Shown here one piece after another: positions 1-64,000 of a DNA stretch of 64,000 nt; positions within the stretch are counted from its first letter, which is position 1; every line of letters begins with the position of its first letter. Below the pieces are notes generated by a model. The model made no database searches and was not told the DNA's origin. It saw only the letters and a list, made by a program, of their open reading frames with translations. A program made the position numbers and the translations under genes. The stretch is taken from assembly GCF_000294775.2 (NCBI RefSeq), contig NZ_CP015506.1, positions 5,059,501 to 5,123,500 of the forward strand, read 5' to 3'. The DNA comes from Cytobacillus oceanisediminis 2691 (GTDB taxonomy: Bacteria > Bacillota > Bacilli > Bacillales > Cytobacillaceae).

Positions 1-506
1 ACTGTGGATTCATCCACTGCTTTTACATACTCGATTTTATGGTTTGGATCGCCTTTAAAGCCCCCATATAAGAACGGATAGTATGGAAAATCCCCTTTAT
101 GGTAGGGGTTTTCGGGATCCATCCATCGGTCGAAATTAAACACGACTGCATCTGCATTAAAATCTGTTCCATCCTGGAACTTAATGCCCTTTTTAAGGGT
201 AATGGTCCAGGTCATTCCATCATCAGAGACTTTGTAAGACTCCGCTAATCCTGGCTGGACTTCAAGATTTTCGTCATATACAAACAAGGTTTCAAAGATA
301 TTGCTTGTTACACGGATGGACTCTCCATCTGTTACATTGATTGGGTCCAGCCCAATAGCGTCAGCACCCCGGGCATAAATTAATGAACCTCCCTCTTTTG
401 GTTCACTGCTGTTGCCTGATGCTTCTTCACCGCCTCCGGAACATGCTGAAAGCAGCAATGAAAGAATCAGTAAAATGCTTAATGCTAGTGAAGATTTGCC
501 TTTCAT
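1..506 (-). CDS. Dipeptide/oligopeptide-type ABC transporter substrate-binding lipoprotein (partial)
   Basis: This is the N-terminal 168 residues of an SBP_bac_5-type binding protein; the rest runs off the left edge. The ATG at 504-506 opens a lipoprotein signal peptide (MKGKSS, then a hydrophobic run) ending in a lipobox LLSAC, followed by a glycine/serine linker. The mature part shows the family hallmark around GADAIGLDPINVTDGES and the later WTITLKKGIKFQDGTDFNADAV segment, typical of DppA/OppA-like proteins that capture peptides or similar ligands outside the membrane for an ABC importer. It is preceded by a long leader with a perfect cre site (718-731). The exact ligand (dipeptide, nickel, glutathione) cannot be told from this fragment. 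Confidence 0.9.
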   Translation of the reverse strand, partial: MKGKSSLALSILLILSLLLSACSGGGEEASGNSSEPKEGGSLIYARGADAIGLDPINVTDGESIRVTSNIFETLFVYDENLEVQPGLAESYKVSDDGMTWTITLKKGIKFQDGTDFNADAVVFNFDRWMDPENPYHKGDFPYYPFLYGGFKGDPNHKIEYVKAVDEST

Positions 507-717
507 CGTTATTTTCCCCCTTGTGTTTTTTATGTAAGTGGAGCTGAAAAATCAGATGCCGCTATTTCCAATAGCAAAAGATGACTGACTAAATTTTATA
601 TATTTTGATTTTTCATATTTTTAATAAAAATTAGTATATCTTAGATTAACGAAATATTCTACTATATTTTCAGAGTCGAAATATATAGTATCGGGATTTA
701 TCCTTTGTTACTCTATT

Positions 718-731
718 TGTAAACGTTTACA
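718..731. promoter_or_regulatory. cre site (CcpA operator)
   Basis: TGTAAACGTTTACA is a perfect 14-bp palindrome matching the CcpA cre consensus. It lies about 212 bp upstream of the binding-protein start at 506, so that gene is probably subject to carbon catabolite control. The rest of 507-820 is AT-rich leader or promoter DNA with no gene that I can support. Confidence 0.7.
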
Positions 732-821
732 TTCAATTCCTGTGTTTTATAATAATTTTTTTTACATTTAATAGTAAAAGAAAACTATTAATATAAAAAT
801 ATATTCATTTCCCTCACAACA

Positions 822-857
822 TAAAAAGACTGACCCAGTCAGCCTGAGCCAGTCTTC
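822..857 (-). terminator. Intrinsic terminator after codA
   Basis: Read on the minus strand, AAGACTG pairs with CAGTCTT around an internally paired loop and is followed by TTTTTATG. It begins 7 bp past the codA stop and separates codBA from the binding-protein gene. Confidence 0.75.
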
Positions 858-863
858 TAGCTA

Positions 864-2129
864 TCATTTATGAAAGTTTACTTTCTCTTTTATCTCCCCA
901 AACATCACAGATGTCTCGCTTGGTTTCGTTTCAGCAATTACTTTTCCATTTCTTATGGAATACTTGACAGCCGCCTGACGCCTGATCGCTTCATACTCAT
1001 TTTCCTCATCAAGAATGATCAGGTTGGCCGGTTTCCCCTCTTCAATTCCATATTTCTCTTCAATATTTAATGTTTTGGCACTATTATTTGTAATCAGGTC
1101 GAAGGAGTTAACAATTTGTTCGTAGCCCATCAGCTGTGACACATGGATGCCCATGTGGAGCACCTGCAGCATATTGCCGGTGCCAAGCGGATACCATGGA
1201 TCAAAGATGTCGTCATGGCCGAAGCTTACGTTAAGCCCTGCTTCAAGCAGTTCTTTTACTCTTGTAATCCCTCTGCGCTTCGGATACGTATCAAAGCGCC
1301 CCTGAAGATGGATGTTTACGAGCGGGTTGGCGACAAAATTAATGTTTGATAGCTTTAACAGTCTGAACAGCTTGTAGGTATAAGCATCATTATACGAGCC
1401 CATTGCCGTTGTATGGCTGGCTGTTACCCGGCTGCCCAATCCGCGTTCATAGGCTTCCGCAGCCACTACTTCCACAAAACGCGACTGCTCATCATCGATT
1501 TCATCGCAATGGATGTCGACAAGGCGGTCATATTTTTCAGCAAGGTCAAAGGCAGTTTTCATAGAAGCAACGCCGTATTCTCTTGTGAATTCGAAATGAG
1601 GAATGCCTCCTACCACATCTGCGCCCATTTTCAGTGCTTCCTCCATGAGCTCCGCACCGCTTGGATAGGAATTGATCCCTTCCTGCGGAAAGGCTACAAG
1701 CTGGAGGTCCACATATTCAGACATTTCTTCTTTAACTTCTAAAAGGGCTTTTAAAGCAGTCAGAGTGGGATCTGTTACATCCACATGGGTGCGGACATGC
1801 TGAATCCCCTGGGCGATCTGCCATTTCAATGCTGTTTTTGCCCTTGTTTTTACATCTTCATGTGTGAGGGTTTCTTTTCTTTGTGCCCATCTTTGAATGC
1901 CTTCAAATAACGTTCCGCTCTGGTTCCATTCCGGCTCTCCGGCTGTCAGGGTTGTATCTAAATGAATATGGGGCTCGATGAAGGGTGCCGAAGCCAGGGA
2001 TCCTGCAGCATCAAGGATTTCCTGGCCCGCTTCCGCTTCCCCTTGTGATAAGCTGTGAATCTTTCCCTCTTTAATCGTTATATTCCAAAAGCCTTCCCGG
2101 CCTCTTAGTTTCGCATTTTTAATAATCAC
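864..2129 (-). CDS. codA: Cytosine deaminase
   Basis: Cytosolic amidohydrolase converting cytosine to uracil and ammonia. The 421-residue protein is co-linear with E. coli CodA: HIHLDTT gives metal ligands H54 and H56, HCDE gives H207 and the catalytic E210, ASHTTAM gives H239, and GHDDIFDPW gives D306. All are offset by exactly seven residues from the E. coli positions as I recall them. The signature [10 protein letters not shown] and the block [22 protein letters not shown] are also present (the first F of that block being preceded by N). Translation starts at a GTG at 2127-2129 that lies inside the end of codB, an 11-bp overlap implying translational coupling. With CodB and a PyrR-type attenuator upstream, the unit supplies uracil to pyrimidine salvage. 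Confidence 0.96.
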
Positions 2130-3387
2130 TTCTTAATTCCCCTTCCCTGGCTGAATTTTTACCTTGTAAAGCAGCAGCCAATTTTGATACTAGGACAAAT
2201 GTTACGGCTGATCCTAACAGCGAGTTGATTGGCGGGATTCCCGGCACAAAATTTGCAATGGCCACGCCGGCTGCCCAAGCTAGGATGGCGATCCAGTTAA
2301 CAGCCTTAAACTTCTTATCTGCAAACTTCTTATACTCTCCGCGATTCACGATAAAGTAATCTGCTAGGATGATAGCCCCGATGGATGGCAGCGTCGATCC
2401 CAGAATTGTCAGGAACCCGACAAAGTTGTTGTACAGCCACATGGCCGCAATCGTTCCGATAATCCCGTTGAAGATGACAACCTTTCCTTTTCGGATCTTC
2501 AAAATGCTCGCAAACCCTAAGCCTGATGCATATAAAGCGTTATCGTTCGTTGTCCAGATATTTAAACCAAGGACCAGTATCGCCGGGAAAATCAGCTTTT
2601 GGATGAACATGACTTCTGAAATATCAGATTGCCCTGTTGCGATTGCACCAATTGCACCGAAGAGGAACATGATAGTGTTTCCGATGAAGAAGGCGATGAC
2701 TGTTGATACTACTGCTGAACGTTTTGTATTTGAGAATCGCGCGAAGTCCGGAGTCAGCGTGCCTGCACTGATAAACGAACCTACGCAAATCGTTAAAGCT
2801 GCTGCCAGACTAATGGCCTCTGTTGGCTGGTATTGCATAAGCCCTTCCAGGCCGCCTGCTGTTTCTGTCGCTTTAAAAACCGAGAAGCTTCCTAGAATAG
2901 TGATTAAAGGGACAGCTACGAAGCTCAGGATTGCCAGTGCCTTCATGCCGAAGAAGGCTGTGCCTGTCATCAGCAGACCTGCTGCTGCAATCAGGAGATA
3001 CGCATCAATTCCCGTTACTTTCTGAACCGGCAGCGCAAACATCGCTACCCCAACGCCAAACCACCCAACCTGAGTCGCAGCCAGCAAAAAGGATGATAGG
3101 TAAGATCCTTTTTCACCGAAGGCATAGCGGGTAAGCAGGTGCGTTGATAAGCCTGTCTTTGCGGCAATATAAGCAAGGGCTCCTGTATATGCACCTAAGA
3201 TCAAGTTGCCTGCCAGAACGATTCCTATAAATTGAATGAACGTTAATCCTGTTCCAAGCGTTCCGCCTGACCACATGCTGGCTGAGAAGAAGGTCAGACC
3301 GAGCATCACCACAAGCATTTTCCAAAAACCGTTGCGATGCCCCTGAGGTACCGCCTCTAACGAAAAATCCAAATCTATTTTTTTCAT
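2119..3387 (-). CDS. codB: Cytosine permease (NCS1 family)
   Basis: Integral membrane symporter with about 12 hydrophobic segments, belonging to the NCS1 nucleobase family. It imports cytosine for the adjacent CodA. I start it at the ATG at 3385-3387 ([18 protein letters not shown], 422 residues) because a GGAGG sits 7-8 bases upstream and known CodB proteins begin near this motif. An in-frame extension to 3528 exists but runs through the attenuator hairpins. Family features visible are [15 protein letters not shown] in the first helix region and the DFARFS segment of NCS1 carriers. Expression is predicted to depend on PyrR. Confidence 0.94.
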
Positions 3388-3410
3388 ACCAATTCCTCCA
3401 TTCATTTTTT

Positions 3411-3590
3411 GGACTGGTACCGAAGGATTTTCGATAGTAGTGGATGGAAAAAGAAAAAGGCTTCTCGCCATTTTCCGACAAAAAGCCTTTTTCCTGCATG
3501 AAGAACCCATGGGCAGGCTGCACCTCACCCATTGGCATCATACTTCCGCTGTCCTTGTCAGCCTCACGGGACTGATTTAAAGGTACCAGT
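3411..3590 (-). promoter_or_regulatory. PyrR-type attenuator leader of codBA
   Basis: The minus-strand leader carries AGTCCCGTGAGGCTGACAAGG (complement of 3553-3573), matching the PyrR-binding anti-antiterminator of Bacillus pyr leaders (AGUCC-N-G-N-GAGGCU-GACAAGGA). CAG.CC pairs with GGCUG, leaving the typical bulged U and a CGUGA loop. A downstream terminator follows at 3447-3492. Established knowledge: UMP/UTP-bound PyrR stabilises this hairpin and promotes termination. Inference: codBA is switched off when uridine nucleotides are abundant. A 9-bp sequence at the 5' end of the leader (ACTGGTACC, complement of 3582-3590) is exactly complementary to one just before the codB ribosome site (complement of 3413-3421). 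Confidence 0.85.
3447..3492 (-). terminator. Attenuator terminator in the codBA leader
   Basis: On the minus strand, AAAAAGGCTT and AAGCCTTTTT form a 10-bp stem followed by CTTTTTC, the terminator half of the PyrR attenuator. It lies 60 bp before the codB start. Confidence 0.8.
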
Positions 3591-3605
3591 ATTTAATTGT
3601 TTATT

Positions 3606-3634
3606 ATTATTTCAGAAATATAGGAACCTGTCAA
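3606..3634 (-). promoter_or_regulatory. Sigma-A promoter of codBA
   Basis: The minus strand shows TTGACA (complement of 3629-3634), a 17-bp spacer and AATAAT (complement of 3606-3611). Transcription would start near 3599, about 10 bases before the first leader stem. Confidence 0.65.
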
Positions 3635-3700
3635 CTCTGTGCTTAAGGAGTTTTCTTCTCCAGAGGGCTTTTTTGTACACACAATTTTGGTTTGCGCCTT

Positions 3701-3734
3701 CTATATCGGTCACTTTTTCCATATATCGGTCACT
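3701..3734. repeat. Two-unit 20-bp direct repeat
   Basis: TATATCGGTCACT occurs at 3702 and again at 3722, exactly 20 bp apart. The spacing matches the longer arrays at 11667-11779 and 59944-60036 although the unit sequence differs. The surrounding 3640-3910 has no supported gene. Confidence 0.6.
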
Positions 3735-3911
3735 CCGCGAGGAATCAACTTCATACTGCAAGCATAGTAAAAAACTAAGGATTTTTTTTAAAAAAAGAAA
3801 CTAACCTTTAAGATTTTATACCATCTATATTCGACAATTTCACCACTAATTTCCCAGGAAAAGATTTATTTCTACACTGGCAAAAAGCAGGTTTCGACTG
3901 CTGGAAATATA

Positions 3912-3942
3912 CAGAGCTGCTTCCCATAAGGAAGCAGCTCCG
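3912..3942 (-). terminator. Terminator after the amidase gene
   Basis: GAGCTGCTTCC and GGAAGCAGCTC form a perfect 11-bp stem with a 5-base loop directly after the amidase stop. The following U-tract is weak (TGTATATTT), so termination strength is uncertain. Confidence 0.6.
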
Positions 3943-3947
3943 ACTCT

Positions 3948-5375
3948 TTATGTCGTCTGTTCAATTGCAATTTGCGGACGCCTTTTTCCGTATCCTGTAG
4001 CCTGTTCGAAGGCACGGCCGATTCTTAGGACCTCAAAGTCAGCTCTGTGTGGTCCGACGATTTGCAGGCCAATTGGAATGCCTTCTGCTGAAAATCCGCT
4101 TGGGATGGAGACAGATGGATTTCCAGCAGCGGAAATATAATAGCAGGATCGCATCCAGTCGATGTAATTTTCCATTTTCACTCCGTCAATTTCTGTTGGA
4201 TATTCAATATTTACGTCAAATGCCGTAACCTGGCTAACTGGAAGGATAAGAGCATCATATTGATTAAAGAATTCACTCATACGGTTATATAAAAGCGCCC
4301 GGAGCCGCTCGGCGCGTCCCACATCCGGACCGCTCAGGCTTCTGCCCTTTTCAATGTTCCAGATGACACTCGGTTTAATCATTTCCCGGAATCGGTCAAA
4401 GATTTCGGAATAAGAAAGCTCGAACTCCCATGCTCGGAGCACTTGGAAAACTTCGTCTGCTTCCTTTAAATCCGGGCATCCTTCATCCACTATGCAACCT
4501 AGTCTCTCAAAGACTTTAACCTGTTCTTCAAGGTTGCTTCTTACCTCCGGATCGATTGGAAGAAGGCCTCCAAAATCAGCAGAATAAGCAATGCGCAGGC
4601 CCTTTATATCAGACTGAGCTTCCTCAAGAAACCTGGAACCTGGCTCCTCAATGGCAAGGGGGGACTGGCCATCAGGTCCGGCAATTACGGAGAGCATAAA
4701 AAAGGCGTCATCTACATTGCGTGTTATCGGGCCCTGCACAGCCAGAGGCGAGTAGAGCGCCGTTCTGGTAAATGGAATACGCCCTGGGGAAGGCCTCAGC
4801 CCAACCACATTGTTAAAGCAGGCAGGATTTCTTAAGGATCCTCCCATATCACTTCCATCCGCAAAAGGAATCATTCCGCTTGCCACTGCAGCCGCTGCTC
4901 CTCCACTGCTGCCGCCTGCTGTTTTGCTTAGATCATAAGGGTTTCTGGTAGAGCCAAACAGCTCATTGAAGGTGTGAGAGCCTGCTGCAAATTCAGGAAC
5001 GTTTGTTTTTCCGACCACAATGGCTCCTGCCTTCCGCAGCCTTTCAACGATCAGATCATCCGCACTTGGATAATGGTCCCGGAAAATCAAGGATCCGCTT
5101 GTTGCCGGAAAACCAACAGCATTGTGAGTATCCTTTATAGCGATCGGAAGTCCATGGAAAGGTCCGGATAGCTTACCTGCATCAAGCATTTTATCCGCCT
5201 TGTCTGCTTCCTTTAACGCCAATTCCTCATTAAGTGACACAATTGCATTTACCTTTGGATTTACCCGCTGAATTTGTGCCAGGTGTGCTTCCATCACTTC
5301 CCGGACGGATAAATCCCGTTCTTGAATCATCCCGGCAAGATCACGCGCAGAATTAAAACAAAGTTCTCTCTCCAT
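3948..5375 (-). CDS. Amidase, amidase-signature (GatA-like) family
   Basis: Cytosolic Ser-cisSer-Lys amide hydrolase of 475 residues. The catalytic triad is visible: K81 in AIAIKDTHN, the cis-Ser in KTAGGSSGGAAA (S156/S157), and nucleophile S180 in GSDMGGSLRNPA. It is the last gene of a minus-strand cluster with two M20 hydrolases and two membrane proteins. It probably releases ammonia from an amide generated or imported by them. It is unlikely to be the GatA subunit of Glu-tRNA amidotransferase because no gatC or gatB is adjacent. The start at 5373-5375 follows GGGAGCGGTT. The substrate cannot be named. Confidence 0.88.
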   Translation of the reverse strand: MERELCFNSARDLAGMIQERDLSVREVMEAHLAQIQRVNPKVNAIVSLNEELALKEADKADKMLDAGKLSGPFHGLPIAIKDTHNAVGFPATSGSLIFRDHYPSADDLIVERLRKAGAIVVGKTNVPEFAAGSHTFNELFGSTRNPYDLSKTAGGSSGGAAAAVASGMIPFADGSDMGGSLRNPACFNNVVGLRPSPGRIPFTRTALYSPLAVQGPITRNVDDAFFMLSVIAGPDGQSPLAIEEPGSRFLEEAQSDIKGLRIAYSADFGGLLPIDPEVRSNLEEQVKVFERLGCIVDEGCPDLKEADEVFQVLRAWEFELSYSEIFDRFREMIKPSVIWNIEKGRSLSGPDVGRAERLRALLYNRMSEFFNQYDALILPVSQVTAFDVNIEYPTEIDGVKMENYIDWMRSCYYISAAGNPSVSIPSGFSAEGIPIGLQIVGPHRADFEVLRIGRAFEQATGYGKRRPQIAIEQTT

Positions 5376-5414
5376 ATCAATAACCGCTCCCCTATATTCA
5401 TATTTGACTCAGGA

Positions 5415-5446
5415 AATCCCCCTCCAATCTTAATTCGAAGGGGGTT
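5415..5446 (-). terminator. Weak hairpin between membrane-protein and amidase genes
   Basis: On the minus strand CCCCC (5440-5444) can pair with GGGGG (5418-5422) across a 17-base loop, followed only by ATTTCC. It could attenuate the amidase gene or be part of its leader. Confidence 0.3.
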
Positions 5447-5460
5447 ACAGCTGTGAAAGC

Positions 5461-6174
5461 TTACTCCGGCACACCGCTTTTTGATTTTTCAATAAAGAGA
5501 ACGACAGCAATAGTAATGGCCACACAAAGAACGATTTTGATTAAGCTGAAAATCGGCGCAAACAGTACAGCCATACCGATTACGAAAGCAACCAATCCAT
5601 ACAGAGGCTTTTTAAGGGCAAATTGCCCTAAAACCCCTCCGTAAATTGCAGGCAAAATGAATTGAAGGGCATTTTGGACGGATTGCGGAATGATAGTCAG
5701 GATAAACGAACCGCTTAACACAACCGCGATGATAATGACAATGTTTGTTAAGGAAGCGACAGCAATCCCCAGCGTACCAGCAACCTCCGCTTTTTTTGTA
5801 CCGGGCTCTGCTCCAATTGACTCCTGAGCGGCTGCTGAACACGGAAGACACATGTTGGCGATATTACCGGTCAAAAACGCAATATAGGTTCCGGATTTCC
5901 CAAGCACCGGATAATAAGTTATGGGCTCAAGAAACCACATGATCCCGATAAAGGCTGCATATCCGATCAATCCCCCTGCAATGGCTCCCCAGCCTGGATG
6001 GTAGCCCAGTATGAATGAAAAATAGATCGGCGGCACAAAAGACATTACAATCAGCATCCAAAGAGTGGTTTGCCCCCAAAAATCGGACTTGCCATGGAAT
6101 CCCTGCATGCTCATGGTTATTTGTCTAACTTCAATCTTTGCTTCCGTCACTCCAGCTTTCGTCGGTACTGACAT
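5461..6174 (-). CDS. Polytopic membrane protein, partner of the DUF5058-like protein
   Basis: A 237-residue protein with about six hydrophobic segments after a polar N-terminus (residues 1-33). I do not recognise a named family. Gly/Ala/Pro-rich motifs (GYHPGWGAIAGGLIGY, NIANMCLPCSAAAQESIGAEPG) and the lack of any ATPase or SMR/MFS motif suggest a channel- or carrier-like subunit. It lies 15 bp downstream of the DUF5058-like gene. The two are similar in size, both hydrophobic, and sit between an M20 hydrolase and an amidase, so I infer a two-protein transporter for the hydrolases' substrate. A GGGGATG ribosome site precedes the ATG at 6172-6174. Confidence 0.6.
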   Translation of the reverse strand: MSVPTKAGVTEAKIEVRQITMSMQGFHGKSDFWGQTTLWMLIVMSFVPPIYFSFILGYHPGWGAIAGGLIGYAAFIGIMWFLEPITYYPVLGKSGTYIAFLTGNIANMCLPCSAAAQESIGAEPGTKKAEVAGTLGIAVASLTNIVIIIAVVLSGSFILTIIPQSVQNALQFILPAIYGGVLGQFALKKPLYGLVAFVIGMAVLFAPIFSLIKIVLCVAITIAVVLFIEKSKSGVPE

Positions 6175-6189
6175 AATACATCCCCTTTC

Positions 6190-6897
6190 TTAAATAAGTG
6201 TTGTCAGATAGCTGATAGTCAATGCGATGACAAGTGAAATGCCCAGCGCCCATTCCTGCAGCCAGCGGATTTCCCGTTTTTTTGCAAATGTAAGAATAAC
6301 CATCATCGATACGCCTGCAGCTATGGCAGCAACCGTCTCACTATAACCCTTCACCATTTGCTGACTGGCAAGGTAAGCAAATGCTCCAAGCATTGCAGCT
6401 GTCGACACGATGGTCATCATTTTGGCATTTTTGCTGACAATTTTCTTTTCCACTTTCCCCAGTGATTTTGTCGCGAGAGCAGTAAAAATCAGCCAGCCCG
6501 TTCCCCCAAGGCACATGGTCCAAACAACAGTCGTAAATGCCTTCAAACCAAAATCAGGGGAATTCAGCTCTACACCATATGCATTAGCCCCAATACCAGC
6601 TGCGGTCAATTCAGTTGCAGCTGAGCCTATGATTCCTATCCTCATCAATGTGAACGGACCGCCAAGGACGGCAATAAGGGAGATAATGACCACTGCAATT
6701 CCGAAAGAAGGTCCTAAACTGCTGATAAAGCCTGTTCTCAAGGCCCTTTTTGTTTCATCCTTTGTCATACCGATGCTTGGGGCTGTCTGGGAAGCGATCC
6801 GGATGAAAATCAGAGCCTGAAAAATGACGATAGCTACAACTATGCTGGCAAAAATCCATACCGGAGTGCTATTGGCAAACCTTAAAACCTCATCCAT
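6190..6897 (-). CDS. DUF5058-like integral membrane protein
   Basis: A 235-residue protein with roughly six to seven membrane segments. Sequence style and length match what I know as the DUF5058 family: N-terminal helix, IASQTAPSIGMTKDETKRALRTG loop, SSLGPSFGIAVVIISLIAVLGGP, then GSAATELTAAGIGANAYG. The family function is unestablished, and the assignment rests on recognition rather than a search. It starts at 6895-6897 behind a good GGAGGT. Its place directly after an M20 amidohydrolase and before a second small membrane protein suggests uptake of N-acyl or amide compounds under the sigma-54 control of this operon. Confidence 0.62.
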   Translation of the reverse strand: MDEVLRFANSTPVWIFASIVVAIVIFQALIFIRIASQTAPSIGMTKDETKRALRTGFISSLGPSFGIAVVIISLIAVLGGPFTLMRIGIIGSAATELTAAGIGANAYGVELNSPDFGLKAFTTVVWTMCLGGTGWLIFTALATKSLGKVEKKIVSKNAKMMTIVSTAAMLGAFAYLASQQMVKGYSETVAAIAAGVSMMVILTFAKKREIRWLQEWALGISLVIALTISYLTTLI

Positions 6898-6917
6898 ATC
6901 TATGACCTCCTATTTTT

Positions 6918-8132
6918 TTAATTAGACTGAACTTCAGCAGGCTTGCGTTCAGCAGCGCCTTCATCAGACAGATAATCGAACACTGCGGAAATAAACACTT
7001 TCCCAATATCAATCATGGAACGTTCATCCACATCAAAGCGCGGATGGTGATGGGGAAATTCCTCAATCTCTTCTGAATTTCCTCCAACAAAGAAGAAGGT
7101 TCCGGGAACCTTTTGCAGATAATACGCAAAATCCTCCATGCCCATTTGCGCCGGCATGTGAATGACATTTTCTTCGCCCACAATCTTTCCGGCCAGCCTT
7201 TCAACCCTTTTTGTTTCATCAGGATGATTTTTTACAGCCGGATAGCCTCTGACATATTCATACTTGGCGGTTGCCCCTAAAGCCTTACAGGTCGAGTGGG
7301 CAATTTCCCCTATCAAGCTTTCAATCATGCTGCGGACATCTTCATCAAACGTCCGGACTGTTCCGGTAATCCTGGCTTTGTCTGGAATGACATTAAATCC
7401 GGTACCGCTGTTAAAAGCTGCTACAGACACGACTGCTGTTTTCACAGGATCCACCTTCCTTGCCACAACCTGCTGAAGATTTGAAATGAGCTGGCATCCT
7501 GCTGCAATTGGATCAACGGTCAAATGCGGCGTCGCAGCATGTCCGCCCTTTCCAAATATATTAATCTCAAAGGTATCTCCCGCTGCCATGGCATCACCTT
7601 CCCTTACGCCGATCGTGCCTGTCCGATTGGTGGACCAGACATGGGCACCATAGATGACGTCTGCGCCATCAAGACATCCATCTTCAATCATTGACTTCGC
7701 CCCGCCTGGAATCACTTCTTCAGCAAATTGATGAATAAACAGGACATTTCCTTTCAGCTGATCTTTCACTTCGGATAATGTTTTGGCCACGCCCAGGAGA
7801 GCTGCGGTATGAATATCATGTCCGCAAGCATGCATAACTCCCGGGATTCGGGATTTGTATTCCACTTCATTTTCTTCCTGAATCGGAAGAGCATCAAAAT
7901 CCGCACGCAATGCAACCGTCTTCCCAGGCTTACCGCCCTTCAATAATCCTGTTACCCCTCTTCCGCCAACGTTCCTTTTCACTTCCAATCCCAAATTTTC
8001 AAGAAAGCATGCCACTTTCTCAGGAGTATTCACCTCATGATGGGAAAGCTCCGGATACATGTGAAGATCCCTTCTAAAACTCACCATCTCCGGATAAATC
8101 TCTTGTAATCTTTCAAATAGCTTTTCTGTCAT
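6918..8132 (-). CDS. M20 family amidohydrolase (hippurate / N-acyl-amino-acid hydrolase type)
   Basis: Zinc-dependent hydrolase of the M20D subfamily that removes acyl groups from amino acids. Of its 404 residues, ALRADFDALPIQEENEVEY and GVMHACGHDIHTAALLG carry the conserved metal-site Cys/His. Catalytic QFAEEVIPGG and the dimerisation-lid segment GKGGHAATPHLTVDPI follow, and GMEDFAYYLQ lies near the C-terminus. I choose the ATG at 8130-8132 because the upstream in-frame ATG at 8141 overlaps the GGAG ribosome site, whereas this one is 9 bases after it. It is cytosolic, with no signal peptide. It is the second gene of the sigma-54 operon. Confidence 0.9.
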   Translation of the reverse strand: MTEKLFERLQEIYPEMVSFRRDLHMYPELSHHEVNTPEKVACFLENLGLEVKRNVGGRGVTGLLKGGKPGKTVALRADFDALPIQEENEVEYKSRIPGVMHACGHDIHTAALLGVAKTLSEVKDQLKGNVLFIHQFAEEVIPGGAKSMIEDGCLDGADVIYGAHVWSTNRTGTIGVREGDAMAAGDTFEINIFGKGGHAATPHLTVDPIAAGCQLISNLQQVVARKVDPVKTAVVSVAAFNSGTGFNVIPDKARITGTVRTFDEDVRSMIESLIGEIAHSTCKALGATAKYEYVRGYPAVKNHPDETKRVERLAGKIVGEENVIHMPAQMGMEDFAYYLQKVPGTFFFVGGNSEEIEEFPHHHPRFDVDERSMIDIGKVFISAVFDYLSDEGAAERKPAEVQSN

Positions 8133-8214
8133 TTTCTTCATCTCCTATAAAATATTTAATATTAAAAATTATCTGTAAAATGAAAAATGTAAAAAAGAGA
8201 GAAAAGCAGGTATT

Positions 8215-9471
8215 TTAGATCTTCTGCTTTTCCGTTTTTTTGCATGCCAGCTTTCTCACGACATTCAGCAATAAATCACAGCCTGCCTTAAGGTCTTTTT
8301 CACTTGTATACTCCTCAGGGCAATGGCTTTTTCCTCCCTTGCTCGGAATAAAAATCATACCTATATCAGTCAATCCGCTTAACATTGCTGTATCATGTAC
8401 AGCACCGCTATTCAGCTTTAAATAATCAAATCTCTTCTCGATTGCCGTTTCCTCAATCTTTTCAATAAGCCGGGATGAAAGCTTAACTGTTCTGGATTCG
8501 CCAACCAGCTCGATTGTGCATTTTAACGAGTGCTCATCAGATACCTCTTTAACCTTTTGAGCAAGCTTCCCGGAAACAATTTCTACTCCTTTAGCTTCAA
8601 CATCTCTGATGTCCACATAGAATTCGACTTCCTGAGGAATCACGTTTGGAATATTTGGCCTGCACTCTATTTTCCCGACTGTCGCCACTGTTGACCGCAA
8701 CGCATCATTTTTAGCAGTTTTTCGAATTTGGGAGATGATTTCAGCTGCACCAGCCATTGGATCTGATCTTAAATCCATTGGAGTGGTCCCTGCATGATTC
8801 GAATCTCCCTCAATTGTCACCTTATACGTCCTCATACCGGCAATAGCCTGAACAATTCCAATTGATTTTTGCTGGCTTTCAAGTATCTGCCCCTGTTCGA
8901 TATGCAGCTCAATCATGGCGTCTATTTCTCCTCTTTGGAGAATATCTCTTTCTGCTTGATCAATTTCAAGTCCAAAATCTTTAGCTGTTTCGTAAACAGA
9001 CTTTCCCTCTGAATTCTTGATTGTCTTTAATTCTTCCAAATTATATTTTCCGGCAAACACTTTACTGCCAAGCATGGTTATGCCAAAATTGGAGCCTTCT
9101 TCTTCTGCGAAGCTTACCAATTCAATTGGCTGCTGCAATTCTGCCTCCTCTTCCTTTAATACTCTTATAATTTCCAGTGCAGCTAATACACCTGTTAACC
9201 CGTCGTATTTCCCTCCATTTTTCACAGTATCGTGATGGGAACCAATCATAATGGAAGGCCTATTCATTTCTTTTCCGTATGTAGCCCTAATATTTCCGAT
9301 GGCATCAACCTTTACGTCCATCCCCAGCTCCTCCATCCGGGCAAAAAGATATTCTCTGACTCTCTGATCCTCTTTACTGTACGAGAATCTCGTACAGCCA
9401 TTGCCCGGCGTACTGGTAAAACCTACTATGTTTTCAAAATCGTTCATCAGCCGGCTGAGATTGATCTCCAA
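8215..9471 (-). CDS. M20 family amidase (N-carbamoyl-amino-acid hydrolase / allantoate amidohydrolase type)
   Basis: A 418-residue metal-dependent enzyme of the AllC/HyuC/beta-ureidopropionase group, which hydrolyses carbamoyl or ureido bonds and releases ammonia and CO2. Hallmarks are GSHHDTVKNGGKYDGLTGVL, the catalytic EEEGSNFG, LHIEQGQILE, SNHAGTTPMDLRSDPM, SGAVHDTAML and GKSHCPEEYTSEKDL. It is the promoter-proximal gene of the sigma-54 operon. Translation starts at a TTG (complement of 9469-9471) behind a strong AAGGGGGAG. Possible substrates include N-carbamoyl-beta-alanine, carbamoyl amino acids and allantoate. No allantoinase or dihydropyrimidinase is nearby, so I cannot choose. Confidence 0.88.
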   Translation of the reverse strand: MEINLSRLMNDFENIVGFTSTPGNGCTRFSYSKEDQRVREYLFARMEELGMDVKVDAIGNIRATYGKEMNRPSIMIGSHHDTVKNGGKYDGLTGVLAALEIIRVLKEEEAELQQPIELVSFAEEEGSNFGITMLGSKVFAGKYNLEELKTIKNSEGKSVYETAKDFGLEIDQAERDILQRGEIDAMIELHIEQGQILESQQKSIGIVQAIAGMRTYKVTIEGDSNHAGTTPMDLRSDPMAGAAEIISQIRKTAKNDALRSTVATVGKIECRPNIPNVIPQEVEFYVDIRDVEAKGVEIVSGKLAQKVKEVSDEHSLKCTIELVGESRTVKLSSRLIEKIEETAIEKRFDYLKLNSGAVHDTAMLSGLTDIGMIFIPSKGGKSHCPEEYTSEKDLKAGCDLLLNVVRKLACKKTEKQKI

Positions 9472-9574
9472 CCAAACTCCCCCTTTCTATTAAAATGTTT
9501 TTTACCCCTGGCATTGCTCATGTTGTCAATGGTATAATTTTTAGAAAATTAAAAATGGTTATTGAAATCTACGT

Positions 9575-9590
9575 TGCAAGAAGCATGCCA
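9575..9590 (-). promoter_or_regulatory. Sigma-54 (SigL) promoter
   Basis: The minus strand reads TGGCATGCTTCTTGCA, matching the -24/-12 consensus TGGCAY-N6-TTGCW with exactly 10 bases between the invariant GG and GC. It lies about 105 bp before the carbamoylase-like gene and reads toward it. A divergent sigma-54 activator gene begins 113 bp away on the other side. Confidence 0.85.
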
Positions 9591-9640
9591 ACTTTAATCC
9601 ATTGATTTTCACAGTATTTATTGGTCTGTCCTTTTGTTGG

Positions 9641-9681
9641 TGATGAAAAATATCATCAAAATCTGATGAATTTAATCATCA
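9641..9681. promoter_or_regulatory. Paired upstream activator sites (TGATGA-N6-TCATCA twice)
   Basis: Two identical-arm palindromes, TGATGA-N6-TCATCA at 9641-9658 and 9664-9681, are spaced 23 bp centre to centre, about two helical turns. They lie 50-105 bp upstream of the sigma-54 promoter and just before the activator gene, the expected place for enhancer binding and autoregulation. Confidence 0.75.
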
Positions 9682-9702
9682 AGCGAATAAGTGGGGGTTT
9701 TT

Positions 9703-11091
9703 ATGGAGAATAATCAGCCGGAAACATATAAGCAAGCCTTTGAGGATTTAAACTTCATTTTGGATACAACCCATAGCGCAATCACCATTACAAACGGTGA
9801 AGGGGTATTTACCAGAATCAGCAAATCCTGTGAGAAAATTTTCGGTGTACCAGAATCAGAACTGGTTGGAAAAAATGCCTTTATACTTGAAGAACAAGGT
9901 TTTTTCAGCACTTCAGTCACCTGCGAAGTGATCCGCAAGAAAAGAAGGGTCACCATTATACAGAAAACAGCTGCCAATAAAACGGTCCTGGTAACCGGCA
10001 CTCCCATTTTTAATAGGGAAAAAAAGATTGAGAAAATTATTAACATCTCAAAGGATATTACCGAAACGGATAAGCTGGCCTCTGACCTTAAAAGACTTCA
10101 GGCAGAGCATGAGTGGATGAAACAGGAATTAATGAAAAGAACTCAGCTGGAAAGGGGCAAAGTGGCCTCTGAAAGTCCGGATATGAAAAAAATCATTGAA
10201 TTGGTTCATCATATCGCCAATATGGAAGCAACCGTTTTATTATTGGGAGAAACCGGTGTCGGAAAAGGATATATGGCCGATATGATTCATTCTGTCAGCA
10301 ATCGCAAGGACCGTCCCTTTATTTCCATCAATTGCGGGGCCATACCTGAAAACCTGCTCGAATCAGAGCTTTTCGGTTATGAAAAGGGGGCTTTCACAGG
10401 TGCACTAAAGGATGGAAAAAAAGGGCTGTTTGAAACTGCCGGCAGCGGCACCATTTTCCTGGATGAAATCGGAGACATGCCTGTGAGCCTGCAGGTGAAG
10501 CTTCTGCATGTTCTGGATGATCGTACTGTAAGAAGAATCGGGGGAACGGCATCTTTTAAGGTAGACTGCAGAATCATTGCAGCCACCAATAAGGATATTA
10601 AGGAGCTGGTGAGGGCCGGCCAATTCCGCGAGGACCTATTTTACAGGCTGAACGTTGTGCCCATTACGATCCCTTCACTAAGAGAGCGTAAGGAAGACCT
10701 GCTTTTCCTCGCCAAAATGTTTCTTGACAGCATGAATAATAAATATAAGATGAAAAAGACCTTCTCCGAAGAAGCCATCAGGGCGCTATATGATTACAAC
10801 TACCCCGGAAATATAAGAGAACTGCAAAATATGATTGAAAGACTGGTCATTAACACAATCGGGGATACGATCGAAGCCGAAAAAATCCTCGAAATGACCG
10901 AAGCCTCAAGTCCCAGCACCCAAAGCGAAGAATTCACCCCCCTGAAAGAAGCGGTGGAGCAATTAGAAAGGAACATTCTATTAACCGCTTTCCAAAAGTA
11001 TAAAACCACCAGAAGAGTGGCCGAAGCCTTAAAGATTGACCAATCGACGGTTGTAAAAAAGGCCAAGAAACTGAAGGTGCATGAACGATGA
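9703..11091 (+). CDS. Sigma-54-dependent transcriptional activator (PAS-AAA+-HTH)
   Basis: A 462-residue enhancer-binding protein. A PAS sensor domain lies at about residues 10-122 (ITITNGEGVFTRISKSCEKIFGV), then a helical linker, then the AAA+ domain. That domain has Walker A GETGVGKG (182-189), the sigma-54-contacting GAFTGA loop (229-234) and Walker B GTIFLDEIGDMP. The C-terminal helix-turn-helix (TTRRVAEALKIDQSTVVKKAKKL) is of TyrR/Fis type. I start at the ATG 9703 because the GTG at 9691 is itself the GTGGGGG ribosome site. It is divergent from the M20/amidase operon, whose sigma-54 promoter and paired palindromes lie between them. It almost certainly activates that operon in response to a small-molecule signal bound by the PAS domain. 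Confidence 0.93.
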   Translation: MENNQPETYKQAFEDLNFILDTTHSAITITNGEGVFTRISKSCEKIFGVPESELVGKNAFILEEQGFFSTSVTCEVIRKKRRVTIIQKTAANKTVLVTGTPIFNREKKIEKIINISKDITETDKLASDLKRLQAEHEWMKQELMKRTQLERGKVASESPDMKKIIELVHHIANMEATVLLLGETGVGKGYMADMIHSVSNRKDRPFISINCGAIPENLLESELFGYEKGAFTGALKDGKKGLFETAGSGTIFLDEIGDMPVSLQVKLLHVLDDRTVRRIGGTASFKVDCRIIAATNKDIKELVRAGQFREDLFYRLNVVPITIPSLRERKEDLLFLAKMFLDSMNNKYKMKKTFSEEAIRALYDYNYPGNIRELQNMIERLVINTIGDTIEAEKILEMTEASSPSTQSEEFTPLKEAVEQLERNILLTAFQKYKTTRRVAEALKIDQSTVVKKAKKLKVHER

Positions 11092-11123
11092 GTCTCGTGC
11101 ACTAATTGTCTTTGGATGCACAC

Positions 11124-11155
11124 AAAAGGCCGGCTCACTGGAAACCGGCCCTTTT
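11124..11155 (+). terminator. Terminator after the sigma-54 activator (bidirectional)
   Basis: AAAAGGCCGG and CCGGCCCTTTT enclose an 11-base loop, with T-runs on both strands. It can serve the activator gene and the opposing SpoIIAA-like gene. Confidence 0.8.
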
Positions 11156-11216
11156 AACATTTCCTTATTCCATTTCCGGATTGCAAAGGGAATCCATCAA
11201 ATGTATGGATAACCTC

Positions 11217-11573
11217 TCACTCCTTAATCCAAGTCCAGGCTTCCTCAAGCTGATGGCCTTCAAAGTATTCAACTTTAATGCCAGGCAGATAGTTTGTAAG
11301 CTTGGAAACAGTTCCTATCCAGTCTTTGTCACTGACAACAGCGAATTTATTAAATTGTTTCCATCTTTTTATATCAAATTCTATTCCTTCCGCTGCTCCT
11401 TGGAAGGTTGTTCCGTCTACATCCGTCATGATGGCTAGAATATTGAATTTCTGGTCACCTTTAAAATTTTCTCTCACGTATTGATCCAGTTTTTCAGCAT
11501 CTTCCTTGGTCGCATTCCCATTGAAAGCGAGGGCAATTGTAGAGGGAGAGCGGGATTCTATGAATTGCAGCAT
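11217..11573 (-). CDS. SpoIIAA-like (STAS/SEC14-type) protein
   Basis: A 118-residue cytosolic protein with the alpha/beta pattern of the SpoIIAA-like family (PF11964 type): a first strand TIALAFNGNATKEDAEKL, ILAIMTDVDGTTFQGAAEGI, then KFAVVSDKDW and a terminal EEAWTWIKE helix. Family members are small, often stress-related, and lack a known enzymatic role. The gene is monocistronic with a GGAGG 8 bases before the ATG. Nothing nearby points to a partner kinase or sigma factor. Confidence 0.72.
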   Translation of the reverse strand: MLQFIESRSPSTIALAFNGNATKEDAEKLDQYVRENFKGDQKFNILAIMTDVDGTTFQGAAEGIEFDIKRWKQFNKFAVVSDKDWIGTVSKLTNYLPGIKVEYFEGHQLEEAWTWIKE

Positions 11574-11666
11574 AATGATTACCTCCAGGTTGTTTTATTG
11601 AGGTAATTTCCCGATTCATAGGAATGCAAAACTATCGGTGAGGAGCTTTTTATTGGAAATAGGGTA

Positions 11667-11779
11667 CTATTTGCAGGTTTTTGCTCTCTATTTGCAAAAC
11701 TGTTATTCTATTTGCAGAATTGAATACTTTATTTGCAAGATTTTCCTTCTATTTGCAGATTGGAAAACTCAATTTGTAG
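11667..11779. repeat. Six-unit tandem array of 20-21 bp (CTATTTGCAg)
   Basis: Units beginning CTATTTGCAG or close variants start at 11667, 11688, 11708, 11729, 11749 and 11770, with spacings 21, 20, 21, 20 and 21 bp. Only the 10-base core is conserved; the spacer half of each unit varies. The mean period of 20.6 bp is two DNA helical turns. It lies in the gap between the SpoIIAA-like gene and the desaturase terminator, with no coding potential I can support. Confidence 0.8.
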
Positions 11780-11802
11780 CGTTCACAATTCGGTTCTTTT
11801 CA

Positions 11803-11832
11803 AACAAAAAAAGAACCAGCCCCGCCGGTTCT
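11803..11832 (-). terminator. Terminator after the acyl-ACP desaturase gene
   Basis: On the minus strand AGAACC-N9-GGTTCT is followed by a run of T bases (TTTTTTG), immediately past the desaturase stop at 11838. Confidence 0.8.
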
Positions 11833-11837
11833 ACAAA

Positions 11838-12728
11838 TTATTTCTTTCTGTAAAACCGATCCCTCACCCTTTTTAAGCGAGCATGATAGTTTAGGATATC
11901 TAGTCTTGCTTTCTCTGCTTCAGGTGCAATCGGCCTCAGCTTCTCAATTTCCCAATACTCTATAATGACATCCAGGACCTGATCAAAATATTCAAGCGGG
12001 CCATAATTGGCCTCTTTTGCGATGATAGCCATCCGATCTTCAAAGTCCGGCATGACAGCACCTGGCATTTTAAAGTTCATGATGACGTTCCCCAGATAGT
12101 AGCAATAATTAGGTTCCAATTGCAGGTGATATTTAATAACGTCCCTGTAAAAAGCATAATGAAGGGTCTCATCTTTAGCCAATCGCCTCAGCAAGCTGGA
12201 TAAATCCTTATCATGAGGCCCTGCCACCTTCGCCACATTATAGTAAAACACCATGGTGGCGAGCTCCTGCATGGAGGTATAAACCATCGTTTCAAATGGC
12301 GTATGAAAATCAGGATTCCAGCCATTTTCCACTGTTTGCTTATGAAGCTGGTGAAGCCTGCCCGGATGGACATTACGCGTGATTAACAAATAGGTTTCTA
12401 GCAGATTGGAGTGCTGATCCTCTTCCGCTGTCCATGTATGCACAAATTCCTTAATGACACTCAATGAACCTCTAAATGTCTGGTCCAAATAAGAGGTGAA
12501 CCATGGAAGATTCACTTCTGTTAATAGGGCTGTTTCCACAGCCGTAATGACGGACTCCGGGAGTGTCACCTGACTCTCATCCCAGGGAACACGGCGGAAA
12601 TCCTGCGCTTTATCCCATGGGAGAAACTCGTGATAGCCCCAGTCTATTTTTTCAGCACGTTTCTTATGCTCTTCATACAATTCCCTTACCTTAGGCTCCA
12701 GACGAAAATCGAGATGATTTGTTAACAA
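11838..12728 (-). CDS. Acyl-[ACP] desaturase-like diiron protein
   Basis: A ferritin-like diiron enzyme of the FA_desaturase_2 family, which introduces a double bond into acyl-ACP. Two carboxylate/histidine motifs are visible: WTAEEDQHSNLLETYL and AKDETLHYAFYRDVI (E-x-x-H type), inside a long helical bundle that includes FETMVYTSMQELATMVFYYN. I choose the TTG at 12726-12728 as start (296 residues). GGAGGT lies 6 bases upstream, whereas the ATG 39 bases further upstream (12767) has no ribosome site and would read through this GGAGGT. The gene stands alone. Substrate chain length and double-bond position cannot be deduced. Confidence 0.85.
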   Translation of the reverse strand: MLTNHLDFRLEPKVRELYEEHKKRAEKIDWGYHEFLPWDKAQDFRRVPWDESQVTLPESVITAVETALLTEVNLPWFTSYLDQTFRGSLSVIKEFVHTWTAEEDQHSNLLETYLLITRNVHPGRLHQLHKQTVENGWNPDFHTPFETMVYTSMQELATMVFYYNVAKVAGPHDKDLSSLLRRLAKDETLHYAFYRDVIKYHLQLEPNYCYYLGNVIMNFKMPGAVMPDFEDRMAIIAKEANYGPLEYFDQVLDVIIEYWEIEKLRPIAPEAEKARLDILNYHARLKRVRDRFYRKK

Positions 12729-12779
12729 GTTTAGACCTCCATTACAAATGGTTTTCCATTCCAGCATTTATAACTAACT

Positions 12780-13022
12780 ATTATGACCTAGTAATAAGTT
12801 AACTATATCACATAAGCCCTTTAACTTACTAATTAAAAGTCGAATTTTCAGGAAATTAGGACTTTAAACACTACTCCCTCCCGAGCAATCGACTGTATTC
12901 ACTTTAATGAAGGAGAGCATCTGCAAAACACTGAACTTTTCAGAATGCATGAAAAGTACAATAAAAAATCATTTTTGGTGATTAAGGGATTACTATGCTC
13001 CTACAGATGCTTTTTCTGCAAC
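12780..13022. other. Intergenic region without recognisable gene
   Basis: There is nothing convincing here on either strand. AGCATCTGCA (from 12914) recurs in inverted form near 13003 as CAGATGCT, which could be a long-range fold or chance. Confidence 0.4.
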
Positions 13023-13051
13023 ATAAAAAAACCGCCAATAGAATCAGCGGT
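13023..13051 (-). terminator. Terminator downstream of the LacI regulator
   Basis: The minus strand reads ACCGC-N11-GCGGT followed by TTTTTTT. It is about 255 bp past the LacI stop and probably ends the AtuA-to-LacI transcript. A T-run on the other strand makes it possibly bidirectional. The gap 13052-13305 holds no gene I can support. Confidence 0.65.
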
Positions 13052-13305
13052 CCAATTATTTTTTTAATCTCCAACCAAGCTTATTAAGTCTTTCTTAAGA
13101 AAGTGCCTTAGAACTCCAGAACAAACACAGCTTCTCCACTTGAACTTGCTTCTTGCATTTATCCGAGAATATCTCCATAAAAGAGGAGAGTTTAGATGCA
13201 TGAATTGCATTGCTTTGTATAGTGAAAGAGTCGACTTATTCGACAAGCCTTAAAAAGCGTTAAGGATAGAAAAAATAAAGAAAAGCAGAAACTAATCCAT
13301 CCGAT

Positions 13306-14355
13306 TCACCTATATTTCCCAAACCCAAGTGTAGATTGTCTTGTAACAAGACGAATATCTAGCGAAGTTTCACCTAGGATCGATTTATCGTTCTCTAATC
13401 CCTCAATTTTACGAATAAGTTTGTTAGTGGATACGACCCCGATGTCATAAATTGGCTGTTCAACCGTACTAATTTCCGGTTCTACCATTTCGGTTAGCTT
13501 GATTCCGTCAAAGCCAATTATAGCGACTTCCTTTGGGATTTGGTAGCCCATTAGCTTAAGAGCTTTGAGACACCCGATCGCCATTAAATCATTGCCTAAG
13601 AATATTCCATCGACATCCTTATGCTGGTTCATAAGGATTTGTGTTAGCAGCTTGCCGCTTTCTAGCGTAAAGTCTCCTTCATAAACGATGACCGATTCCT
13701 CCGGTGATGTTTTTCCATCCCTAACGGCCCTATCAGTGACTGTCTCCACATATCCTCGTTTCCGTTCAGACGATGGAGGGTACGACTTCGGCCCGCTGAT
13801 ATGAGCAATCTTCTTGCAGCCTACCTCAATCAAGTGTTCAACAGCCAGCTTGGCACCTTTATAGTTATCTAATCCAATCGAGTCAAAGGTGTTATTTTCA
13901 GCTGCCCGGTCAATTCTTACAAACGGTATTTTTAATTTTTCAATAGCCTTTATGACCTTTTCGCTCATTTCAAACGATGCCAGAATAAAACCATCGACAT
14001 ATCGATTTTGAAGCTGAGTCCAAAAATGATTATCATCCATATCCCCGACTTGTGTATTTACTAAGATGATGCTATACCCCTTTGATTTCGCCACTTCTTC
14101 AATTGCCACGACGAGTTCCGGGAAAAATGGGTTTGTAATATCAGGGATAATCAGAGCAATCGTCCGAGTTTTCTTTTTCGCTAATCCTCTTGCGATTTCA
14201 TTTGGATGATAGTTTAGGCGCTCCATCACTTCCCGAATCTTCATCTCCGCTTTTTGACTGATATATCCATTATTATTCAAATACCTGGATACTGTTGCTA
14301 CGGATACGCCTGCTTCCCTTGCCACATCTCGAATCGTTGTTTGTTTCTCTCTCAA
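13306..14355 (-). CDS. LacI-family transcriptional regulator
   Basis: A 349-residue repressor. The N-terminal HTH TIRDVAREAGVSVATVSRYLNNNG (residues 6-29) and hinge (NEIARGLAKKKTRTIALIIP) are followed by a periplasmic-binding-protein-like effector domain of RbsR type (ITNPFFPELVVAIEEVAKSKG, then GIFLGNDLMAIGCLKAL and IIGFDGIKLTEMVEPEIS). Translation begins at a TTG (complement of 14353-14355) with AAGGAG seven bases upstream. It is the last gene of the AtuA-to-LacI unit. It is the natural candidate to bind the four TGTAACCGGTTACA palindromes in front of this locus, the centre-CG palindrome being typical for LacI proteins. The effector is presumably the imported sugar compound or its phosphate. 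Confidence 0.92.
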   Translation of the reverse strand: MREKQTTIRDVAREAGVSVATVSRYLNNNGYISQKAEMKIREVMERLNYHPNEIARGLAKKKTRTIALIIPDITNPFFPELVVAIEEVAKSKGYSIILVNTQVGDMDDNHFWTQLQNRYVDGFILASFEMSEKVIKAIEKLKIPFVRIDRAAENNTFDSIGLDNYKGAKLAVEHLIEVGCKKIAHISGPKSYPPSSERKRGYVETVTDRAVRDGKTSPEESVIVYEGDFTLESGKLLTQILMNQHKDVDGIFLGNDLMAIGCLKALKLMGYQIPKEVAIIGFDGIKLTEMVEPEISTVEQPIYDIGVVSTNKLIRKIEGLENDKSILGETSLDIRLVTRQSTLGFGKYR

Positions 14356-14391
14356 TAAAATTCTCCTTTAAAAGGATTTTTCTGTTTTTAA

Positions 14392-16515
14392 CTATTCGTT
14401 CGTTTCTTTTACATGGAAACGATGGACTTTTGTTTCCCCTTTTTCAAGCAGGCCTAAGCCAATCATTCCATGCTCATTTTCCAAGCCATCGAAATCCAGG
14501 ACTAGCTCGCCATTGATTTCGACCTGCACGGCAGTTCCATTGCTGACAGCTTTAAAATCATATATAGCTTCCGGATCCCATTCATATGGAACTGTCTTTA
14601 AGTGCTTAAAACCAAAGTTATTCTCTATTAATGAAATCTGATTGTTACCATCAAATCCTGCCCAATAATAACGTTCTGTTCCCATTGCTCTGAAGATAAC
14701 CCCGTGGCTTGTGCCAGTAGCAGGCTGTAAGCTTATTTCCACCTCCAGGTCACGGCCATAATAGTTCCCTGTAAAGGAAGAAGCATCTTCCTCACCTGCA
14801 GCAGCCTTCATGAAACCATCCTCCAGTGTCCATTCACCACGGTGGTGAGCAAAAGGTGTTACACATTTAAATTCCACGGCTTGTTTGGCAAAATCGATGG
14901 TGTAATCTGCATTTCCAAAGATTCGGAACTCGCCAATGTAAAACTTTCCAAATGAACGGTTATCTGCAGGAGAAGGGCTCTCGACAATAAAGCCAACCTC
15001 GTCAATCAATGCACCATCAGTTTTTGGTATCACAAATTCAATATCAAGCCACTGCTGATGGCTTAATATAATGGGGTCAAGCTTTAAATCTTCCTTTGTA
15101 AAACTATTGCGGATGTAAGGAGTCAAATAAACATCCGCCCCGCCTTGCCATTTATCCATAAAAACCTTTGCAGAAACCTTTTGTCCGCTGTATGCAGTAG
15201 GTGCAAAAGTCGGCTTATATTTTTCATCGTTGAACTCTTCACGGCGATAAAATGGCTTGTAAAATACTTTACTTGAATCGCCTTCTATAAATCTATCAAA
15301 AAGAACGGACAATGAACCTCGGGTTTCCTCAATCCCTACATCACTACATGGACGCAATAGCGTCTTAAAGGCATTATTCGTCTTAAAACCATGAGTTGAT
15401 CCCGGCAAGGTAAAGTCCAAGTAAACCTCACCATTTCGAACGCTTTCCATTAATCGCTGAGGAGCTTCCAGCCCATTCACTTGATAGCCAAGAACGGCAA
15501 GCTCCTTACAGAAGGTCGGGATATCCAGCACATTCAAGTAACCCGACACGCTGGATGTCGCGATCATATCGTTGATTGGCATACGATAATGACCTGGAAT
15601 ACCATCAAGACCAGCGAAAACCCCTGCGATGGTTCCAACATTTCCTGCATTGCAATCCGTATCCCAGCTGCACATGGTCGCGATTTCAACGGTTCGAGCC
15701 AAATCTCCCTTTCCATACAATAGGGCCAGGGCACATACTCCGGCATTCGGGATGATATGGCATACTCCAGTGTACTTATCATAACCCCACTCTTTTTCTA
15801 AATACTGACGGCACTTCCGGAAAGCCTCTTCCTCAGGGTGCTTCTGATAAAAATCGATTACAGCTTTCACGACAGCATAGTACGTGGAACCTTTTGGAAT
15901 TACGGACAACCCTGCTTCGATAATATCATCAATATTTTTAGCTGAAAAGGCTTTCGAAATACACGCTGCCATAAAACGAGCCCCGTATAATCCATTCTTA
16001 TCATGAGACACACTTGCCGCTATCTCTGCATAATCTGCTGCCCTTTGAATATTATCGGGGAACAGCAATCCCCATGTATCGATAAAAATCTGCCCGCCAA
16101 TCTGCTCAGCCATAATGATGCCGTTGACTTCAGCTGAACCAGACTGTGGTGCAGGGATGCCTTTTTTAAGATTCAAATACGCCGTATGTTCTGTGCTGAT
16201 CTGGTCTCCGCCCCACCAAAACATACCGATTCCCTCACGCGAATAGTTTAACCACGCTCTTGCAACATCCTGTGGTGCCAGTTCCCGTCCGCGTGCTTCA
16301 TCAATAAGTGCCCGGATAAAATAAACTGGGCCATTTGCGTCATCGTCAGCAGAGAAGGTTCTATAATCCTTCACATACCCCCTGATATCACCATGAATTT
16401 CTTGTATTTTTTCATATGACCATTCATTTGGCTCCAGTGGTGCACCGAGCCGGATTCCAACATTCATTCCTAAGAAACCGGCATACACCTTTTCTAAATA
16501 ATTTTCAGGTAACAT
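14392..16515 (-). CDS. Large ADP-ribosylglycohydrolase-family protein with C-terminal beta-sandwich region
   Basis: A 707-residue cytosolic protein. Residues 1-340 are an ADP-ribosylglycohydrolase (DraG/ARH) domain with the late metal motif SWDTDCNAGNVGTIAGVFAG. The usual early GDALG is GIRLG, and the usual TDDT is SADDDANGP, so the metal site is partly altered. Residues from about 370 to the end look all-beta and lectin- or DUF1080-like (LYFDFTLPGS, GNYYGRDLEVEISLQP, VQVEINGELVLDFDGLENEHGMIGLGL; the first L there precedes YLDFT loosely), suggesting glycan or glycoside binding. It follows ARH paralogue 2 by 30 bp. Inferred role: cleavage of an N- or O-linked ribosyl (or related) glycoside brought in by the ABC importer. 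Confidence 0.8.
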   Translation of the reverse strand: MLPENYLEKVYAGFLGMNVGIRLGAPLEPNEWSYEKIQEIHGDIRGYVKDYRTFSADDDANGPVYFIRALIDEARGRELAPQDVARAWLNYSREGIGMFWWGGDQISTEHTAYLNLKKGIPAPQSGSAEVNGIIMAEQIGGQIFIDTWGLLFPDNIQRAADYAEIAASVSHDKNGLYGARFMAACISKAFSAKNIDDIIEAGLSVIPKGSTYYAVVKAVIDFYQKHPEEEAFRKCRQYLEKEWGYDKYTGVCHIIPNAGVCALALLYGKGDLARTVEIATMCSWDTDCNAGNVGTIAGVFAGLDGIPGHYRMPINDMIATSSVSGYLNVLDIPTFCKELAVLGYQVNGLEAPQRLMESVRNGEVYLDFTLPGSTHGFKTNNAFKTLLRPCSDVGIEETRGSLSVLFDRFIEGDSSKVFYKPFYRREEFNDEKYKPTFAPTAYSGQKVSAKVFMDKWQGGADVYLTPYIRNSFTKEDLKLDPIILSHQQWLDIEFVIPKTDGALIDEVGFIVESPSPADNRSFGKFYIGEFRIFGNADYTIDFAKQAVEFKCVTPFAHHRGEWTLEDGFMKAAAGEEDASSFTGNYYGRDLEVEISLQPATGTSHGVIFRAMGTERYYWAGFDGNNQISLIENNFGFKHLKTVPYEWDPEAIYDFKAVSNGTAVQVEINGELVLDFDGLENEHGMIGLGLLEKGETKVHRFHVKETNE

Positions 16516-16545
16516 ATACTCAACTCCTGGTCCCCAAAAGTTCTT

Positions 16546-17694
16546 TTAAAGAATGTTCTTTCTTTTTTCATTAAGCTGCAGGTCTTGCTCTATGATCAGC
16601 TTAGCAGTCTCTGAAAATTGGTCTGCTGCCTGGATTAAATTCATTTTGTTCGTTTCTTGCAAAAGCTCAACATCTTCGAAACGAATAACACTGTCTCCGT
16701 ACATTGCACCTAAAATAACACCGGCCATTACCCCGATGGAATCTGTATCACGGCCAGAGTTGATGCCATCTAAAATGGATCCGTAATAATCTCCGTCATT
16801 TAATACCATAAACGCTAAAGCCATCGGCAGCTCTTCAATGGAGAATAGCCTGCTCGGTGTATAGTGATTGGAAGGAACCCCAACCTTCTCAATTTTACGG
16901 TGAACATCGTCTTTCATTGGCGAATACTTTTCAATCAGACGCTGGAATTCGGCAATTACTGTATCCATGGCTGCCTTTTCAGAACGTAATTTCCTGGCAG
17001 CTTCGGTTAAATCACGAATTGCATTCTTTGTTCCATCCTTAGCAAAATAGAGGGCTGTCTCGACAATTTCATCAACGGTCACATTATCTTCAAACGCCTT
17101 TGCCACGCAAGCTGCCAGCACCCCTGCCGCTTCCAGGCCATAGCTGCTTTGATGCCCCATCGCAAACAATATTGCTTCATCATAGGCAGCCTTCGGATTC
17201 CCCGCATTGACAATTCCAACAGGTGCAATATACATCGCGGCCCCGCAGTTGATCATATTGCCAATTCCCCCTTCACGCGGCTCACAATTGGCTAATACAT
17301 GGCGCATGAAAATATATTTTTCCGGGTAGAATAGACGGTCAATAATGAGCGCCTCTCTGCCAAACTCAGGGATATATGTTTTTCTGAAAGCAATTTCCTT
17401 CACATATTCGTTCCCCATGTCATACGCATCTAAATGCCTTTTTTCTTTGTTATAGACGTTAATGAGTGCAAAAGTCATAAGAGTATCGTCTGTAACTGTA
17501 CCGTTGCCCCTTTTCCTGCCTAAATTCAAGTCAGCCGGATAATCTTCCTTGTACCATTTGGTACGGAGTGTCTCAACTCTCTTATACATTTTTTTTATCT
17601 CTTCATAACTTAATTTTTCAACAGGTGCTCCCAATGCATCCCCTAGTGCTGTAGATATAACAACACCTCTAACTCGTTCTTTAAAAGTAACCAT
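16546..17694 (-). CDS. ADP-ribosylglycohydrolase family protein (canonical metal site)
   Basis: A 382-residue ARH-type hydrolase with all expected motifs: STALGDALGAPVEKLSYEEI near the N-terminus, GTVTDDTLMTFAL, and the C-terminal binuclear Mg site INSGRDTDSIGVMAGVILGA. It starts at the ATG 17692-17694 behind GGGAG; a longer frame to 17721 lacks a ribosome site. It lies 73 bp downstream of the LplC-like permease gene, in the same unit. ARH enzymes hydrolyse ribosyl bonds (ADP-ribosyl-protein, ADP-ribose conjugates). In a sugar-import operon a small-molecule riboside is more likely than a protein target. Confidence 0.9.
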   Translation of the reverse strand: MVTFKERVRGVVISTALGDALGAPVEKLSYEEIKKMYKRVETLRTKWYKEDYPADLNLGRKRGNGTVTDDTLMTFALINVYNKEKRHLDAYDMGNEYVKEIAFRKTYIPEFGREALIIDRLFYPEKYIFMRHVLANCEPREGGIGNMINCGAAMYIAPVGIVNAGNPKAAYDEAILFAMGHQSSYGLEAAGVLAACVAKAFEDNVTVDEIVETALYFAKDGTKNAIRDLTEAARKLRSEKAAMDTVIAEFQRLIEKYSPMKDDVHRKIEKVGVPSNHYTPSRLFSIEELPMALAFMVLNDGDYYGSILDGINSGRDTDSIGVMAGVILGAMYGDSVIRFEDVELLQETNKMNLIQAADQFSETAKLIIEQDLQLNEKRKNIL

Positions 17695-17767
17695 TTGAAG
17701 AACTCCCTTTTTTCTACACATTTCGCTTTTGTGTATTTATTCATCTATTCCACATAGTGTGTAAAGA

Positions 17768-18658
17768 TCAGTCTTTGACTCCACCCTCAAATGCACCCTT
17801 CGCATAGTACTTTAGAATCAACGGATAAATTAGCAGTAAAGGTACAACCGAGATGATAATTGTTCCTGCTTGCAGCGAAGCAAAATCAAGGGTTGCTATT
17901 TGATCATAGGATAGAAAGTTTTGCGCTCCTAACAGGGATGTGTTATCACGTTCTACTACAAATTGCCTAAGAACAAGCTGAAGTGGCCATTTGCCAGTGT
18001 CCGTTAAGTAGATCGTCGCTCGGAAGTATTCGTTCCAGTGATAAACTCCATAAAAAAGACCCATTGTTGCCAAAGCTGGCTTTGATAACGGCAGCATAAT
18101 TTTTGTGAAAATACGGAAGTGCCCAGCTCCATCCATACGGGCTGCTTCCAAAATACTTTCAGGAACATCCTCAAAAAATCTCATCATGATAAACAAGTAA
18201 AAGATATTGATTGTCTTATATAGGATGAGGGACGCATACGTATCCAACAATCCCAGGTTTTTCACCAGTAAGTATTCAGGTATTAATCCCGGTTCAAATA
18301 CCATGATGACAATTAAGAAAATCATTACAAAATTTCGGCCTGGAAATTTCGTTCTTGCCAGTACATAGGCTGTCATTGCTGTAAGCAATAGATTCACGGC
18401 TGTACCCACAATTGTTATAAATAGAGTATTAAAAATACTTTTTATAATTAGCGGGTTTGATAATAGAATTTTATAGTTAATGAGTGAAAATCCTTCAGGT
18501 ATGATTCCCAGACCACTTAGTTTATGAACCTTGAGAGGATCTGATAACGACATTGCTAGTAAGTGAAGAAGCGGAACTAGCACTGTTAATGAAATTAAAA
18601 ACAAAATGCTGTAAATAATAATCGTTGAAATACTCAATTTTTTAAGTTTAGTTATCAT
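17768..18658 (-). CDS. Carbohydrate ABC transporter permease, LplC/YtcP-like
   Basis: A 296-residue inner-membrane subunit with six hydrophobic segments and the EAA loop motif ESILEAARMDGAGHFRIFTKIMLPLSKPALA, which docks the ATPase. The N-terminal pattern (LLISLTVLVPLLHLLAMSLSDP preceded by YSILF, position approximate) and terminal YAKGAFEGGVKD are typical of LplC-type permeases for oligo- or complex sugars. The ATG at 18656-18658 follows GGAGGTGG. It overlaps nothing once this start is used and pairs with the LplB-like gene 11 bp upstream. No ATPase gene is present, so a shared MsmX-like ATPase is expected. Confidence 0.92.
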   Translation of the reverse strand: MITKLKKLSISTIIIYSILFLISLTVLVPLLHLLAMSLSDPLKVHKLSGLGIIPEGFSLINYKILLSNPLIIKSIFNTLFITIVGTAVNLLLTAMTAYVLARTKFPGRNFVMIFLIVIMVFEPGLIPEYLLVKNLGLLDTYASLILYKTINIFYLFIMMRFFEDVPESILEAARMDGAGHFRIFTKIMLPLSKPALATMGLFYGVYHWNEYFRATIYLTDTGKWPLQLVLRQFVVERDNTSLLGAQNFLSYDQIATLDFASLQAGTIIISVVPLLLIYPLILKYYAKGAFEGGVKD

Positions 18659-18669
18659 CGTTCCACCTC

Positions 18670-19569
18670 CTACCAAACACCTTTACCGGTAAAGCGTTTT
18701 GAAATAAAATGCGTACTTAAGATTAAGATAACCCCAATCACACCTTTGAAAAGGCTCGCTGCCGTTGCATAAGCATATTGACCGTTTAAGAGACCGATTC
18801 GATACACATACGTGTCTAAAATGTCGATTACGCTAATGACAGAATTGTTCATCATATTAAAGACCTGGTCAAAACCGGCATTCATGAAGAATCCCAGATT
18901 TAAAATAAAGACTGTCATGATTGTTGAAGTTAAAGACGGCAGCGTGATGTATCTCATTTGCTGTATTTTAGATGCTCCGTCAATTTTGGCCGCTTCATAG
19001 AGAGAAGGACTTATTTTTAGTATGGCTGCCAAGTAAATAATGGAATCCCATCCGGCACTGCGCCATATTTCCTGGAATACCAATACCCAGCGGATATGGT
19101 CCTTACTTGTCATAAAATCAAGGGAAGGCATGTTGAAAAAGCTGCGAATCACGTTGACTCCGCCATCTTCCGGATTCAGAAATGCGATCCAGATCCCCGC
19201 AATAACGACCCATGATAAAAAGTGGGGAAGATAAACGATTGACTGTACATATTTTCTAAACTTCCCGACTCTTACCTCATTGATCAATAATGATAAAATA
19301 ATCGGAATTGGAAAGAAGAATACAATCTTCATCACGCTAATAATGATGGTATTTTTTAATACATCCAAAAAGGCTGGGGAGCTAAATAGGATCTTAAAAT
19401 GCTTCCATCCGACCCAAACATTATCACCGATAATCCGGTAATCCTGAAATGCCAGCTTCATTCCGATTAATGGAACGACGTGGAAGATCGAAAAATAAAG
19501 GAGGGCTGGAAAAAGCATAAGATAGAGGACCCAGCTTGATTTAATTTGCTTCAGTATGCCCTTTTTCAT
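18670..19569 (-). CDS. Carbohydrate ABC transporter permease, LplB-like
   Basis: A 299-residue polytopic permease, first of the pair. It shows the LplB-type opening (WVLYLMLFPALLYFSIFHVVPLIGMKLAFQDY) and EAA loop SPSLYEAAKIDGASKIQQMRYITLPSL, and ends in HFISKRFTGKGVW as these proteins commonly do. Its start (ATG 19567-19569, GGAG upstream) lies inside the end of the ribokinase gene, a 29-bp overlap suggesting coupled translation. With LplC and the lipoprotein at 24577-26058 it forms the import system of the locus. Confidence 0.92.
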   Translation of the reverse strand: MKKGILKQIKSSWVLYLMLFPALLYFSIFHVVPLIGMKLAFQDYRIIGDNVWVGWKHFKILFSSPAFLDVLKNTIIISVMKIVFFFPIPIILSLLINEVRVGKFRKYVQSIVYLPHFLSWVVIAGIWIAFLNPEDGGVNVIRSFFNMPSLDFMTSKDHIRWVLVFQEIWRSAGWDSIIYLAAILKISPSLYEAAKIDGASKIQQMRYITLPSLTSTIMTVFILNLGFFMNAGFDQVFNMMNNSVISVIDILDTYVYRIGLLNGQYAYATAASLFKGVIGVILILSTHFISKRFTGKGVW

Positions 19570-20467
19570 CTTTATACTCCTTTTCCTTTACAAATTGAGT
19601 CACATCATACCGCTTGGGCATTCCCGTTTGAGCACCCTTTTTAGTGACCGATATCCCAGCTGCTATGTTGCCAAAACGTATGCTGTCTTCAAGACAGTTC
19701 CCTTCTGCAATGGCAACTGCGAAAGCTCCTGAAAAGGTATCTCCAGCTCCCGTAGTATCAACTGGAATCACCTTAATGGAAGGAACTAATTTGATCTCTG
19801 TTCCATCAAAGAAACGTACTCCCTCTGACCCGCATGTAATGATTAATTTATTCGGATACTTTTTAAGCAGCTCTTCCATTGAATCATTCGTGTTAAACAC
19901 CAATTTGTACTCGTGTTCATTCGGTGTAACATAGGTCACCTTGTTAATCAGCTCTTGACTGAGTGTTTGTGCCGGCGCCGGGTTGATAATAATCGTTTTT
20001 CCTTGTTCATAAAGGAGCGGAACCAGATACTCAATCATGTCTAACGGTGTCTCGAGCTGAAATACAATCACATCGTAGTTCAGAAGCTCTGTTGCAGTTT
20101 TTTTTACATAGTCAACGTTGGTATGTGTATTTGCCCCTGGTACCACAATGATGCGATTTTCGCTTTGACAAAGCTCAATAAACGCTGCTCCTGTAGGCAA
20201 TCCTTTTACAGATTGGAGATTTACAAGATTGATATTCTCCTTTTCCAGCTTTTTGATAATTAGATCACTATTCTCATCATCACCAACCGATCCGAATAAG
20301 GACACATCACCGCCAAGACGGGCAGCTGCCACAGCTTGATTGGCCCCCTTGCCGCCAATGGATAAAAAGAAATTCTCACCCAGTACGGTTTCTCCTAATT
20401 TAGGCAGTACCTCGCTTTCAATAAAATAATCCATATTGATACTTCCAACAACGGCTATTCTCTGCAT
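19541..20467 (-). CDS. rbsK: Ribokinase (PfkB family)
   Basis: A 308-residue sugar kinase transferring phosphate from ATP to the 5-OH of ribose or a close analogue. Motifs are GSINMDYF, the first PfkB signature GGKGANQAVAAARLGGDVSLFG, and the second DTTGAGDTFSGAFAVAIAEG with the catalytic Asp in GAGD. ADP-binding NPAPAQTL and VTPNEHE segments are also seen. I start at the ATG 20465-20467 (AGGATG seven bases upstream), which avoids overlap with the DUF4387 gene. No rbsD or rbsACB genes accompany it. Here it most likely phosphorylates ribose released by the ARH hydrolases. Confidence 0.9.
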   Translation of the reverse strand: MQRIAVVGSINMDYFIESEVLPKLGETVLGENFFLSIGGKGANQAVAAARLGGDVSLFGSVGDDENSDLIIKKLEKENINLVNLQSVKGLPTGAAFIELCQSENRIIVVPGANTHTNVDYVKKTATELLNYDVIVFQLETPLDMIEYLVPLLYEQGKTIIINPAPAQTLSQELINKVTYVTPNEHEYKLVFNTNDSMEELLKKYPNKLIITCGSEGVRFFDGTEIKLVPSIKVIPVDTTGAGDTFSGAFAVAIAEGNCLEDSIRFGNIAAGISVTKKGAQTGMPKRYDVTQFVKEKEYKDEKGHTEAN

Positions 20468-20477
20468 GTTCATCATC

Positions 20478-20789
20478 CTAATCAATCAGTATATTCATTA
20501 ACGGTGCATGCTGCTGTGCCCCATATACATCCCGGTCTCCTACTGTTCCAGAGGAGATATCTCTTAAAATCGTAATCTTAATTCCAAGTGCCTGATCATA
20601 GAAAACGAGATGGTCAATCTGTTCCGATGTGAGATTATACAGCTCGCAAATCGTTTGTTCATTAATTTTTCCTGAACTCTTGACTCGCTCATAGACTTCC
20701 TTGGAATCGAATAAAATATCGAATGTCAGCTCGAAAGGTCCTGCGTTTTTACTTCGTAATACTTTAGCTAGTTCAAATAAAGCGGCCAT
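20478..20789 (-). CDS. DUF4387 family protein
   Basis: A 103-residue cytosolic protein matching the DUF4387 pattern: LAKVLRSKNAGPFELTFDILFDS at the N-terminus, then ITILRDISSGTVGDRDVYGAQQHAPLM near the end. The function is unknown. The family is habitually encoded next to, or fused with, DUF1446/AtuA-type proteins, and here it follows the AtuA-like gene by 12 bp, so the two probably form one enzyme or complex. A GGGGATG ribosome site precedes the start. Confidence 0.85.
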   Translation of the reverse strand: MAALFELAKVLRSKNAGPFELTFDILFDSKEVYERVKSSGKINEQTICELYNLTSEQIDHLVFYDQALGIKITILRDISSGTVGDRDVYGAQQHAPLMNILID

Positions 20790-20801
20790 GTTTTCATCCC
20801 C

Positions 20802-22160
20802 TTACAAATACTCAATAACAAATGGGCTTTCAGTGATTTCCATTAGGTGATAGAGAGAAAACTCATACACAGGTCCAAACTCTACATCACTTGGTGCAAA
20901 AGGAAAGGCTAAATTACCAGCTGTAGATTTCCGATTTTCATATCCATAGTGGAGAAATGTCGATCTTACACTCGAGCAAATACTGTTTGCAAGTTCCTGT
21001 GTTTTGGCAACCACTTCAAACATGACACCAATCTCATGTCCATGGAATGGTGCACATTCTCTTGAACCTAGCACTCCATTTTTCCCATAATTATAGAAGT
21101 GAATAGAATAATCTTCTTCCGGGATGTCCTCGTAATAATCCCTTACCTGCTCCATCACAAGCTCCTCAATTTCTTCAATATTCTCAACTAAAATCGGGTC
21201 ACGGACACCTGCGATAACAAAGGTTCTATAGGCAACCTTTCGTGCACCTTCCAGCTTGATGAAATATTGATCATTTTTTAGCAGTTTACTATTCTTAACC
21301 TCGACAACCCCGTCACTCACTTGTGTGAACTCACATTGACTAAGGTCAAGGATAATGCCTGGCCCATGTAAAATGTATGGATGTTCTTTTTCGTAGAAAG
21401 TATGTGCACTCACACTAATCGGCGAACATTTGCGAATTGGATTCAAGGATTGAACCGTGAAGGAATCTTCCTTTAATGTTCCAACGATGCAATCCTTGGT
21501 TGTGCCTGGTTCAGCACATAGCGCCCCGCATTCTAAAATTTTGCCAAGATGGTAAGCGAGACCAGAATCTTTGCCGTGGTAAATTCCAACTGCCGCAAAT
21601 GGCGATGGATCATATGCTCTTCCACAGACAACAATGTCTGCTCCGTTTTCAAGAGCTTCCAAAATGGGCTCGTGTCCCATCTGAGCAACAATGTTGTTCG
21701 TTTCTTGGATGACTTCATCTGTAAGAGCTGGAATGTTTGGCGTTAGAGGGTTAATTCGGCCTTCCTGGTTTGCTTTTATTATTTCCTCCTGTGTAAAGTC
21801 GGACCAAATCACGGCAATTCTAGCTGTTAAGCTGCGTTCTGCCAGGATTTCTTTAATAATATCCAGCGTCCACTCAATATGCGGCTTGGCACCGGCTCCG
21901 CCAGCAGACCCTATAACAATGGGAATGTCACGGGGAACACCATTTTTAATAATGATATCCAAATCCTTTTTGGTTGCCCGACGGCTCACAATCGCGACAC
22001 CTGCACCAAGCTTATGCGGACCTGCATCAGTCGATCCTGCATCCACAACAATTCCATGAACCTTTTGATTGTACTCAAAGGCCCTGTTAAAAGACTCTTC
22101 AGGAAACCCATATCCTAATATTCCGCACGGAGAAACGATTCGTACATCACTGCTAGTCAT
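20802..22160 (-). CDS. AtuA / DUF1446 family protein
   Basis: A 452-residue cytosolic protein of the acyclic-terpene-utilisation AtuA (DUF1446) family. Visible blocks are VSPCGILGYGFPEESF, VVDAGSTDAGPHKLGAG, VIGSAGGAGAKPHIEWTLDII, ADIVVCGRAYDPSPFAAVG and RECAPFHGHEIGVMFEVVAKTQE. The biochemical activity of the family is not established; catabolic clusters often carry it with DUF4387. It is the first gene of the second transcription unit of the locus, preceded by two LacI-type operators. Inference: with DUF4387 it processes the sugar acid or the aglycone side of the substrate. Confidence 0.88.
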   Translation of the reverse strand: MTSSDVRIVSPCGILGYGFPEESFNRAFEYNQKVHGIVVDAGSTDAGPHKLGAGVAIVSRRATKKDLDIIIKNGVPRDIPIVIGSAGGAGAKPHIEWTLDIIKEILAERSLTARIAVIWSDFTQEEIIKANQEGRINPLTPNIPALTDEVIQETNNIVAQMGHEPILEALENGADIVVCGRAYDPSPFAAVGIYHGKDSGLAYHLGKILECGALCAEPGTTKDCIVGTLKEDSFTVQSLNPIRKCSPISVSAHTFYEKEHPYILHGPGIILDLSQCEFTQVSDGVVEVKNSKLLKNDQYFIKLEGARKVAYRTFVIAGVRDPILVENIEEIEELVMEQVRDYYEDIPEEDYSIHFYNYGKNGVLGSRECAPFHGHEIGVMFEVVAKTQELANSICSSVRSTFLHYGYENRKSTAGNLAFPFAPSDVEFGPVYEFSLYHLMEITESPFVIEYL

Positions 22161-22218
22161 GTTATAACCTCTTTTAAACTTTTATTTGTATGTTTTCTGG
22201 TCAATAAAACGCTTGACA

Positions 22219-22232
22219 TGTAACCGGTTACA
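22219..22232. promoter_or_regulatory. LacI-type operator O1
   Basis: TGTAACCGGTTACA, a perfect 14-bp palindrome 58 bp before the AtuA-like start. It is identical to the sites at 22283 and 26278 and one mismatch from the one at 26180. Confidence 0.85.
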
Positions 22233-22282
22233 CATTTTCTTAAAAAAAATAAGTTTACAGGACAAACTTTGACCCCAAGATA

Positions 22283-22296
22283 TGTAACCGGTTACA
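22283..22296. promoter_or_regulatory. LacI-type operator O2
   Basis: Second perfect TGTAACCGGTTACA, 64 bp (about six helical turns) from O1. The spacing would allow loop formation by a dimer-of-dimers or cooperative repression of the AtuA-to-LacI unit. The rest of 22233-22474 is non-coding. Confidence 0.85.
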
Positions 22297-22408
22297 TGTT
22301 ATATATTCTTATGGTACCGTTTGATGCCAGTCCCTGTCAACCTATTATTATCTCAATGTTTAGATTTCTACCGCAAAGATCTCAATGGCTATTGTTAAAG
22401 ATAGCTTG

Positions 22409-22447
22409 GCACGATTATTTTTTTCCCTTTCTTAGGATGAATCGTGC
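22409..22447 (-). terminator. Possible terminator after ARH paralogue 3
   Basis: GCACGATT and AATCGTGC form an 8-bp inverted repeat with a 23-base loop, 28 bp past the stop at 22475. There is no clear U-tract on the minus strand, so this is only tentative. Confidence 0.3.
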
Positions 22448-22474
22448 AGCTATATTTAAAATCATTTTTAGAAG

Positions 22475-23515
22475 TTAAGCATTTTCATAGCCGGCCAACT
22501 TGGAAGCAATATCCTTCAGTGATGTCCCCTGTAAACTGGGAATACAAATCCCTTTAATTTCATCTAATGCCACTTTCCAAGTTTCCGGGACTGCACTTGC
22601 TCCCTGAGAAGCTCCTGATAGAGCGCCTACCATAGCAGGCATACTATCGGACTGTTTCGGAAGTAATGATGCCAGCTGAATTCCTTTTTGCAGGTCTCCT
22701 TGTATACTTAGAAAAATGGCATAGGCTACTGCGAGTGTTTCAGGTGCAATATTTGCATAGTTATATACCGCATTGACTACTCGCTTTTGCCATAGCGGTA
22801 TGGCTGCAAATCCGTCACCTTGGGTTTCTTCAAGTACATTTAGGGCAATATTCATTTTTCTGCGAATCCAGGTATTCTCCGGTACGTATTTTAGCCCTTC
22901 TTCCACTATTTCTTGCGGGGAAGCACCTGATAGAGCCACAGCTATACTGGCAGCCATCGCCTGGGCCGCATATACACCATCCTCAGCATTTGTGATAGAA
23001 GCCATTTTTTGTGCAATATTTGCAGCTTCTTCAGGCTGATTTTTATAGATAAGACCTATTGGAACCGCACGTGAAACAGAGCCATCATCATAGTGGTGTG
23101 GATTGTCATTGCCAGATGCCGGGGGAAGGATTCCTTTTCTGATGTTTTCAATAGAAGCTCTCTCACTTACTCCACTCCATATTTCCTGCTCAGCTTCTAC
23201 TATATAATTCATCCAGCCATGAAGTAATTTTTCTTCCGTAATTTCATTTCCACAATCTAATATCATTTGGGCTGCAACGATTGCAAATTCCGTATCATCC
23301 GTTCCGCAATAATCTAAAATATCCTCGCTCATAGCATGTGTGAAGGGCAATGAAATTTTATTGATCCGATGCCGATCCGTAATTTGGCTAAAGCTCCATA
23401 AACGATTTCTCCTCTTAGGGGGAAGTACGAGAGATCTATGATACATCGCTGCAAAGCCTACCGAATCACCCATTGCCATACCAAGAAGGGAACCGTAAAT
23501 TTTATCATGAGACAT
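22475..23515 (-). CDS. ADP-ribosylglycohydrolase family protein (altered metal site)
   Basis: A 346-residue ARH paralogue. It keeps GMAMGDSVGFAAMY and YCGTDDTEFAIVAAQM, but the usual C-terminal G-R/G-D-(S/T)-D motif is PKQSDSMPAM, so one of the two conserved aspartates that ligate magnesium is replaced by glutamine. It may have reduced or altered chemistry, or act as a partner of the neighbouring paralogue 4. Their genes overlap by one base (TAATG), a strong sign of translational coupling. It is the last gene of the first transcription unit. Confidence 0.85.
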   Translation of the reverse strand: MSHDKIYGSLLGMAMGDSVGFAAMYHRSLVLPPKRRNRLWSFSQITDRHRINKISLPFTHAMSEDILDYCGTDDTEFAIVAAQMILDCGNEITEEKLLHGWMNYIVEAEQEIWSGVSERASIENIRKGILPPASGNDNPHHYDDGSVSRAVPIGLIYKNQPEEAANIAQKMASITNAEDGVYAAQAMAASIAVALSGASPQEIVEEGLKYVPENTWIRRKMNIALNVLEETQGDGFAAIPLWQKRVVNAVYNYANIAPETLAVAYAIFLSIQGDLQKGIQLASLLPKQSDSMPAMVGALSGASQGASAVPETWKVALDEIKGICIPSLQGTSLKDIASKLAGYENA

Positions 23516-24507
23516 TACTCTTTTCCTCCTATGATTACGTTTGTTAAATCTCTGGCAATATCACGGACATCTATCCCTTTCATAGCCAAAACACAGCGGC
23601 CGCGAATAATATTAATCCGGTCCTGCCAATCAGTTGGTACAGCGTCAGCACCATGTAATGCTCCTGCCATTGCACCATTCATAGCCGCAATTGTATCAGA
23701 ATCTCTTCCAATATTGACTCCGCCAAGGACAGCAGGAATATACTCCCCCTTCGCTGCGGCAAACACACCATAAGCGAGCGGAATAGCTTCCGGTCCCATA
23801 TCGGCCCAAGGATAGTAGAAAATGGAGTTCTTATTGTAGAGCTCTTCCATAGCATCTTGAACATTCGTATACTTTGTGCCAATTTCTACAGCCTCGCTGA
23901 TTTTCCGATATGTCCAGGAATCCTTAGGTATGTGGTTCATCCCTGTTTCAATTACTTTTTGCCAATCGTTTCCCGTCATGGCATAAGCAACGCTTGCCGC
24001 TACAGCTTGACCGCAATATACTCCATCCCGAGCGTGACTGACTCTTGCTTCAATCTCGGCTAACCTGGCCGCTTCTTCCGGATTGCCTGCACAATAAATA
24101 CCAATCGGAGAAATTCTCATGGCAACCCCATCACTCCACATTTGATGATTATCGACACCTGTGGCAGGGGCAGCCAGCCCCTTTCGAAGATTAAAGATAG
24201 CCTCTACTTCACTAAATCCGCCGCCTTTAAAGCCGCCTTCCTGAGAAACAAGATATTTAGTCCATTCTCTTGTCATATCCTCATAGTTTAATTTGTTACC
24301 ATATTTTAAGATGATTTTTGCTGTCAGCATTGTGTATTCGGTATCATCTGTTCCAACTGGATCATCATTGACAAAGTCATTGATCCAACCATATTTTTCC
24401 CGGATCTCTTCCAAAGCCAAGCCTTCGGTTGGAGCTCCCAATGCGTCACCCACTGATAATCCTATTAAACAGCCATATACACGCTTATACCATTGTTCGA
24501 AATCCAA
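23515..24507 (-). CDS. ADP-ribosylglycohydrolase family protein (canonical metal site)
   Basis: A 330-residue ARH hydrolase with intact GLSVGDALGAPTEGLALEEI, GTDDTEYTML and NIGRDSDTIAAMNGAMAGALHG motifs. Internal ARVSHARDGVYCGQAVAASVAYA is also seen in paralogue 3 (EDGVYAAQAMAASIAVA), so the two arose by duplication within this subgroup. It follows the binding-protein gene by 69 bp, across a terminator-like hairpin. The role inferred is intracellular cleavage of an imported ribosyl-type glycoside. Confidence 0.88.
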   Translation of the reverse strand: MDFEQWYKRVYGCLIGLSVGDALGAPTEGLALEEIREKYGWINDFVNDDPVGTDDTEYTMLTAKIILKYGNKLNYEDMTREWTKYLVSQEGGFKGGGFSEVEAIFNLRKGLAAPATGVDNHQMWSDGVAMRISPIGIYCAGNPEEAARLAEIEARVSHARDGVYCGQAVAASVAYAMTGNDWQKVIETGMNHIPKDSWTYRKISEAVEIGTKYTNVQDAMEELYNKNSIFYYPWADMGPEAIPLAYGVFAAAKGEYIPAVLGGVNIGRDSDTIAAMNGAMAGALHGADAVPTDWQDRINIIRGRCVLAMKGIDVRDIARDLTNVIIGGKE

Positions 24508-24535
24508 ATGAGTCCCCCCTATGCTAAAGTTTCCT

Positions 24536-24572
24536 AAAAAACAGTGGAGAACGGAGTCTCCACTATTTTTTT
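24536..24572 (-). terminator. Intra-operon terminator-like hairpin after the binding-protein gene
   Basis: AGTGGAGA and TCTCCACT (6-base loop) followed on the minus strand by GTTTTTTAGG. Such a leaky terminator would keep binding protein in excess over the two downstream glycohydrolases. Confidence 0.7.
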
Positions 24573-24576
24573 AGTA

Positions 24577-26058
24577 TTATCTTAAATTTTTATTTGCAAG
24601 TTCTGTAATCTGTTCTCCGCCTGCTTCGTTCCACTCTTTAACGAATTTATCGAAATCAGAGATTGGACGCTTGCCAGTAATGATGTCCGTTGTAAATTCC
24701 ATATACAGGTTTTGCATAGCATCCCAGTTAGCTACATATTCTTCCGGGATTATGAAGCTATTGTCTTCTGCATAAAACTCTTCTGCTGATTGAAGTGATT
24801 TTTCCGCAGACTCACTTAATAATGGTGTAGTTTCATCTACTGGAGTGGCCGGCGTATAATCAGCTGGCTCCCAGAATCTAGCAAACCATTCACTGTAATA
24901 TTTATCAGTAAGCTGAAGTTTTCCATCCACTACGTTATAATGATCACCTTCGAATCCGAAACGGTCGATCATTTGTCCTTCAGGGCTAGCCATATAATCT
25001 AGAATCTTAAACACAAGATCCTTGTTCTCAGAATTAGCAGAGACTGCAATACCTCTTGATTCTTTTGTAACATCCGTAGCTCCATAGCCTTGAGATTGGC
25101 CTTTCGCAGGCGGAAGCATGACTAGTGAAGCTTCTTCTCCGCTCACTTGAACCATTTTGCCTTCATAAATATCGATTACCTTACCAGCTGTACCAGGGAT
25201 GATCGCAGCGTCCCCATCAAAGAATGCTTTTTCTTTCGTATCCCATTGCTTTGTTAAGTATTGAGGATCCAAAAGTCCTTCTTTATATAGCTTATTATAG
25301 AATTCAAGCTTTTCTTTTTGCTGCTTTGAAACTCTTGCGTATTCAAAGGAGCCATCTTCTTTTTGCAGCCAGGTTTTATCGATCCCAAAAGCCATATCAA
25401 ACATATAGTCGATTTCTGCAATGTCACCGGCAACTGTAATGGCATATTTAGGTTTATCGCCGCCTGGCTGTTTTTCAACTAATTCTTTGAAAAATGCATA
25501 GTAATTGTCCACAGTTGGATTTTCCATTAGTGCTTTAGAAGTTTCCATTTTGTTAAACCAGTCTCCTCTAATGACAGGAACTTTAGGAGCAAGTGGTTTA
25601 ATCCATAGTAGATACGGATAATTTTCAAGTCTTTTTTCGTTAAATGGCTGAACGATATCCTTAAGATACTTTGATTCCTTGATATATGGTCTTAAATCCT
25701 CTAATAAACCCTGTTCTGCCATGGCTTGATCCCCGCCTTGGAAATAAATCATGTCAGGAATATCGCCGCTATTGAGCAGTAAGTTTAACTTCTCAGCATA
25801 GTTACCTTGCGGGAGGTCGACTAATTCAAAATTCACTTTAATATTTTCATCTTCAAGGAGTCCTTTTTCAATCGCATCGTAATATTTTTCTGAAACAGGG
25901 TTAGAGCTGTTATCGTCCTTCATTACCACACGGATTGTTGTCGCTCCCCCTTTTTCTTTTTTATCTTCCTGACCTGCTTCTTCTTTGTTCGTACAAGCCG
26001 CCAGTAAACCTAAAACCAAAATGAGGCTTAATATGGCTAAAAGAGATTTCTTCATCAC
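24577..26058 (-). CDS. LplA-like extracellular solute-binding lipoprotein
   Basis: A 493-residue family-1 solute-binding protein. The signal peptide MMKKSLLAILSLILVLGLL ends in lipobox LLAAC (Cys about residue 22), so it is membrane-anchored outside the cell. The mature part has the LplA-type layout (KVNFELVDLPQGNYAEKLNLLLNSGDIPDMIYF with IPD near residue 125; YMASPEGQMIDRFGFEG later). LplA-type proteins bind oligosaccharides or complex glycosides rather than free ribose. It heads the first transcription unit (with ARH 4 and 3), preceded by two operators and a possible promoter. The start has GGGGGAAAAG upstream. Confidence 0.9.
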   Translation of the reverse strand: MMKKSLLAILSLILVLGLLAACTNKEEAGQEDKKEKGGATTIRVVMKDDNSSNPVSEKYYDAIEKGLLEDENIKVNFELVDLPQGNYAEKLNLLLNSGDIPDMIYFQGGDQAMAEQGLLEDLRPYIKESKYLKDIVQPFNEKRLENYPYLLWIKPLAPKVPVIRGDWFNKMETSKALMENPTVDNYYAFFKELVEKQPGGDKPKYAITVAGDIAEIDYMFDMAFGIDKTWLQKEDGSFEYARVSKQQKEKLEFYNKLYKEGLLDPQYLTKQWDTKEKAFFDGDAAIIPGTAGKVIDIYEGKMVQVSGEEASLVMLPPAKGQSQGYGATDVTKESRGIAVSANSENKDLVFKILDYMASPEGQMIDRFGFEGDHYNVVDGKLQLTDKYYSEWFARFWEPADYTPATPVDETTPLLSESAEKSLQSAEEFYAEDNSFIIPEEYVANWDAMQNLYMEFTTDIITGKRPISDFDKFVKEWNEAGGEQITELANKNLR

Positions 26059-26146
26059 TTTTCCCCCTAAAAAGTTATTTTTTCATATTCTAATTGAATC
26101 GATGAATGATTACTCCCCCCTTGCCATTCATCATATTAGGAGATTG

Positions 26147-26174
26147 ATAGTATAAAAGATAACCAGAATCACAA
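26147..26174 (-). promoter_or_regulatory. Candidate promoter of the binding-protein unit
   Basis: The minus strand shows TTGTGA (complement of 26169-26174), a 16-bp spacer and TACTAT. The operator at 26180 abuts the -35 side, which would let a bound repressor block polymerase. Confidence 0.4.
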
Positions 26175-26179
26175 TGATG

Positions 26180-26193
26180 TGGAACCGGTTACA
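26180..26193. promoter_or_regulatory. LacI-type operator O3
   Basis: TGGAACCGGTTACA differs from the perfect palindrome at one base. It lies directly upstream of the candidate -35 box of the binding-protein gene. Confidence 0.75.
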
Positions 26194-26277
26194 TAAATGA
26201 CTATAAAAGGTTGTTACTAACAATTCTGAATTAGATGATTATGTTGAAGCGTGACAACCAACCTTTGTGTATCCTTA

Positions 26278-26291
26278 TGTAACCGGTTACA
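26278..26291. promoter_or_regulatory. LacI-type operator O4
   Basis: Perfect TGTAACCGGTTACA, 98 bp from O3. Paired operators therefore precede both units of the locus. The stretch 26300-26544 holds no gene or motif I recognise. Confidence 0.85.
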
Positions 26292-26544
26292 TATTATATT
26301 CCCTTCTAGAATAATTGAAAGTAGATTTAAAGTCAACAACTAAAAATTCAAATTACTCTGGAAATCTTTTTGCTCTGTCGACGCGAAATTCTGGACAGCA
26401 ACTTGGGGTTGACCATTTGCTTTTGATTTAGGCTGGAGCGGAAGTATAGGATTTAGGTGCAGGGGATATTGAAGGTTCTTGCTATTCCTCTTGTTTTAAC
26501 AAAATTCAATAAAACGTATGATATTTCTCCACTTCCCTTTTCCC

Positions 26545-26596
26545 AAAAAAATCAAAGTCCCCCATTACCCAGAAGATACTCTGGAGATTAGGGGGA
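26545..26596 (-). terminator. Terminator after the regulator gene at 26661
   Basis: On the minus strand TCCCCC...CCAGA pairs with TCTGG...GGGGGA around a small loop and is followed by CTTTGATTTTTTT. It closes the 29240-26661 unit. Confidence 0.75.
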
Positions 26597-26660
26597 ATCT
26601 TACTGAAAGTCAATCATTTTCGATTCGCACGATTTCTTGTTTAATCTTAAAACGGGGAGC

Positions 26661-27971
26661 CTATAGCTTCAACTCATAAACCTTCCGCGGCCGCCCGCGC
26701 TGCCCAGGCTGTTCTTCACCCGTCACTTTGGCAAGCCCCAGCCGTTCGAGCTCCGCCATAATCCTCCTCGAATTGCGTTCTGTGTTTTTCAGCCATCTTG
26801 AGACTTCCTGCGCAGTGACAATATTTTTTTGATAGTGCCTTGATAGGTATTCGATTTTGGATACGATTGCCGGATTGATTTTGGCGCCCTTAAAGCGTTC
26901 TTCCCATTCCTCTCCCCAAATGCGGTGCTGGTAAGAAACCGCCTCTTCGCCGCATTCAGAAAGGTGTTCCTTAATTTGTTTGGTTTCATCGACACTAACC
27001 ACAGGCGAAGCTTTCTGATCCCGGGCATATTGGAGGGCGAGCCGGACATTTTGCTCTGCATCATATGCTGTCAGCCCGTAGCCGACACCGATTCTCACCT
27101 TCAGCTTGCTGTGGATTTTCGCTTCTTCTATTAGAGAGTACATGGAGGCTTCCTGAAAATGCATTTCCATTTCGCCCCGGGTTGTATAAATAAAGAATAG
27201 ACCATCCCCGATCTGCACAAAGGAGCCTTGGACTTTTTCCGCATAATCAAGCATGACCTGCTTGATTTCCAGCTCATGCCGCTTCATTTCATAGGTGAAA
27301 TGCTGCTCTTCCAGTGAGCTTGCAGAGTGAACGACTTCCATTCCCATAATCGCTATCTGGGAGCGCTTATACCAATTGGACTGGCCTCTTTCCCTTAGGT
27401 AGCGGAGTACAAGTTTAATGGCGACAGGGGAAGGGACCACCCGGTAGCATGGGATTCCCTGTTCCCTCAGCCGGTCATGGACCTCCTGGACACAAGTCAA
27501 TGCGACCTCCGTCTTCCCTTCCTCAAAAAGCTTCTTATGAAAACGGATTATTTCCTCTGCCGGCTCGTATTCATTGTAGGAAAAAGTATGGATGTTTAAG
27601 TCCCCTAAAAAGTATGTATTCTTTAGTATATCAAGCTCCGATTCCTGAATGGTGTCCAGGCTTGCCTGCTGAAATCCGCCTTCCCTGATATGCGCTTCAA
27701 GGAGTGTTCCCAGAAGGCTGGAGCCATATAGTGGGGGATAATGCGCGTTTTCTTCTCCGATCAGCCCTTTTGAACGCGCGTAATAATAAGGAGCCTGTCC
27801 GGAGAAAAACCATAAATCGATTTCCGTTTTATGTTCCCTGATAATCTTTTCCGTTTCTTTTGTTTCCTTATAAATGTATGGAATCATCTCAAGCTCGCTG
27901 TATTCACGCGATAAGGCAAGAATGTGTCCAACGGAGTCTCCCGGCCCCACTACCCCAACGCGAATCTTCAT
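26661..27971 (-). CDS. Transcriptional regulator: N-terminal sensor, central degenerate GGDEF/cyclase-like region, C-terminal winged helix
   Basis: A 436-residue cytosolic protein I cannot place in a named family. The N-terminus (MKIRVGVVGPGDSVGHILAL, later WFFSGQAPYYYARSKG and TCVQEVHDRLREQGIPCYRVVPS) looks like a PrpR-N or Rossmann-type ligand sensor. The middle (QIAIMGMEV, GDGLFFIYTTRGEMEMHFQEAS, KLKVRIGVGYGLTAYDAEQNVRLALQYAR) resembles a degenerate GGDEF/nucleotide-cyclase fold. The end (IVTAQEVSRWLKNTERNSRRIMAELERLGLA, then QRGRPRKVYEL) is a clear winged HTH. It follows the carbamoylase-like M20 gene by 21 bp and probably controls it or the whole abg-like cluster. Confidence 0.6.
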   Translation of the reverse strand: MKIRVGVVGPGDSVGHILALSREYSELEMIPYIYKETKETEKIIREHKTEIDLWFFSGQAPYYYARSKGLIGEENAHYPPLYGSSLLGTLLEAHIREGGFQQASLDTIQESELDILKNTYFLGDLNIHTFSYNEYEPAEEIIRFHKKLFEEGKTEVALTCVQEVHDRLREQGIPCYRVVPSPVAIKLVLRYLRERGQSNWYKRSQIAIMGMEVVHSASSLEEQHFTYEMKRHELEIKQVMLDYAEKVQGSFVQIGDGLFFIYTTRGEMEMHFQEASMYSLIEEAKIHSKLKVRIGVGYGLTAYDAEQNVRLALQYARDQKASPVVSVDETKQIKEHLSECGEEAVSYQHRIWGEEWEERFKGAKINPAIVSKIEYLSRHYQKNIVTAQEVSRWLKNTERNSRRIMAELERLGLAKVTGEEQPGQRGRPRKVYELKL

Positions 27972-27992
27972 TCTTTTCCACCTGCTTCTTCT

Positions 27993-29240
27993 TTATATGC
28001 TTGTTTCATTTTTTAAATATTGAGCGATAATCTCTGTTCCCATTCTCAGATCTTCAATAGAGGCAAACTCCTCAGGATGGTGGCTGAGCCCATTTTTGCA
28101 GGGAATGAATAAAAGCCCTGAAGGCCATTTGGCCGCCATATTCATGACATCATGGCCAGCACCGCTTTCAAGCACCAAGGCTTTGTATCCTAAAGTTTCA
28201 CCTGATTGCTGTAATTTTCGCATCACTGCCTCATCCAGCTGAACGGATGGATTATGAACAAGCGTTTTTACTTCTATTTTAACACCAAAAGATTCAGAAA
28301 GCTGAAGACATTTTTCTCGGATGAGCTCCTCCATTTCTTTTTTCAGCGAATCTTCCACACTGCGGATATCGACTCCAAGCTCAACCGTTCCGGGAATCAC
28401 ATTCATGGCGTTCGGCTTTAGTTCAAAGGTGCTTGCTGTCGCTACAATCGGCACCGCATTGGAAGCCGATAAAGAAAGAGCTGTCTCTGATATGAATGAA
28501 ACGAGAGGTGCAGCCGCTACAAAGGCATCCTTTCGTTTGCCCATCGGCGTCGTTCCTGTGTGCCCCATCTGTCCATTGATGATTACCTTTAAACGGATTG
28601 GGCAGGCAACTGCCGTCACTGCTCCAAAGTCTGCACCGGCATCTTCAATTCTGGTCCCCTGCTCTATGTGAAGCTCAATAAAACTTTTTAGAGCTGACTC
28701 CGGCCGTTCAGCCTTTTCAATAGCTTCCCACGACAAACCCATGCCCTCGACTGCCTGACGGATGGTGATGCCATCCTCATCCGTTACATCTTCCACTTCG
28801 CTCTTATTAAGCAGGCCGCTCATAGCCTTGCTGCCAATGGTTGATACGCCAAAACGGGATGATTCCTCCGATGCAAAACAAATGACTTCAATGGGTGAAG
28901 CAGGTTCGAATCCCTCTTCTTTCAATTTCTTTACGGCAGCCAGGCCGCATAGAACACCGGCCACTCCATCATAGCCACCTCCGCCTTTGACCGTATCCAC
29001 ATGAGAACCTACTGCAACAGCAGGTGAGGAATCTTTAGCTTCCCAGCGGGCAATCGCATTCCCCGCTTCATCTCTTCGAACCTTCAACCCCATATCCTCT
29101 GCAATGGAAACAAATACATCAATGGCCCGCCATTCTTCTTCCGTGTAGCCTAATCGGCAGAACCCTTCCGCCTGGACCATGCTGTCTGTTAAATTTAACG
29201 CTTTCAGTTGCTTATCCAACCATTCTTTCACCTTCAACAC
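27993..29240 (-). CDS. M20 family amidase (N-carbamoyl-amino-acid hydrolase type)
   Basis: A 415-residue paralogue of the enzyme at 8215-9471. It has GSHVDTVKGGGGYDGVAGVL, the catalytic ASEESSRFG, LHIEQGTRIED, GHTGTTPMGKRKDA, SGAGHDVMNMA and GLSHHPEEFASIEDL, all hallmarks of carbamoyl- or ureido-cleaving M20 enzymes that release ammonia. The start is uncertain within 9 bases: GTG 29240, TTG 29237 or GTG 29231 all follow a GGGAGGA, and the last has the most usual spacing. It is separated from the AbgA-like gene upstream by a terminator and followed closely by the regulator. Confidence 0.87.
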   Translation of the reverse strand: MLKVKEWLDKQLKALNLTDSMVQAEGFCRLGYTEEEWRAIDVFVSIAEDMGLKVRRDEAGNAIARWEAKDSSPAVAVGSHVDTVKGGGGYDGVAGVLCGLAAVKKLKEEGFEPASPIEVICFASEESSRFGVSTIGSKAMSGLLNKSEVEDVTDEDGITIRQAVEGMGLSWEAIEKAERPESALKSFIELHIEQGTRIEDAGADFGAVTAVACPIRLKVIINGQMGHTGTTPMGKRKDAFVAAAPLVSFISETALSLSASNAVPIVATASTFELKPNAMNVIPGTVELGVDIRSVEDSLKKEMEELIREKCLQLSESFGVKIEVKTLVHNPSVQLDEAVMRKLQQSGETLGYKALVLESGAGHDVMNMAAKWPSGLLFIPCKNGLSHHPEEFASIEDLRMGTEIIAQYLKNETSI

Positions 29241-29263
29241 TCCTCCCTGATCTCATGAAGAAA

Positions 29264-29287
29264 ATGAGGCAGATTGCTCTGCCTCAT
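29264..29287 (-). terminator. Terminator after the second AbgA-like gene
   Basis: ATGAGGCAGA and TCTGCCTCAT form a perfect 10-bp stem with a 4-base loop, followed on the minus strand by TTTTCTTC. Confidence 0.75.
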
Positions 29288-29294
29288 CCATTTC

Positions 29295-30569
29295 TTAATT
29301 TAATTTTTTTATAGATTCAAACAGCAGCCGGACGGCATTTAGCATTGTGCCCTCATTAATATCAAACTTTTCGTTATGATGGCCTGCCGCCAGTTCTGTA
29401 CCGAAAATGCAGTATGTGGCCTGACCTCCATTTTGCTGAACACGCTCCATGAAGAAGGTTGCATCCTCTGAGCCCGCAGGTGAATTATCTTCAAGAATAC
29501 TTTCTTTTATATAGGAAGCTTCTTGTGCACAGGCATGCAAGACGGATGCCAGCTCTTTTGAACCTTGAGCACTAATGGCCTCGCCCACAGTACGAATCTC
29601 GTATTCTACGCCATACATTTGGGCTGATCCTGCGATAACAGCTTCGGCCTGGGCTTTGACATATTCGTTAATTTTTGTCGTTTCCCCGCGTGTTTCTATC
29701 TTCAGCACAGCTTTATCTGCGATGATATTTCGGCCTGAGCCTGCATGCATTTCACCCACGTTGATGCGGGTTGCCCCTTCTGAATGACGCGGAATAGCGT
29801 AAATATTCAGGGCAGCAGAAGCGGCGGCGAGCAAAGCGTTTTTACCCTCTTCCGGATTTCCGCCTGCATGGGAAGATACTCCTTTAAACGTTACATCAAG
29901 TTTTGACGTAGCCAGGAATCCGTTTTTTGATGCCACAAAATGTCCATCTGGAACTCCTGTACCGACATGTGAGGCAATTAAATAATCCACATCATCGACA
30001 ACTCCTGCTTCGGACATCGAACGAGCCCCGCGGGTGCCTTCCTCGGCAGGCTGAAAAATCAATTTGATTTTCCCCTTAAGGCTGTCTTTATTTTCAGCAA
30101 TTAAGCTTGCCAGGCCAAGCCCGATGGTTGTATGTGCATCGTGTCCGCAGGCATGCATGGTGTTTGGAACTGCAGACCTGAATCCTTCTTTTTGCGGAAA
30201 ATGGCTGTCTGCCTCTGATTCATGGATCGGCAATGCATCCATATCAACACGGAATGCAATCACCGGGCCATCCTTTTTAGTATCCATTGTTGCGACAATG
30301 CCTGTATAGCCGTCTGTAAAAGCTTCGATATATTCTTTTTTCGCACCGTTTTCGAGAGCCCATCGATAATGTGCGGCTGTTTCCTCTTGATTCGGCTTCC
30401 CCATAAAATAATCAGCTGCCATTACCTTCCTGCCCATTTCCAGCTGGAATCCAAGGTCATCCAGGATCGACGCGACAATGGAGGCTGTCCGCATTTCCAG
30501 GAATCCTCCCTCTGGATAGCGGTGAAAATCACGCCGCCACTCTTTTAATTGATTTTCAAGATTACTCAC
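29295..30569 (-). CDS. AbgA-like M20 amidohydrolase (p-aminobenzoyl-glutamate hydrolase subunit A type), copy 2
   Basis: A 424-residue zinc-dependent hydrolase of the AbgA subgroup. That subgroup is recognisable by an insert after the N-terminal WRRDFHRYPEGGFLEMRT (the VMAADYFMGKPNQEETAAHY region) and by RVDMDALPIHESEADSHFPQ, MHACGHDAHTTIGLG, PAEEGTRGARSM and SAGSEDATFFMERVQ-type motifs. AbgA works with AbgB to split p-aminobenzoyl-glutamate. It is 20 bp downstream of the AbgT transporter gene. The start is a GTG (complement of 30567-30569) with a weak GGATG site. It shares most motifs with copy 1 at 33967-35265. Confidence 0.87.
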   Translation of the reverse strand: MSNLENQLKEWRRDFHRYPEGGFLEMRTASIVASILDDLGFQLEMGRKVMAADYFMGKPNQEETAAHYRWALENGAKKEYIEAFTDGYTGIVATMDTKKDGPVIAFRVDMDALPIHESEADSHFPQKEGFRSAVPNTMHACGHDAHTTIGLGLASLIAENKDSLKGKIKLIFQPAEEGTRGARSMSEAGVVDDVDYLIASHVGTGVPDGHFVASKNGFLATSKLDVTFKGVSSHAGGNPEEGKNALLAAASAALNIYAIPRHSEGATRINVGEMHAGSGRNIIADKAVLKIETRGETTKINEYVKAQAEAVIAGSAQMYGVEYEIRTVGEAISAQGSKELASVLHACAQEASYIKESILEDNSPAGSEDATFFMERVQQNGGQATYCIFGTELAAGHHNEKFDINEGTMLNAVRLLFESIKKLN

Positions 30570-30589
30570 TTTTTAACCACATCCTATTC

Positions 30590-32137
30590 TTATAGATAAG
30601 GACCGATTCCCGGACCAAACGGGATTCCAAAGAAGACGAACACTAAAAGCATAATGATCCACGTGATCAGGAACGTAACCGAGTACGGAAGCATTAATGA
30701 AATGAATGTTCCAATTCCCGCTTTTTTATCATACTTCTGCATAAACGACAGGGCGATAACCATATATGGCATCATCGGTGTCACGATATTCGTAGATGAA
30801 TCTGCTACACGGTATGCCACTTGCGTGAATGCAGGGTGATAGCCAAGCTGCATAAACATTGGCACAAACACAGGTGCTTCAAGCGCCCACTTTGCTGAAC
30901 CCGAAGTGATCAGGAAGTTCAAGGAAGCTGTAAAAATGATGTAGCCAATAATCAATCCGATTCCGGTGAACTCCACGTCCTTCAGGAATTCTGCCCCATT
31001 TACCGCTACCCATGTAGCGATATTGGACCAGCTGAAGTATGCGATGAATTGGGCGATTGCGAAGATTAAGACAATATAGGACGCCATATCCTTCATCGAT
31101 TCAGCCATAAAGTTGGCAACATCTTTACTGCTCTTAATGTTTCCAACCGTAATACCATATACAGTACCAATAATGATGAAGAAGAACAGAATAATTGGAA
31201 TAATGCCATCCAGGAATGGAGATGGAACAAGTCCGCCATCTTCATTGGTTAACGGGCTGTTTGGTATAAGGATCGTTCCCACAATAAGGGCAATATAGGC
31301 AAACCCGGCAATGGCTGCATTCCGCAAAGCCTTGCCGGCATTAGGCGGATCTTCAGCAATAGCTTCCTTTACCTCATCGCCTTTATATTCTCCAAGACGC
31401 GGTTCAATGAATTTCGTCGTAACAAGTCCGCCGACAATGGTTAAAACAAATACAGAAACAATATTAAAATACCAGTTATCAATTGGCGTAACGACAATAT
31501 TCTCGTCTATAATCTTGGCAGCTTCTGTTGAAATCCCTGCCAAAAGTGCGTCCGTTCCCGCAATCAGCAGGTTTGCGGTAAACCCGGCACCCGCTGATGC
31601 ATATCCTGCAGCCAAACCGGCAATCGGGTTACGGCCGATTTTATAGAAAACCATTGCAGCAAGCGGCGGCACCAGAACCATCGCAGCATCTGAAGCGATA
31701 TTCCCCATAATACCGACAAACACAACTGTATACGTGATTAATGCTGGCGGTGATTTTAAAATCGTTTTCTTAATGGCATAATCCAGCATGCCGACCTTCT
31801 CAGCAAGACCGATCCCGAGCATCATGGACAGAACCAGGCCAAGCGGAGCGAACCCGGTGAAGTTATCAAGCATGGATGTCAGGATGAAATTCAGGCCTTC
31901 TGCAGATGCCAGGTTCTTAACTTCCAGCTCCTCTCCAGATCCGGGATGGACAACAGTAGCACCAAAGGCGCTAAAGATTGCTGAAACAATAATGACTAGC
32001 ACTGCGAGCCCGGCAAATAATATAAATGGATCCGGGAGCTTGTTGCCGACCTTCTCGACTCCGTTGAGGAATCTCTGGGCAATCCCTGTTTTTTTATTTT
32101 CTGTTACCACTTTCTTTCCTTGTTTTTCTGTTTTCAT
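30590..32137 (-). CDS. abgT: AbgT-family transporter
   Basis: A 515-residue inner-membrane carrier with about 11-13 hydrophobic segments, related to E. coli AbgT (p-aminobenzoyl-glutamate uptake) and MtrF. Family blocks are NKLPDPFILFAGLAVLV, FAPLGLVLSMMLGIGLAEKVG, NIASDAAMVLVPPLAAMVF, FLITSGSAKWALEAPVFVPM and the terminal RVADSSTNIVTPMMPYMVIAL. I start at the ATG 32135-32137, which has GAGGGGAG upstream. A longer open frame to 32329 would translate the 52-bp repeat array and is rejected. Neighbouring abgA/abgB-like genes support import of an aminoacyl-glutamate-type folate breakdown product, though some AbgT proteins export sulfonamides. Confidence 0.92.
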   Translation of the reverse strand: MKTEKQGKKVVTENKKTGIAQRFLNGVEKVGNKLPDPFILFAGLAVLVIIVSAIFSAFGATVVHPGSGEELEVKNLASAEGLNFILTSMLDNFTGFAPLGLVLSMMLGIGLAEKVGMLDYAIKKTILKSPPALITYTVVFVGIMGNIASDAAMVLVPPLAAMVFYKIGRNPIAGLAAGYASAGAGFTANLLIAGTDALLAGISTEAAKIIDENIVVTPIDNWYFNIVSVFVLTIVGGLVTTKFIEPRLGEYKGDEVKEAIAEDPPNAGKALRNAAIAGFAYIALIVGTILIPNSPLTNEDGGLVPSPFLDGIIPIILFFFIIIGTVYGITVGNIKSSKDVANFMAESMKDMASYIVLIFAIAQFIAYFSWSNIATWVAVNGAEFLKDVEFTGIGLIIGYIIFTASLNFLITSGSAKWALEAPVFVPMFMQLGYHPAFTQVAYRVADSSTNIVTPMMPYMVIALSFMQKYDKKAGIGTFISLMLPYSVTFLITWIIMLLVFVFFGIPFGPGIGPYL

Positions 32138-32247
32138 ATACTCCCCTCGCTTTTCTGTTTTTTGTATTTTCTTAATTTTGAGTGTAGACGATGCTTTCCG
32201 CTGCGGCGGCCAGGTTGGGACTTGCTGTTCCCGATTTCTGCTTCTAT

Positions 32248-32520
32248 TGTCCGAAGTGGCGCTAAGTTCGGACTCACTCTCCCTGTTTTCCGCTTCTTCT
32301 GTCCGAAGTAGCGCTATATTCGGACTCACTCTCCCTGTTTTCCGCTTCTTCTGTCCGAAGTGGCGCTAAGTTCGGACTCACTCTCCCTGTTTTCTGCTTC
32401 TTCTGTCCGAAGTAGCGCTAAGTTCGGACTCACTCTCCCTGTTTTCCGCTTCTTCTGTCCGACTGAGCGCCTGGTTCAGACTGCTTCTCCCGGTTTTCAG
32501 CTTTTCCTGTCCGAATGAGA
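32248..32520. repeat. Tandem array of 52-bp hairpin units (TGTCCGAA...TTCGGACTCA)
   Basis: Units start at 32248, 32300, 32352, 32404, 32456 and 32508 (partial), every one exactly 52 bp apart. Each good unit has GTCCGAA-N11-TTCGGAC, a 7-bp stem, followed by a pyrimidine-rich CTCTCCCTGTTTTCCGCTTCT segment (split here as two parts: CTCTCCCTG and TTTTCCGCTTCT). Units 1-4 are nearly identical and unit 5 is diverged. It fills the gap between the abgB stop (32523) and the abgT ribosome site, so it would be transcribed inside the operon leader. Related single or diverged units occur at 55695 and 60214-60375. Confidence 0.9.
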
Positions 32521-32522
32521 AG

Positions 32523-33950
32523 TTACTTTAAAGTAGATGGCTTTACCTCTTCAGGAATTGGACATGTGTAAGGATTAGCTTGTTTGAATTCATTGAACTC
32601 CTGTTTGACAGCTTCTAATTCTTCCTGGTCTGTCAGCAGTTTGACAGCTGTTAAAGCCATGGCTTCTGCTGCCCGGAGCATGCCTTTGTGGGCATAGCTG
32701 CTGATGCCTTGTGTGGTCATCTGCCATGTATGCAGCGGTGTCCCCAGTGCTGATGTTGAGGCGGTCAGCTGTGCGGTTGGAACAACCCAGCTTACATCTG
32801 AGACATCTGTAGAGCCGGCAAGAACTTCTTTGGAAGGTTCATAGGCTGAGATTGTTTCTGCCAGGTATTTTCCTTCAAACTCACTGCCGTCCCCTACATA
32901 TCCAAATCCTCTTAAAATATCTAAATAGCTTTCTTTTTCACCTTCTGATAGGGTTGTCCAAAGCTTTTCGGCAAAGGCCTTTTCTTCTTCGTCCGGTTTT
33001 TCGATGCCGGCTTCCTGAAGGCTTTGATGGAGAATTTTTTCAAGGCTGCGGTTTGGAATATAATTGGAGCATGCCTTGTCAAACTCAATGGTAAGCTCTG
33101 TTTCTGTCATCAGAGCCGCGCCCTCCGCGATTTTGCAAACCCGCTTGTAGATTTCATCCACCTGCTGAACCTTTGGTGCGCGGATCAGATACAGCACTTC
33201 AGCGTCTGCTTGTACGACATTTGGCGAGATGCCCCCTGTGTTGGTGATGGCGTAATGCATCCTGGCTTCCGGCACGACATGCTCGCGAAGGTAATTCACA
33301 CCCACGTTCATCAGCTCAACCGCATCCAGTGCACTTCGCCCAAGATGAGGTGAGTTCGCCGCATGTGACGATAAGCCTTTAAATCGAAAATAAACCTGAT
33401 AGTTTGCGAGACTCGATAAGCTCATGATGCTGTTGGCAGGAGATGGATGCCATGTTAAGGCTGCGTCCACCCCATCAAATACTCCTTCACGGACCATGAA
33501 GGTTTTTCCGGAACCGCCTTCTTCACCCGGACAGCCAAAAAACTTTACAGTCCCAGGCAGATTGTTTTCTTCTAAATACTTTTTTGCTGCACAGGCTGCC
33601 GCAAAAGCGCCGGTCCCAAGCAGATTATGCCCGCAGCCGTGACCGACTTTCAGCTCGGTTGGCTCGTACGAAGTCTTGTTGGGCACCTGCCCCAATCCGG
33701 ACAGAGCATCAAACTCCCCGAGAAAGCCAATAACAGGGGCTCCACTTCCATAGGAAGCTACAAACGCGGTTTCAATGTTTCCGGATTTGCGTTCCACCTG
33801 AAAGCCTGCTTTTTCGCACTCAGAAGCTAAAAATTCTGCTGATGCATACTCTTCAAATCTAGTTTCCGGATGATGATAGATATACTCACTGATTTTTTCA
33901 AACGTCTCTTTGTTCTCTGTTAAAAATGTTTTTGCAAAGTTGTTCGACAT
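32523..33950 (-). CDS. abgB: AbgB-like M20 amidohydrolase (p-aminobenzoyl-glutamate hydrolase subunit B type)
   Basis: A 475-residue M20 enzyme of the AbgB type: IYHHPETRFEEYASAEFLA, GFLGEFDALSGLGQ, VGHGCGHNLLGTGAFAAA with the metal-binding Cys/His, GCPGEEGGSGKTFMVREGVF, LTWHPSPAN and, near the C-terminus, GSTDVSDVSWVVPT. In E. coli AbgA and AbgB form a heteromeric hydrolase. Here AbgB follows AbgA copy 1 by 16 bp. The ATG at 33948-33950 has GGAGG five to six bases upstream; an upstream in-frame extension to 33986 overlaps abgA and lacks a site. The protein is cytosolic. Confidence 0.9.
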   Translation of the reverse strand: MSNNFAKTFLTENKETFEKISEYIYHHPETRFEEYASAEFLASECEKAGFQVERKSGNIETAFVASYGSGAPVIGFLGEFDALSGLGQVPNKTSYEPTELKVGHGCGHNLLGTGAFAAACAAKKYLEENNLPGTVKFFGCPGEEGGSGKTFMVREGVFDGVDAALTWHPSPANSIMSLSSLANYQVYFRFKGLSSHAANSPHLGRSALDAVELMNVGVNYLREHVVPEARMHYAITNTGGISPNVVQADAEVLYLIRAPKVQQVDEIYKRVCKIAEGAALMTETELTIEFDKACSNYIPNRSLEKILHQSLQEAGIEKPDEEEKAFAEKLWTTLSEGEKESYLDILRGFGYVGDGSEFEGKYLAETISAYEPSKEVLAGSTDVSDVSWVVPTAQLTASTSALGTPLHTWQMTTQGISSYAHKGMLRAAEAMALTAVKLLTDQEELEAVKQEFNEFKQANPYTCPIPEEVKPSTLK

Positions 33951-33966
33951 GATTTCCTCCTTTAAT

Positions 33967-35265
33967 TTAAATGGCTGATCCTCCATTTAAGATGTGAATG
34001 TAAGCATCAACCGCAACTAGTAAAGCCTCTTCCTCGAAATCGAATTGAGGATGGTGGTGAGGATAATCAAGCTTCGTTCCAAACAGCATAAACGTAGCTT
34101 TGCCGCCATGCTTCTGGACCCTATTCATCATAAAGCTGACATCTTCCGATCCGGAGACAGGGACTGAAGGAAGCACTTCTTTCACAAGCTCGCTTGATGC
34201 ACACCATTCGGTGATTTTGGGTATCAGCTCTTTATCACAGACAACCACTTCCGTAACTCCGACTGCTTCGATTGTGCAGGACACATCATGCATATCTGCT
34301 GCCGCCTTAATAATCCGGGTCGCTTTTTCAGCCATATATTGAGCAATCTCCGGTGTCTCACCCCGCACTTCTATTTCCATATAACTGTCTCCCGGGATGA
34401 TGTTCCGGCCGCTGCCTGCAGCAAGCTTCCCAACATTCACCCTGGTGACGCCATCATGATGGCGCGGAATGCCATATAGGTTGTTAGCAGCCGTTGTCGC
34501 GGCCAATAAAGCATTTTTCCCGAGCTCCGGATTAATGCCGGCATGTGAGGAAACACCTTTAAAATAAGCATTGTATTTAGTTGAAGCCAGGAATCCCGGC
34601 GTTGTGGCTGCAATTGTTCCAACGGGCAGGGACTTAATGCCGATGTGGCCTGAATAAAAATAATCGACATCATCAAGCCAGCCCTTGTCTGTCATTGCCC
34701 GAGCCCCTCTTCCACCTTCTTCAGCCGGCTGAAACAAAAGGGTAAAGCGGCCCTTTAGTTGATCCCCATGGGAAGAAATATACTGGGCTACCCCAAGTCC
34801 GATGGCAGTATGTCCGTCATGTCCGCACGAGTGCATCACATTCTCTTCTTTCGAGCCAAATTCGTATTTGGCTGGACGATGTGCAGGATCTGTCGATTCG
34901 TTTATTGGCAATGCGTCAATATCAAAGCGGAAACCAACATGGTCTCCGTTTCTGTTAGTATCCCAGACTGCCACAAGCCCGGTATTCCCGCCGCGCATTT
35001 GATCGAGCCAGGACTCTTCAACACCCCAATCCCTCGCCTTCTTCTCTTGAGCTTCAAGATCAGCTTGTGCAGGAAGCCCCATACGGGAATTCTCGTCAAG
35101 CGCGTCTTTCCCTAAATAAAGCTTGAAACCCATCTTCTCCAGTTCTTTTCCGATTCTGTATGTAGTGATGTACTCCATGAACCCCAATTCAGGCAGAGCA
35201 TGCAAAGTGCGCCGCCATTTGATCAGCTGGGGAGTTATTTCCTTTAAAAAGCTGCTGTCCATCAT
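33967..35265 (-). CDS. abgA: AbgA-like M20 amidohydrolase, copy 1
   Basis: A 432-residue enzyme, first gene of the abg-like operon. AbgA-type N-terminus LIKWRRTLHALPELGFMEY with the long insert (LYLGKDALDENSRMGLPAQADLEAQ region), then FRFDIDALPINESTDPAHRP, MHSCGHDGHTAIGLGVAQYI with the metal Cys/His, FQPAEEGGRGARAMTDKGW and VSGSEDVSFMMNRVQKHGG. It probably forms a heteromer with the AbgB-like product immediately downstream; copy 2 near AbgT may give a second specificity. ATG 35263-35265 follows AAGGGGGATC. Confidence 0.9.
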   Translation of the reverse strand: MMDSSFLKEITPQLIKWRRTLHALPELGFMEYITTYRIGKELEKMGFKLYLGKDALDENSRMGLPAQADLEAQEKKARDWGVEESWLDQMRGGNTGLVAVWDTNRNGDHVGFRFDIDALPINESTDPAHRPAKYEFGSKEENVMHSCGHDGHTAIGLGVAQYISSHGDQLKGRFTLLFQPAEEGGRGARAMTDKGWLDDVDYFYSGHIGIKSLPVGTIAATTPGFLASTKYNAYFKGVSSHAGINPELGKNALLAATTAANNLYGIPRHHDGVTRVNVGKLAAGSGRNIIPGDSYMEIEVRGETPEIAQYMAEKATRIIKAAADMHDVSCTIEAVGVTEVVVCDKELIPKITEWCASSELVKEVLPSVPVSGSEDVSFMMNRVQKHGGKATFMLFGTKLDYPHHHPQFDFEEEALLVAVDAYIHILNGGSAI

Positions 35266-35320
35266 GATCCCCCTTGTTGAATATTATTTCGGACATTTTC
35301 CGTTTCATTACCTTAAATGT

Positions 35321-35348
35321 ATTATACACATGTTATTAGAAAATTCAA
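35321..35348 (-). promoter_or_regulatory. Sigma-A promoter of the abg-like operon
   Basis: The minus strand shows TTGAAT (complement of 35343-35348), a 16-bp spacer and TATAAT (complement of 35321-35326), 56 bp before the abgA start. A TATAAT on the plus strand at 35423-35428 may belong to the divergent lipoprotein gene, but no good -35 box accompanies it. Confidence 0.55.
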
Positions 35349-35573
35349 AGTAAACTTTTAACTATTAAAATGTGATTCGTTGAATTTTTATACAGCAAGA
35401 ACCGAATTTAGCAAATCTTTAGTATAATACTCCCTATTCACCCCCTGACTTTATCCCTATTTTTACCTAAAAAGTGTAATTTTCCACGTTTAAACTGTAA
35501 AAATATAACTCTATCCGCTAAAATAAGGGATATACTTTGAATGGCACATTCCTTTAGGGAGGACATTTAACTA

Positions 35574-36515
35574 ATGCACAAGAAAACGAAAATTTTACTC
35601 TGCAGTGTCGGCATATCATTAATGCTTGGAGGATGTTCTGGTATGAATAGCGCAAATAACAATCAGGAAAGTGAAAAATCAAAAGAAACACAGGCTGCCC
35701 CTTCTGAAGAATCACTGATCAGTGTTCAGGATTATACCGGTGAAGGCTATGCACTTCCATATGGAAAAGAAACCGATAAAATTGCTGATGAAAGTCTTGA
35801 TGAAATAGAGGAAGCTGCAATTGAGTTTTTTAAGGAGAAATATAAGACCGATGTAACGGTGCATAACGTGGTGGGTGCTAAGGATGGGGCTACTGTGTTT
35901 GTAGAATCCAAAGGTGAGCCGCATTTCTACACTTATGCTGTAGTACCAATTGATGAACTAGAAAAGAAAGTGATGACAGAAAAGATATGGGCGGACGAAT
36001 TCCAGGTGGAAAATGCCATTAAAGGCGGATTGTATCACATGATCTTTAATGAAGAGTTCCAACAGCTCGACGACTATCTTGAGACTCTTGCAGCAGAAGG
36101 TCAGGTAACCGGAAAAACAAAGGATGCCCTCCAAAATGTGGGCGGACACGGATATATGACTCCATATTATTTTATTGCATTAACAAGTAAAGAAGAGGCT
36201 ATTAAACCAGTTTATGACCTTTATATAAGCAATCCTGATGAAAGTACGGAAAATTTGAGGAATGCCTATAAAGAGGGCTCGTTTAATCCTGAAAACTTCA
36301 AAATCAATATACAATTATTTATGGCTGATAAGCAGGCAGAACCAAGTGAAGAAATATTTAATCAAATCACGAAAGAGCTGGAAGAAATGGACTCAATACC
36401 TAAGGGCACATACAGCTTCTCTCTTAATGATAACTTCATTGATAAACAAAGTTCGGAAGGTGCTAAAGATAATTCTTTAAAACGCGGATTCCCGGATTAC
36501 ATTATTAAGGAATAA
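35574..36515 (+). CDS. DUF1672 lipoprotein (TilA-like candidate immunity protein)
   Basis: A 313-residue surface lipoprotein. The signal peptide MHKKTKILLCSVGISLMLGG ends in lipobox LGGC (Cys about 21), then a Ser/Asn/Glu-rich linker and a domain matching DUF1672 (ISVQDYTGEGYALPYG, AIEFFKEKYKTDVTVHNVVGAKDGATVFVES, GGLYHMIFNEEF). In Staphylococcus aureus, DUF1672-type lipoproteins (TilA) are reported to protect cells from the type VII-secreted lipase TslA. The next gene, 13 bp downstream, encodes a lipase-like protein, the same partner arrangement. GGGAGGACA precedes the ATG. Confidence 0.82.
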   Translation: MHKKTKILLCSVGISLMLGGCSGMNSANNNQESEKSKETQAAPSEESLISVQDYTGEGYALPYGKETDKIADESLDEIEEAAIEFFKEKYKTDVTVHNVVGAKDGATVFVESKGEPHFYTYAVVPIDELEKKVMTEKIWADEFQVENAIKGGLYHMIFNEEFQQLDDYLETLAAEGQVTGKTKDALQNVGGHGYMTPYYFIALTSKEEAIKPVYDLYISNPDESTENLRNAYKEGSFNPENFKINIQLFMADKQAEPSEEIFNQITKELEEMDSIPKGTYSFSLNDNFIDKQSSEGAKDNSLKRGFPDYIIKE

Positions 36516-36528
36516 AGCAGGTGAATAT

Positions 36529-38643
36529 ATGGATACTCTTAAGGGTTCACCAAATATTAATACAGGTATAGCAGCAAACAATGATAAAGATTTAGTTGAA
36601 CTGGCAGGCCTTCATGCATATACCTATCCGCTATTTGAATCGGTTCTGCAGGTAAATAATACAGACTATACAGTTATCGATACTCGTTATGAAGACCCTA
36701 CTGGCCTTGATGCTATGACAGTCGTAAATATGGAGACAGAGGAAATATCCATCATTTATGTAGGCACAGATGCAAGCGGAAAATATGGCAACAAAGATAT
36801 TCTGACTGATGCACAGCTTTTAAGTGACCTAACTCCCGCCCAGCTGGCTGCAGCAAGAAGCTATTATACTGAAATGAATCAAAAATTTAACCAGGTTGGC
36901 GGCGTTAAATCGATCGCGGGAAATTCACTTGGCGGGGGTCTGGTTGGTGCAGTAGCAGTTGAAAACCCAGAAGTAAATGCAGTTACTTTAAACCCTGCCC
37001 TGCTTCCTGAGGGGATGGTGGATCCTAATCAAACTTATGATAATATTACAAATTACTTCAGCAGCTACGATGTGCTGACTCAAACTTTGATTGCATTGGA
37101 TCTGCATGGCCGGATTCCAGGCAAACAGTATGAAATCTTCAATGGGATTCCTGAATTCTCAAAGCTTGCTACAAACCATACAGGCTATTTGCGGAACGAA
37201 GATGGCTCCCAGTTCTATGTGATAGGAGAAGTCGGAAAGCCGGGATATGGCAGGATTTATATTGATGCAGACGCTCATATCGTGTCAAGCATCTGGACAG
37301 GAATCCCGCTCTATGGAGGACACTCAGAACGCATTGAAATCAATAAAGAGAATCTGGATATACTTGCTTCTTCTCTGCAAAGCCATGTTACGGAAAGACT
37401 GAACCTTGCTCATGAGTACCTGGGCAATTCGGTTGCCATTGTAGAGGATGAAGGAAATCGGTTTTACGAGCGACTTAACCGGCTGCAAAATACGTTCGAG
37501 GATTTGTTTGAAAACATAATCAGTGAGCCGCTGTTTCTTGGCATCACAGCTATAAGCAACCGATTGACGGCGGAAATCGACCATTTGATTTCATTATTAA
37601 ATATTGCGGAAAGCCACAGCAAATCATTGAATTATATACTAAACTCTCCTCCGGCAGAGCTTCTTGAGCATATTTTCCGGACGAATGTCAGTGTAGAAAG
37701 CTTGTTTGCAGAACTTCGCAATCAGCTGTATGAATTGAGGTCTGATATTCAGAACATCTCAAGAGGCATTATTAACATTGTCTCAGACAAAATTCCTGAA
37801 CTATTTAGAGGCGGAAAGGATGCCTGGTATGATGCAATAGTAGGTGAATTAAACGCCCATTACGGTATTGTCAACGGTAACAGAGATAAGCTTCTCTCTC
37901 ATATCAGCGAATTCCAAAAGCAAGTACAGGATGTTGCAGCCAACTTTCAAATGCGGGATCAATCTCTTGGGCAATCCATTAAGAGCAAGTCTACTCATTC
38001 CGATTCGATCTCGGTACAGGGAACCAATACTTACAAACTAGAAGACTCCCCTTATATGGAATTGAGAATGAAAATAAAGGAATTTCAGATGGATACTGCC
38101 TACACTGCATTTACTGCATCGACTCAGGCACTGCTCTTCCCTCTTCTGGAGAAGGGACAGCTTCTAACTTTCGCCGTCGAAAGCACACTGGAGATCCTTT
38201 CTAGCAGCATCAAAGGGGCAGCTAATTTTGCTTTAAGCTATACCATCCCTGGAAAGCTTATCAGCTTATTTTCAGATTTTGATGATAAAATTAGAAACAG
38301 CATCGCAAACGCTCTGGAGCCATTGGATGAATTGGCAGCTACCATTGAAGGTGTACGTAAGGGGCTAGGGCGTTTAATTGTGGAATATCCAACTCTATTA
38401 AATAATTTCAGACCTTATGTGGAAACCGCCATTTTTGACAACAGCGGATACTTTAACGTCCACCTCTATAACCTGGCATCCATCGCCATTTTAAGAGAGA
38501 TGGAAATGCTATTTGATGATGTGGTTTATCAATTAGGAAACCATAAAGCTGAAGCGATTGATGCTTTGTGCGAGGTATCCAAAAAGGTGAAGAGTAATAT
38601 GGGAATTCTCTATGAACAAGTAGATCGCGGGACGATTAATTAA
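36529..38643 (+). CDS. Lipase-like protein with long helical C-terminus (TslA-like candidate type VII toxin)
   Basis: A 704-residue protein with no signal peptide. The N-terminal about 280 residues form an alpha/beta-hydrolase of the class-3-lipase/SA1320 type. The nucleophile elbow IAGNSLGGG places S133, SSYDVLTQ offers D180, and TNHTGY (H217) or GGHSERI (H265) offers the histidine. Residues 280-704 are predicted helical or coiled (long stretches such as NRLQNTFEDLFENII and LYELRSDIQNISRGIINIVSD), resembling an LXG-type export region placed at the C-terminus, as described for the staphylococcal phospholipase toxin TslA. The DUF1672 lipoprotein upstream would be its immunity partner. I see no WXG100-like small partner or secretion gene nearby. 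Confidence 0.72.
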   Translation: MDTLKGSPNINTGIAANNDKDLVELAGLHAYTYPLFESVLQVNNTDYTVIDTRYEDPTGLDAMTVVNMETEEISIIYVGTDASGKYGNKDILTDAQLLSDLTPAQLAAARSYYTEMNQKFNQVGGVKSIAGNSLGGGLVGAVAVENPEVNAVTLNPALLPEGMVDPNQTYDNITNYFSSYDVLTQTLIALDLHGRIPGKQYEIFNGIPEFSKLATNHTGYLRNEDGSQFYVIGEVGKPGYGRIYIDADAHIVSSIWTGIPLYGGHSERIEINKENLDILASSLQSHVTERLNLAHEYLGNSVAIVEDEGNRFYERLNRLQNTFEDLFENIISEPLFLGITAISNRLTAEIDHLISLLNIAESHSKSLNYILNSPPAELLEHIFRTNVSVESLFAELRNQLYELRSDIQNISRGIINIVSDKIPELFRGGKDAWYDAIVGELNAHYGIVNGNRDKLLSHISEFQKQVQDVAANFQMRDQSLGQSIKSKSTHSDSISVQGTNTYKLEDSPYMELRMKIKEFQMDTAYTAFTASTQALLFPLLEKGQLLTFAVESTLEILSSSIKGAANFALSYTIPGKLISLFSDFDDKIRNSIANALEPLDELAATIEGVRKGLGRLIVEYPTLLNNFRPYVETAIFDNSGYFNVHLYNLASIAILREMEMLFDDVVYQLGNHKAEAIDALCEVSKKVKSNMGILYEQVDRGTIN

Positions 38644-38644
38644 C

Positions 38645-38672
38645 AGGGACATTGGGATAGGCACCTTGTCCC
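38645..38672. repeat. GGGACA/TGTCCC dispersed hairpin element
   Basis: GGGACA-N16-TGTCCC, 3 bp past the lipase stop. Similar GGGAC/GTCCC elements lie near 45965, 58121 and 61781-61839. Confidence 0.5.
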
Positions 38673-38680
38673 ATTGTTAA

Positions 38681-38724
38681 AAAGAACAAAGCCGAGCTAA
38701 GCCGCCAGCTCGGTTTTGTTCTTT
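38681..38724 (+). terminator. Strong bidirectional terminator
   Basis: AAAGAACAAAGCCGAGCT and AGCTCGGTTTTGTTCTTT form an 18-bp stem with a single G-T wobble and an 8-base loop, T-rich on both strands. It ends the lipase transcript and the convergent unknown gene. Confidence 0.85.
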
Positions 38725-38743
38725 CTTCTTATTAAATCTTCTG

Positions 38744-39235
38744 TTACCTCTCCATATATCCCTTTAACAGCTCTTTAAAAAGCTGATTCAATTCCTTATT
38801 TTTCTGCCCCTTCAGCCATTCCACCTGGTTAATCGGCAGGTTTAATTTAAGTGTGATTTTTTCATTCGGCATTTCCACTCTTCGGATTTCTTCTAACGTC
38901 ATGCCCTCCTCAATATCCGGAAAGTCCAGATGTTCCTCATTTATTCTTAAAACACCTTCGTATGACTCCTCCGGATCAAGTTCGCAAAATAAGCTTAACC
39001 TTGGCAGCTTGCCCGGTACAGATTTTAGAAACATAAATGAACTTAGTGATCGCCCATCTTCCAATTCAATTTCCGTGATCAGGCTTTCCCTGTCTTGATA
39101 TTTTCTTAGAGTAACCTCGCTCACAATCAGATCCACTTCCAGCGTACTTCCTTCAGACGATTCAAAAATATAGATGGCACTGTTAAACACATAGATTTCT
39201 TCCCCATCGAGGTTTATTGATTTTATACCAGCCAT
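38744..39235 (-). CDS. Uncharacterised 163-residue protein
   Basis: I do not recognise this protein. It is acidic, lacks a signal peptide and membrane segments, and appears beta-rich in the first two-thirds (IKSINLDGEEIYVFNSAIYIFES, then STLEVDLIVSEVTL and FMFLKSVPGKLPRLSLFC), ending in a charged helix (QKNKELNQLFKELLKGYMER). GGAGCAGGT precedes the ATG, so it is very likely expressed. It stands alone, convergent with the lipase-like gene and upstream of the nucleotidase gene's terminal region. Confidence 0.7.
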   Translation of the reverse strand: MAGIKSINLDGEEIYVFNSAIYIFESSEGSTLEVDLIVSEVTLRKYQDRESLITEIELEDGRSLSSFMFLKSVPGKLPRLSLFCELDPEESYEGVLRINEEHLDFPDIEEGMTLEEIRRVEMPNEKITLKLNLPINQVEWLKGQKNKELNQLFKELLKGYMER

Positions 39236-39381
39236 ACCTGCTCCTCCAAAATTATTACCATTTAATATATTAAATCCATCATATCAAAAAGAGCAGCAAA
39301 AGGGAGGAAGCATTTGAGCCATTAAAAGAAAACTGCACACTATCTACGGTGTGCAGTTTCATCTTCGATACTAATTTTCTA

Positions 39382-41364
39382 TTACTTACGATAACTAATC
39401 TTTTTAACGTTTTCTGCCCCTCTAAGCTCTACTAAATCGCTTTTCTCAACAATGACTTCTTTCACTTCTGCACCGCTAAAGTCTACGATGATCGGCTCTT
39501 TCTTTGGTGTTACACGGACACTCACGTTCTTAAGTCCTTTGCCCTGCAATACAGCAGAGTTTTTGAGCCAGATGCCGTTTTTGATTTCTGCGGATTCTTC
39601 TACATTAATAAAAGAAACCTTGTTCACTACTAGCTTCTTCTTTTTATCATCAGTAAGATTATATTTCTTTTCAAAATCCAGCTCTGTTACTGGCGGCAGA
39701 CTGTCAACATCTACAATTCTGCCCTCCACTGCTGGTGTGATAGTACCCAGGCTGGATAGGTGTTCGGCAAAGTTTTCCCAATCGGAAAGTCCAAGATCTG
39801 TTACCCGTCCCTCCTGGTATGCTTTTGCGAAAACTGTATAACCATCTCCGCCTTTGGCTGTGAAAGCATTGGTAGCGATTGTGTATGTTTGCTTATCCTG
39901 GATTTCTGTGTATGTGCCCTGATCATTTTTATAAGCGATCGAAACGATTCGCTCACCGGCAGGCTTTGTGGAGTCAAATTCTACTTTTGCACCGGACACA
40001 TGCAGGAAGCCGCCGTTTTCTGCCGGATACTGACCCATACTGATTTCAAAAGCCTCCTTCAGTTCAGCTCCCGTCAGCTCCATAGTTGCTAATGTGTTGC
40101 CAAATGGGAGAACAGTTATCACTTCTCCAACAGTGATTGGTCCTGCGTCAATCCCTGCACGAATACCGCCTCCATTTTGAAGAGCCATGGTGACATTGCT
40201 GTTATACTGCTTGGCTTTTGCAAGCATGCCGTCTGTAATTAGGTTGCCTAGCGCTGTTTCATTTTTCCGTACACTTGGCCCTGTGCTGTCTCCGCTTGTC
40301 CGCGGATTCTCGAGTGCAGTCACGGTTTCTGCGCCAATTTCAGTGTTCTTTAATTCCTGTATTTGTGAGGAGTATTTTTCAAGAAGCACTGCAGCTTCAG
40401 GATTGTCTGCTTTATCCGATATTTTAACAAGCTCTCCAGCTTGCCCAACTACTGTTCCTGCCTCATCAAATTGTACATCCAGTGTTCCGAGATAATTATT
40501 GTACTGGCCGGCTTGAACAATGACAGTAGGGTCCTTTGCTGCTCCTGTTTCATCAGCTGCCACAACCACTGGCTCATTTAATTGCGTATGGCTGTGTCCT
40601 CCCACAATCACATCAATCCCATCTACCTGTGCAGCCAAAGTTAAATCATTATCCACATTCGGATTATCATCATAACCAATATGAGTTACAGCCACAATTT
40701 TATTGATTCCCATACCCTCAAATGCTTTTACTGCTTTTTCTGCTTCTTCGATATAGTCCTTGAATGTAACATCACCAGGACTGGAAATACTCGCCGTCTC
40801 AGCTGTAGTCAAACCAAAAAATCCTACTTTTTCTCCATTAACTTCTTTGATGATGCCATTATATATTTTTCCATTAGCAGGTTCGCTTGATATCACATCA
40901 CTGAATAATCCCTGCAGGTTTGCATCCTTAGAAAAATCTACGTTCGAACTGACAAATGGGAATTGTGCACCTTTTACAAAGTCCGCCAGTGCTTTGTGCC
41001 CTTCTGCGCTTGAACCCAAGTCGAACTCATGATTTCCGAAAGTCATAATATCATAGCCCATCAGATTCATGAATTCCAGGTCAGCTTGTCCAAGGAATTT
41101 ATTAAAATACAATGTTCCGGAAAAAACATCTCCTGCATCAACAAGCAAGGCGTCCGGATTTGCTTCTCTTACTTCCTTTACAGCCGTCACTTTTTTAGCG
41201 GCGCTGTCCATATTGGCGTGTGAATCATTGGTATGCATTAAGGAAAGTGTAAAATCTGCAGCTGATGATTCATTTGCTGAAACCAGGCCTGCCGGAACGG
41301 CTGTAGAGATGGTTAATGCTGATGATAAGGTTAAAGCTGATAATACTTTAATAGGCAATTTCAT
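39382..41364 (-). CDS. Secreted 5'-nucleotidase / metallophosphoesterase (YfkN/UshA type)
   Basis: A 660-residue exported enzyme that dephosphorylates nucleotides outside the cell. Signal peptide MKLPIKVLSALTLSSALTIS ends near AVPAG. The metallophosphatase domain has LMHTNDSHANMDS, DAGDVFSGTLYF, FGNHEFDLG and GGHSHTQL; the 5'-nucleotidase C-terminal domain has NGGGIRAGIDAGPITVGEV and LPFGNTLATMELTG. A final module of about 70 residues (from WLKNSAVLQGKGLKNVSVRV to ELRGAENVKKISYRK) recurs at the end of the neighbouring nuclease. I start at 41362-41364 (AAGGAG upstream); the longer frame overlaps the nuclease end. There is no LPXTG anchor. Confidence 0.92.
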   Translation of the reverse strand: MKLPIKVLSALTLSSALTISTAVPAGLVSANESSAADFTLSLMHTNDSHANMDSAAKKVTAVKEVREANPDALLVDAGDVFSGTLYFNKFLGQADLEFMNLMGYDIMTFGNHEFDLGSSAEGHKALADFVKGAQFPFVSSNVDFSKDANLQGLFSDVISSEPANGKIYNGIIKEVNGEKVGFFGLTTAETASISSPGDVTFKDYIEEAEKAVKAFEGMGINKIVAVTHIGYDDNPNVDNDLTLAAQVDGIDVIVGGHSHTQLNEPVVVAADETGAAKDPTVIVQAGQYNNYLGTLDVQFDEAGTVVGQAGELVKISDKADNPEAAVLLEKYSSQIQELKNTEIGAETVTALENPRTSGDSTGPSVRKNETALGNLITDGMLAKAKQYNSNVTMALQNGGGIRAGIDAGPITVGEVITVLPFGNTLATMELTGAELKEAFEISMGQYPAENGGFLHVSGAKVEFDSTKPAGERIVSIAYKNDQGTYTEIQDKQTYTIATNAFTAKGGDGYTVFAKAYQEGRVTDLGLSDWENFAEHLSSLGTITPAVEGRIVDVDSLPPVTELDFEKKYNLTDDKKKKLVVNKVSFINVEESAEIKNGIWLKNSAVLQGKGLKNVSVRVTPKKEPIIVDFSGAEVKEVIVEKSDLVELRGAENVKKISYRK

Positions 41365-41445
41365 GAATACTGCTCCTTTCAGAAGTTGATTTGTTTTATA
41401 AAGTGAGAGATTGAAAGCCGGAGTATTAAACTCCGGCTTCAACTG

Positions 41446-44226
41446 CTATGCTGCTTCCTCTTCCTCATACGGAGAATCTATTTCTTCCCCCTCCGAATCT
41501 TTGAAAATAATATGAGACGGATCCGCTTTTTTCCCAAGTGTCCATTTTTGGACATTTTCGGCACCGCGGATTTCCACAACTTTGCTGCTTTCGACCATGA
41601 CTTCCTTTATATCTGATCCTGTTAAATCGACAATTGCTCCTTTGTTGGCAGAGCTGATAACCACTTTTGTATTTCTCAGGCCTTCGCCTTTAACCGCGGC
41701 GGATTTCTTCAGCCACAATCCTTGCGAGAGGCTGGATGTTCCATCCATAATCACCAAGGCATTATGTGGTCCAACAACGAATTTCTTCGCGTGGTAGTTT
41801 ACTAGATTAAAAACATGATCATATTTAGGCTCTTCCGGTTTAACTGCCGGCTTTAAGCTTGTCTGAATCATGACAGGGTCATGGTCACTTGCACGGCCGT
41901 GTTCTTCCATGAAGCCAGAGTTAATATGAAGAATATCAACCTCTGTTTTCTTGGCAAGGTTGTTGGATACTAAAATATGATCCAGCACCTGTGCATTTCC
42001 CTGGTAGTTGTACGTATAGCGTTCTTCTGCCCGAACCTTTTCAATCATGTTGGTTAATTCATCGCCCTTTAATGCCTTTAAAGGATTGGAGAATTCAAAA
42101 TCATTAAAGTCGCCAAGCAGGACGATATTGGCATTAGGGTCTTCTGCTTTTACATCCCTTACGAAACCGTTAACCACGTTAGCGATTTTCATGCGCTGAA
42201 TTTCACTGTTTAAGACGGGAGGCTGCACTTTGCCGAATAACGGAAGATCCCCGCCTTTCGAGTTAAAATGGTTAGCTACGACAATAACGCTTTCGCCCTG
42301 GAATTCGAACTGGGCCGCCAATGCTTTGCGGCTATCTTCAAATGCTTCATTGGCGGGATCAATGCGTCCTGGGTTTAGCGTTAATTTGCCGTCTTCAAAA
42401 TCAACCGCATCCGTTGCTGACCCTTTTTCGCCTTCCGATAATGTTACCCTTTCAGCGTTATAAAGGAAGCCGACACGGATGTTTCCTCCCGGCTGGCCGC
42501 CATCCTGTTTATCTTCTGGAGCGATATCTGTGTATGTGTAAGCTGGACCGCCCAGTTCTTTTATTTTTTCAATTAATAATGCTGCACTTAGATCGGCTTC
42601 TGTTGTGCCGCTATCTGTTGGTCCGTCATTATCCTGAACCTCTGTCAGACCAATGATATCCGGGTGCTTCATATTTTTAACGATTGCTTCTGCTAATCTC
42701 GTAACCTTTTCCGCATCCGTTTTTGTTGAGAAGTTTTCAACATTATAAGACGCGATGGTTAATTGATCTTCTTCAGGGATAAGACTTGTTTCTTCTCTTG
42801 CCGCAGGGCCTTCCTCAAATTCCGGCAATGAATCTGCATCACTTAATACTTTATAGTTGCTGAATCCGTAGCTGACGACACCCTGGACGCTGCCTTTAAA
42901 GCTGTCGCCCATTTTGGCAACAAAATCTTCAACGTTAATATCCAATGTGATTCTCTCAGGATTATAATCATTTTCTGAAATGCGCAGTCCGCCTGCCGCT
43001 GTGTTTGTTTCAACATCTCCTGGAACAACCACAAGCTCACCGTATTTTTGAGGCGCAACTACTTTAGGGTTGTCCACCTGAACAAGCATGCCTTCCAGGC
43101 TTTCATAAAAATCGATTCCATCCTGCTCCGGATCAAACTCACCAAAGCTGTCATTATCGATCACTTCAGTTGGCAGGTTTTCTTTACTGAGAATGACTGG
43201 AGCCGGAAGCTCCTGGCCTGACGCTATTTTATTAATTGCTGAAGCATTAATTTCGGTTACAGGCAAATCTGTCTCCAGTTTTTCAGCATAGCCGTCAAGT
43301 ACCCATTCTTTAATCTGTCCTGTTACTGTAACCACATCGCCCGCTTGTGCTCCGTGATTTTTCTTGTAAACGAGAATTCCTTCAGAAGTATTAGGATCCT
43401 GGTCAGGCTGCAGGTCCTGCATATAGAAATTGTTTGCATCTGCCACTTTTGTGACGATGCCTTCCACATCCGCAGCATATTGGTTGGCATATTTGGAATA
43501 ATGCCCTGCACCTTGAATATCATGAATGCGAAGTCCGCCTAATGCAGGCGTATAAGTAAATTCAGCTACTCTGCTGTCTGTTAAGCCTTCTTTAACAGCA
43601 AAGGCTTTAATGGTTGTTCTTTCATTAATGACAATCGGATCAGTATATGTATCACTTTTAGAAGTTGGCTCTGATCCATCCACCGTGTAATGAATGACTG
43701 CTCCTTCCGTTTCTGTCGATAAAACAATACCTGTTCCCTGCTTAACTGGACCTGCTTCAGGGGAAGCTGTTACAGCTGAAACTTTTGTTGGGTCTGTTTC
43801 TTCCACCCAAGAATAAGCCGATGAGTTCTTTAATCCTGGAACACTAAAGTAGGCTTCCAGTGAACCGGTAATTTGAACTTTCTTTCCAAGATTATCAGGG
43901 TTGTCCACCAGGTTTAATCCTGATCTCACATACCCGCTCGGAAGCTGAACCGGCAGTATTTTACCGGGATCTCTTTCATCGGGTGAGTCTGCCATGGCAA
44001 TATTGGTTGCCATTGTAAACGGACCGCTATGGCTATAGCTTGAAGTACTCTTTGTAACTCCAACAATATAACCTTCGACTGTGGCAACTCCGTTATTATC
44101 CGCAATAGCTTCTGCCACAGACTTCACTTCTTCTGCACTTGCCGTGGCAAAAGGACTAAAAAGACTAAGAATCAAAGCAAAGACACTAATAAAGCTAAGC
44201 AACTTTTTCCGCTGCTTTCCAATCAT
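41446..44226 (-). CDS. Secreted multidomain endonuclease/exonuclease/phosphatase-family nuclease
   Basis: A 926-residue exported protein. A signal peptide (KLLSFISVFALILSLFSPF, cleavage near ATASA) is followed by an OB-like DUF6359-type domain (SVAEAIADNNGVATVEGYIVGV). Next come a chitobiase-like Ig domain (HYTVDGSEPTSKSDTYTDPI), a second nucleic-acid-binding region, then the EEP nuclease domain from about residue 480. That domain has LTIASYNVENF, LTEVQDNDG, VVANHFNSKGG, LLGDFNDFE, LDHILVSNN and ASDHDPVMIQ. The C-terminal module (LWLKKSAAVKGEGLRNTKVV to VVEIRGAENVQKWTL) is shared with the nucleotidase downstream. Together they would degrade extracellular DNA or RNA to nucleosides and phosphate. 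GGAGTGG precedes the ATG 44224-44226. Confidence 0.9.
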   Translation of the reverse strand: MIGKQRKKLLSFISVFALILSLFSPFATASAEEVKSVAEAIADNNGVATVEGYIVGVTKSTSSYSHSGPFTMATNIAMADSPDERDPGKILPVQLPSGYVRSGLNLVDNPDNLGKKVQITGSLEAYFSVPGLKNSSAYSWVEETDPTKVSAVTASPEAGPVKQGTGIVLSTETEGAVIHYTVDGSEPTSKSDTYTDPIVINERTTIKAFAVKEGLTDSRVAEFTYTPALGGLRIHDIQGAGHYSKYANQYAADVEGIVTKVADANNFYMQDLQPDQDPNTSEGILVYKKNHGAQAGDVVTVTGQIKEWVLDGYAEKLETDLPVTEINASAINKIASGQELPAPVILSKENLPTEVIDNDSFGEFDPEQDGIDFYESLEGMLVQVDNPKVVAPQKYGELVVVPGDVETNTAAGGLRISENDYNPERITLDINVEDFVAKMGDSFKGSVQGVVSYGFSNYKVLSDADSLPEFEEGPAAREETSLIPEEDQLTIASYNVENFSTKTDAEKVTRLAEAIVKNMKHPDIIGLTEVQDNDGPTDSGTTEADLSAALLIEKIKELGGPAYTYTDIAPEDKQDGGQPGGNIRVGFLYNAERVTLSEGEKGSATDAVDFEDGKLTLNPGRIDPANEAFEDSRKALAAQFEFQGESVIVVANHFNSKGGDLPLFGKVQPPVLNSEIQRMKIANVVNGFVRDVKAEDPNANIVLLGDFNDFEFSNPLKALKGDELTNMIEKVRAEERYTYNYQGNAQVLDHILVSNNLAKKTEVDILHINSGFMEEHGRASDHDPVMIQTSLKPAVKPEEPKYDHVFNLVNYHAKKFVVGPHNALVIMDGTSSLSQGLWLKKSAAVKGEGLRNTKVVISSANKGAIVDLTGSDIKEVMVESSKVVEIRGAENVQKWTLGKKADPSHIIFKDSEGEEIDSPYEEEEAA

Positions 44227-44249
44227 GTAATCCACTCCTATTTCCTTAT

Positions 44250-44263
44250 TTTAAACGTTTACA
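44250..44263. promoter_or_regulatory. Possible cre site before the secreted nuclease
   Basis: TGTAAACGTTTAAA on the minus strand is one or two bases from the CcpA consensus and lies 24 bp before the nuclease start, a roadblock position. Confidence 0.45.
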
Positions 44264-44415
44264 TGACACTACCATTCTAGTAAATCACTCTTCTTTTTGG
44301 TATACAATCTGATATTTGTAAAAATTGAGTAAATAAGTAAAAATGAGAAAATATTCCCGTTTCATAAATAGGTCTAAAAACCCAGATGCGCACCGGAGAT
44401 ATTTTTTCCCAAACA

Positions 44416-44450
44416 AAAAGAGAATCCCCGCCAGGAAGATTCTCTTCATT
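44416..44450 (-). terminator. Terminator after the LysM-3D gene
   Basis: The minus strand reads AAGAGAATC-loop-GATTCTCTTTTTG, 5 bp past the stop at 44455. Confidence 0.8.
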
Positions 44451-44454
44451 TCTA

Positions 44455-45021
44455 TTATTTATAAACTTTAATAGTAACCGTTTTGCTGCCCCATTGCAGG
44501 GCTTTCTGTTTGTTTGGAATAAAGACGTCAATTTTATTGCCTCTTACTGCAGAGCCTTTGTCGCCTGCAATTGCCTCTCCATATCCAGGTACATAAACTT
44601 TTGATCCCAGTGGAATAACCTTCGGATCCACCGAAATCACCTTGGCGTTCGGGTTCTTTTTCAGGTTGATTCCTGTATAAGTAATGCCGCTGCACCCTTT
44701 GCAGCTGGCAGTGTAGGCAGTCGCTTTCACTTTAATTTCTTTATAGGCTTTCGTTGATGCAGCCTTTACAGCTGTCTTTTTAGGTGCCGCAGCTTTTGCC
44801 GATGAAGCAGTAACTTTTAGCACTTGTTTTGGTTTGATTGTATTTGATTTTAATTTATTCCAGGATTTAATTTGGTTAACGGTAACATTATGTTTTTTAG
44901 AGATCGCCCAAAGCGTGTCCCCTTTTTTTACTGTATACGTATTTCCTGCGGCTGAAGTGACATTGGAAAATCCAAACGATAGAAAAACAGCTGTGATTAG
45001 ATAGATTACTAATTTCTTCAT
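44455..45021 (-). CDS. LysM-3D domain cell-wall protein (YocH-like)
   Basis: A 188-residue exported protein. Signal peptide MKKLVIYLITAVFLSFGF ends near TSAAG. One LysM peptidoglycan-binding motif (YTVKKGDTLWAISKKHNVTV through KQVLKV) at residues 28-72 precedes an Ala/Lys linker. The C-terminal 3D domain (YTASCKGCSGITYTGINL, VISVDPKVIPLGSKVYVPGYGEAIAGD, IDVFIPNKQKALQWG) carries the three conserved aspartates of MltA-like lytic enzymes. It probably trims peptidoglycan at the surface. It lies after the SleB-like gene but has its own terminator. Confidence 0.92.
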   Translation of the reverse strand: MKKLVIYLITAVFLSFGFSNVTSAAGNTYTVKKGDTLWAISKKHNVTVNQIKSWNKLKSNTIKPKQVLKVTASSAKAAAPKKTAVKAASTKAYKEIKVKATAYTASCKGCSGITYTGINLKKNPNAKVISVDPKVIPLGSKVYVPGYGEAIAGDKGSAVRGNKIDVFIPNKQKALQWGSKTVTIKVYK

Positions 45022-45178
45022 GATATCTCCTTTATGTCCCTTGATAGGAACATATTAACACCATAAGATAACAGAGAGATTTCAGTAAAACTCTTTTTAT
45101 GTTACAGATTAAAGCGATTTTAATATTTTTGTAATATAAATTACCAGATTTTCTTTTATTATAAGAAGAACTAAATAA

Positions 45179-45210
45179 GGCACCTTCCCCGCTTGAACAG
45201 GAAAGGTGCC
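45179..45210 (-). terminator. Terminator after the SleB-like gene
   Basis: GGCACCTTTCC pairs with GGGAAGGTGCC (minus strand), followed by TTATTTAGTTCTT, 6 bp past the stop. Confidence 0.75.
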
Positions 45211-45215
45211 TCAAT

Positions 45216-45833
45216 TTAGTAGGCAAAATTGTGACTGCCGATTTGTTTAATGACTGTTCTAGTAAATATCCATTGATCTGTAGCTGTATAAGGATTGTAA
45301 TAATAGACTGCACCGCCAGTTGGATCCCATCCATCAAAAGCATCTCTTACTGCCTGATAAGCTTCTGCATCGGGCTGCAGCCAGTACTGACCGTCATTCA
45401 CAGCTGTAATGGCATTCTTTTGAAAAATAACATTTGAGAGAGTATCCGGGAATTCATTGGACTCCATACGATTAAGAACGACAGCCGCAACTGCCACTTG
45501 GCCTTCATAGCTTTCCCCGCGCGCTTCCCCATAAACCACATGAGCCAGCATGTCCACATTTCTAAGCATTTCTGCTGTGTTAACTCCTACAATGCCATCA
45601 GCTGCTAAACCGAAATCATATTGAAAGTTTCTTACTGCATTCTCTGTTACCGTCCCATAATACCCAGTATTGTCTGTATTAAAGTAACCAAGCTTTTGCA
45701 ATGCTGATTGAATATATGTAACTTCCGGGCCTGCTGAGCCATTCTTTAGAACAGCGGCATCTGCCTTGGGCTGGCTGAAGCTCAGCACAAATACCATTGC
45801 GGCTGCTGCCGCGATCCACTTTATGTAATTCAT
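45216..45833 (-). CDS. Cell-wall hydrolase, SleB/CwlJ type
   Basis: A 205-residue exported protein with a signal peptide (MNYIKWIAAAAAMVFVLSFS, cleavage near ADAA). It has one peptidoglycan-binding domain (LKNGSAGPEVTYIQSALQKLGYFN to DGIVGVNTAEML) and a Hydrolase_2 catalytic domain (LAHVVYGEARGESYEGQVAVAAVVLNR; the Glu in GEARGE is the expected catalytic residue). It resembles SleB, the cortex-lytic enzyme that acts in spore germination, but no ypeB follows, so a vegetative role is also possible. I use the ATG 45831-45833 with GGAGTG upstream; a longer frame to 45902 has no site. Confidence 0.9.
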   Translation of the reverse strand: MNYIKWIAAAAAMVFVLSFSQPKADAAVLKNGSAGPEVTYIQSALQKLGYFNTDNTGYYGTVTENAVRNFQYDFGLAADGIVGVNTAEMLRNVDMLAHVVYGEARGESYEGQVAVAAVVLNRMESNEFPDTLSNVIFQKNAITAVNDGQYWLQPDAEAYQAVRDAFDGWDPTGGAVYYYNPYTATDQWIFTRTVIKQIGSHNFAY

Positions 45834-45960
45834 TTGAACACTCCTCTTTATGTAGATATGTCGAGCAGGGCTGCCCCCCTTTTGATAAGGTAATAAGTTC
45901 ACCTTTGCTTGTTTCCCTAGATGGTCCCTGAGAAAACTCAGTCAAATGGTTTATTTTTTC

Positions 45961-45990
45961 AAACGGGACAAAGGGGACATTTTTGGTGTC
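45961..45990. repeat. GGGACA dispersed element (degenerate)
   Basis: GGGACAAAGGGGACATTTTTGG at this place resembles the GGGACA/TGTCCC elements elsewhere in the window (text split: GGGACAAAGGGGACA then TTTTTGG). It lies in the 45834-46035 gap, which has no gene. Confidence 0.35.
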
Positions 45991-46034
45991 ACTTCTAGAA
46001 CTTCTCTCTCGAATATCATTCACTTTTAATAACA

Positions 46035-46066
46035 AAATAAAAAACCGCTCTCTATAGAGAACGGCT
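46035..46066 (-). terminator. Terminator after the chemoreceptor gene
   Basis: The minus strand reads CCGTTCTCTATAGAGAGCGG followed by TTTTTTATTTTG, 6 bp past the stop. Confidence 0.8.
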
Positions 46067-46072
46067 TCCATC

Positions 46073-47818
46073 TTATAATCTAAACTTCTCCACCGACTGT
46101 TCCAGCTGGTTAGAAAGCATACTCAGCTGAACGGTCAGCTCTGAAATCTTTTCTACCGCATCCTCCTGCTGGTCTGTTGAGGCTGCGACTTCGCGGGAAA
46201 TTTGTGCTGTGTCTTTAGACAGACCCGCAAATTCATCAATGGATGCAGAAATCTCTTCTGATCCGGCAGAGAGCTCTTCTGTTACAGCAGAAACCTCCTG
46301 AATTTCCCCAGTAACACCTTCAACAGCATGCAGAATCTGATTGAATTTCTCTCCGGCACTATTGACCAGAACTGTGCCTTCTTCCACTTTACCTGAGCTC
46401 GCATGCATATTTCCGACTGCCTGTTCAATGGACGATCTAAAGTGATTTAGCTTTTCGGCAATTTGTGCAGCAGATGCTTTTGAGCCTTCTGCCAGCTTTT
46501 TAACCTCCTGGGATACAACCGCGAAGCCTTTGCCATGTTCGCCTGCTCTGGCTGCTTCAATGGCTGCATTTAATGCAAGCAGATTGGTTTGCTCTGCTAT
46601 GCCTGAAATCAGGTTCACAATATCCTCAATTTCAATAGCCTGCGTACCCAGCTCTTCTATAAATAGGGATGAATCATTTACAGTCTTTTTAATCTCATTG
46701 ATCTGCCGGATGATGGATTGAATTTCATCAAATCCTTCTTTTACCTGCTGTGTAACTGTATTGGATTGTTCGCTCACATCTGTCGAAGCTTCCGCAATAC
46801 GCTGTATGCCTATGGCCATTTCTTCTATTGCTTTCGCAGATTCCTCACTTCTGATCAGCTGTGTATCAGTAGCCCCTGCCACTTCCTGAATCCCTCTGAC
46901 AATCAGGCTGCTTGCCTGGCTGATTTCTTCCATCTTGTTTTCTATTTTACCCGAGGAGACCAAGAGTGCTTCTGAAGATGCTTTTATATCTTCAACCATC
47001 ACTTTTGTATGATGCGTCATTTTTTTGAATGACTCTGTAACAAAACCAATTTCGTCATTCCCTTTTACCTTAATGGAATTAGCCTTCTCTTCTGCACCCC
47101 GAAGATCTCCATCAGCCATCAATTGGGCTGCTGAACTGATATTCTGCAGAGGGTGCAGTCTTTTTTTGACGAACCAGGACAGTATGGCAACAACTGCAAG
47201 GATTAACAGTATATTTATCACCAGGTTCATAGGGAGCTCTTTTTGCAGTACTTGATCTGAAATACTATTAACATTCTCTGCATTGATGTCGACACCCAAT
47301 ATCCCGATTACTTTTCCATCGGCTTTAATTGGTACAAACGCTGAAAGATAATCCCCATATTCCGGATCATGAACGATCGGTGAGCTTGATGCTTTTCCAT
47401 CTAATACAGGAGAAATATCTTCATACGCTGTAGCAGTTGTCGGTGTTTTAATTTCCGCAGCCATATCCGAGTTCTTCGGCAGGCCATCAACCATTATAAA
47501 GAGCTCTTTCTTCTCGGAATCGGCCATTAAAGTATAAACGTAAAACGCACCCGTTTTCTCCCGAAAATCATTCAGCTGTTCCCGAAGATCCCAATAGGCC
47601 TCAGACTGTTCGGGATTCTTCAAAAAATCCTCATACTTATCTGTTTGCATCTTTGAAGCTATATTGTCTGCAATACTTATACTAAAATTTTCAATAGAAG
47701 ACTCTACTGAATTTTTCGTGCTTAAGTAGAGCATAGCAATATTGCCGAGTAAAACAATTGCCATTCCAAGCGCCATAACCATTGCAATTCTAGTGCTGAG
47801 CTTTTTCATATATTTCAC
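46073..47818 (-). CDS. Methyl-accepting chemotaxis protein (transmembrane, Cache-type sensor)
   Basis: A 581-residue membrane chemoreceptor. TM1 is about residues 8-30. The extracellular Cache-like sensor is residues 35-190 ([48 protein letters not shown] after DPE; the last as two parts). TM2 is about 197-216, followed by HAMP. The cytoplasmic signalling domain has the hairpin tip [20 protein letters not shown] and [20 protein letters not shown]. It passes ligand signals to CheA/CheW. The sensor contents resemble small-organic-acid or amino-acid Cache domains, but the ligand is unknown. It is monocistronic with its own terminator. Confidence 0.94.
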
Positions 47819-47932
47819 TCCATTAGTAAATATTTCATAAATGGATTATAACTTTTAACCCAGTAAAATAGCACTAGTAAAATCAGGAAATACACAAAAA
47901 ATACTGAAACCATTTCGGCTCCAGCATCTCTC

Positions 47933-49126
47933 TCAATCAATAATCATTTCCAAAAAACTCTCGCCTTCCTCAGTCGCAGGCAATCTAAAAAACTCGCTAA
48001 ATGTCGCCCCAACGTCAGCCATCGAATTACGCTTCCCTATGTTCACCGGTTTTACCCGCTTCCCGGCAGTGAGTATTGGAACGTATTCTCTCGTATGGTT
48101 GGAATGGCCAATGGTCGGGTCGTTGCCATGGTCGGCCATAATAATTATTAGATCCTCCTCTGCCATCTTGGGCAGGAATTCTGCGAGCCACTGGTCGGTT
48201 GTATTCAGCAGTCTGGCATACCATTCGGCATCCTCAGCATGTCCGGCCAGGTCTGTCTCCTGTACATTAACCAGAAACGCCGCGTCCTCTTTTTCTCCCA
48301 AATAAGATTTCTCTAAAGCTCGCAAAACCTTCTCGGTATCCACAATCGGATCTGCAGGTCCTTCTCCATGCAAAACATCGGCCGTTTTGCCAATCCGATA
48401 TACTTTAAGGCCATGTCTGGCAGCTATCATCGGAAATTGTCCGTCTATGTTTACACCGTAGCCCATGTGATAGACTTCATAGCCTTTGCCGTACACCTTG
48501 GCCTTCGGGGCATCCACTCCCCACTGGCCGGAATTTTTTTCATGAACAACTGACAGGATATGTTCGATGGTTGTATAGGGTCCTCCAAAAGCAATCACAC
48601 GGCTGGTGTCTACGTTCTGGCGGACAATCTTTCCGACTTTCTTTAACTCCTGGAAAGGCATTTTATTAAAATCAGCGGTTAAATTGATGATATTTCCTAA
48701 TGAAGATTCAAGATTATCCCCAATGACACAGGCACCGTTTACCAGCAGCACCGGCCTGTCTTCCCATGGGTATTCAACCTGGCAGCCTGCTTCTATTAAT
48801 GCTTGTGCCAAATCCGGATGAATATCCTTCATCAGCCTTTTATTTGAGCGCTTCGGGCAGCTTCCGGCAATTTCCTGATGCCCGAGGTACGTATCTGCCC
48901 CGTGATGGGCCAGTGCCGAGCAACCGTAAGCATTGGCAGGGGCTGCCTTGCCATCGACAAGCGTTCCCAGCCCAAGCTGATATAGAGTTGGTATGTTTAA
49001 AAAATCAACCGATTCTCGGATATGCTTATAGGTATTGGCCCTGCAGTCAGCAGGGCTGTACTCTCCGCAATCCTCCATTGCCCCGATGCCAAAGCTGTCA
49101 ATCACCAGCAGAATTGCTTTTGCCAT
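47933..49126 (-). CDS. yhfW: YhfW-like phosphopentomutase-family enzyme
   Basis: A 397-residue metalloenzyme of the alkaline-phosphatase superfamily, DeoB/YhfW branch. Conserved metal-site segments are LLVIDSFGIGAMEDCGEY at the N-terminus, GHQEIAGSCPKRSNKR, and IIIMADHGNDPTIGHSNHTREYVP near the C-terminus; VQETDLAGHAEDAEWYARLL lies between. DeoB interconverts ribose-1- and ribose-5-phosphate; the substrate of YhfW is not established. I start at ATG 49124-49126 rather than the GTG at 49135, which abuts AGGAA. It is the last gene of the yhf-type operon, 2 bp after yhfX. Confidence 0.88.
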   Translation of the reverse strand: MAKAILLVIDSFGIGAMEDCGEYSPADCRANTYKHIRESVDFLNIPTLYQLGLGTLVDGKAAPANAYGCSALAHHGADTYLGHQEIAGSCPKRSNKRLMKDIHPDLAQALIEAGCQVEYPWEDRPVLLVNGACVIGDNLESSLGNIINLTADFNKMPFQELKKVGKIVRQNVDTSRVIAFGGPYTTIEHILSVVHEKNSGQWGVDAPKAKVYGKGYEVYHMGYGVNIDGQFPMIAARHGLKVYRIGKTADVLHGEGPADPIVDTEKVLRALEKSYLGEKEDAAFLVNVQETDLAGHAEDAEWYARLLNTTDQWLAEFLPKMAEEDLIIIMADHGNDPTIGHSNHTREYVPILTAGKRVKPVNIGKRNSMADVGATFSEFFRLPATEEGESFLEMIID

Positions 49127-49128
49127 CC

Positions 49129-50289
49129 TTACCACTTCCTCTCAAAGTGAACCAATTCCGGCTTTCCGCTCTGAATTCCTTTTACCAGGGCAATATGGGC
49201 CCTCGTGACAAACACCTGGGTACGGAAAGAGAAAACAGCTGTATCGCCTTCAGAAATCTTAAAGCCGTTCGGTTTCTCAATCGCGCCATAGTAATCAATC
49301 GCTTCAGGAGCCGGTTCGATTGCTTTTACATACTGCCTCAATATGTCTTTTTCATTGTTTCCGACCAGACACCCGGTTAAATGGGAGCGTCCGTAATAGC
49401 CGCCGCCAATGACGTAATAATGCTCCTGATCCTGGTGGGACACTTCCGTTACATATACAATGGCAGGTTTCTCAGGGAGATTCCGGTAAGCATGCAGCGG
49501 GGTCGTTCCGGTGAGGGCATGTCCCGGTTCTCCATGTGTTACACCCTGTTCTGCCAGGAACGGTATGGTTTCACAGCTGGTCGCACTTGGACCGTTTACC
49601 TGCTTTACAATAATGCCCTTTTTCTCCAGAACCTCTTTTGCTTTTAGGAGGGTTTTAAAGTTAGGAGTCGGCTCCATGCTTCTCCTGTCCTGAGATATTT
49701 GAAGGTTCGGGAAGGTGGTGACGCCTGCTATGTTAATCCCTGGAAGCCCGGCCAGTTCGAGAAGCTCTTCATCCAGCTTTTCCAATCGAAAGCCGCCCTG
49801 CTGTCCGGGATAAATCATATCGCCTTCTGCATACACCCTGAGAAGTACATCCTGCACCATGCCTGATTGAACAGCTGCATCAGAAAGCTGTCTGGCACGC
49901 GCAAGGGAAAATAGGGTAATGACTTCCGGATTCCACAACAGCACTTCCGGCCACTGATTTTTCCCCGGCTGAACCAGGTGGCCGACATTTCCTAGTTTAA
50001 CGCCGCCTTCTGCCAATGTTTTGGCTTCGTCGAATTCAACAGCAACCGCTCTTTCAATTCCGTGCTCTGCAATAAATTGGCCTATAAACGGAAGCCTTCC
50101 AAGCTGCTTGCTCATGAAATAAAGCGTAAAGTCATGATTTTTTGCCTTTTCTGCCAGAGCTTCTACATTCTCTCCGAGTATATCGAGGTCAATCACGTAC
50201 GTATTCGGGGGTATTTGCCCGCTTTGGTGCAAAGTGACACCTGATTGAATAAGCTTAGGATTTCTGCGCTTTGTTACATCTAAAAACAT
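49129..50289 (-). CDS. yhfX: YhfX-like alanine-racemase-fold PLP protein
   Basis: A 386-residue protein with the N-terminal alanine-racemase barrel pattern: TYVIDLDILGENVEALAEKA, then TLYFMSKQLGRLP where the Lys is the likely PLP-binding residue. Later blocks are AVAVEFDEAKTLAEGG, VLLRVYAEGDMIYPGQQGGF, NGPSATSCETIPFLAEQGVTHGEPGHAL and GGGYYGRSH. The homologue in E. coli is YhfX, of unproven substrate, annotated as an amino-acid racemase. It lies between yhfS and yhfW in the same order of functions as in E. coli. ATG 50287-50289. Confidence 0.87.
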   Translation of the reverse strand: MFLDVTKRRNPKLIQSGVTLHQSGQIPPNTYVIDLDILGENVEALAEKAKNHDFTLYFMSKQLGRLPFIGQFIAEHGIERAVAVEFDEAKTLAEGGVKLGNVGHLVQPGKNQWPEVLLWNPEVITLFSLARARQLSDAAVQSGMVQDVLLRVYAEGDMIYPGQQGGFRLEKLDEELLELAGLPGINIAGVTTFPNLQISQDRRSMEPTPNFKTLLKAKEVLEKKGIIVKQVNGPSATSCETIPFLAEQGVTHGEPGHALTGTTPLHAYRNLPEKPAIVYVTEVSHQDQEHYYVIGGGYYGRSHLTGCLVGNNEKDILRQYVKAIEPAPEAIDYYGAIEKPNGFKISEGDTAVFSFRTQVFVTRAHIALVKGIQSGKPELVHFERKW

Positions 50290-50316
50290 TGAAGCTTCCC
50301 CCTTTATTTACGGGTA

Positions 50317-51459
50317 TCAACGATGCTGCACTTCTTTTGCAAGAGGTATCACTTTTTCCAGAATGCCGATGATCGTGCCCGCTCCTGATTTCATCGGATT
50401 AATGCGCAGTCCATATTCCTTCAGCTCGGGCTGTGCTTCCAAAAAGCTGCCGGAAACTCGGTAAATCATCGGGATAATTTCATATTTTGATTCCGCCCCA
50501 ACCGGATGAGTGGCCGCCCCATGCTCATCACTGATGCTGATCACTCTTTGGGCAATCGGATCTTCGAGTTCTACAATGACATTTTTGGATTGGGCATTCG
50601 TCATGTAGGCGGCGCGAATCCCGTTCACAGCCCCTTCATTCAGACGGCGGCAGAGCTCTTCCACCTGCTCGTTTTGAATAGCCAGCGATACAGGTGCAAA
50701 TGTCATCATTCTTAAAAGCTCCATGGCTTCGTAGCCCTGAACCTGGCCGCCGCCCGAGTAGTTATAGTGATGCACCCGTTCGATGGCCTCTTTTTTGCCG
50801 GCAATGACCGCAATTCCTTCCGGCCCGAGAAGCTTAAATCCGGAAAAGGTTGAGTAATCCGCTCCTAATTCCACGCCAATTCCCTTTGTCTTCAACGCGC
50901 AATAATTGTCATCCACGACGATTGGAAGATCCGGGCGTTCTTCCTTCACGGCTTTGATGACTTCGGCCAATTGATAATGATCTGTCGGCTGCTGGCGTGC
51001 ATGCTGAATGTAAAAAACCTTAGGATTTTGATTACTTCTGATGGCCATTCTGACCTCCTCGAGGTGGTTGTAATCTGCCTGGACGGTTTTAATGCCCAAT
51101 ATCCTTAACGTTTCCTTTGTCGTCGTATAAACAGGTGCAGTGTGAATGAACATTTCATCTCCAGGAGACAAAAGCATGCTTAGAATATTGCGGATCGCGC
51201 CTGTTCCGGCTCCCCTGACAAGGGCGCAGTCTTCTGCTTCAAAGAAATCCGCCAGAACTCTTTCCACAAGATACGTCTGTTCCGGACGCTTATAAGCTGG
51301 AGAAACACCAAGGTCTCCCATTGAAAGAAATTGCCTGCCTTTGAAATAGCGGCTCATTCTGTCTACCAGTTTGAATTGTTTTTCCTGTGCTTCCTGTATC
51401 GATAGGCTTGGCAAAACTGATTTTGCGTACTTTAATTCAGCTCGGTTATATGTGGACAC
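50317..51459 (-). CDS. yhfS: YhfS-like PLP-dependent aminotransferase/lyase
   Basis: A 380-residue fold-type I PLP enzyme. The PLP lysine is expected in DYSTFSGFKLLGPEGIAVIAG, preceded by the Asp of LPIVVDDNYCALKTKGIG that contacts the cofactor; VRGAGTGAIRNILSMLLSPGDEMF (two parts) forms the phosphate-binding glycine loop. The start is a GTG at 51457-51459 that shares its first G with the TAG stop of php (TAGTG), so the two are translationally coupled. The E. coli YhfS homologue has no demonstrated reaction; cysteine-desulfurase/threonine-aldolase-like chemistry is possible. Confidence 0.87.
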   Translation of the reverse strand: MSTYNRAELKYAKSVLPSLSIQEAQEKQFKLVDRMSRYFKGRQFLSMGDLGVSPAYKRPEQTYLVERVLADFFEAEDCALVRGAGTGAIRNILSMLLSPGDEMFIHTAPVYTTTKETLRILGIKTVQADYNHLEEVRMAIRSNQNPKVFYIQHARQQPTDHYQLAEVIKAVKEERPDLPIVVDDNYCALKTKGIGVELGADYSTFSGFKLLGPEGIAVIAGKKEAIERVHHYNYSGGGQVQGYEAMELLRMMTFAPVSLAIQNEQVEELCRRLNEGAVNGIRAAYMTNAQSKNVIVELEDPIAQRVISISDEHGAATHPVGAESKYEIIPMIYRVSGSFLEAQPELKEYGLRINPMKSGAGTIIGILEKVIPLAKEVQHR

Positions 51460-52376
51460 TATGATCGCTCCCTTATTGAAAAAGCTCTGGATGGATTAAC
51501 GGTCAGGAATTGATGAAGAATGCTTTCCGGAACTCCTGATTCTTTCAATCTTGGAATAAAAGTCTCCAGCACAAGTCCATATCCCGGTCCTCCGTGCTTT
51601 TTCCAATGCGACCTGCGGGTTAAGTCTGCTGAAAGAAGAATTTGCTTTTCAAGCCCGAGGTTTATGAAATCCAGGAGGAAAGCGGCTCTTTCTTCATCGG
51701 GACGGTAATTATTTTTTCCGATCGTATCAAAAGCGATATAGGCTCCTGTTTCCAAAACAGCCAGAACCTCGTCTTTATTCGGGTTAAGGTCCTGATGGCC
51801 GATGATGATCTGATCAGCCGGAAGGCCATGCTTTGTCAGCAGCTGCACCTGCTCAAGCCCGAGTGTTCCGAGCGTTGTATGAGTGGTCACCGGAAGGCCG
51901 GTTTCGGCTCCAGCCATAGCGGCACCAATTAAGAGCTCACGTTCAATCGGCTTCATTTCATTTTTGCTAGTGCCCACTTCCCCGATGACACCCGGGAGAA
52001 TGCCCGTTTCGGCAATCCCTTCCTTGGCTTCTTTTATAAAATGCTGTGCAAACTGCTCCGCATTCCAGCCGTCTGCAAAATGGGGGATATAAGGATCTTT
52101 ATAGAAGCCTGTGCATGTAATAAGGTGAACCCCTGTTGCCTCACTCAGCCTTTTTAGCACATGAGCATCCCGGCCCATGCCGTCATTCGTCACTTCCACC
52201 ATTGACCTTCCGCCGAGACGATAGAAATCCTCCAGTTCCTCACGCATGCCCTGTTCATCATCCAGTATGGTATCCGGATCTTTTTTCACTCGCGAAAGGT
52301 CAATGGAGAGATGCTCGTGAGCCGAGCAAATCCCCAATTCTTCCGGAGCAATTTTTCCAAGTACGGTTTGTATCAT
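51459..52376 (-). CDS. php: Phosphotriesterase homology protein
   Basis: A 305-residue binuclear zinc amidohydrolase of the PTE/Php family. Metal ligands are visible as CSAHEHLSIDL (HxH), GVIGEVGTSKNEM (the position of the bridging residue, with Glu in place of the carbamylated Lys seen in PTE), TTHTTLGTLGLEQ, IIGHQDLNPNKDE and LLSADLTRRSHW (Asp). Php proteins are lactonase- or ester-like enzymes whose natural substrates are mostly unknown. Here it sits between the transporter and PLP genes of the yhf-type operon. ATG 52374-52376. Confidence 0.88.
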   Translation of the reverse strand: MIQTVLGKIAPEELGICSAHEHLSIDLSRVKKDPDTILDDEQGMREELEDFYRLGGRSMVEVTNDGMGRDAHVLKRLSEATGVHLITCTGFYKDPYIPHFADGWNAEQFAQHFIKEAKEGIAETGILPGVIGEVGTSKNEMKPIERELLIGAAMAGAETGLPVTTHTTLGTLGLEQVQLLTKHGLPADQIIIGHQDLNPNKDEVLAVLETGAYIAFDTIGKNNYRPDEERAAFLLDFINLGLEKQILLSADLTRRSHWKKHGGPGYGLVLETFIPRLKESGVPESILHQFLTVNPSRAFSIRERS

Positions 52377-52409
52377 GGCTGTCCACTCCGTTCTCTTTAT
52401 TTGGTTCCT

Positions 52410-53702
52410 TTACTGAGGTATGTTCATGATTCCAAGTGCAACCAGGATATTAGCAATGATTCCGACTGCAATGGCACCCACAGGGCCGACCGCAATACGG
52501 ACAATTGGGCGTCCTGCCGCTTCATTCAGCAAATAGAATCCGGCGATGAAGAAGAATCCGAACCCCGGTGCAATCGCATTAGCAGCATTTGCTCCACCGA
52601 TCAAAAGGGCTACTTCCAGAAGCTTGGTCATCGCACTGCGGATATTTTCTCCGGAATTACGCACACCGGGATATTTATCAAGGAATCTCGCAATTGAACT
52701 TAATAGCATAACTTCAATGAAAATAATAATGACCCCGCCGATTAAAGCCACCCAAACATTCGGGGAGAAAAATCCGACGACGAAAATGAGCGTAAATCCG
52801 ACCGGGCTGTATACGCCTGTTGCAATTGCTGTACTGGCTACAAGCGGAATAAAACCTAGTGCACGGGCAGCCGCTGCAATTCCGGCATCTGTTGCTTTGC
52901 CTTCCGCTAATAGATTTAGAGAAATCGGATCTCCTGCCATGATCCATAGATTCGTAGCAGCAGCAATAAGACCGCCAATAATCATAAAGAACACGACATT
53001 TTTTCTGATTTTCGCCACTTTGTCACTGAATACTGCGGCAAGGTCGATGGAAGAGCCTTCTTCTGCCTTTTCCTTCATGGCAAATACAAGAAGGAAGATC
53101 ATTCCTGTAATAAGGGCCATTCCTTCCTGGTTCAGTGTTACTGTAGTTCCTGAAATCGTAAGGACTCCGCTTTCATTCAGCCAGACAGCGAGCTGGCGGA
53201 TCAATGCTGATACGATAAACGTAATAACCCCTTTTTTCACGCTGAACTGCATGGCAACCGCAAGCGCCGGGAATGCCATAAACGTTACGACAACCGGTGT
53301 TCCAACCGCTCCCATAGCTTCAAGGAAATTAAGCGGCAGATAATCAAACAGCTTCACAAAGCCTTCGAGTCCGATTAACAGCCCTGCTCCATAAGCACCG
53401 CCAATCACAGCCGCAAGCGGTGTTCCCCATTTATTTTTCGGTGTCAGCAAACCGATAATATCTGTTCCCAGCAGGATACTGTGAACGAGGATGATACTGG
53501 CCGAGAGTGTAAAAGGTATTCCAAATCCGATTACAAGGCCGAAGCTCATCGCAAAGGCAGTGAAGGCAAGATCCCTTCTCTTCATCCTGCCTTCCACATG
53601 TTCGGAGACAATTGGACGAAGCCCATCATTGAAAACCGCAATATTCATATTGGCCAAAACAGCAGCAACGGCACCAATCAGGATAATTAACGTCATTTCC
53701 AT
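52410..53702 (-). CDS. yhfT: YhfT-like membrane transporter
   Basis: A 430-residue protein with about 11-12 hydrophobic segments, homologous to E. coli YhfT. Conserved-looking loops are NIAVFNDGLRPIVSEHVEG near the N-terminus, DIIGLLTPKNKWGTPLAAVIGGAYGAG (two parts), IAAAARALGFIPLVASTAIATGVYSP (two parts) and FLDKYPGVRNSGENIRSAMTKLLEVALL (two parts). The family is specific to yhf-type operons and is presumed to import the pathway substrate. GGGGGAAAAAG precedes ATG 53700-53702. Confidence 0.86.
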   Translation of the reverse strand: MEMTLIILIGAVAAVLANMNIAVFNDGLRPIVSEHVEGRMKRRDLAFTAFAMSFGLVIGFGIPFTLSASIILVHSILLGTDIIGLLTPKNKWGTPLAAVIGGAYGAGLLIGLEGFVKLFDYLPLNFLEAMGAVGTPVVVTFMAFPALAVAMQFSVKKGVITFIVSALIRQLAVWLNESGVLTISGTTVTLNQEGMALITGMIFLLVFAMKEKAEEGSSIDLAAVFSDKVAKIRKNVVFFMIIGGLIAAATNLWIMAGDPISLNLLAEGKATDAGIAAAARALGFIPLVASTAIATGVYSPVGFTLIFVVGFFSPNVWVALIGGVIIIFIEVMLLSSIARFLDKYPGVRNSGENIRSAMTKLLEVALLIGGANAANAIAPGFGFFFIAGFYLLNEAAGRPIVRIAVGPVGAIAVGIIANILVALGIMNIPQ

Positions 53703-53729
53703 TTCTTTTTCCCCCTCAGATAAAATGGA

Positions 53730-54089
53730 TTAGCTTTTATTCTTTAAAGCTTTGATAATCATAGGCACTGCGGTCTCTTTGTGGTCAGCTGTAAATCCAA
53801 ACGCTTTCTTCCCCTCATTGACAGCGATTACAATTTTCTCCTCAACAGGCTTTTTTCCTGGCATGGAGACGGTCTCGCAATTTGGCTTGCCGAGTAGTGC
53901 AATCGCCATGGCCAAAGCTCCGCCGCCTCCTGTGTGGCAGGCTCCCACATAATAATCTGCCTGTCCCGTCTTAACAGCCATCGCAGCCTCCAGATCCGAC
54001 TTGACCATCGTCGTTATGCTGCTATCAAGCTCTTTTATCAAGCTCTCAATCTCTTTTTTATCAACCTGTCCGCCAACTACAATTTTCAT
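53730..54089 (-). CDS. yhfU: YhfU-like protein (DUF2620)
   Basis: A 119-residue soluble protein of the DUF2620 family, with a glycine-rich core (MKIVVGGQVDKKEIESLI, YYVGACHTGGGGALAMAIALLG, EEKIVIAVNEGKKAFGFTADH). The compact alpha/beta shape and the invariant GACHTGGGG suggest a small binding or transport-accessory subunit for YhfT; no activity is known. I use the ATG 54087-54089 with GGAGGAAATT upstream, 1 bp after yhfY ends; a longer frame to 54122 would overlap yhfY. Confidence 0.87.
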   Translation of the reverse strand: MKIVVGGQVDKKEIESLIKELDSSITTMVKSDLEAAMAVKTGQADYYVGACHTGGGGALAMAIALLGKPNCETVSMPGKKPVEEKIVIAVNEGKKAFGFTADHKETAVPMIIKALKNKS

Positions 54090-54090
54090 C

Positions 54091-54465
54091 TTAATTTCCT
54101 CCTTTGTTGATTTGCAGTACATTTGTGTAATGTATGACCAGAAAATCGATTTCTTCTTGGGGGAGCTGATTCTTCCATAGCTGCTGTACGTAATCGATTT
54201 CTTTTATTGCCACTGATGCTTCTAGTGACTGTTTAACTTCATCCAGCAAGGCAGGATGGGGAGCCTCAACCTGTTCACCCTTTTCAATTCTCGTCAGAGC
54301 TGTCGGCAAATGGGTGAAAAGCATTTCAGCTCCATCTATAGCATCTTTTTTCAAGTGTGACTGTAAATGCATAAACGCTAACGTGCTTATATCAGCTGCT
54401 TTGGTACTGACAACAGATGAAGCTAAAAGAATGTCCATTCTTTCTTTCAATTGATTTAAATCCAT
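54091..54465 (-). CDS. yhfY: YhfY-like PRD-domain protein
   Basis: A 124-residue, almost all-helical protein with a single PRD-like domain (TLAFMHLQSHLKKDAIDGAEMLFTHLPTAL, as two parts, then EEIDFLVIHYTNVLQINKGGN). The VIHYTNVL end and the LxxHL element fit PTS-regulation domains, whose histidines are phosphorylated by PTS proteins in antiterminators. Here there is no RNA-binding or DNA-binding part, so its role is probably regulatory or structural. It follows yhfZ by 67 bp across a second operator-like site. Confidence 0.8.
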   Translation of the reverse strand: MDLNQLKERMDILLASSVVSTKAADISTLAFMHLQSHLKKDAIDGAEMLFTHLPTALTRIEKGEQVEAPHPALLDEVKQSLEASVAIKEIDYVQQLWKNQLPQEEIDFLVIHYTNVLQINKGGN

Positions 54466-54483
54466 GTTTAATTCCCTCCAGAA

Positions 54484-54501
54484 TACAGTATTTAGTATAT
54501 T
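54484..54501. promoter_or_regulatory. Second probable YhfZ operator
   Basis: TACAGTATTTAGTATATT matches the palindromic site in the yhfZ promoter (TACAGTTTTTCGTATATT, minus strand of 55494-55511) at 16 of 18 positions. It lies in the only gap of the operon, between yhfZ and yhfY, and could allow separate control of the enzyme genes. Confidence 0.55.
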
Positions 54502-54532
54502 AGTGCTGATAAGAAACTAGAACTTCAGTTTC

Positions 54533-55465
54533 TTAATAGTGAGGATACTTGTTTCCTTCCTCCACCAGCCTTTGGGTCTCTTCCACTTTATTAAACTGGA
54601 GGAGCTGGATTTGTTCCCTGATATTTGTTCTTTCACTTTCTATGACAATGGCTGCTGTGGTTGCTTTTATGGCCAGTTCCTTTGCCTTTTTTGATTTAAA
54701 GTCAGAGGAGGCAAACGTTTTTAGCGCCCTCGCTTCATCTGCATTCCAGACCGCTGCATCAATACTGCCGTTTTTCAGCATATTGAAAAGCTGCATATAG
54801 TCCACCTTTATCAGTTCAACCTTGTGCTTTTCACATTCAAGGAGGGTAATATTTGCCTGGTCGGCAGATGAATAATCAATTCCTATCTTCATGCCATCAG
54901 TAATCTCGCTGTTTTTGCTATCTGAAAAAAAGACTCTATGGGACGTTACATAGGTCTCCAGTCCAAGTGTTTGGAGAATTTCCAGGCCCTCAAACTCCTG
55001 CACTGCCTCTTCTGCCGCCAGCTGAGACATGATCGCAAAATCGTAGCGCCGGGTTTTTAATGATTCGATCCGCCTTCTCGCTCCTCTCATATAAGCAAGG
55101 CCAGACTTTTTGTTGATTTCCTCAAACCCTTCGACAATGCCAGTCGCCAATCCCTCATACTTGCGGGAATAAGGCAGCGGCATTACGCCCATCACTGGTC
55201 CGATCCCGGCAATCTCATACAGCAGGTTGATGTCCCTCTTCTTCAGAAAGGTCCCAAGATGCCCTCTGGATTCAAGAGCTATGGCATGCAAATCTTCCAG
55301 CACTCTTAATGCCCCCTGAACAGTTCCCCGGCCCAAGGATAGCTTTTCCGTAAAATCACTTACGCGGGGGATTCTCTCTCCCTCAGAAAACTGAATAAGC
55401 TCCTTTGCAATAAACTTTGCAGCCAGCCCATTCTTTGAATATAAACTTTCCCAAATACGGCTCAT
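54533..55465 (-). CDS. yhfZ: YhfZ-like transcriptional regulator (wHTH plus ligand-binding domain)
   Basis: A 310-residue regulator. The N-terminal GntR-like winged helix (FSEGERIPRVSDFTEKLSLGRGTVQGALRVLED, as two parts, residues about 28-60) is followed by a bilobed binding-protein-like domain (GPVMGVMPLPYSRKYEGLATGI, RYDFAIMSQLAAEEAV, GMKIGIDYSSADQANITLLE, LKNGSIDAAVWNADEARAL). That layout matches E. coli YhfZ. It heads the operon and presumably represses it until the pathway ligand binds; a palindrome overlaps its -10 box. GAGGTATTAC precedes ATG. Confidence 0.87.
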   Translation of the reverse strand: MSRIWESLYSKNGLAAKFIAKELIQFSEGERIPRVSDFTEKLSLGRGTVQGALRVLEDLHAIALESRGHLGTFLKKRDINLLYEIAGIGPVMGVMPLPYSRKYEGLATGIVEGFEEINKKSGLAYMRGARRRIESLKTRRYDFAIMSQLAAEEAVQEFEGLEILQTLGLETYVTSHRVFFSDSKNSEITDGMKIGIDYSSADQANITLLECEKHKVELIKVDYMQLFNMLKNGSIDAAVWNADEARALKTFASSDFKSKKAKELAIKATTAAIVIESERTNIREQIQLLQFNKVEETQRLVEEGNKYPHY

Positions 55466-55492
55466 AATGTAATACCTCTTTACCTTTAATCA

Positions 55493-55516
55493 ATATACGA
55501 AAAACTGTATATTATA
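55493..55516 (-). promoter_or_regulatory. yhf operon -10 box overlapped by a palindromic operator
   Basis: ATATAC-N8-GTATAT (55493-55512) overlaps TATAAT on the minus strand (complement of 55511-55516), 46 bp before yhfZ. A repressor bound here would block initiation; no strong -35 box is seen. Confidence 0.6.
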
Positions 55517-55642
55517 AGTGTAGCGGTTATTTTTTATTAATTCAAGAGTTTTCTAACTTTTCCGCAATTTAATATTGCTAATTTCCTTTATTCTTCTTAG
55601 ATAGGGGTTTCGCTTGTAAATGAGTCTGTTGATTTCCACCGC

Positions 55643-55760
55643 GGACAATTAGTTCGCCATGTCCAGACTCCATCTCTCGGGTTTCTGCTTCTCCTGTCCG
55701 AAGGGGCTTCAGGTTCGGACTCAGCCACTCAGGTTTATCCTTTTTCTGTCCAAATGTGAA
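55643..55760. repeat. Diverged 52-bp hairpin units related to the array at 32248
   Basis: TGTCCGAAGGGGCTTCAGG (55695) continues with TTCGGACTCAG and is followed 52 bp later by TGTCCAAATG (55747). The preceding 52 bp (from 55643) keep only the GACTCC and GTTTCTGCTTCTCC parts. Orientation and period match the abg array. Confidence 0.7.
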
Positions 55761-55802
55761 CCCCTCCATTCAGTTATCTCCTCATAATTGGGGGTTGGTA
55801 CG

Positions 55803-56609
55803 TTAGCAGCAATCCCAATTATAAAGAACATCTGTAAAATTCTTCTTCCGCAAATCCTCTTCCTTAATAAAGAAGTTGGCAACACCGCTGTCCCCAAACA
55901 TCAGCTCAATATCATCGTCCGTATCCGCCTGGAATAGCAATATCTTATAATCACCTGTTGGGTCCCCTTTTTCTCTAGGATCCTGCTGGGTGAAGTAGGG
56001 ATAGCCGCCAACTTTATGGCCCTCTGCACCTAATTCCTCGGAGTAAAGCTCATATAAATCCTCATAATCCGGATGATCGATGGATTCAAATAAGTCAATT
56101 TTGACCATGTCCTCAAATCGGAAATCCTCAGCAGGTACAGGAGCGAACTTAAGGTTAAAAATCATCTTTGCTTCCTGGACTATCGGATCATATTCATCAC
56201 CTAAATCAGGCATATACGAAAAATCTGTCACAAGGTCTGACTCATCTTTCACGCCATTTGGATGATAAACAACCCGAAAATTTTTTTGATCAGCCGGGTT
56301 ATCAAAATCAAGTCCGTACATATCATCAGCCGGCGAGAGATAGAATTGAAGAATTCCGCTCTCAGGCATAGGCTCAATGTGAGGAACTTCTTCGAAATTA
56401 ATTTGCGCAAATAGATTCATATAATTTCCCTGCTCATCCTTTGGATGTTCGCTCGTTTTTGGAAGGTAGGGCTTTCCTCCGAACTTGCTTTCATAAAGTG
56501 TGGTCTCCCCTCTTTCTGCATATATGCAGACAAACGATTTAACTGTTTTTTCTAATTCGCTCCGATGTTTTTCAAATTCCTTAGGCAGCTTTAAAGATTG
56601 ATTTCCCAT
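55803..56609 (-). CDS. ywqG: DUF1963 / YwqG-like protein
   Basis: A 268-residue cytosolic protein of the DUF1963 (YwqG) family. Landmarks are SKFGGKPYLPKTSEHPKDEQGN, LFAQINFEEVPHIEPMPESGILQFYLS, GGYPYFTQQDPREKGDPTGDYKILLFQAD (the last two as parts) and a terminal DSGVANFFIKEEDLR. Its function is unestablished; in Bacillus it is often near polymorphic-toxin or immunity genes. Start ATG follows GGAGGAAAAA. An unknown small gene lies 20 bp upstream, so the two may be co-transcribed. Confidence 0.85.
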   Translation of the reverse strand: MGNQSLKLPKEFEKHRSELEKTVKSFVCIYAERGETTLYESKFGGKPYLPKTSEHPKDEQGNYMNLFAQINFEEVPHIEPMPESGILQFYLSPADDMYGLDFDNPADQKNFRVVYHPNGVKDESDLVTDFSYMPDLGDEYDPIVQEAKMIFNLKFAPVPAEDFRFEDMVKIDLFESIDHPDYEDLYELYSEELGAEGHKVGGYPYFTQQDPREKGDPTGDYKILLFQADTDDDIELMFGDSGVANFFIKEEDLRKKNFTDVLYNWDCC

Positions 56610-56629
56610 ACTTTTTCCTCCTGTTTCTC

Positions 56630-57034
56630 TTAATTGGTAAGTTCATCCCAAAATTCAGCTATCCATTGTTCTAACTCCGTTGTTATTTCTTGTGAAGATT
56701 CATCCAGAAGCTCCCCAAACAACTTGCTTCCAGGGATTTTTTTCGATACCGGCATTCCAAGAAAAAAGTATTCGCATTCCCAAATTTTAATAATTTTTAA
56801 ATCTATGAGATCCCCTCTTTTATCAGAAATCCCCAGTGAAATGGAGGAACTGTATCCAGGCTGGAAAACATCTCTGCCCTCCTGATTTAATTCAGCCTCG
56901 AGTTTCAGGCCTTTCTTTGAAAAAGCCGCTTTATTCTCTCTTAGAAACTTTTCAATTTGTTCTTTTAGTTCCTTTTCAATACTATGAATCTTCCCCTTTA
57001 ACTCTGAAGTGAATGTCCTGTGGAAATATTTCAT
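56630..57034 (-). CDS. Uncharacterised protein, 134 residues
   Basis: I do not recognise a family. The protein begins with a long amphipathic helix (SELKGKIHSIEKELKEQIEKFLRENKAAF, two parts), then a beta-rich part (FQPGYSSSISLGISDKRG, LKIIKIWECEYFFLGMPVSKK) and an acidic helix (ESSQEITTELEQWIAEFWDEL). The start is uncertain: ATG 57034 is used, with ATG 57052 and 57091 in the same frame and no clear ribosome site for any. Its place 20 bp before ywqG suggests co-transcription, possibly as a small immunity-like protein, but that is only a guess. Confidence 0.55.
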   Translation of the reverse strand: MKYFHRTFTSELKGKIHSIEKELKEQIEKFLRENKAAFSKKGLKLEAELNQEGRDVFQPGYSSSISLGISDKRGDLIDLKIIKIWECEYFFLGMPVSKKIPGSKLFGELLDESSQEITTELEQWIAEFWDELTN

Positions 57035-57113
57035 AAAAACATCTTCTCTCATCAAAAATAAACAGAATATATGTAAATTCGCCAGCCTCATCCATTCTTC
57101 CTATCTGCAGAAA

Positions 57114-57142
57114 AAAAGAGCTGCTATAAAGCAGCCCACATT
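57114..57142 (-). terminator. Terminator after the soluble PAS chemoreceptor
   Basis: The minus strand reads GGCTGC-TTTATA-GCAGCT-CTTTTTTTCTG directly after the stop at 57146. Confidence 0.8.
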
Positions 57143-57145
57143 TTC

Positions 57146-58075
57146 CTATAAAATACTCTTAAAACCCTTCGCCTGTTCATCTAGCTTTCTTGCAGCTTCC
57201 CCGATATCTTTAAAAGCAGATACAGCATGTTCATTATGAACCTGGTTTTCACTTATGCCTGACTGTGATTGCAGAGTTGCGTCACTAATTTTGTTGATTT
57301 CATCTGATATTCCTTTGATGTGGGCACTGACTTCCTGGATGGAGTCCTGCACCCGGTTTGCGAGCTTTCGCACTTCTCCGGCAACGACGTTGAAGCCTCT
57401 GCCATGTTCGCCGGCACGTGCTGCTTCAATAGCTGCATTTAATGCCAGGAGGTTCGTTTGGGCCGCGATTTCACGGATTGTTTTTACGATGCTGCCGATG
57501 GATTGTGCCTGTGATTTGAAAGAATGGAGAATTTCCAGGTTCCCTTTGGACTCATAAACGAGCTTGGCTATTTCCTGAGCTGCCTCTTTGCTTCTTTCAA
57601 TTCCAGCTTTTGCTTTTTCACTAAGGGCTTCTGACATTGCCTGAAGCTGGAATGCTACCTGCGCTGTATTTGTTTCCCTTTCTGTAATATCCGTAGCAAC
57701 CTTTACAACACTTTCTACACTGCCATCATTCCCAAATACCGGTGTGTAAGTCGCTTCGAGCCAGATAAGATCTCCTTGCTTGTTCACACGCTGAATTTTT
57801 TCCTGAAAGCTTTTGCCATTGCGCAGATTTCTCCAAAGCTCCTGATATTCCCTGCTGGCGGCAAATTCAGGGGTGCAAAATTGCTTATGCATCATATTTG
57901 GCATTTCTTCTGCACGATATTTGACAGTGCGGGCAAAATTCTCATTTGCCCACAGCACTTTCCCGTTACTATCAAATTCAATCATAGCCAGAGAATTTTC
58001 AATTGCAGCCAAAACAGCTTCTTTTTCAAGAACCTGTGTGCTTTTAAAATGACTAGGCTTATAAGTTGTAAGCAT
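57146..58075 (-). CDS. Soluble PAS-type methyl-accepting chemotaxis protein
   Basis: A 309-residue cytosolic chemoreceptor without membrane segments. The PAS domain, residues about 20-135, shows [21 protein letters not shown], the PAC-like [22 protein letters not shown] and ATDITERE. A short signalling domain follows, with [20 protein letters not shown] and [20 protein letters not shown]. It resembles Aer2/YoaH-like short receptors that sense redox or a diffusible cytosolic signal. HAMP and methylation helices are shortened compared with the 581-residue receptor at 46073. The preceding 58076-58364 has a GGGGACTGGTCCC element and no gene. Confidence 0.9.
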
Positions 58076-58118
58076 GCTCTTCCTCTTTTCAAAAAAGGTT
58101 GTCAGAACATATCCCTAC

Positions 58119-58133
58119 AAGGGGACTGGTCCC
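58119..58133. repeat. GGGGAC/GTCCC element
   Basis: GGGGACTGGTCCC at 58121-58133, a compact relative of the GGGACA/TGTCCC elements at 38645 and 61781-61839. Confidence 0.4.
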
Positions 58134-58364
58134 ATGTAAGTGCTGGCCGGTTGCGCTACTAGCTCGAATTCATTAAAGCGCCCATATCTACTTGAATTCC
58201 CATTGCTTCCAACTTGTCCCGCATGTAAGGCTATAGTACTAGCATCGGTCAGTCATCACAATTCTCAATGCTCTGCTTTCATTTATACTGAAAATTCAAA
58301 TAATTAATTACTAAGACCCATGATTCCCATAATTAGTAAAAGTAGAATAGAACTGTAAGAGATT

Positions 58365-59904
58365 ATGCAGAAGGGATTGATTTATCTGAAAAATAAGCTA
58401 ATTGCGTTATCACTGGCATCTGCTTTAAGCTTTTCACTTTTTCCGGAAAGAAGTTTTGCCGAGCAAACTGCTGCGGAAAACCAGGCCATAATACCTGGTG
58501 CGCATACAGTAACGGAACAATACTTTGATGGTGTGAACAACAACTGGCTGACCACCAAGAATCCCCTCCAATATCAGCAGGCGACCCTTTACGGAAACAT
58601 CGGTCTTGCTCCTTATCTCTGGGGAAATGCCGAGGAAGGAACCGGATGGCATCAAATGTATAAGCCTTCTTCTGTAACGGGAACACAGGTAAATGGTATT
58701 TTTGAAGATGCCCAGTTTGTCATAAGGGTTCCGGAATGGCCGGCTGGTTGTTTCGGGAATCCCGGCTACAAGAAATGAAACATCAACCGACCTGCTTTTC
58801 AGCGACTATGTCCTGGAAAAAGGATATGCTTTTGCAGCGATTGATAAAGGCACCCAGGGTGACGCTGATTCAGCTGATCCATTTGCAAAAGTAAAGAATG
58901 CCTTAGCCGCTGAGGATGATAGCGTAGCAGAATGGCACCAGCGGTTCCGGCAGGTTACGAAAGCCGCACAGCGATACTTAGTCAGCCATTATTCCGATGG
59001 TCTGATCGATCCGGCAGATTCTACTGACCCGGCGAGCGATTTAGTATCGGCAGTGCATAAAATTCCTACATATGCGATGGGAGTTTCCAATGGCGGATAC
59101 GTCGTGCGCTATGCCCTTGAAAATGACCATCCAGAGAAGACTGGCGAACCGCGTCTTTTTGATGGAGGAGTTGATTGGGAAGGCGTGTTATGGACGGAAG
59201 AAAAGCCAAATTTAATCAGTTCTCTGACCACCGTAGTGAATCATGCGGAGGAAGCTTTGTTTGGAAGCGGCAAAATAAAGCAGAAAGCGATTAAAGAGCT
59301 ATACAAAGCTGGATTGCCCAAAGGATCGGAAAAACTATGGGCCTATCATGATCAGGTATACTGGTTTGTCTCGCTGAATATCTATCGGGACCATTTCGAT
59401 CCGGAAGCCCCAGGCCGTACCCATTGGAGCAATTACCTGAACTTTGTTAATGGCGTGAGAGACCGATCCTTTGATTCTGTCTTTGAAGATTATAAATATG
59501 TGACCCGTCCAAAAGAAGTGAAAGAAAATATTAAGGAAGTGGCCAATACTGGAGATATAGATGTGCCGCTCATCTCTTTCACTGGTTCCCTTGATTCGCT
59601 GATATTCCCGGATATTCATGCAAAGGGATATCAAAAGCTGGTCAAGAAAGCCGGAAAGCAGGATCTGCACCGAATGTATACTATTGAGAATGGGAACCAT
59701 GTTGACAGCCTTGTCTGGAACAGCTCCGCCGATCCGGATAAAGAACTTCAGCCTTTGTTGCCTTACGCTCACCAGTCATTCGACTTGCTTATCGACTGGG
59801 TGGAAAACGGGAAAGCTGCTCCTGAGAGCAAAACGGTCAATGCTCCAGAGAACCCGGTTAAGGTTATTGATTTAAAAACGGGGCAGGAACGGGATCCCCG
59901 TTAG
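58365..59904 (+). pseudogene. Secreted alpha/beta hydrolase (tannase/feruloyl-esterase-like), frameshifted
   Basis: One reading frame runs from ATG 58365 with a signal peptide ([21 protein letters not shown]) to a stop at 58778. The matching continuation lies in the +1 frame from about 58747 ([19 protein letters not shown]) and is open without a stop to 59904. The shift is near 58743-58747 (RVPEWPAG / VVSGIP; a Lys-Leu-type linker seems lost). The downstream part has the nucleophile [13 protein letters not shown], Asp in [11 protein letters not shown] and His in ENGNHVDSL. The intact protein would be about 510 residues and exported. A real mutation and a sequencing error are both possible. 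There is no clear ribosome site at 58365. Confidence 0.8.
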
Positions 59905-59943
59905 GTTGAGGCAGGAGTGTTGGTCTGCAGTCTTAAAAATGGC

Positions 59944-60036
59944 TAACCGCACGAAAAAATTTCTATCCGCACGTAAATTGTGGTTATAAGCACAGAAAAA
60001 ATTTTATCCGCAAGTAAGTTGAGTCTATCCGCACAT
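59944..60036. repeat. Five-unit tandem array of 20-21 bp (TATCCGCACgtaa)
   Basis: CTAACCGCACG, CTATCCGCACG, TTATAAGCACAG, TTATCCGCAAG and CTATCCGCACA begin at about 59944, 59963, 59984, 60004 and 60025, with spacings of 19-21 bp. Geometry equals that of the 11667 array, but the core sequence is unrelated. It lies downstream of the broken hydrolase; 59905-60382 holds no gene. Confidence 0.75.
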
Positions 60037-60213
60037 AAACTGATTTTAATGATACATGAAGGCATCTCAGTGCGGTTTTTATGGAAGAAATATGCCCCAA
60101 TCGTTTTGGATTGGGGCTTTTAAGCTTCGTATTAAATGTTTTTAGTAAATGAACGGTTCATTTTCGATAAATCCGCCTTGTGACGAACTTCAATAAGGAA
60201 ATTTCTGCTCTGC

Positions 60214-60375
60214 TGGCCCGAAGCTGACAAAAGTACGGACTCCAACTGGATTATTCCTACTGTCAGACTCTGACACGGTTCGGACTCTAACTGACTAATT
60301 TCTGCTTAGCATGTCCGAAGGCGACACGGGTTCGGACTCCGATTAAATTGCCGCTCAGTCTGTCCGAAGCCCCTC
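60214..60375. repeat. Diverged TGTCCGAA...TTCGGACTC hairpin array
   Basis: Units start at 60214 (TGGCCCGAAG), 60261 (TGTCAGACTC), 60312 (TGTCCGAAGG) and 60361 (TGTCCGAAGC), spaced 47, 51 and 49 bp. Each keeps a CGGACTC block about 25 bp in, as in the exact 52-bp array at 32248, but the pyrimidine tract is replaced by AACTGACTAATTTCTGCT-like sequence. It ends at the stop of the broken MFS gene. Confidence 0.75.
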
Positions 60376-60382
60376 TATCATA

Positions 60383-61594
60383 TCAGCGATGAACCTTCCT
60401 GCTGCCTGCCATCAGCCACACCACAACCGGAAGCAGACCAAAGGAAACCACCGTAATCCCCGTCCAGCCCCCAGTCTGCCATACCAGGCCGGCAAGCGTC
60501 CCTCCGGTTGCCACTCCAAGGTAATAGCTTACGAGATAGATGCTCGAGGCACCGGCTTTGTGATGGGCAGCGCGCTCATTTACAATGGCCGCCATCAGTG
60601 AATGCGCCACAAAGAATCCAAGACAGGTCAGGCATAGACCTATTACAATTACTGATAAAGAGTGCACATTGGTAAGCAAGGTCCCTCCTATTAAAATGAC
60701 AGTTCCGACCGAGACCAGTGTAGCTTGCCTAAAATGAGCAGATAGCCTTCCGCCCAGAATGGAGCCAACTATACCGAAGCTGTATGCCAGGTAAGTAAAC
60801 GAAATATTTTTTACAGAAAGATTAAAAGGATCCTGTTCGAGGTAAAAAGGCAGGTACGTCCATACTCCTGTAAACGAGAATTGGAGGAGGATTCCCATCG
60901 CGAACGCAGGGAAAAGTTTCGTGTTTTTCAGATGTGAGCCCATGCCTGATAAGTCTTTTTGAACTGATATTTTACTGGGCTTAAAATAATGAGATTTTGG
61001 CAGAGTCATAAAATAAATGATGAATAACAGAATGGAGAATCCAAATAGGAAGTAAACAGAAGTCTGCTAGCTGGCCATATCAGCAATGTACCCGACGAAG
61101 ATGCGGCCGGCCATTCCGCCAATGGCATTGGCTGCAATATACATGGTGATGCCGAGACTGACGCTTCTAGAATCAAGTTCCTCCCCTAGATACGCGATGG
61201 CAGCTGCAGGCAGGCCCGCTATACAAATGCCCTGCAGGAAACGCAGCACCAGAAACGTTTCGAAATTAGGCGAAACGGGCAAAAGCACTAACGGAATAAT
61301 AGTGCAAACAAGCGTAATATTCATTATGGAAACCCGCCCAATTCGATCAGATAGAAACCCGAAAAATAACAATCCGAAAATCATAGAAACCACAGCAGCA
61401 GACAGTGATAAACCGGCTGCTGCAGATGTGATGTCAAATGATTTCACGAGCAGCGGCATAATTGGATGCACAAAGTATAAATTAGCGAATACTAAAATGG
61501 ATGCACTCGTCATCGCAATCATAATTTTTTTGAAGCCGGCATCATGCAGCGAATATTTATCAGCTTCCTGTTGTCTAGCATTTACAGCAGTCAT
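60383..61594 (-). pseudogene. MFS transporter (YnfM-like) interrupted by an in-frame TAG
   Basis: The ATG at 61592-61594 opens the first six helices of a major-facilitator carrier (LYFVHPIMPLLVKSFDITSAAAG, motif A GFLSDRIGRVSIMNI, LRFLQGICIAGLPAAAIAYLGEEL) up to a TAG at 61067-61069. The same frame continues without further stops (QTSVYFLFGFSILLFIIYFM, then SFGIVGSILGGRLSAHF and helices 7-12) to 60383, giving the usual length of about 400 residues. A single base change (for example TGG or CAG to TAG) would explain this. Without suppression the carrier is inactive. Ribosome site GGTGGG before the ATG. Confidence 0.85.
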
Positions 61595-61780
61595 TTTCCC
61601 ACCCAGTTCCTATAAAGCATTAAATCCATCATACCATTTTATTTGAAATGGATCGAAAATTCCGATAATTTTTTTCCACACAATTCCCATTAAGAACTTC
61701 CCTCAGCTATTTTTGAAACAGCGCGCACCTTCATTCCAACTGCCCTAAATGTTATAATATAGGAATGTACTTTGGAACAT

Positions 61781-61839
61781 GGGGACTGGCTGATTGTCCC
61801 CTACGGGTAGATGGGACAAGGAACCTGTCCCTTTGTCCC
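61781..61839. repeat. Compound GGGGAC/GTCCCC and GGGACA/TGTCCC element
   Basis: GGGGAC...GTCCCC (61781-61801) and GGGACAAGGAACCTGTCCC (61813-61831), followed by TTTGTCCC, lie between the TATAAT at 61753 and the ywqB start. They could fold as leader hairpins. Confidence 0.55.
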
Positions 61840-61861
61840 ACACCAACAAGGGGGTTGTGAA

Positions 61862-63481
61862 ATGATTCCGGAGCGGTTTTTGGAGCCTTTAGAGTTTGCA
61901 GCGAATGAGCTGAAGGGGTTACTGCGGGCAGAGAATGAGGAAGATGCGCGCCTGGTGCAGAAGGGGCTGATGCTTTTTCGGCAGGGGCTTGTGTATCAGC
62001 TTCGCTTCGAAGATGATAAGGTTTTGGCGACGGTCCAGGATGTGACTCCCGCAAAGGTTGAACTTAATCTTGAGTTCATTCATTTGAGCGAGTGTTCCTG
62101 TCCGGCTGAAGGTTTTTGCCGCCATCAGACTGCGGTATTTCTGCAGCTTCTTTCCAAAGCCAAAAGTGTGTCCATGTGGATTGAAGAGTGGAGGAAGCCG
62201 ATAAAGGAAAAGCAGACAGCCAAGAATTGGGGGCTTCAAAGAGCGAAGGATCTTTTGAAATCCTCCGGTCAGATGAAGACAGGTTACGACGGCTGGGTTG
62301 CCGGATTCGAGGAAAGCTTTACCGAGCTGCTGGAAAAACAGGGAGAGCCTCGTCCCTATGTACTCCCTGAGCTTTTCCATGTTTATCTGCGGCGCATGAA
62401 AGCGGGAGCACCGGTTGAACAGGAATGGAAGCTGCTGTATCTGCTTGTCGGCTATGTCTTTTCTTTTAAAAAGCTAATGGCGCTGAGCAGGAAGTACGGC
62501 CATGGCGAAGAATTGATTGACCGTTATTACCGCCATCTCTATCAGTCCCTGATGGAAGATTCGGTTGAGATAATGAACAAACTGTCGGTGCACTCCCTTC
62601 CCTTCGCTTTCGATCAATATATTGAAAAACTGAAAGATGATTCCGCCGGGCTGATCACCGGTTCTTTTGGGTTGGATTATGAGCGGGCCCATTTATATCG
62701 GCTGTTATGGACACATTTTTTTAAAAAGAAAGAATGGCGTGAAGCGGAGATCCAGAAGCTGGAATCCTCCATCAAAGAGGAATCGCCCAGCCTTCCGTCT
62801 GTGACAGGCTATGTGCATCTTCATATCCTTGAACGTAATGATGAACAGGCACTCAGTGTTTTAAATGTGCCAAATCATTTAATGACTCCTTACATGCTTT
62901 ACTGGATCGATTATTTTTCAGCCAATAAGGACTGGAATCGGATGGGTCCTTATGCAGAAGCATTTATCCATAAATTACGGGATTACTTGAAACAATCTGA
63001 TGACTATTATGCCTGCATGGATTTTACCAGGATGGCCATCAAGGCTATTTCTCCGTATTGCCTGGAAAGCAGCAAAATGGATTTATACGAGAAAGCCTTG
63101 ATGGAAACGCTGCCGTACAGCTACAGCGACTATGAATACCTCCTTTTTGAAAAAGGCGAATTCATAAAGTGGGCCGATCTGCAGGCGTTTATTGGCTTTG
63201 ATATTGATTCTTTAGGCAAGGACCGGATCAGGGAAATCAGCAAAAAGGAACCCTCCATACTCCTGCCGCTCTATCACCAGGCCATCACTGCCCATATCAA
63301 TATGAAAAACAGGGATCATTACCGCGAGGCTGTCCGGAAAATGAAAAAGCTTCGCACGCTGTACAATAAGCTGAAACGCCAGGAAGACTGGCAGCTTTTT
63401 CTTGAATTGCTGCTTGAAAAAACGAAACGTCTCCGCGCCTTTCAGGAAGAATGCAAAAGGGGTAAGCTAATCGATGCTTAA
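61862..63481 (+). CDS. ywqB: SWIM zinc-finger protein, YwqB-like
   Basis: A 539-residue cytosolic protein. Residues about 60-95 hold a SWIM zinc finger (LSECSCPAEGFCRHQTAVFLQ, CxC...CxH), a DNA- or protein-binding motif typically encoded next to SNF2 helicases. The rest is helical, with TPR-like character (AEAFIHKLRDYLKQSDDYYACM). The ATG at 61862 has GGGGGTTGTGA upstream; an in-frame extension to 61811 runs through the hairpin element. The following ywqA start overlaps the last 8 bp, so the two are co-translated, matching the ywqB-ywqA pair of B. subtilis. A role in DNA repair or remodelling is plausible but not shown. Confidence 0.87.
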   Translation: MIPERFLEPLEFAANELKGLLRAENEEDARLVQKGLMLFRQGLVYQLRFEDDKVLATVQDVTPAKVELNLEFIHLSECSCPAEGFCRHQTAVFLQLLSKAKSVSMWIEEWRKPIKEKQTAKNWGLQRAKDLLKSSGQMKTGYDGWVAGFEESFTELLEKQGEPRPYVLPELFHVYLRRMKAGAPVEQEWKLLYLLVGYVFSFKKLMALSRKYGHGEELIDRYYRHLYQSLMEDSVEIMNKLSVHSLPFAFDQYIEKLKDDSAGLITGSFGLDYERAHLYRLLWTHFFKKKEWREAEIQKLESSIKEESPSLPSVTGYVHLHILERNDEQALSVLNVPNHLMTPYMLYWIDYFSANKDWNRMGPYAEAFIHKLRDYLKQSDDYYACMDFTRMAIKAISPYCLESSKMDLYEKALMETLPYSYSDYEYLLFEKGEFIKWADLQAFIGFDIDSLGKDRIREISKKEPSILLPLYHQAITAHINMKNRDHYREAVRKMKKLRTLYNKLKRQEDWQLFLELLLEKTKRLRAFQEECKRGKLIDA

Positions 63482-64000
63482 AACGAGATTTCTCCATGTG
63501 AAAGTGAAACCAATAAACAATGACCGCTACCTGATTTTTGCCGTCAATGAAGAAGGCCGCCTCCTGTCCCCAAAAGAATGGAAGCCGCTTCTTTTTAACC
63601 ATCACAGAGAAAGTTTCTTTGGAACAATGCTTGATGCTGTTGATGCGGACGGAATCAAAGGGATCTCTGTAAGCGGCTGGCAGCTCGTTACCCTGTTTGC
63701 GGCTGAGCAGTTCAACCGTTTGATTGATTGGAGCTGGGATGAAACTGCCGAAATCCTGCTGGCTTCCTCTCATGCTCTTTACGATTCGATCGTGGAAAAA
63801 GAATGGATGCCGGATTTCGCCGCCTGGGAACAGGATCAATTCCGCTGGGCACTGCCGGAAAGTGTGGTTACCGAATTCGGCACAAACTTTTGGGACCAGG
63901 CTGTAGAAGGCTCACCTGTCAGGGAGTTTATCGGAGATTTATTTCACTGCTCCCTTGATGGCTATATGAATCAGAATCAGGAAGCGAAAGCACAGTTCGG
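63474..64000 (+). CDS. ywqA: SNF2-type helicase, YwqA-like (N-terminal part)
   Basis: The first 175 codons of a protein running off the right edge. It begins MLKTRFLHVKVKPINNDRYL and shows the helical N-terminal region (WQLVTLFAAEQFNRLIDWSW, SSHALYDSIVEKEWMPDFAAW) found before the helicase core in bacterial SNF2/YwqA proteins. The Walker motifs lie beyond the window. The ATG at 63474-63476 overlaps the end of ywqB by 8 bp with AAGGGGTAAG upstream. The identification rests on the ywqB neighbour and N-terminal resemblance. Confidence 0.78.
   Translation, partial: MLKTRFLHVKVKPINNDRYLIFAVNEEGRLLSPKEWKPLLFNHHRESFFGTMLDAVDADGIKGISVSGWQLVTLFAAEQFNRLIDWSWDETAEILLASSHALYDSIVEKEWMPDFAAWEQDQFRWALPESVVTEFGTNFWDQAVEGSPVREFIGDLFHCSLDGYMNQNQEAKAQF

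Follow-up and report, generated by a model that had tools for sequence, protein, structure and literature searches.

The array under study lies near the right end of the window, by which we mean the whole 64,000-nucleotide stretch of the Cytobacillus oceanisediminis chromosome that was analyzed (Table 1). It consists of five units of the TATCCGCA family with steps of 20, 21, 20, and 21 bp. The initial annotation had described a periodic array at 59944-60036; its presence was confirmed, and the last core extends to 60039. Tandem Repeats Finder (TRF) gave a score of 121 at period 41, whereas 100 dinucleotide shuffles of the window yielded a top score of 62, with no shuffle at 70 or above, indicating that the array is real and far above chance. 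The core named in that annotation, TATCCGCACGTAA, occurs in exact form only three times in the genome, and the family is represented instead by the consensus TATCCGCACATAAA. The ORF on the left showed weak, below-cut-off Pfam matches to 3HB-oligomer hydrolase and prolyl oligopeptidase, and convergent MFS transporter ORFs, in pieces, are found on the right. A terminator-like hairpin behind the array was recognized by eye, also in several orthologues. The same intergenic region holds a degenerate array of the 52-bp class, part of which matched other loci on sequence comparison.

Table 1. Positions of repeats and neighboring features in the window.
Feature	Position	Strand	Remarks
Two-unit TATATCGGTCACT pair	3702..3734	+	Copies 3702-3714 and 3722-3734, step exactly 20
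TATTTGCA-family array	11668..11763	+	5 core copies, steps 21, 20, 21, 20; TRF, pattern search
52-bp array with GTCCGAAGTGGCGCTAAGTTCGGAC dyad	32235..32515		5.4 copies; TRF
Flanking ORF	59053..59904	+	Stop codon 39 bp before the focal array
Focal array, TATCCGCA(cATAAA) family	59944..60039	+	Five units, starts 59944, 59964, 59985, 60005, 60026; read from sequence, shuffle control
Intrinsic-terminator-like hairpin	60094..60121	+	GCCCCAAT...ATTGGGGC then TTTT; by eye
Degenerate CCGAA...TTCGGAC array	60180..60370		52-bp class; same intergenic region as the focal array

Several identities for the focal array were examined and rejected. The array lies between ORFs, and a coding repeat is excluded because alternating steps of 20 and 21 bp break any reading frame. 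An Rfam search of positions 59900-60200 gave three matches up to E 1, none on the array and all far below the gathering score, and a known Rfam RNA was therefore rejected. Transposition with target duplication was also rejected, since inspection of the orthologues by eye revealed no clean empty site at the locus.

Pairs of TATCCGCA in the C. oceanisediminis genome were spaced at 20 or 21 bp in nine of nine cases when 16-26 bp were allowed, and the reversed control gave none. We then considered 84 arrays of at least three units, orthologues included, allowing steps of 15-27 and 36-46 bp. Of 304 single steps, 295 were 20 bp (152) or 21 bp (143), and the remainder were 19 (5), 17, 18, 22, and 25 bp (one each). 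Another 25 links spanned two steps, 38-42 bp. The initial annotation had put the recurrence at 19-21 bp, of which 20 and 21 bp stand and 19 bp is rare. Five units was the commonest size (35/84). In a strict set of 74 arrays, 150 of 221 neighboring pairs of steps alternated as 20-21 or 21-20, and the others were 20-20 (43), 21-21 (19), or different (9). Some arrays of other Bacillaceae (L033, L044, L053) had strict 20-bp steps.

The TATCCGCA pairs occurred in 47 of 193 genomes of the taxonomic family and in 4 of 25 genera, with zero for the controls among the matches listed; some single matches look chance-like by sequence, such as those in G058 and G007 (the latter the sole one of its genus). 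A two-unit search that was made stricter and took one genome per species yielded 43 stretches, all of them from records named Cytobacillus, Neobacillus, Bacillus, Sporosarcina globispora, or Pseudomonas sp. ISL-84. The organism names Pseudomonas sp. ISL-84 (L015, L046) and Sporosarcina globispora DSM 4 (L035, L041, L045) fit poorly with a Cytobacillus/Neobacillus-type repeat and may be wrong or outdated. In line with the Cytobacillus placement of the genome under study, 3 kb of its second replicon showed 99.9-100% identity to three plasmids, one named C. oceanisediminis and two C. firmus.

Each unit comprises a conserved core of about 14 bp and a remainder of 6-7 bp. The core logo is a near-dyad, TAT-nnGCnn-ATA, and about half of the units carry the longer form TTTAT...ATAAA; the central G and C of the logo are 93-97% conserved and the next A 79-82%. 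In L094 the core TATGTGCACATA is a perfect palindrome, found as TTTATGTGCACATAAA in L109. Drifting cores (TATCCGAAAGTAAA, TATACGGCAATAAA, and TATCTGAAAATAAA) were observed beside or in place of TATCCGCA units in L153 and L148 (near 1010223 and 429588 of the same genome), as if the cores shift gradually within one frame. We also searched the genome for TTATNNGCACATAAA with one mismatch; of 39 matches (control 8), 28 were in or beside arrays and 11 outside, a number close to that of the control pattern, and no single-copy operator stood out. Inspection of nine TTATNNGCACATAAA contexts revealed no clear regulator site, and a trans-acting single operator or an antisense partner was rejected.

The initial annotation had pointed to three loci in the window with the same geometry and different cores. 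All three belong to dispersed families. With 20-23 bp allowed, 32 of 32 TATTTGCA pairs in the genome were spaced at 20 or 21 bp. The 13-base TATATCGGTCACT pair, which recurs at exactly 20 bp as had been reported, is a member of the TATCGGTCA family, whose pairs were spaced at exactly 20 bp in six of seven cases and at 24 bp in one (16-24 bp allowed). Two arrays of a further family, GGCCGGTA, had periods of 21/42 bp. In a wider set of 30 TATTTGCA arrays, 301 of 318 steps were 20-21 bp. Relatives hold up to 149 pairs per genome; TATTTGCA pairs occurred in 44 of 193 genomes and 7 of 25 genera, many of the 44 genomes holding a single pair, and the control matched 7 times in all. The cores had also been called unrelated. 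The families do differ, but on its opposite strand the TATTTGCA core gives TGCAAATAGA, which matches CGCACATAAA in seven of nine letters from GCA on. Because GCA-N-ATA-R-A is common to the TATCCGCA and TATTTGCA families, on opposite strands, the two are probably related, as judged from their cores.

Other arrays of this geometry were observed in passing. A fourth 21-bp family with core GGCCGGTAAAT was found at L186:2053-2231 and L059:14420-14517, in opposite orientations relative to the neighboring genes, and one reversed TATCGGTCA-like unit adjoins the L059 array. Four of 84 TATCCGCA arrays and five of 30 TATTTGCA arrays lay inside an open frame. An example is the array at L222:1501-3036 (G042:C8, minus strand of the locus), in which 77 TATTTGCA units form nearly identical 40-bp dimers in a long open frame that looks spurious. 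The genes beside five long arrays appeared ordinary by eye.

A census of sampled intergenic DNA was carried out without choosing a core. On the chromosome, TRF (score at least 50, period at least 12) gave 15 distinct arrays in an 800-kb sample with 133 kb of intergenic DNA: eight at 20-21 or 41-42 bp, four at 51-52 bp, and three at other periods (18, 22, and 30 bp). The 52-bp array L075:15224-15607 was missed because an open frame masks it. Neither TATCCGCA nor TATTTGCA pairs were found in the species G030, where two of four arrays had a period of 52 bp, none had 20-21 bp, and the others had 48 and 133 bp. In G035, G037, and G053 (TRF score at least 55), seven of eight arrays fell in the two classes and one had a period of 26 bp; one of the seven is the orthologue of the focal array, in a stretch that had been picked by even spacing. 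Pooled, 21 of 27 arrays had periods of 20-21 (41-42) or 51-52 bp, and six had others (18, 22, 26, 30, 48, and 133 bp).

A similar picture emerged when the 69 kb of intergenic DNA in the first 400 kb were scanned for repeats in three copies. At 8 of 12 matches, period 20 was found at five places, versus 0.0 in five shuffles, and periods 51 and 52 at four places each, again versus 0.0; one or two places were found at 19, 21, 26-28, 39-40, 50, 53, and 60-61 bp. At 9 of 12 matches, period 20 retained one place (0.0 in shuffles) and 51-52 retained three to four. Thus, the arrays exceed what shuffled DNA gives, and the suggestion of the initial annotation that periodicity is the constant of the family holds in part: the 20-21 bp period is not the sole constant, and a 52-bp class coexists with it.

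The 51-52 bp class, about five helical turns, comprises several different sequences, most of which contain an internal inverted repeat by eye. For the member in the window with the GTCCGAAGTGGCGCTAAGTTCGGAC dyad, comparison by eye shows agreement with family 79_52_5, published for oceanisediminis (PMC8161180, Table 1). In addition to L075, further arrays were observed at L060:5366-5653, L066:10793-11155 and 11214-11395, L184:7567-7752, L192:17614-17939, L207:15789-16014, and L246:13005-13541. Two of five tested arrays of this class had strongly low RNA folding energy on both strands.

Class arrays in the C. oceanisediminis genome lay between convergent genes in 11 of 27 examined cases, versus 77 of 451 intergenic gaps (P 0.003; minimum ORF length of 100 aa for array placement and 80 aa for the gaps). 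This excess stemmed from the TATCCGCA family (8/13; other families 3/14). The set of 27 is partial, as some TATTTGCA arrays, the TATCGGTCA pair with step 24, and the drifted L142 and L148 were left out. It was obtained after four of 31 rows had been removed by hand. These were the reverse readings of arrays located in the window, L004, and L106, and an unverified GGCCGGTA hit in L186 that overlaps an ORF; had they been retained, 13 of 31 would be convergent (P 0.001).

Variation within the units was compared among orthologous arrays. At the focal locus, variable columns numbered 9/70 in cores, 8/26 in spacers, and 30/143 in flanks (P 0.068 and 0.19, not significant alone) in a set found through the flanking gene and made up of the C. 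oceanisediminis sequence, G060, G045, and G046, the identical G048 being left out. A second locus with six sequences gave 7/70, 9/26, and 68/224. For the two loci pooled, the values were 16/140, 17/52, and 98/367 (P 0.001 and 0.0002, columns being treated as independent); outside the focal locus, the arrays had been collected by their resemblance to the core, and core conservation is inflated as a result. Gap cells in the six focal orthologues keeping most units amounted to 5/1050 in cores, 0/390 in spacers, and 461/4683 in flanks. For variable columns, further ortholog groups agreed in direction, except the two-sequence group g5 (core 3/42, spacer 0/13, and flank 38/299). These results indicate that cores vary less than spacers in orthologous arrays, with two loci pooled.

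The focal array is one copy of a repeat element that is dispersed over the chromosome and most often has five near-dyad units alternating at 20 and 21 bp. The most likely mechanism, to which we assign a probability of roughly 45%, is that the units are sites, in phase with the helix, to which a DNA protein binds cooperatively. We infer this from the whole-turn step, the near-dyad core, the lower variability of cores than of spacers, and the lack of an average excess of sense-strand RNA structure described below. Each unit would be a candidate binding site for a dimeric DNA-binding protein, and a step of 20.5 bp, two helical turns, would place neighboring proteins on one face of the DNA and permit cooperative binding. 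The product may be a short filament of about 100 bp beside gene ends, often between convergent genes, which could organize DNA, insulate, or act as a roadblock. The core sequence could drift and the protein might differ from family to family, while the step would have to remain a whole number of helical turns; units would be gained and lost by recombination between copies. Against this mechanism, the dyad is imperfect, six other genomes that keep the flanking gene have no array at the focal locus, no single-copy operator stood out, and no partner protein for the arrays was found in this analysis.

Comparison of strains for gain or loss of units, which the initial annotation had proposed, revealed turnover at the focal locus. 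The flanking gene was found in C. oceanisediminis and 17 other genomes of the genus. As read by eye, five units were present in G048, G060, G045, G046, and G035 and about five in G036; G037 and G052 retain three or four units in decayed form, and G033, G053, and G062 have two. The two-unit form looks like the product of recombination between unit 1 and unit 4. By the same reading, no units were present in G034, G055, G054, G050, G044, and G056, and the array is therefore dispensable in these six genomes, which keep the flanking gene. Such losses and absences, unit numbers from 3 (the search minimum) to 77, and the near-identical dimers at L222, apparently a recent expansion, would be in keeping with neutral or selfish satellite DNA, a functionless product of slippage and recombination whose constant step reflects common descent from a few ancestral elements together with a mutational mechanism. 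However, several families with different cores keep one step, other periods were a minority in the census, the cores are less variable than the spacers, and 20-21 nt repeats occur in several unrelated Bacillus groups and in other phyla (PMC8161180). We regard satellite DNA as a rather unlikely explanation.

The orientation of the arrays relative to the nearest gene end bears on whether they work as RNA. Of 74 classified TATCCGCA arrays, orthologues included, 54 were codirectional with the left gene, and 20 of 24 TATTTGCA arrays were opposed to the right gene, so that both families would read GCA-N-ATA-R-A in the transcript. In the C. oceanisediminis genome alone, 8 of 10 TATCCGCA arrays were codirectional (P 0.11, not significant; L106 is counted by its left gene at 9 bp, and automatic assignment gives 7/10) and six of six TATTTGCA arrays were opposed (P 0.03). 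These preferences, together with the transcription of 52-nt repeats in B. coagulans (PMC8161180, PMC8625621), speak for arrays that are transcribed at mRNA 3' ends or as small RNAs and bind protein or other RNAs. However, 11 of 13 TATCCGCA arrays of this genome are on the leading strand (hand count; P 0.02), and the TATCCGCA orientation preference is thus confounded with replication direction. Among 48 TATCCGCA arrays that follow a codirectional gene at a distance of up to 160 bp, a simple custom finder predicted a terminator between the stop codon and the array in 12, after the array in 16, and none in 20; the first group argues against a role at the mRNA end. Sense-strand folding of 12 elements showed no average excess of structure (mean z +0.30, from -2.40 to +1.97), which favors DNA over a structured RNA; a structured sense RNA is unsupported on average, L004 (z -2.40) being an exception. 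On the antisense strand, folding energy was mildly low (mean z -1.65). It is also not evident what a helical-turn step would mean for an RNA. Taken together, these findings suggest that action as RNA is unlikely.

A gyrase-type wrap spans about 100-140 bp, and the arrays might serve as phased bending or wrapping elements in which the rhythm of flexible TA/AT-rich and GC-rich steps matters rather than sequence recognition; TA steps that recur about every 10 bp both inside a unit and across units, AT-rich spacers, and positions near gene ends, often convergent, where supercoils are expected, are consistent with this, but the conservation of the central GC and the next A goes beyond bending alone and makes it improbable.

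Cooperative binding of a protein to helically phased sites remains the preferred mechanism. A wider form of it, speculative and as a whole doubtful, would make the families operators for related proteins. These would polymerize on the chromosome beside gene ends, with one site every two turns, two sites to a 41-bp module, and usually five sites in all. This would be a chromosome-organizing or insulating system of the Bacillaceae in which the site sequence drifts and the spacing is held, and the 52-bp arrays, with five turns and in most cases their own dyad, might form a second tier.

Known repeat systems were compared with the arrays. REP/BIME elements with RAYT (Y1) transposases are dispersed intergenic repeats often near gene ends. 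The arrays are likewise dispersed, intergenic, and near gene ends, but they are tandem direct repeats at helical steps. Matches to the Y1 transposase domain PF01797 were found in 23 of 36 genomes of the genus, one of them in C. oceanisediminis, and none in the array-bearing G048, G035, G045, G046, G060, G062, and G052; a REP/RAYT identity was rejected because several array-bearing genomes gave no match to this transposase. Sixteen PF01797 matches, several of them located at the ends of contigs, were found in G050, which has no TATCCGCA pairs. Plasmid iterons and ParR/parC-type centromeres are tandem sites about two helical turns apart to which one protein binds cooperatively. The arrays share the tandem two-turn sites but are present as many dispersed chromosomal copies, and an iteron or partition locus was rejected, as the ORFs flanking the focal array are the weak hydrolase-like match and the MFS transporter pieces, with no rep or par gene. 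CRISPR arrays also have short repeats in rows, with identical repeats and unique long spacers. Here, in contrast, the whole unit is 20-21 bp, a core with its 6-7 bp remainder, without unique long spacers, and a CRISPR identity was rejected.

The closest likeness is to the Bacillus tandem repeats described by Subirana and Messeguer (2021; PMC8161180), whose size is fixed at 20-21 or 52 nt while their sequence varies; the idea of periodicity as the constant was already published there. According to that report, 66% of the tandem repeats in 176 Bacillus genomes were 20-21 or 51-53 nt, with several families per genome; 40-41 nt forms were mentioned, and 20-21 nt was noted to equal two helical turns. 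Function was left unexplained for these fixed-length, free-sequence repeats, with a polymerizing nucleoid protein or a small RNA offered as two ideas (PMC8161180). The focal array belongs to this class because of its geometry, its dispersal, and the coexistence of several families. The published and present repeats are alike in a length of 20-21 nt with a few of 40-41, in several families of different sequence per genome, in a short signal kept in most repeats, in being mostly non-coding, and in having a 52-nt class beside them in some species (PMC8161180). Correspondingly, length was constant in the TATCCGCA (295/304) and TATTTGCA (301/318) steps, the TATCCGCA, TATTTGCA, TATCGGTCA, and GGCCGGTA families share their length in one genome, the focal array is not protein-coding, and the window holds the 52-nt counterpart of 79_52_5, as compared by eye. 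The published class requires at least four repeats (PMC8161180), and the focal array has five, whereas the two-unit pair at 3702-3734 would fall outside it. The main text of PMC8161180 names oceanisediminis once, for two families of 52-54 nt and none of 20-21 nt, and does not contain the words orientation, terminat, or palindrom. Beyond the literature found, our analysis adds the usual five-unit form with mostly alternating steps of 20 and 21 bp, the near-dyad cores, the convergent-end and orientation preference, core conservation for two loci pooled, and the loss of units; with the array-negative sisters, these features provide defined DNA baits and natural presence/absence loci, which let the protein-versus-RNA question be tested.
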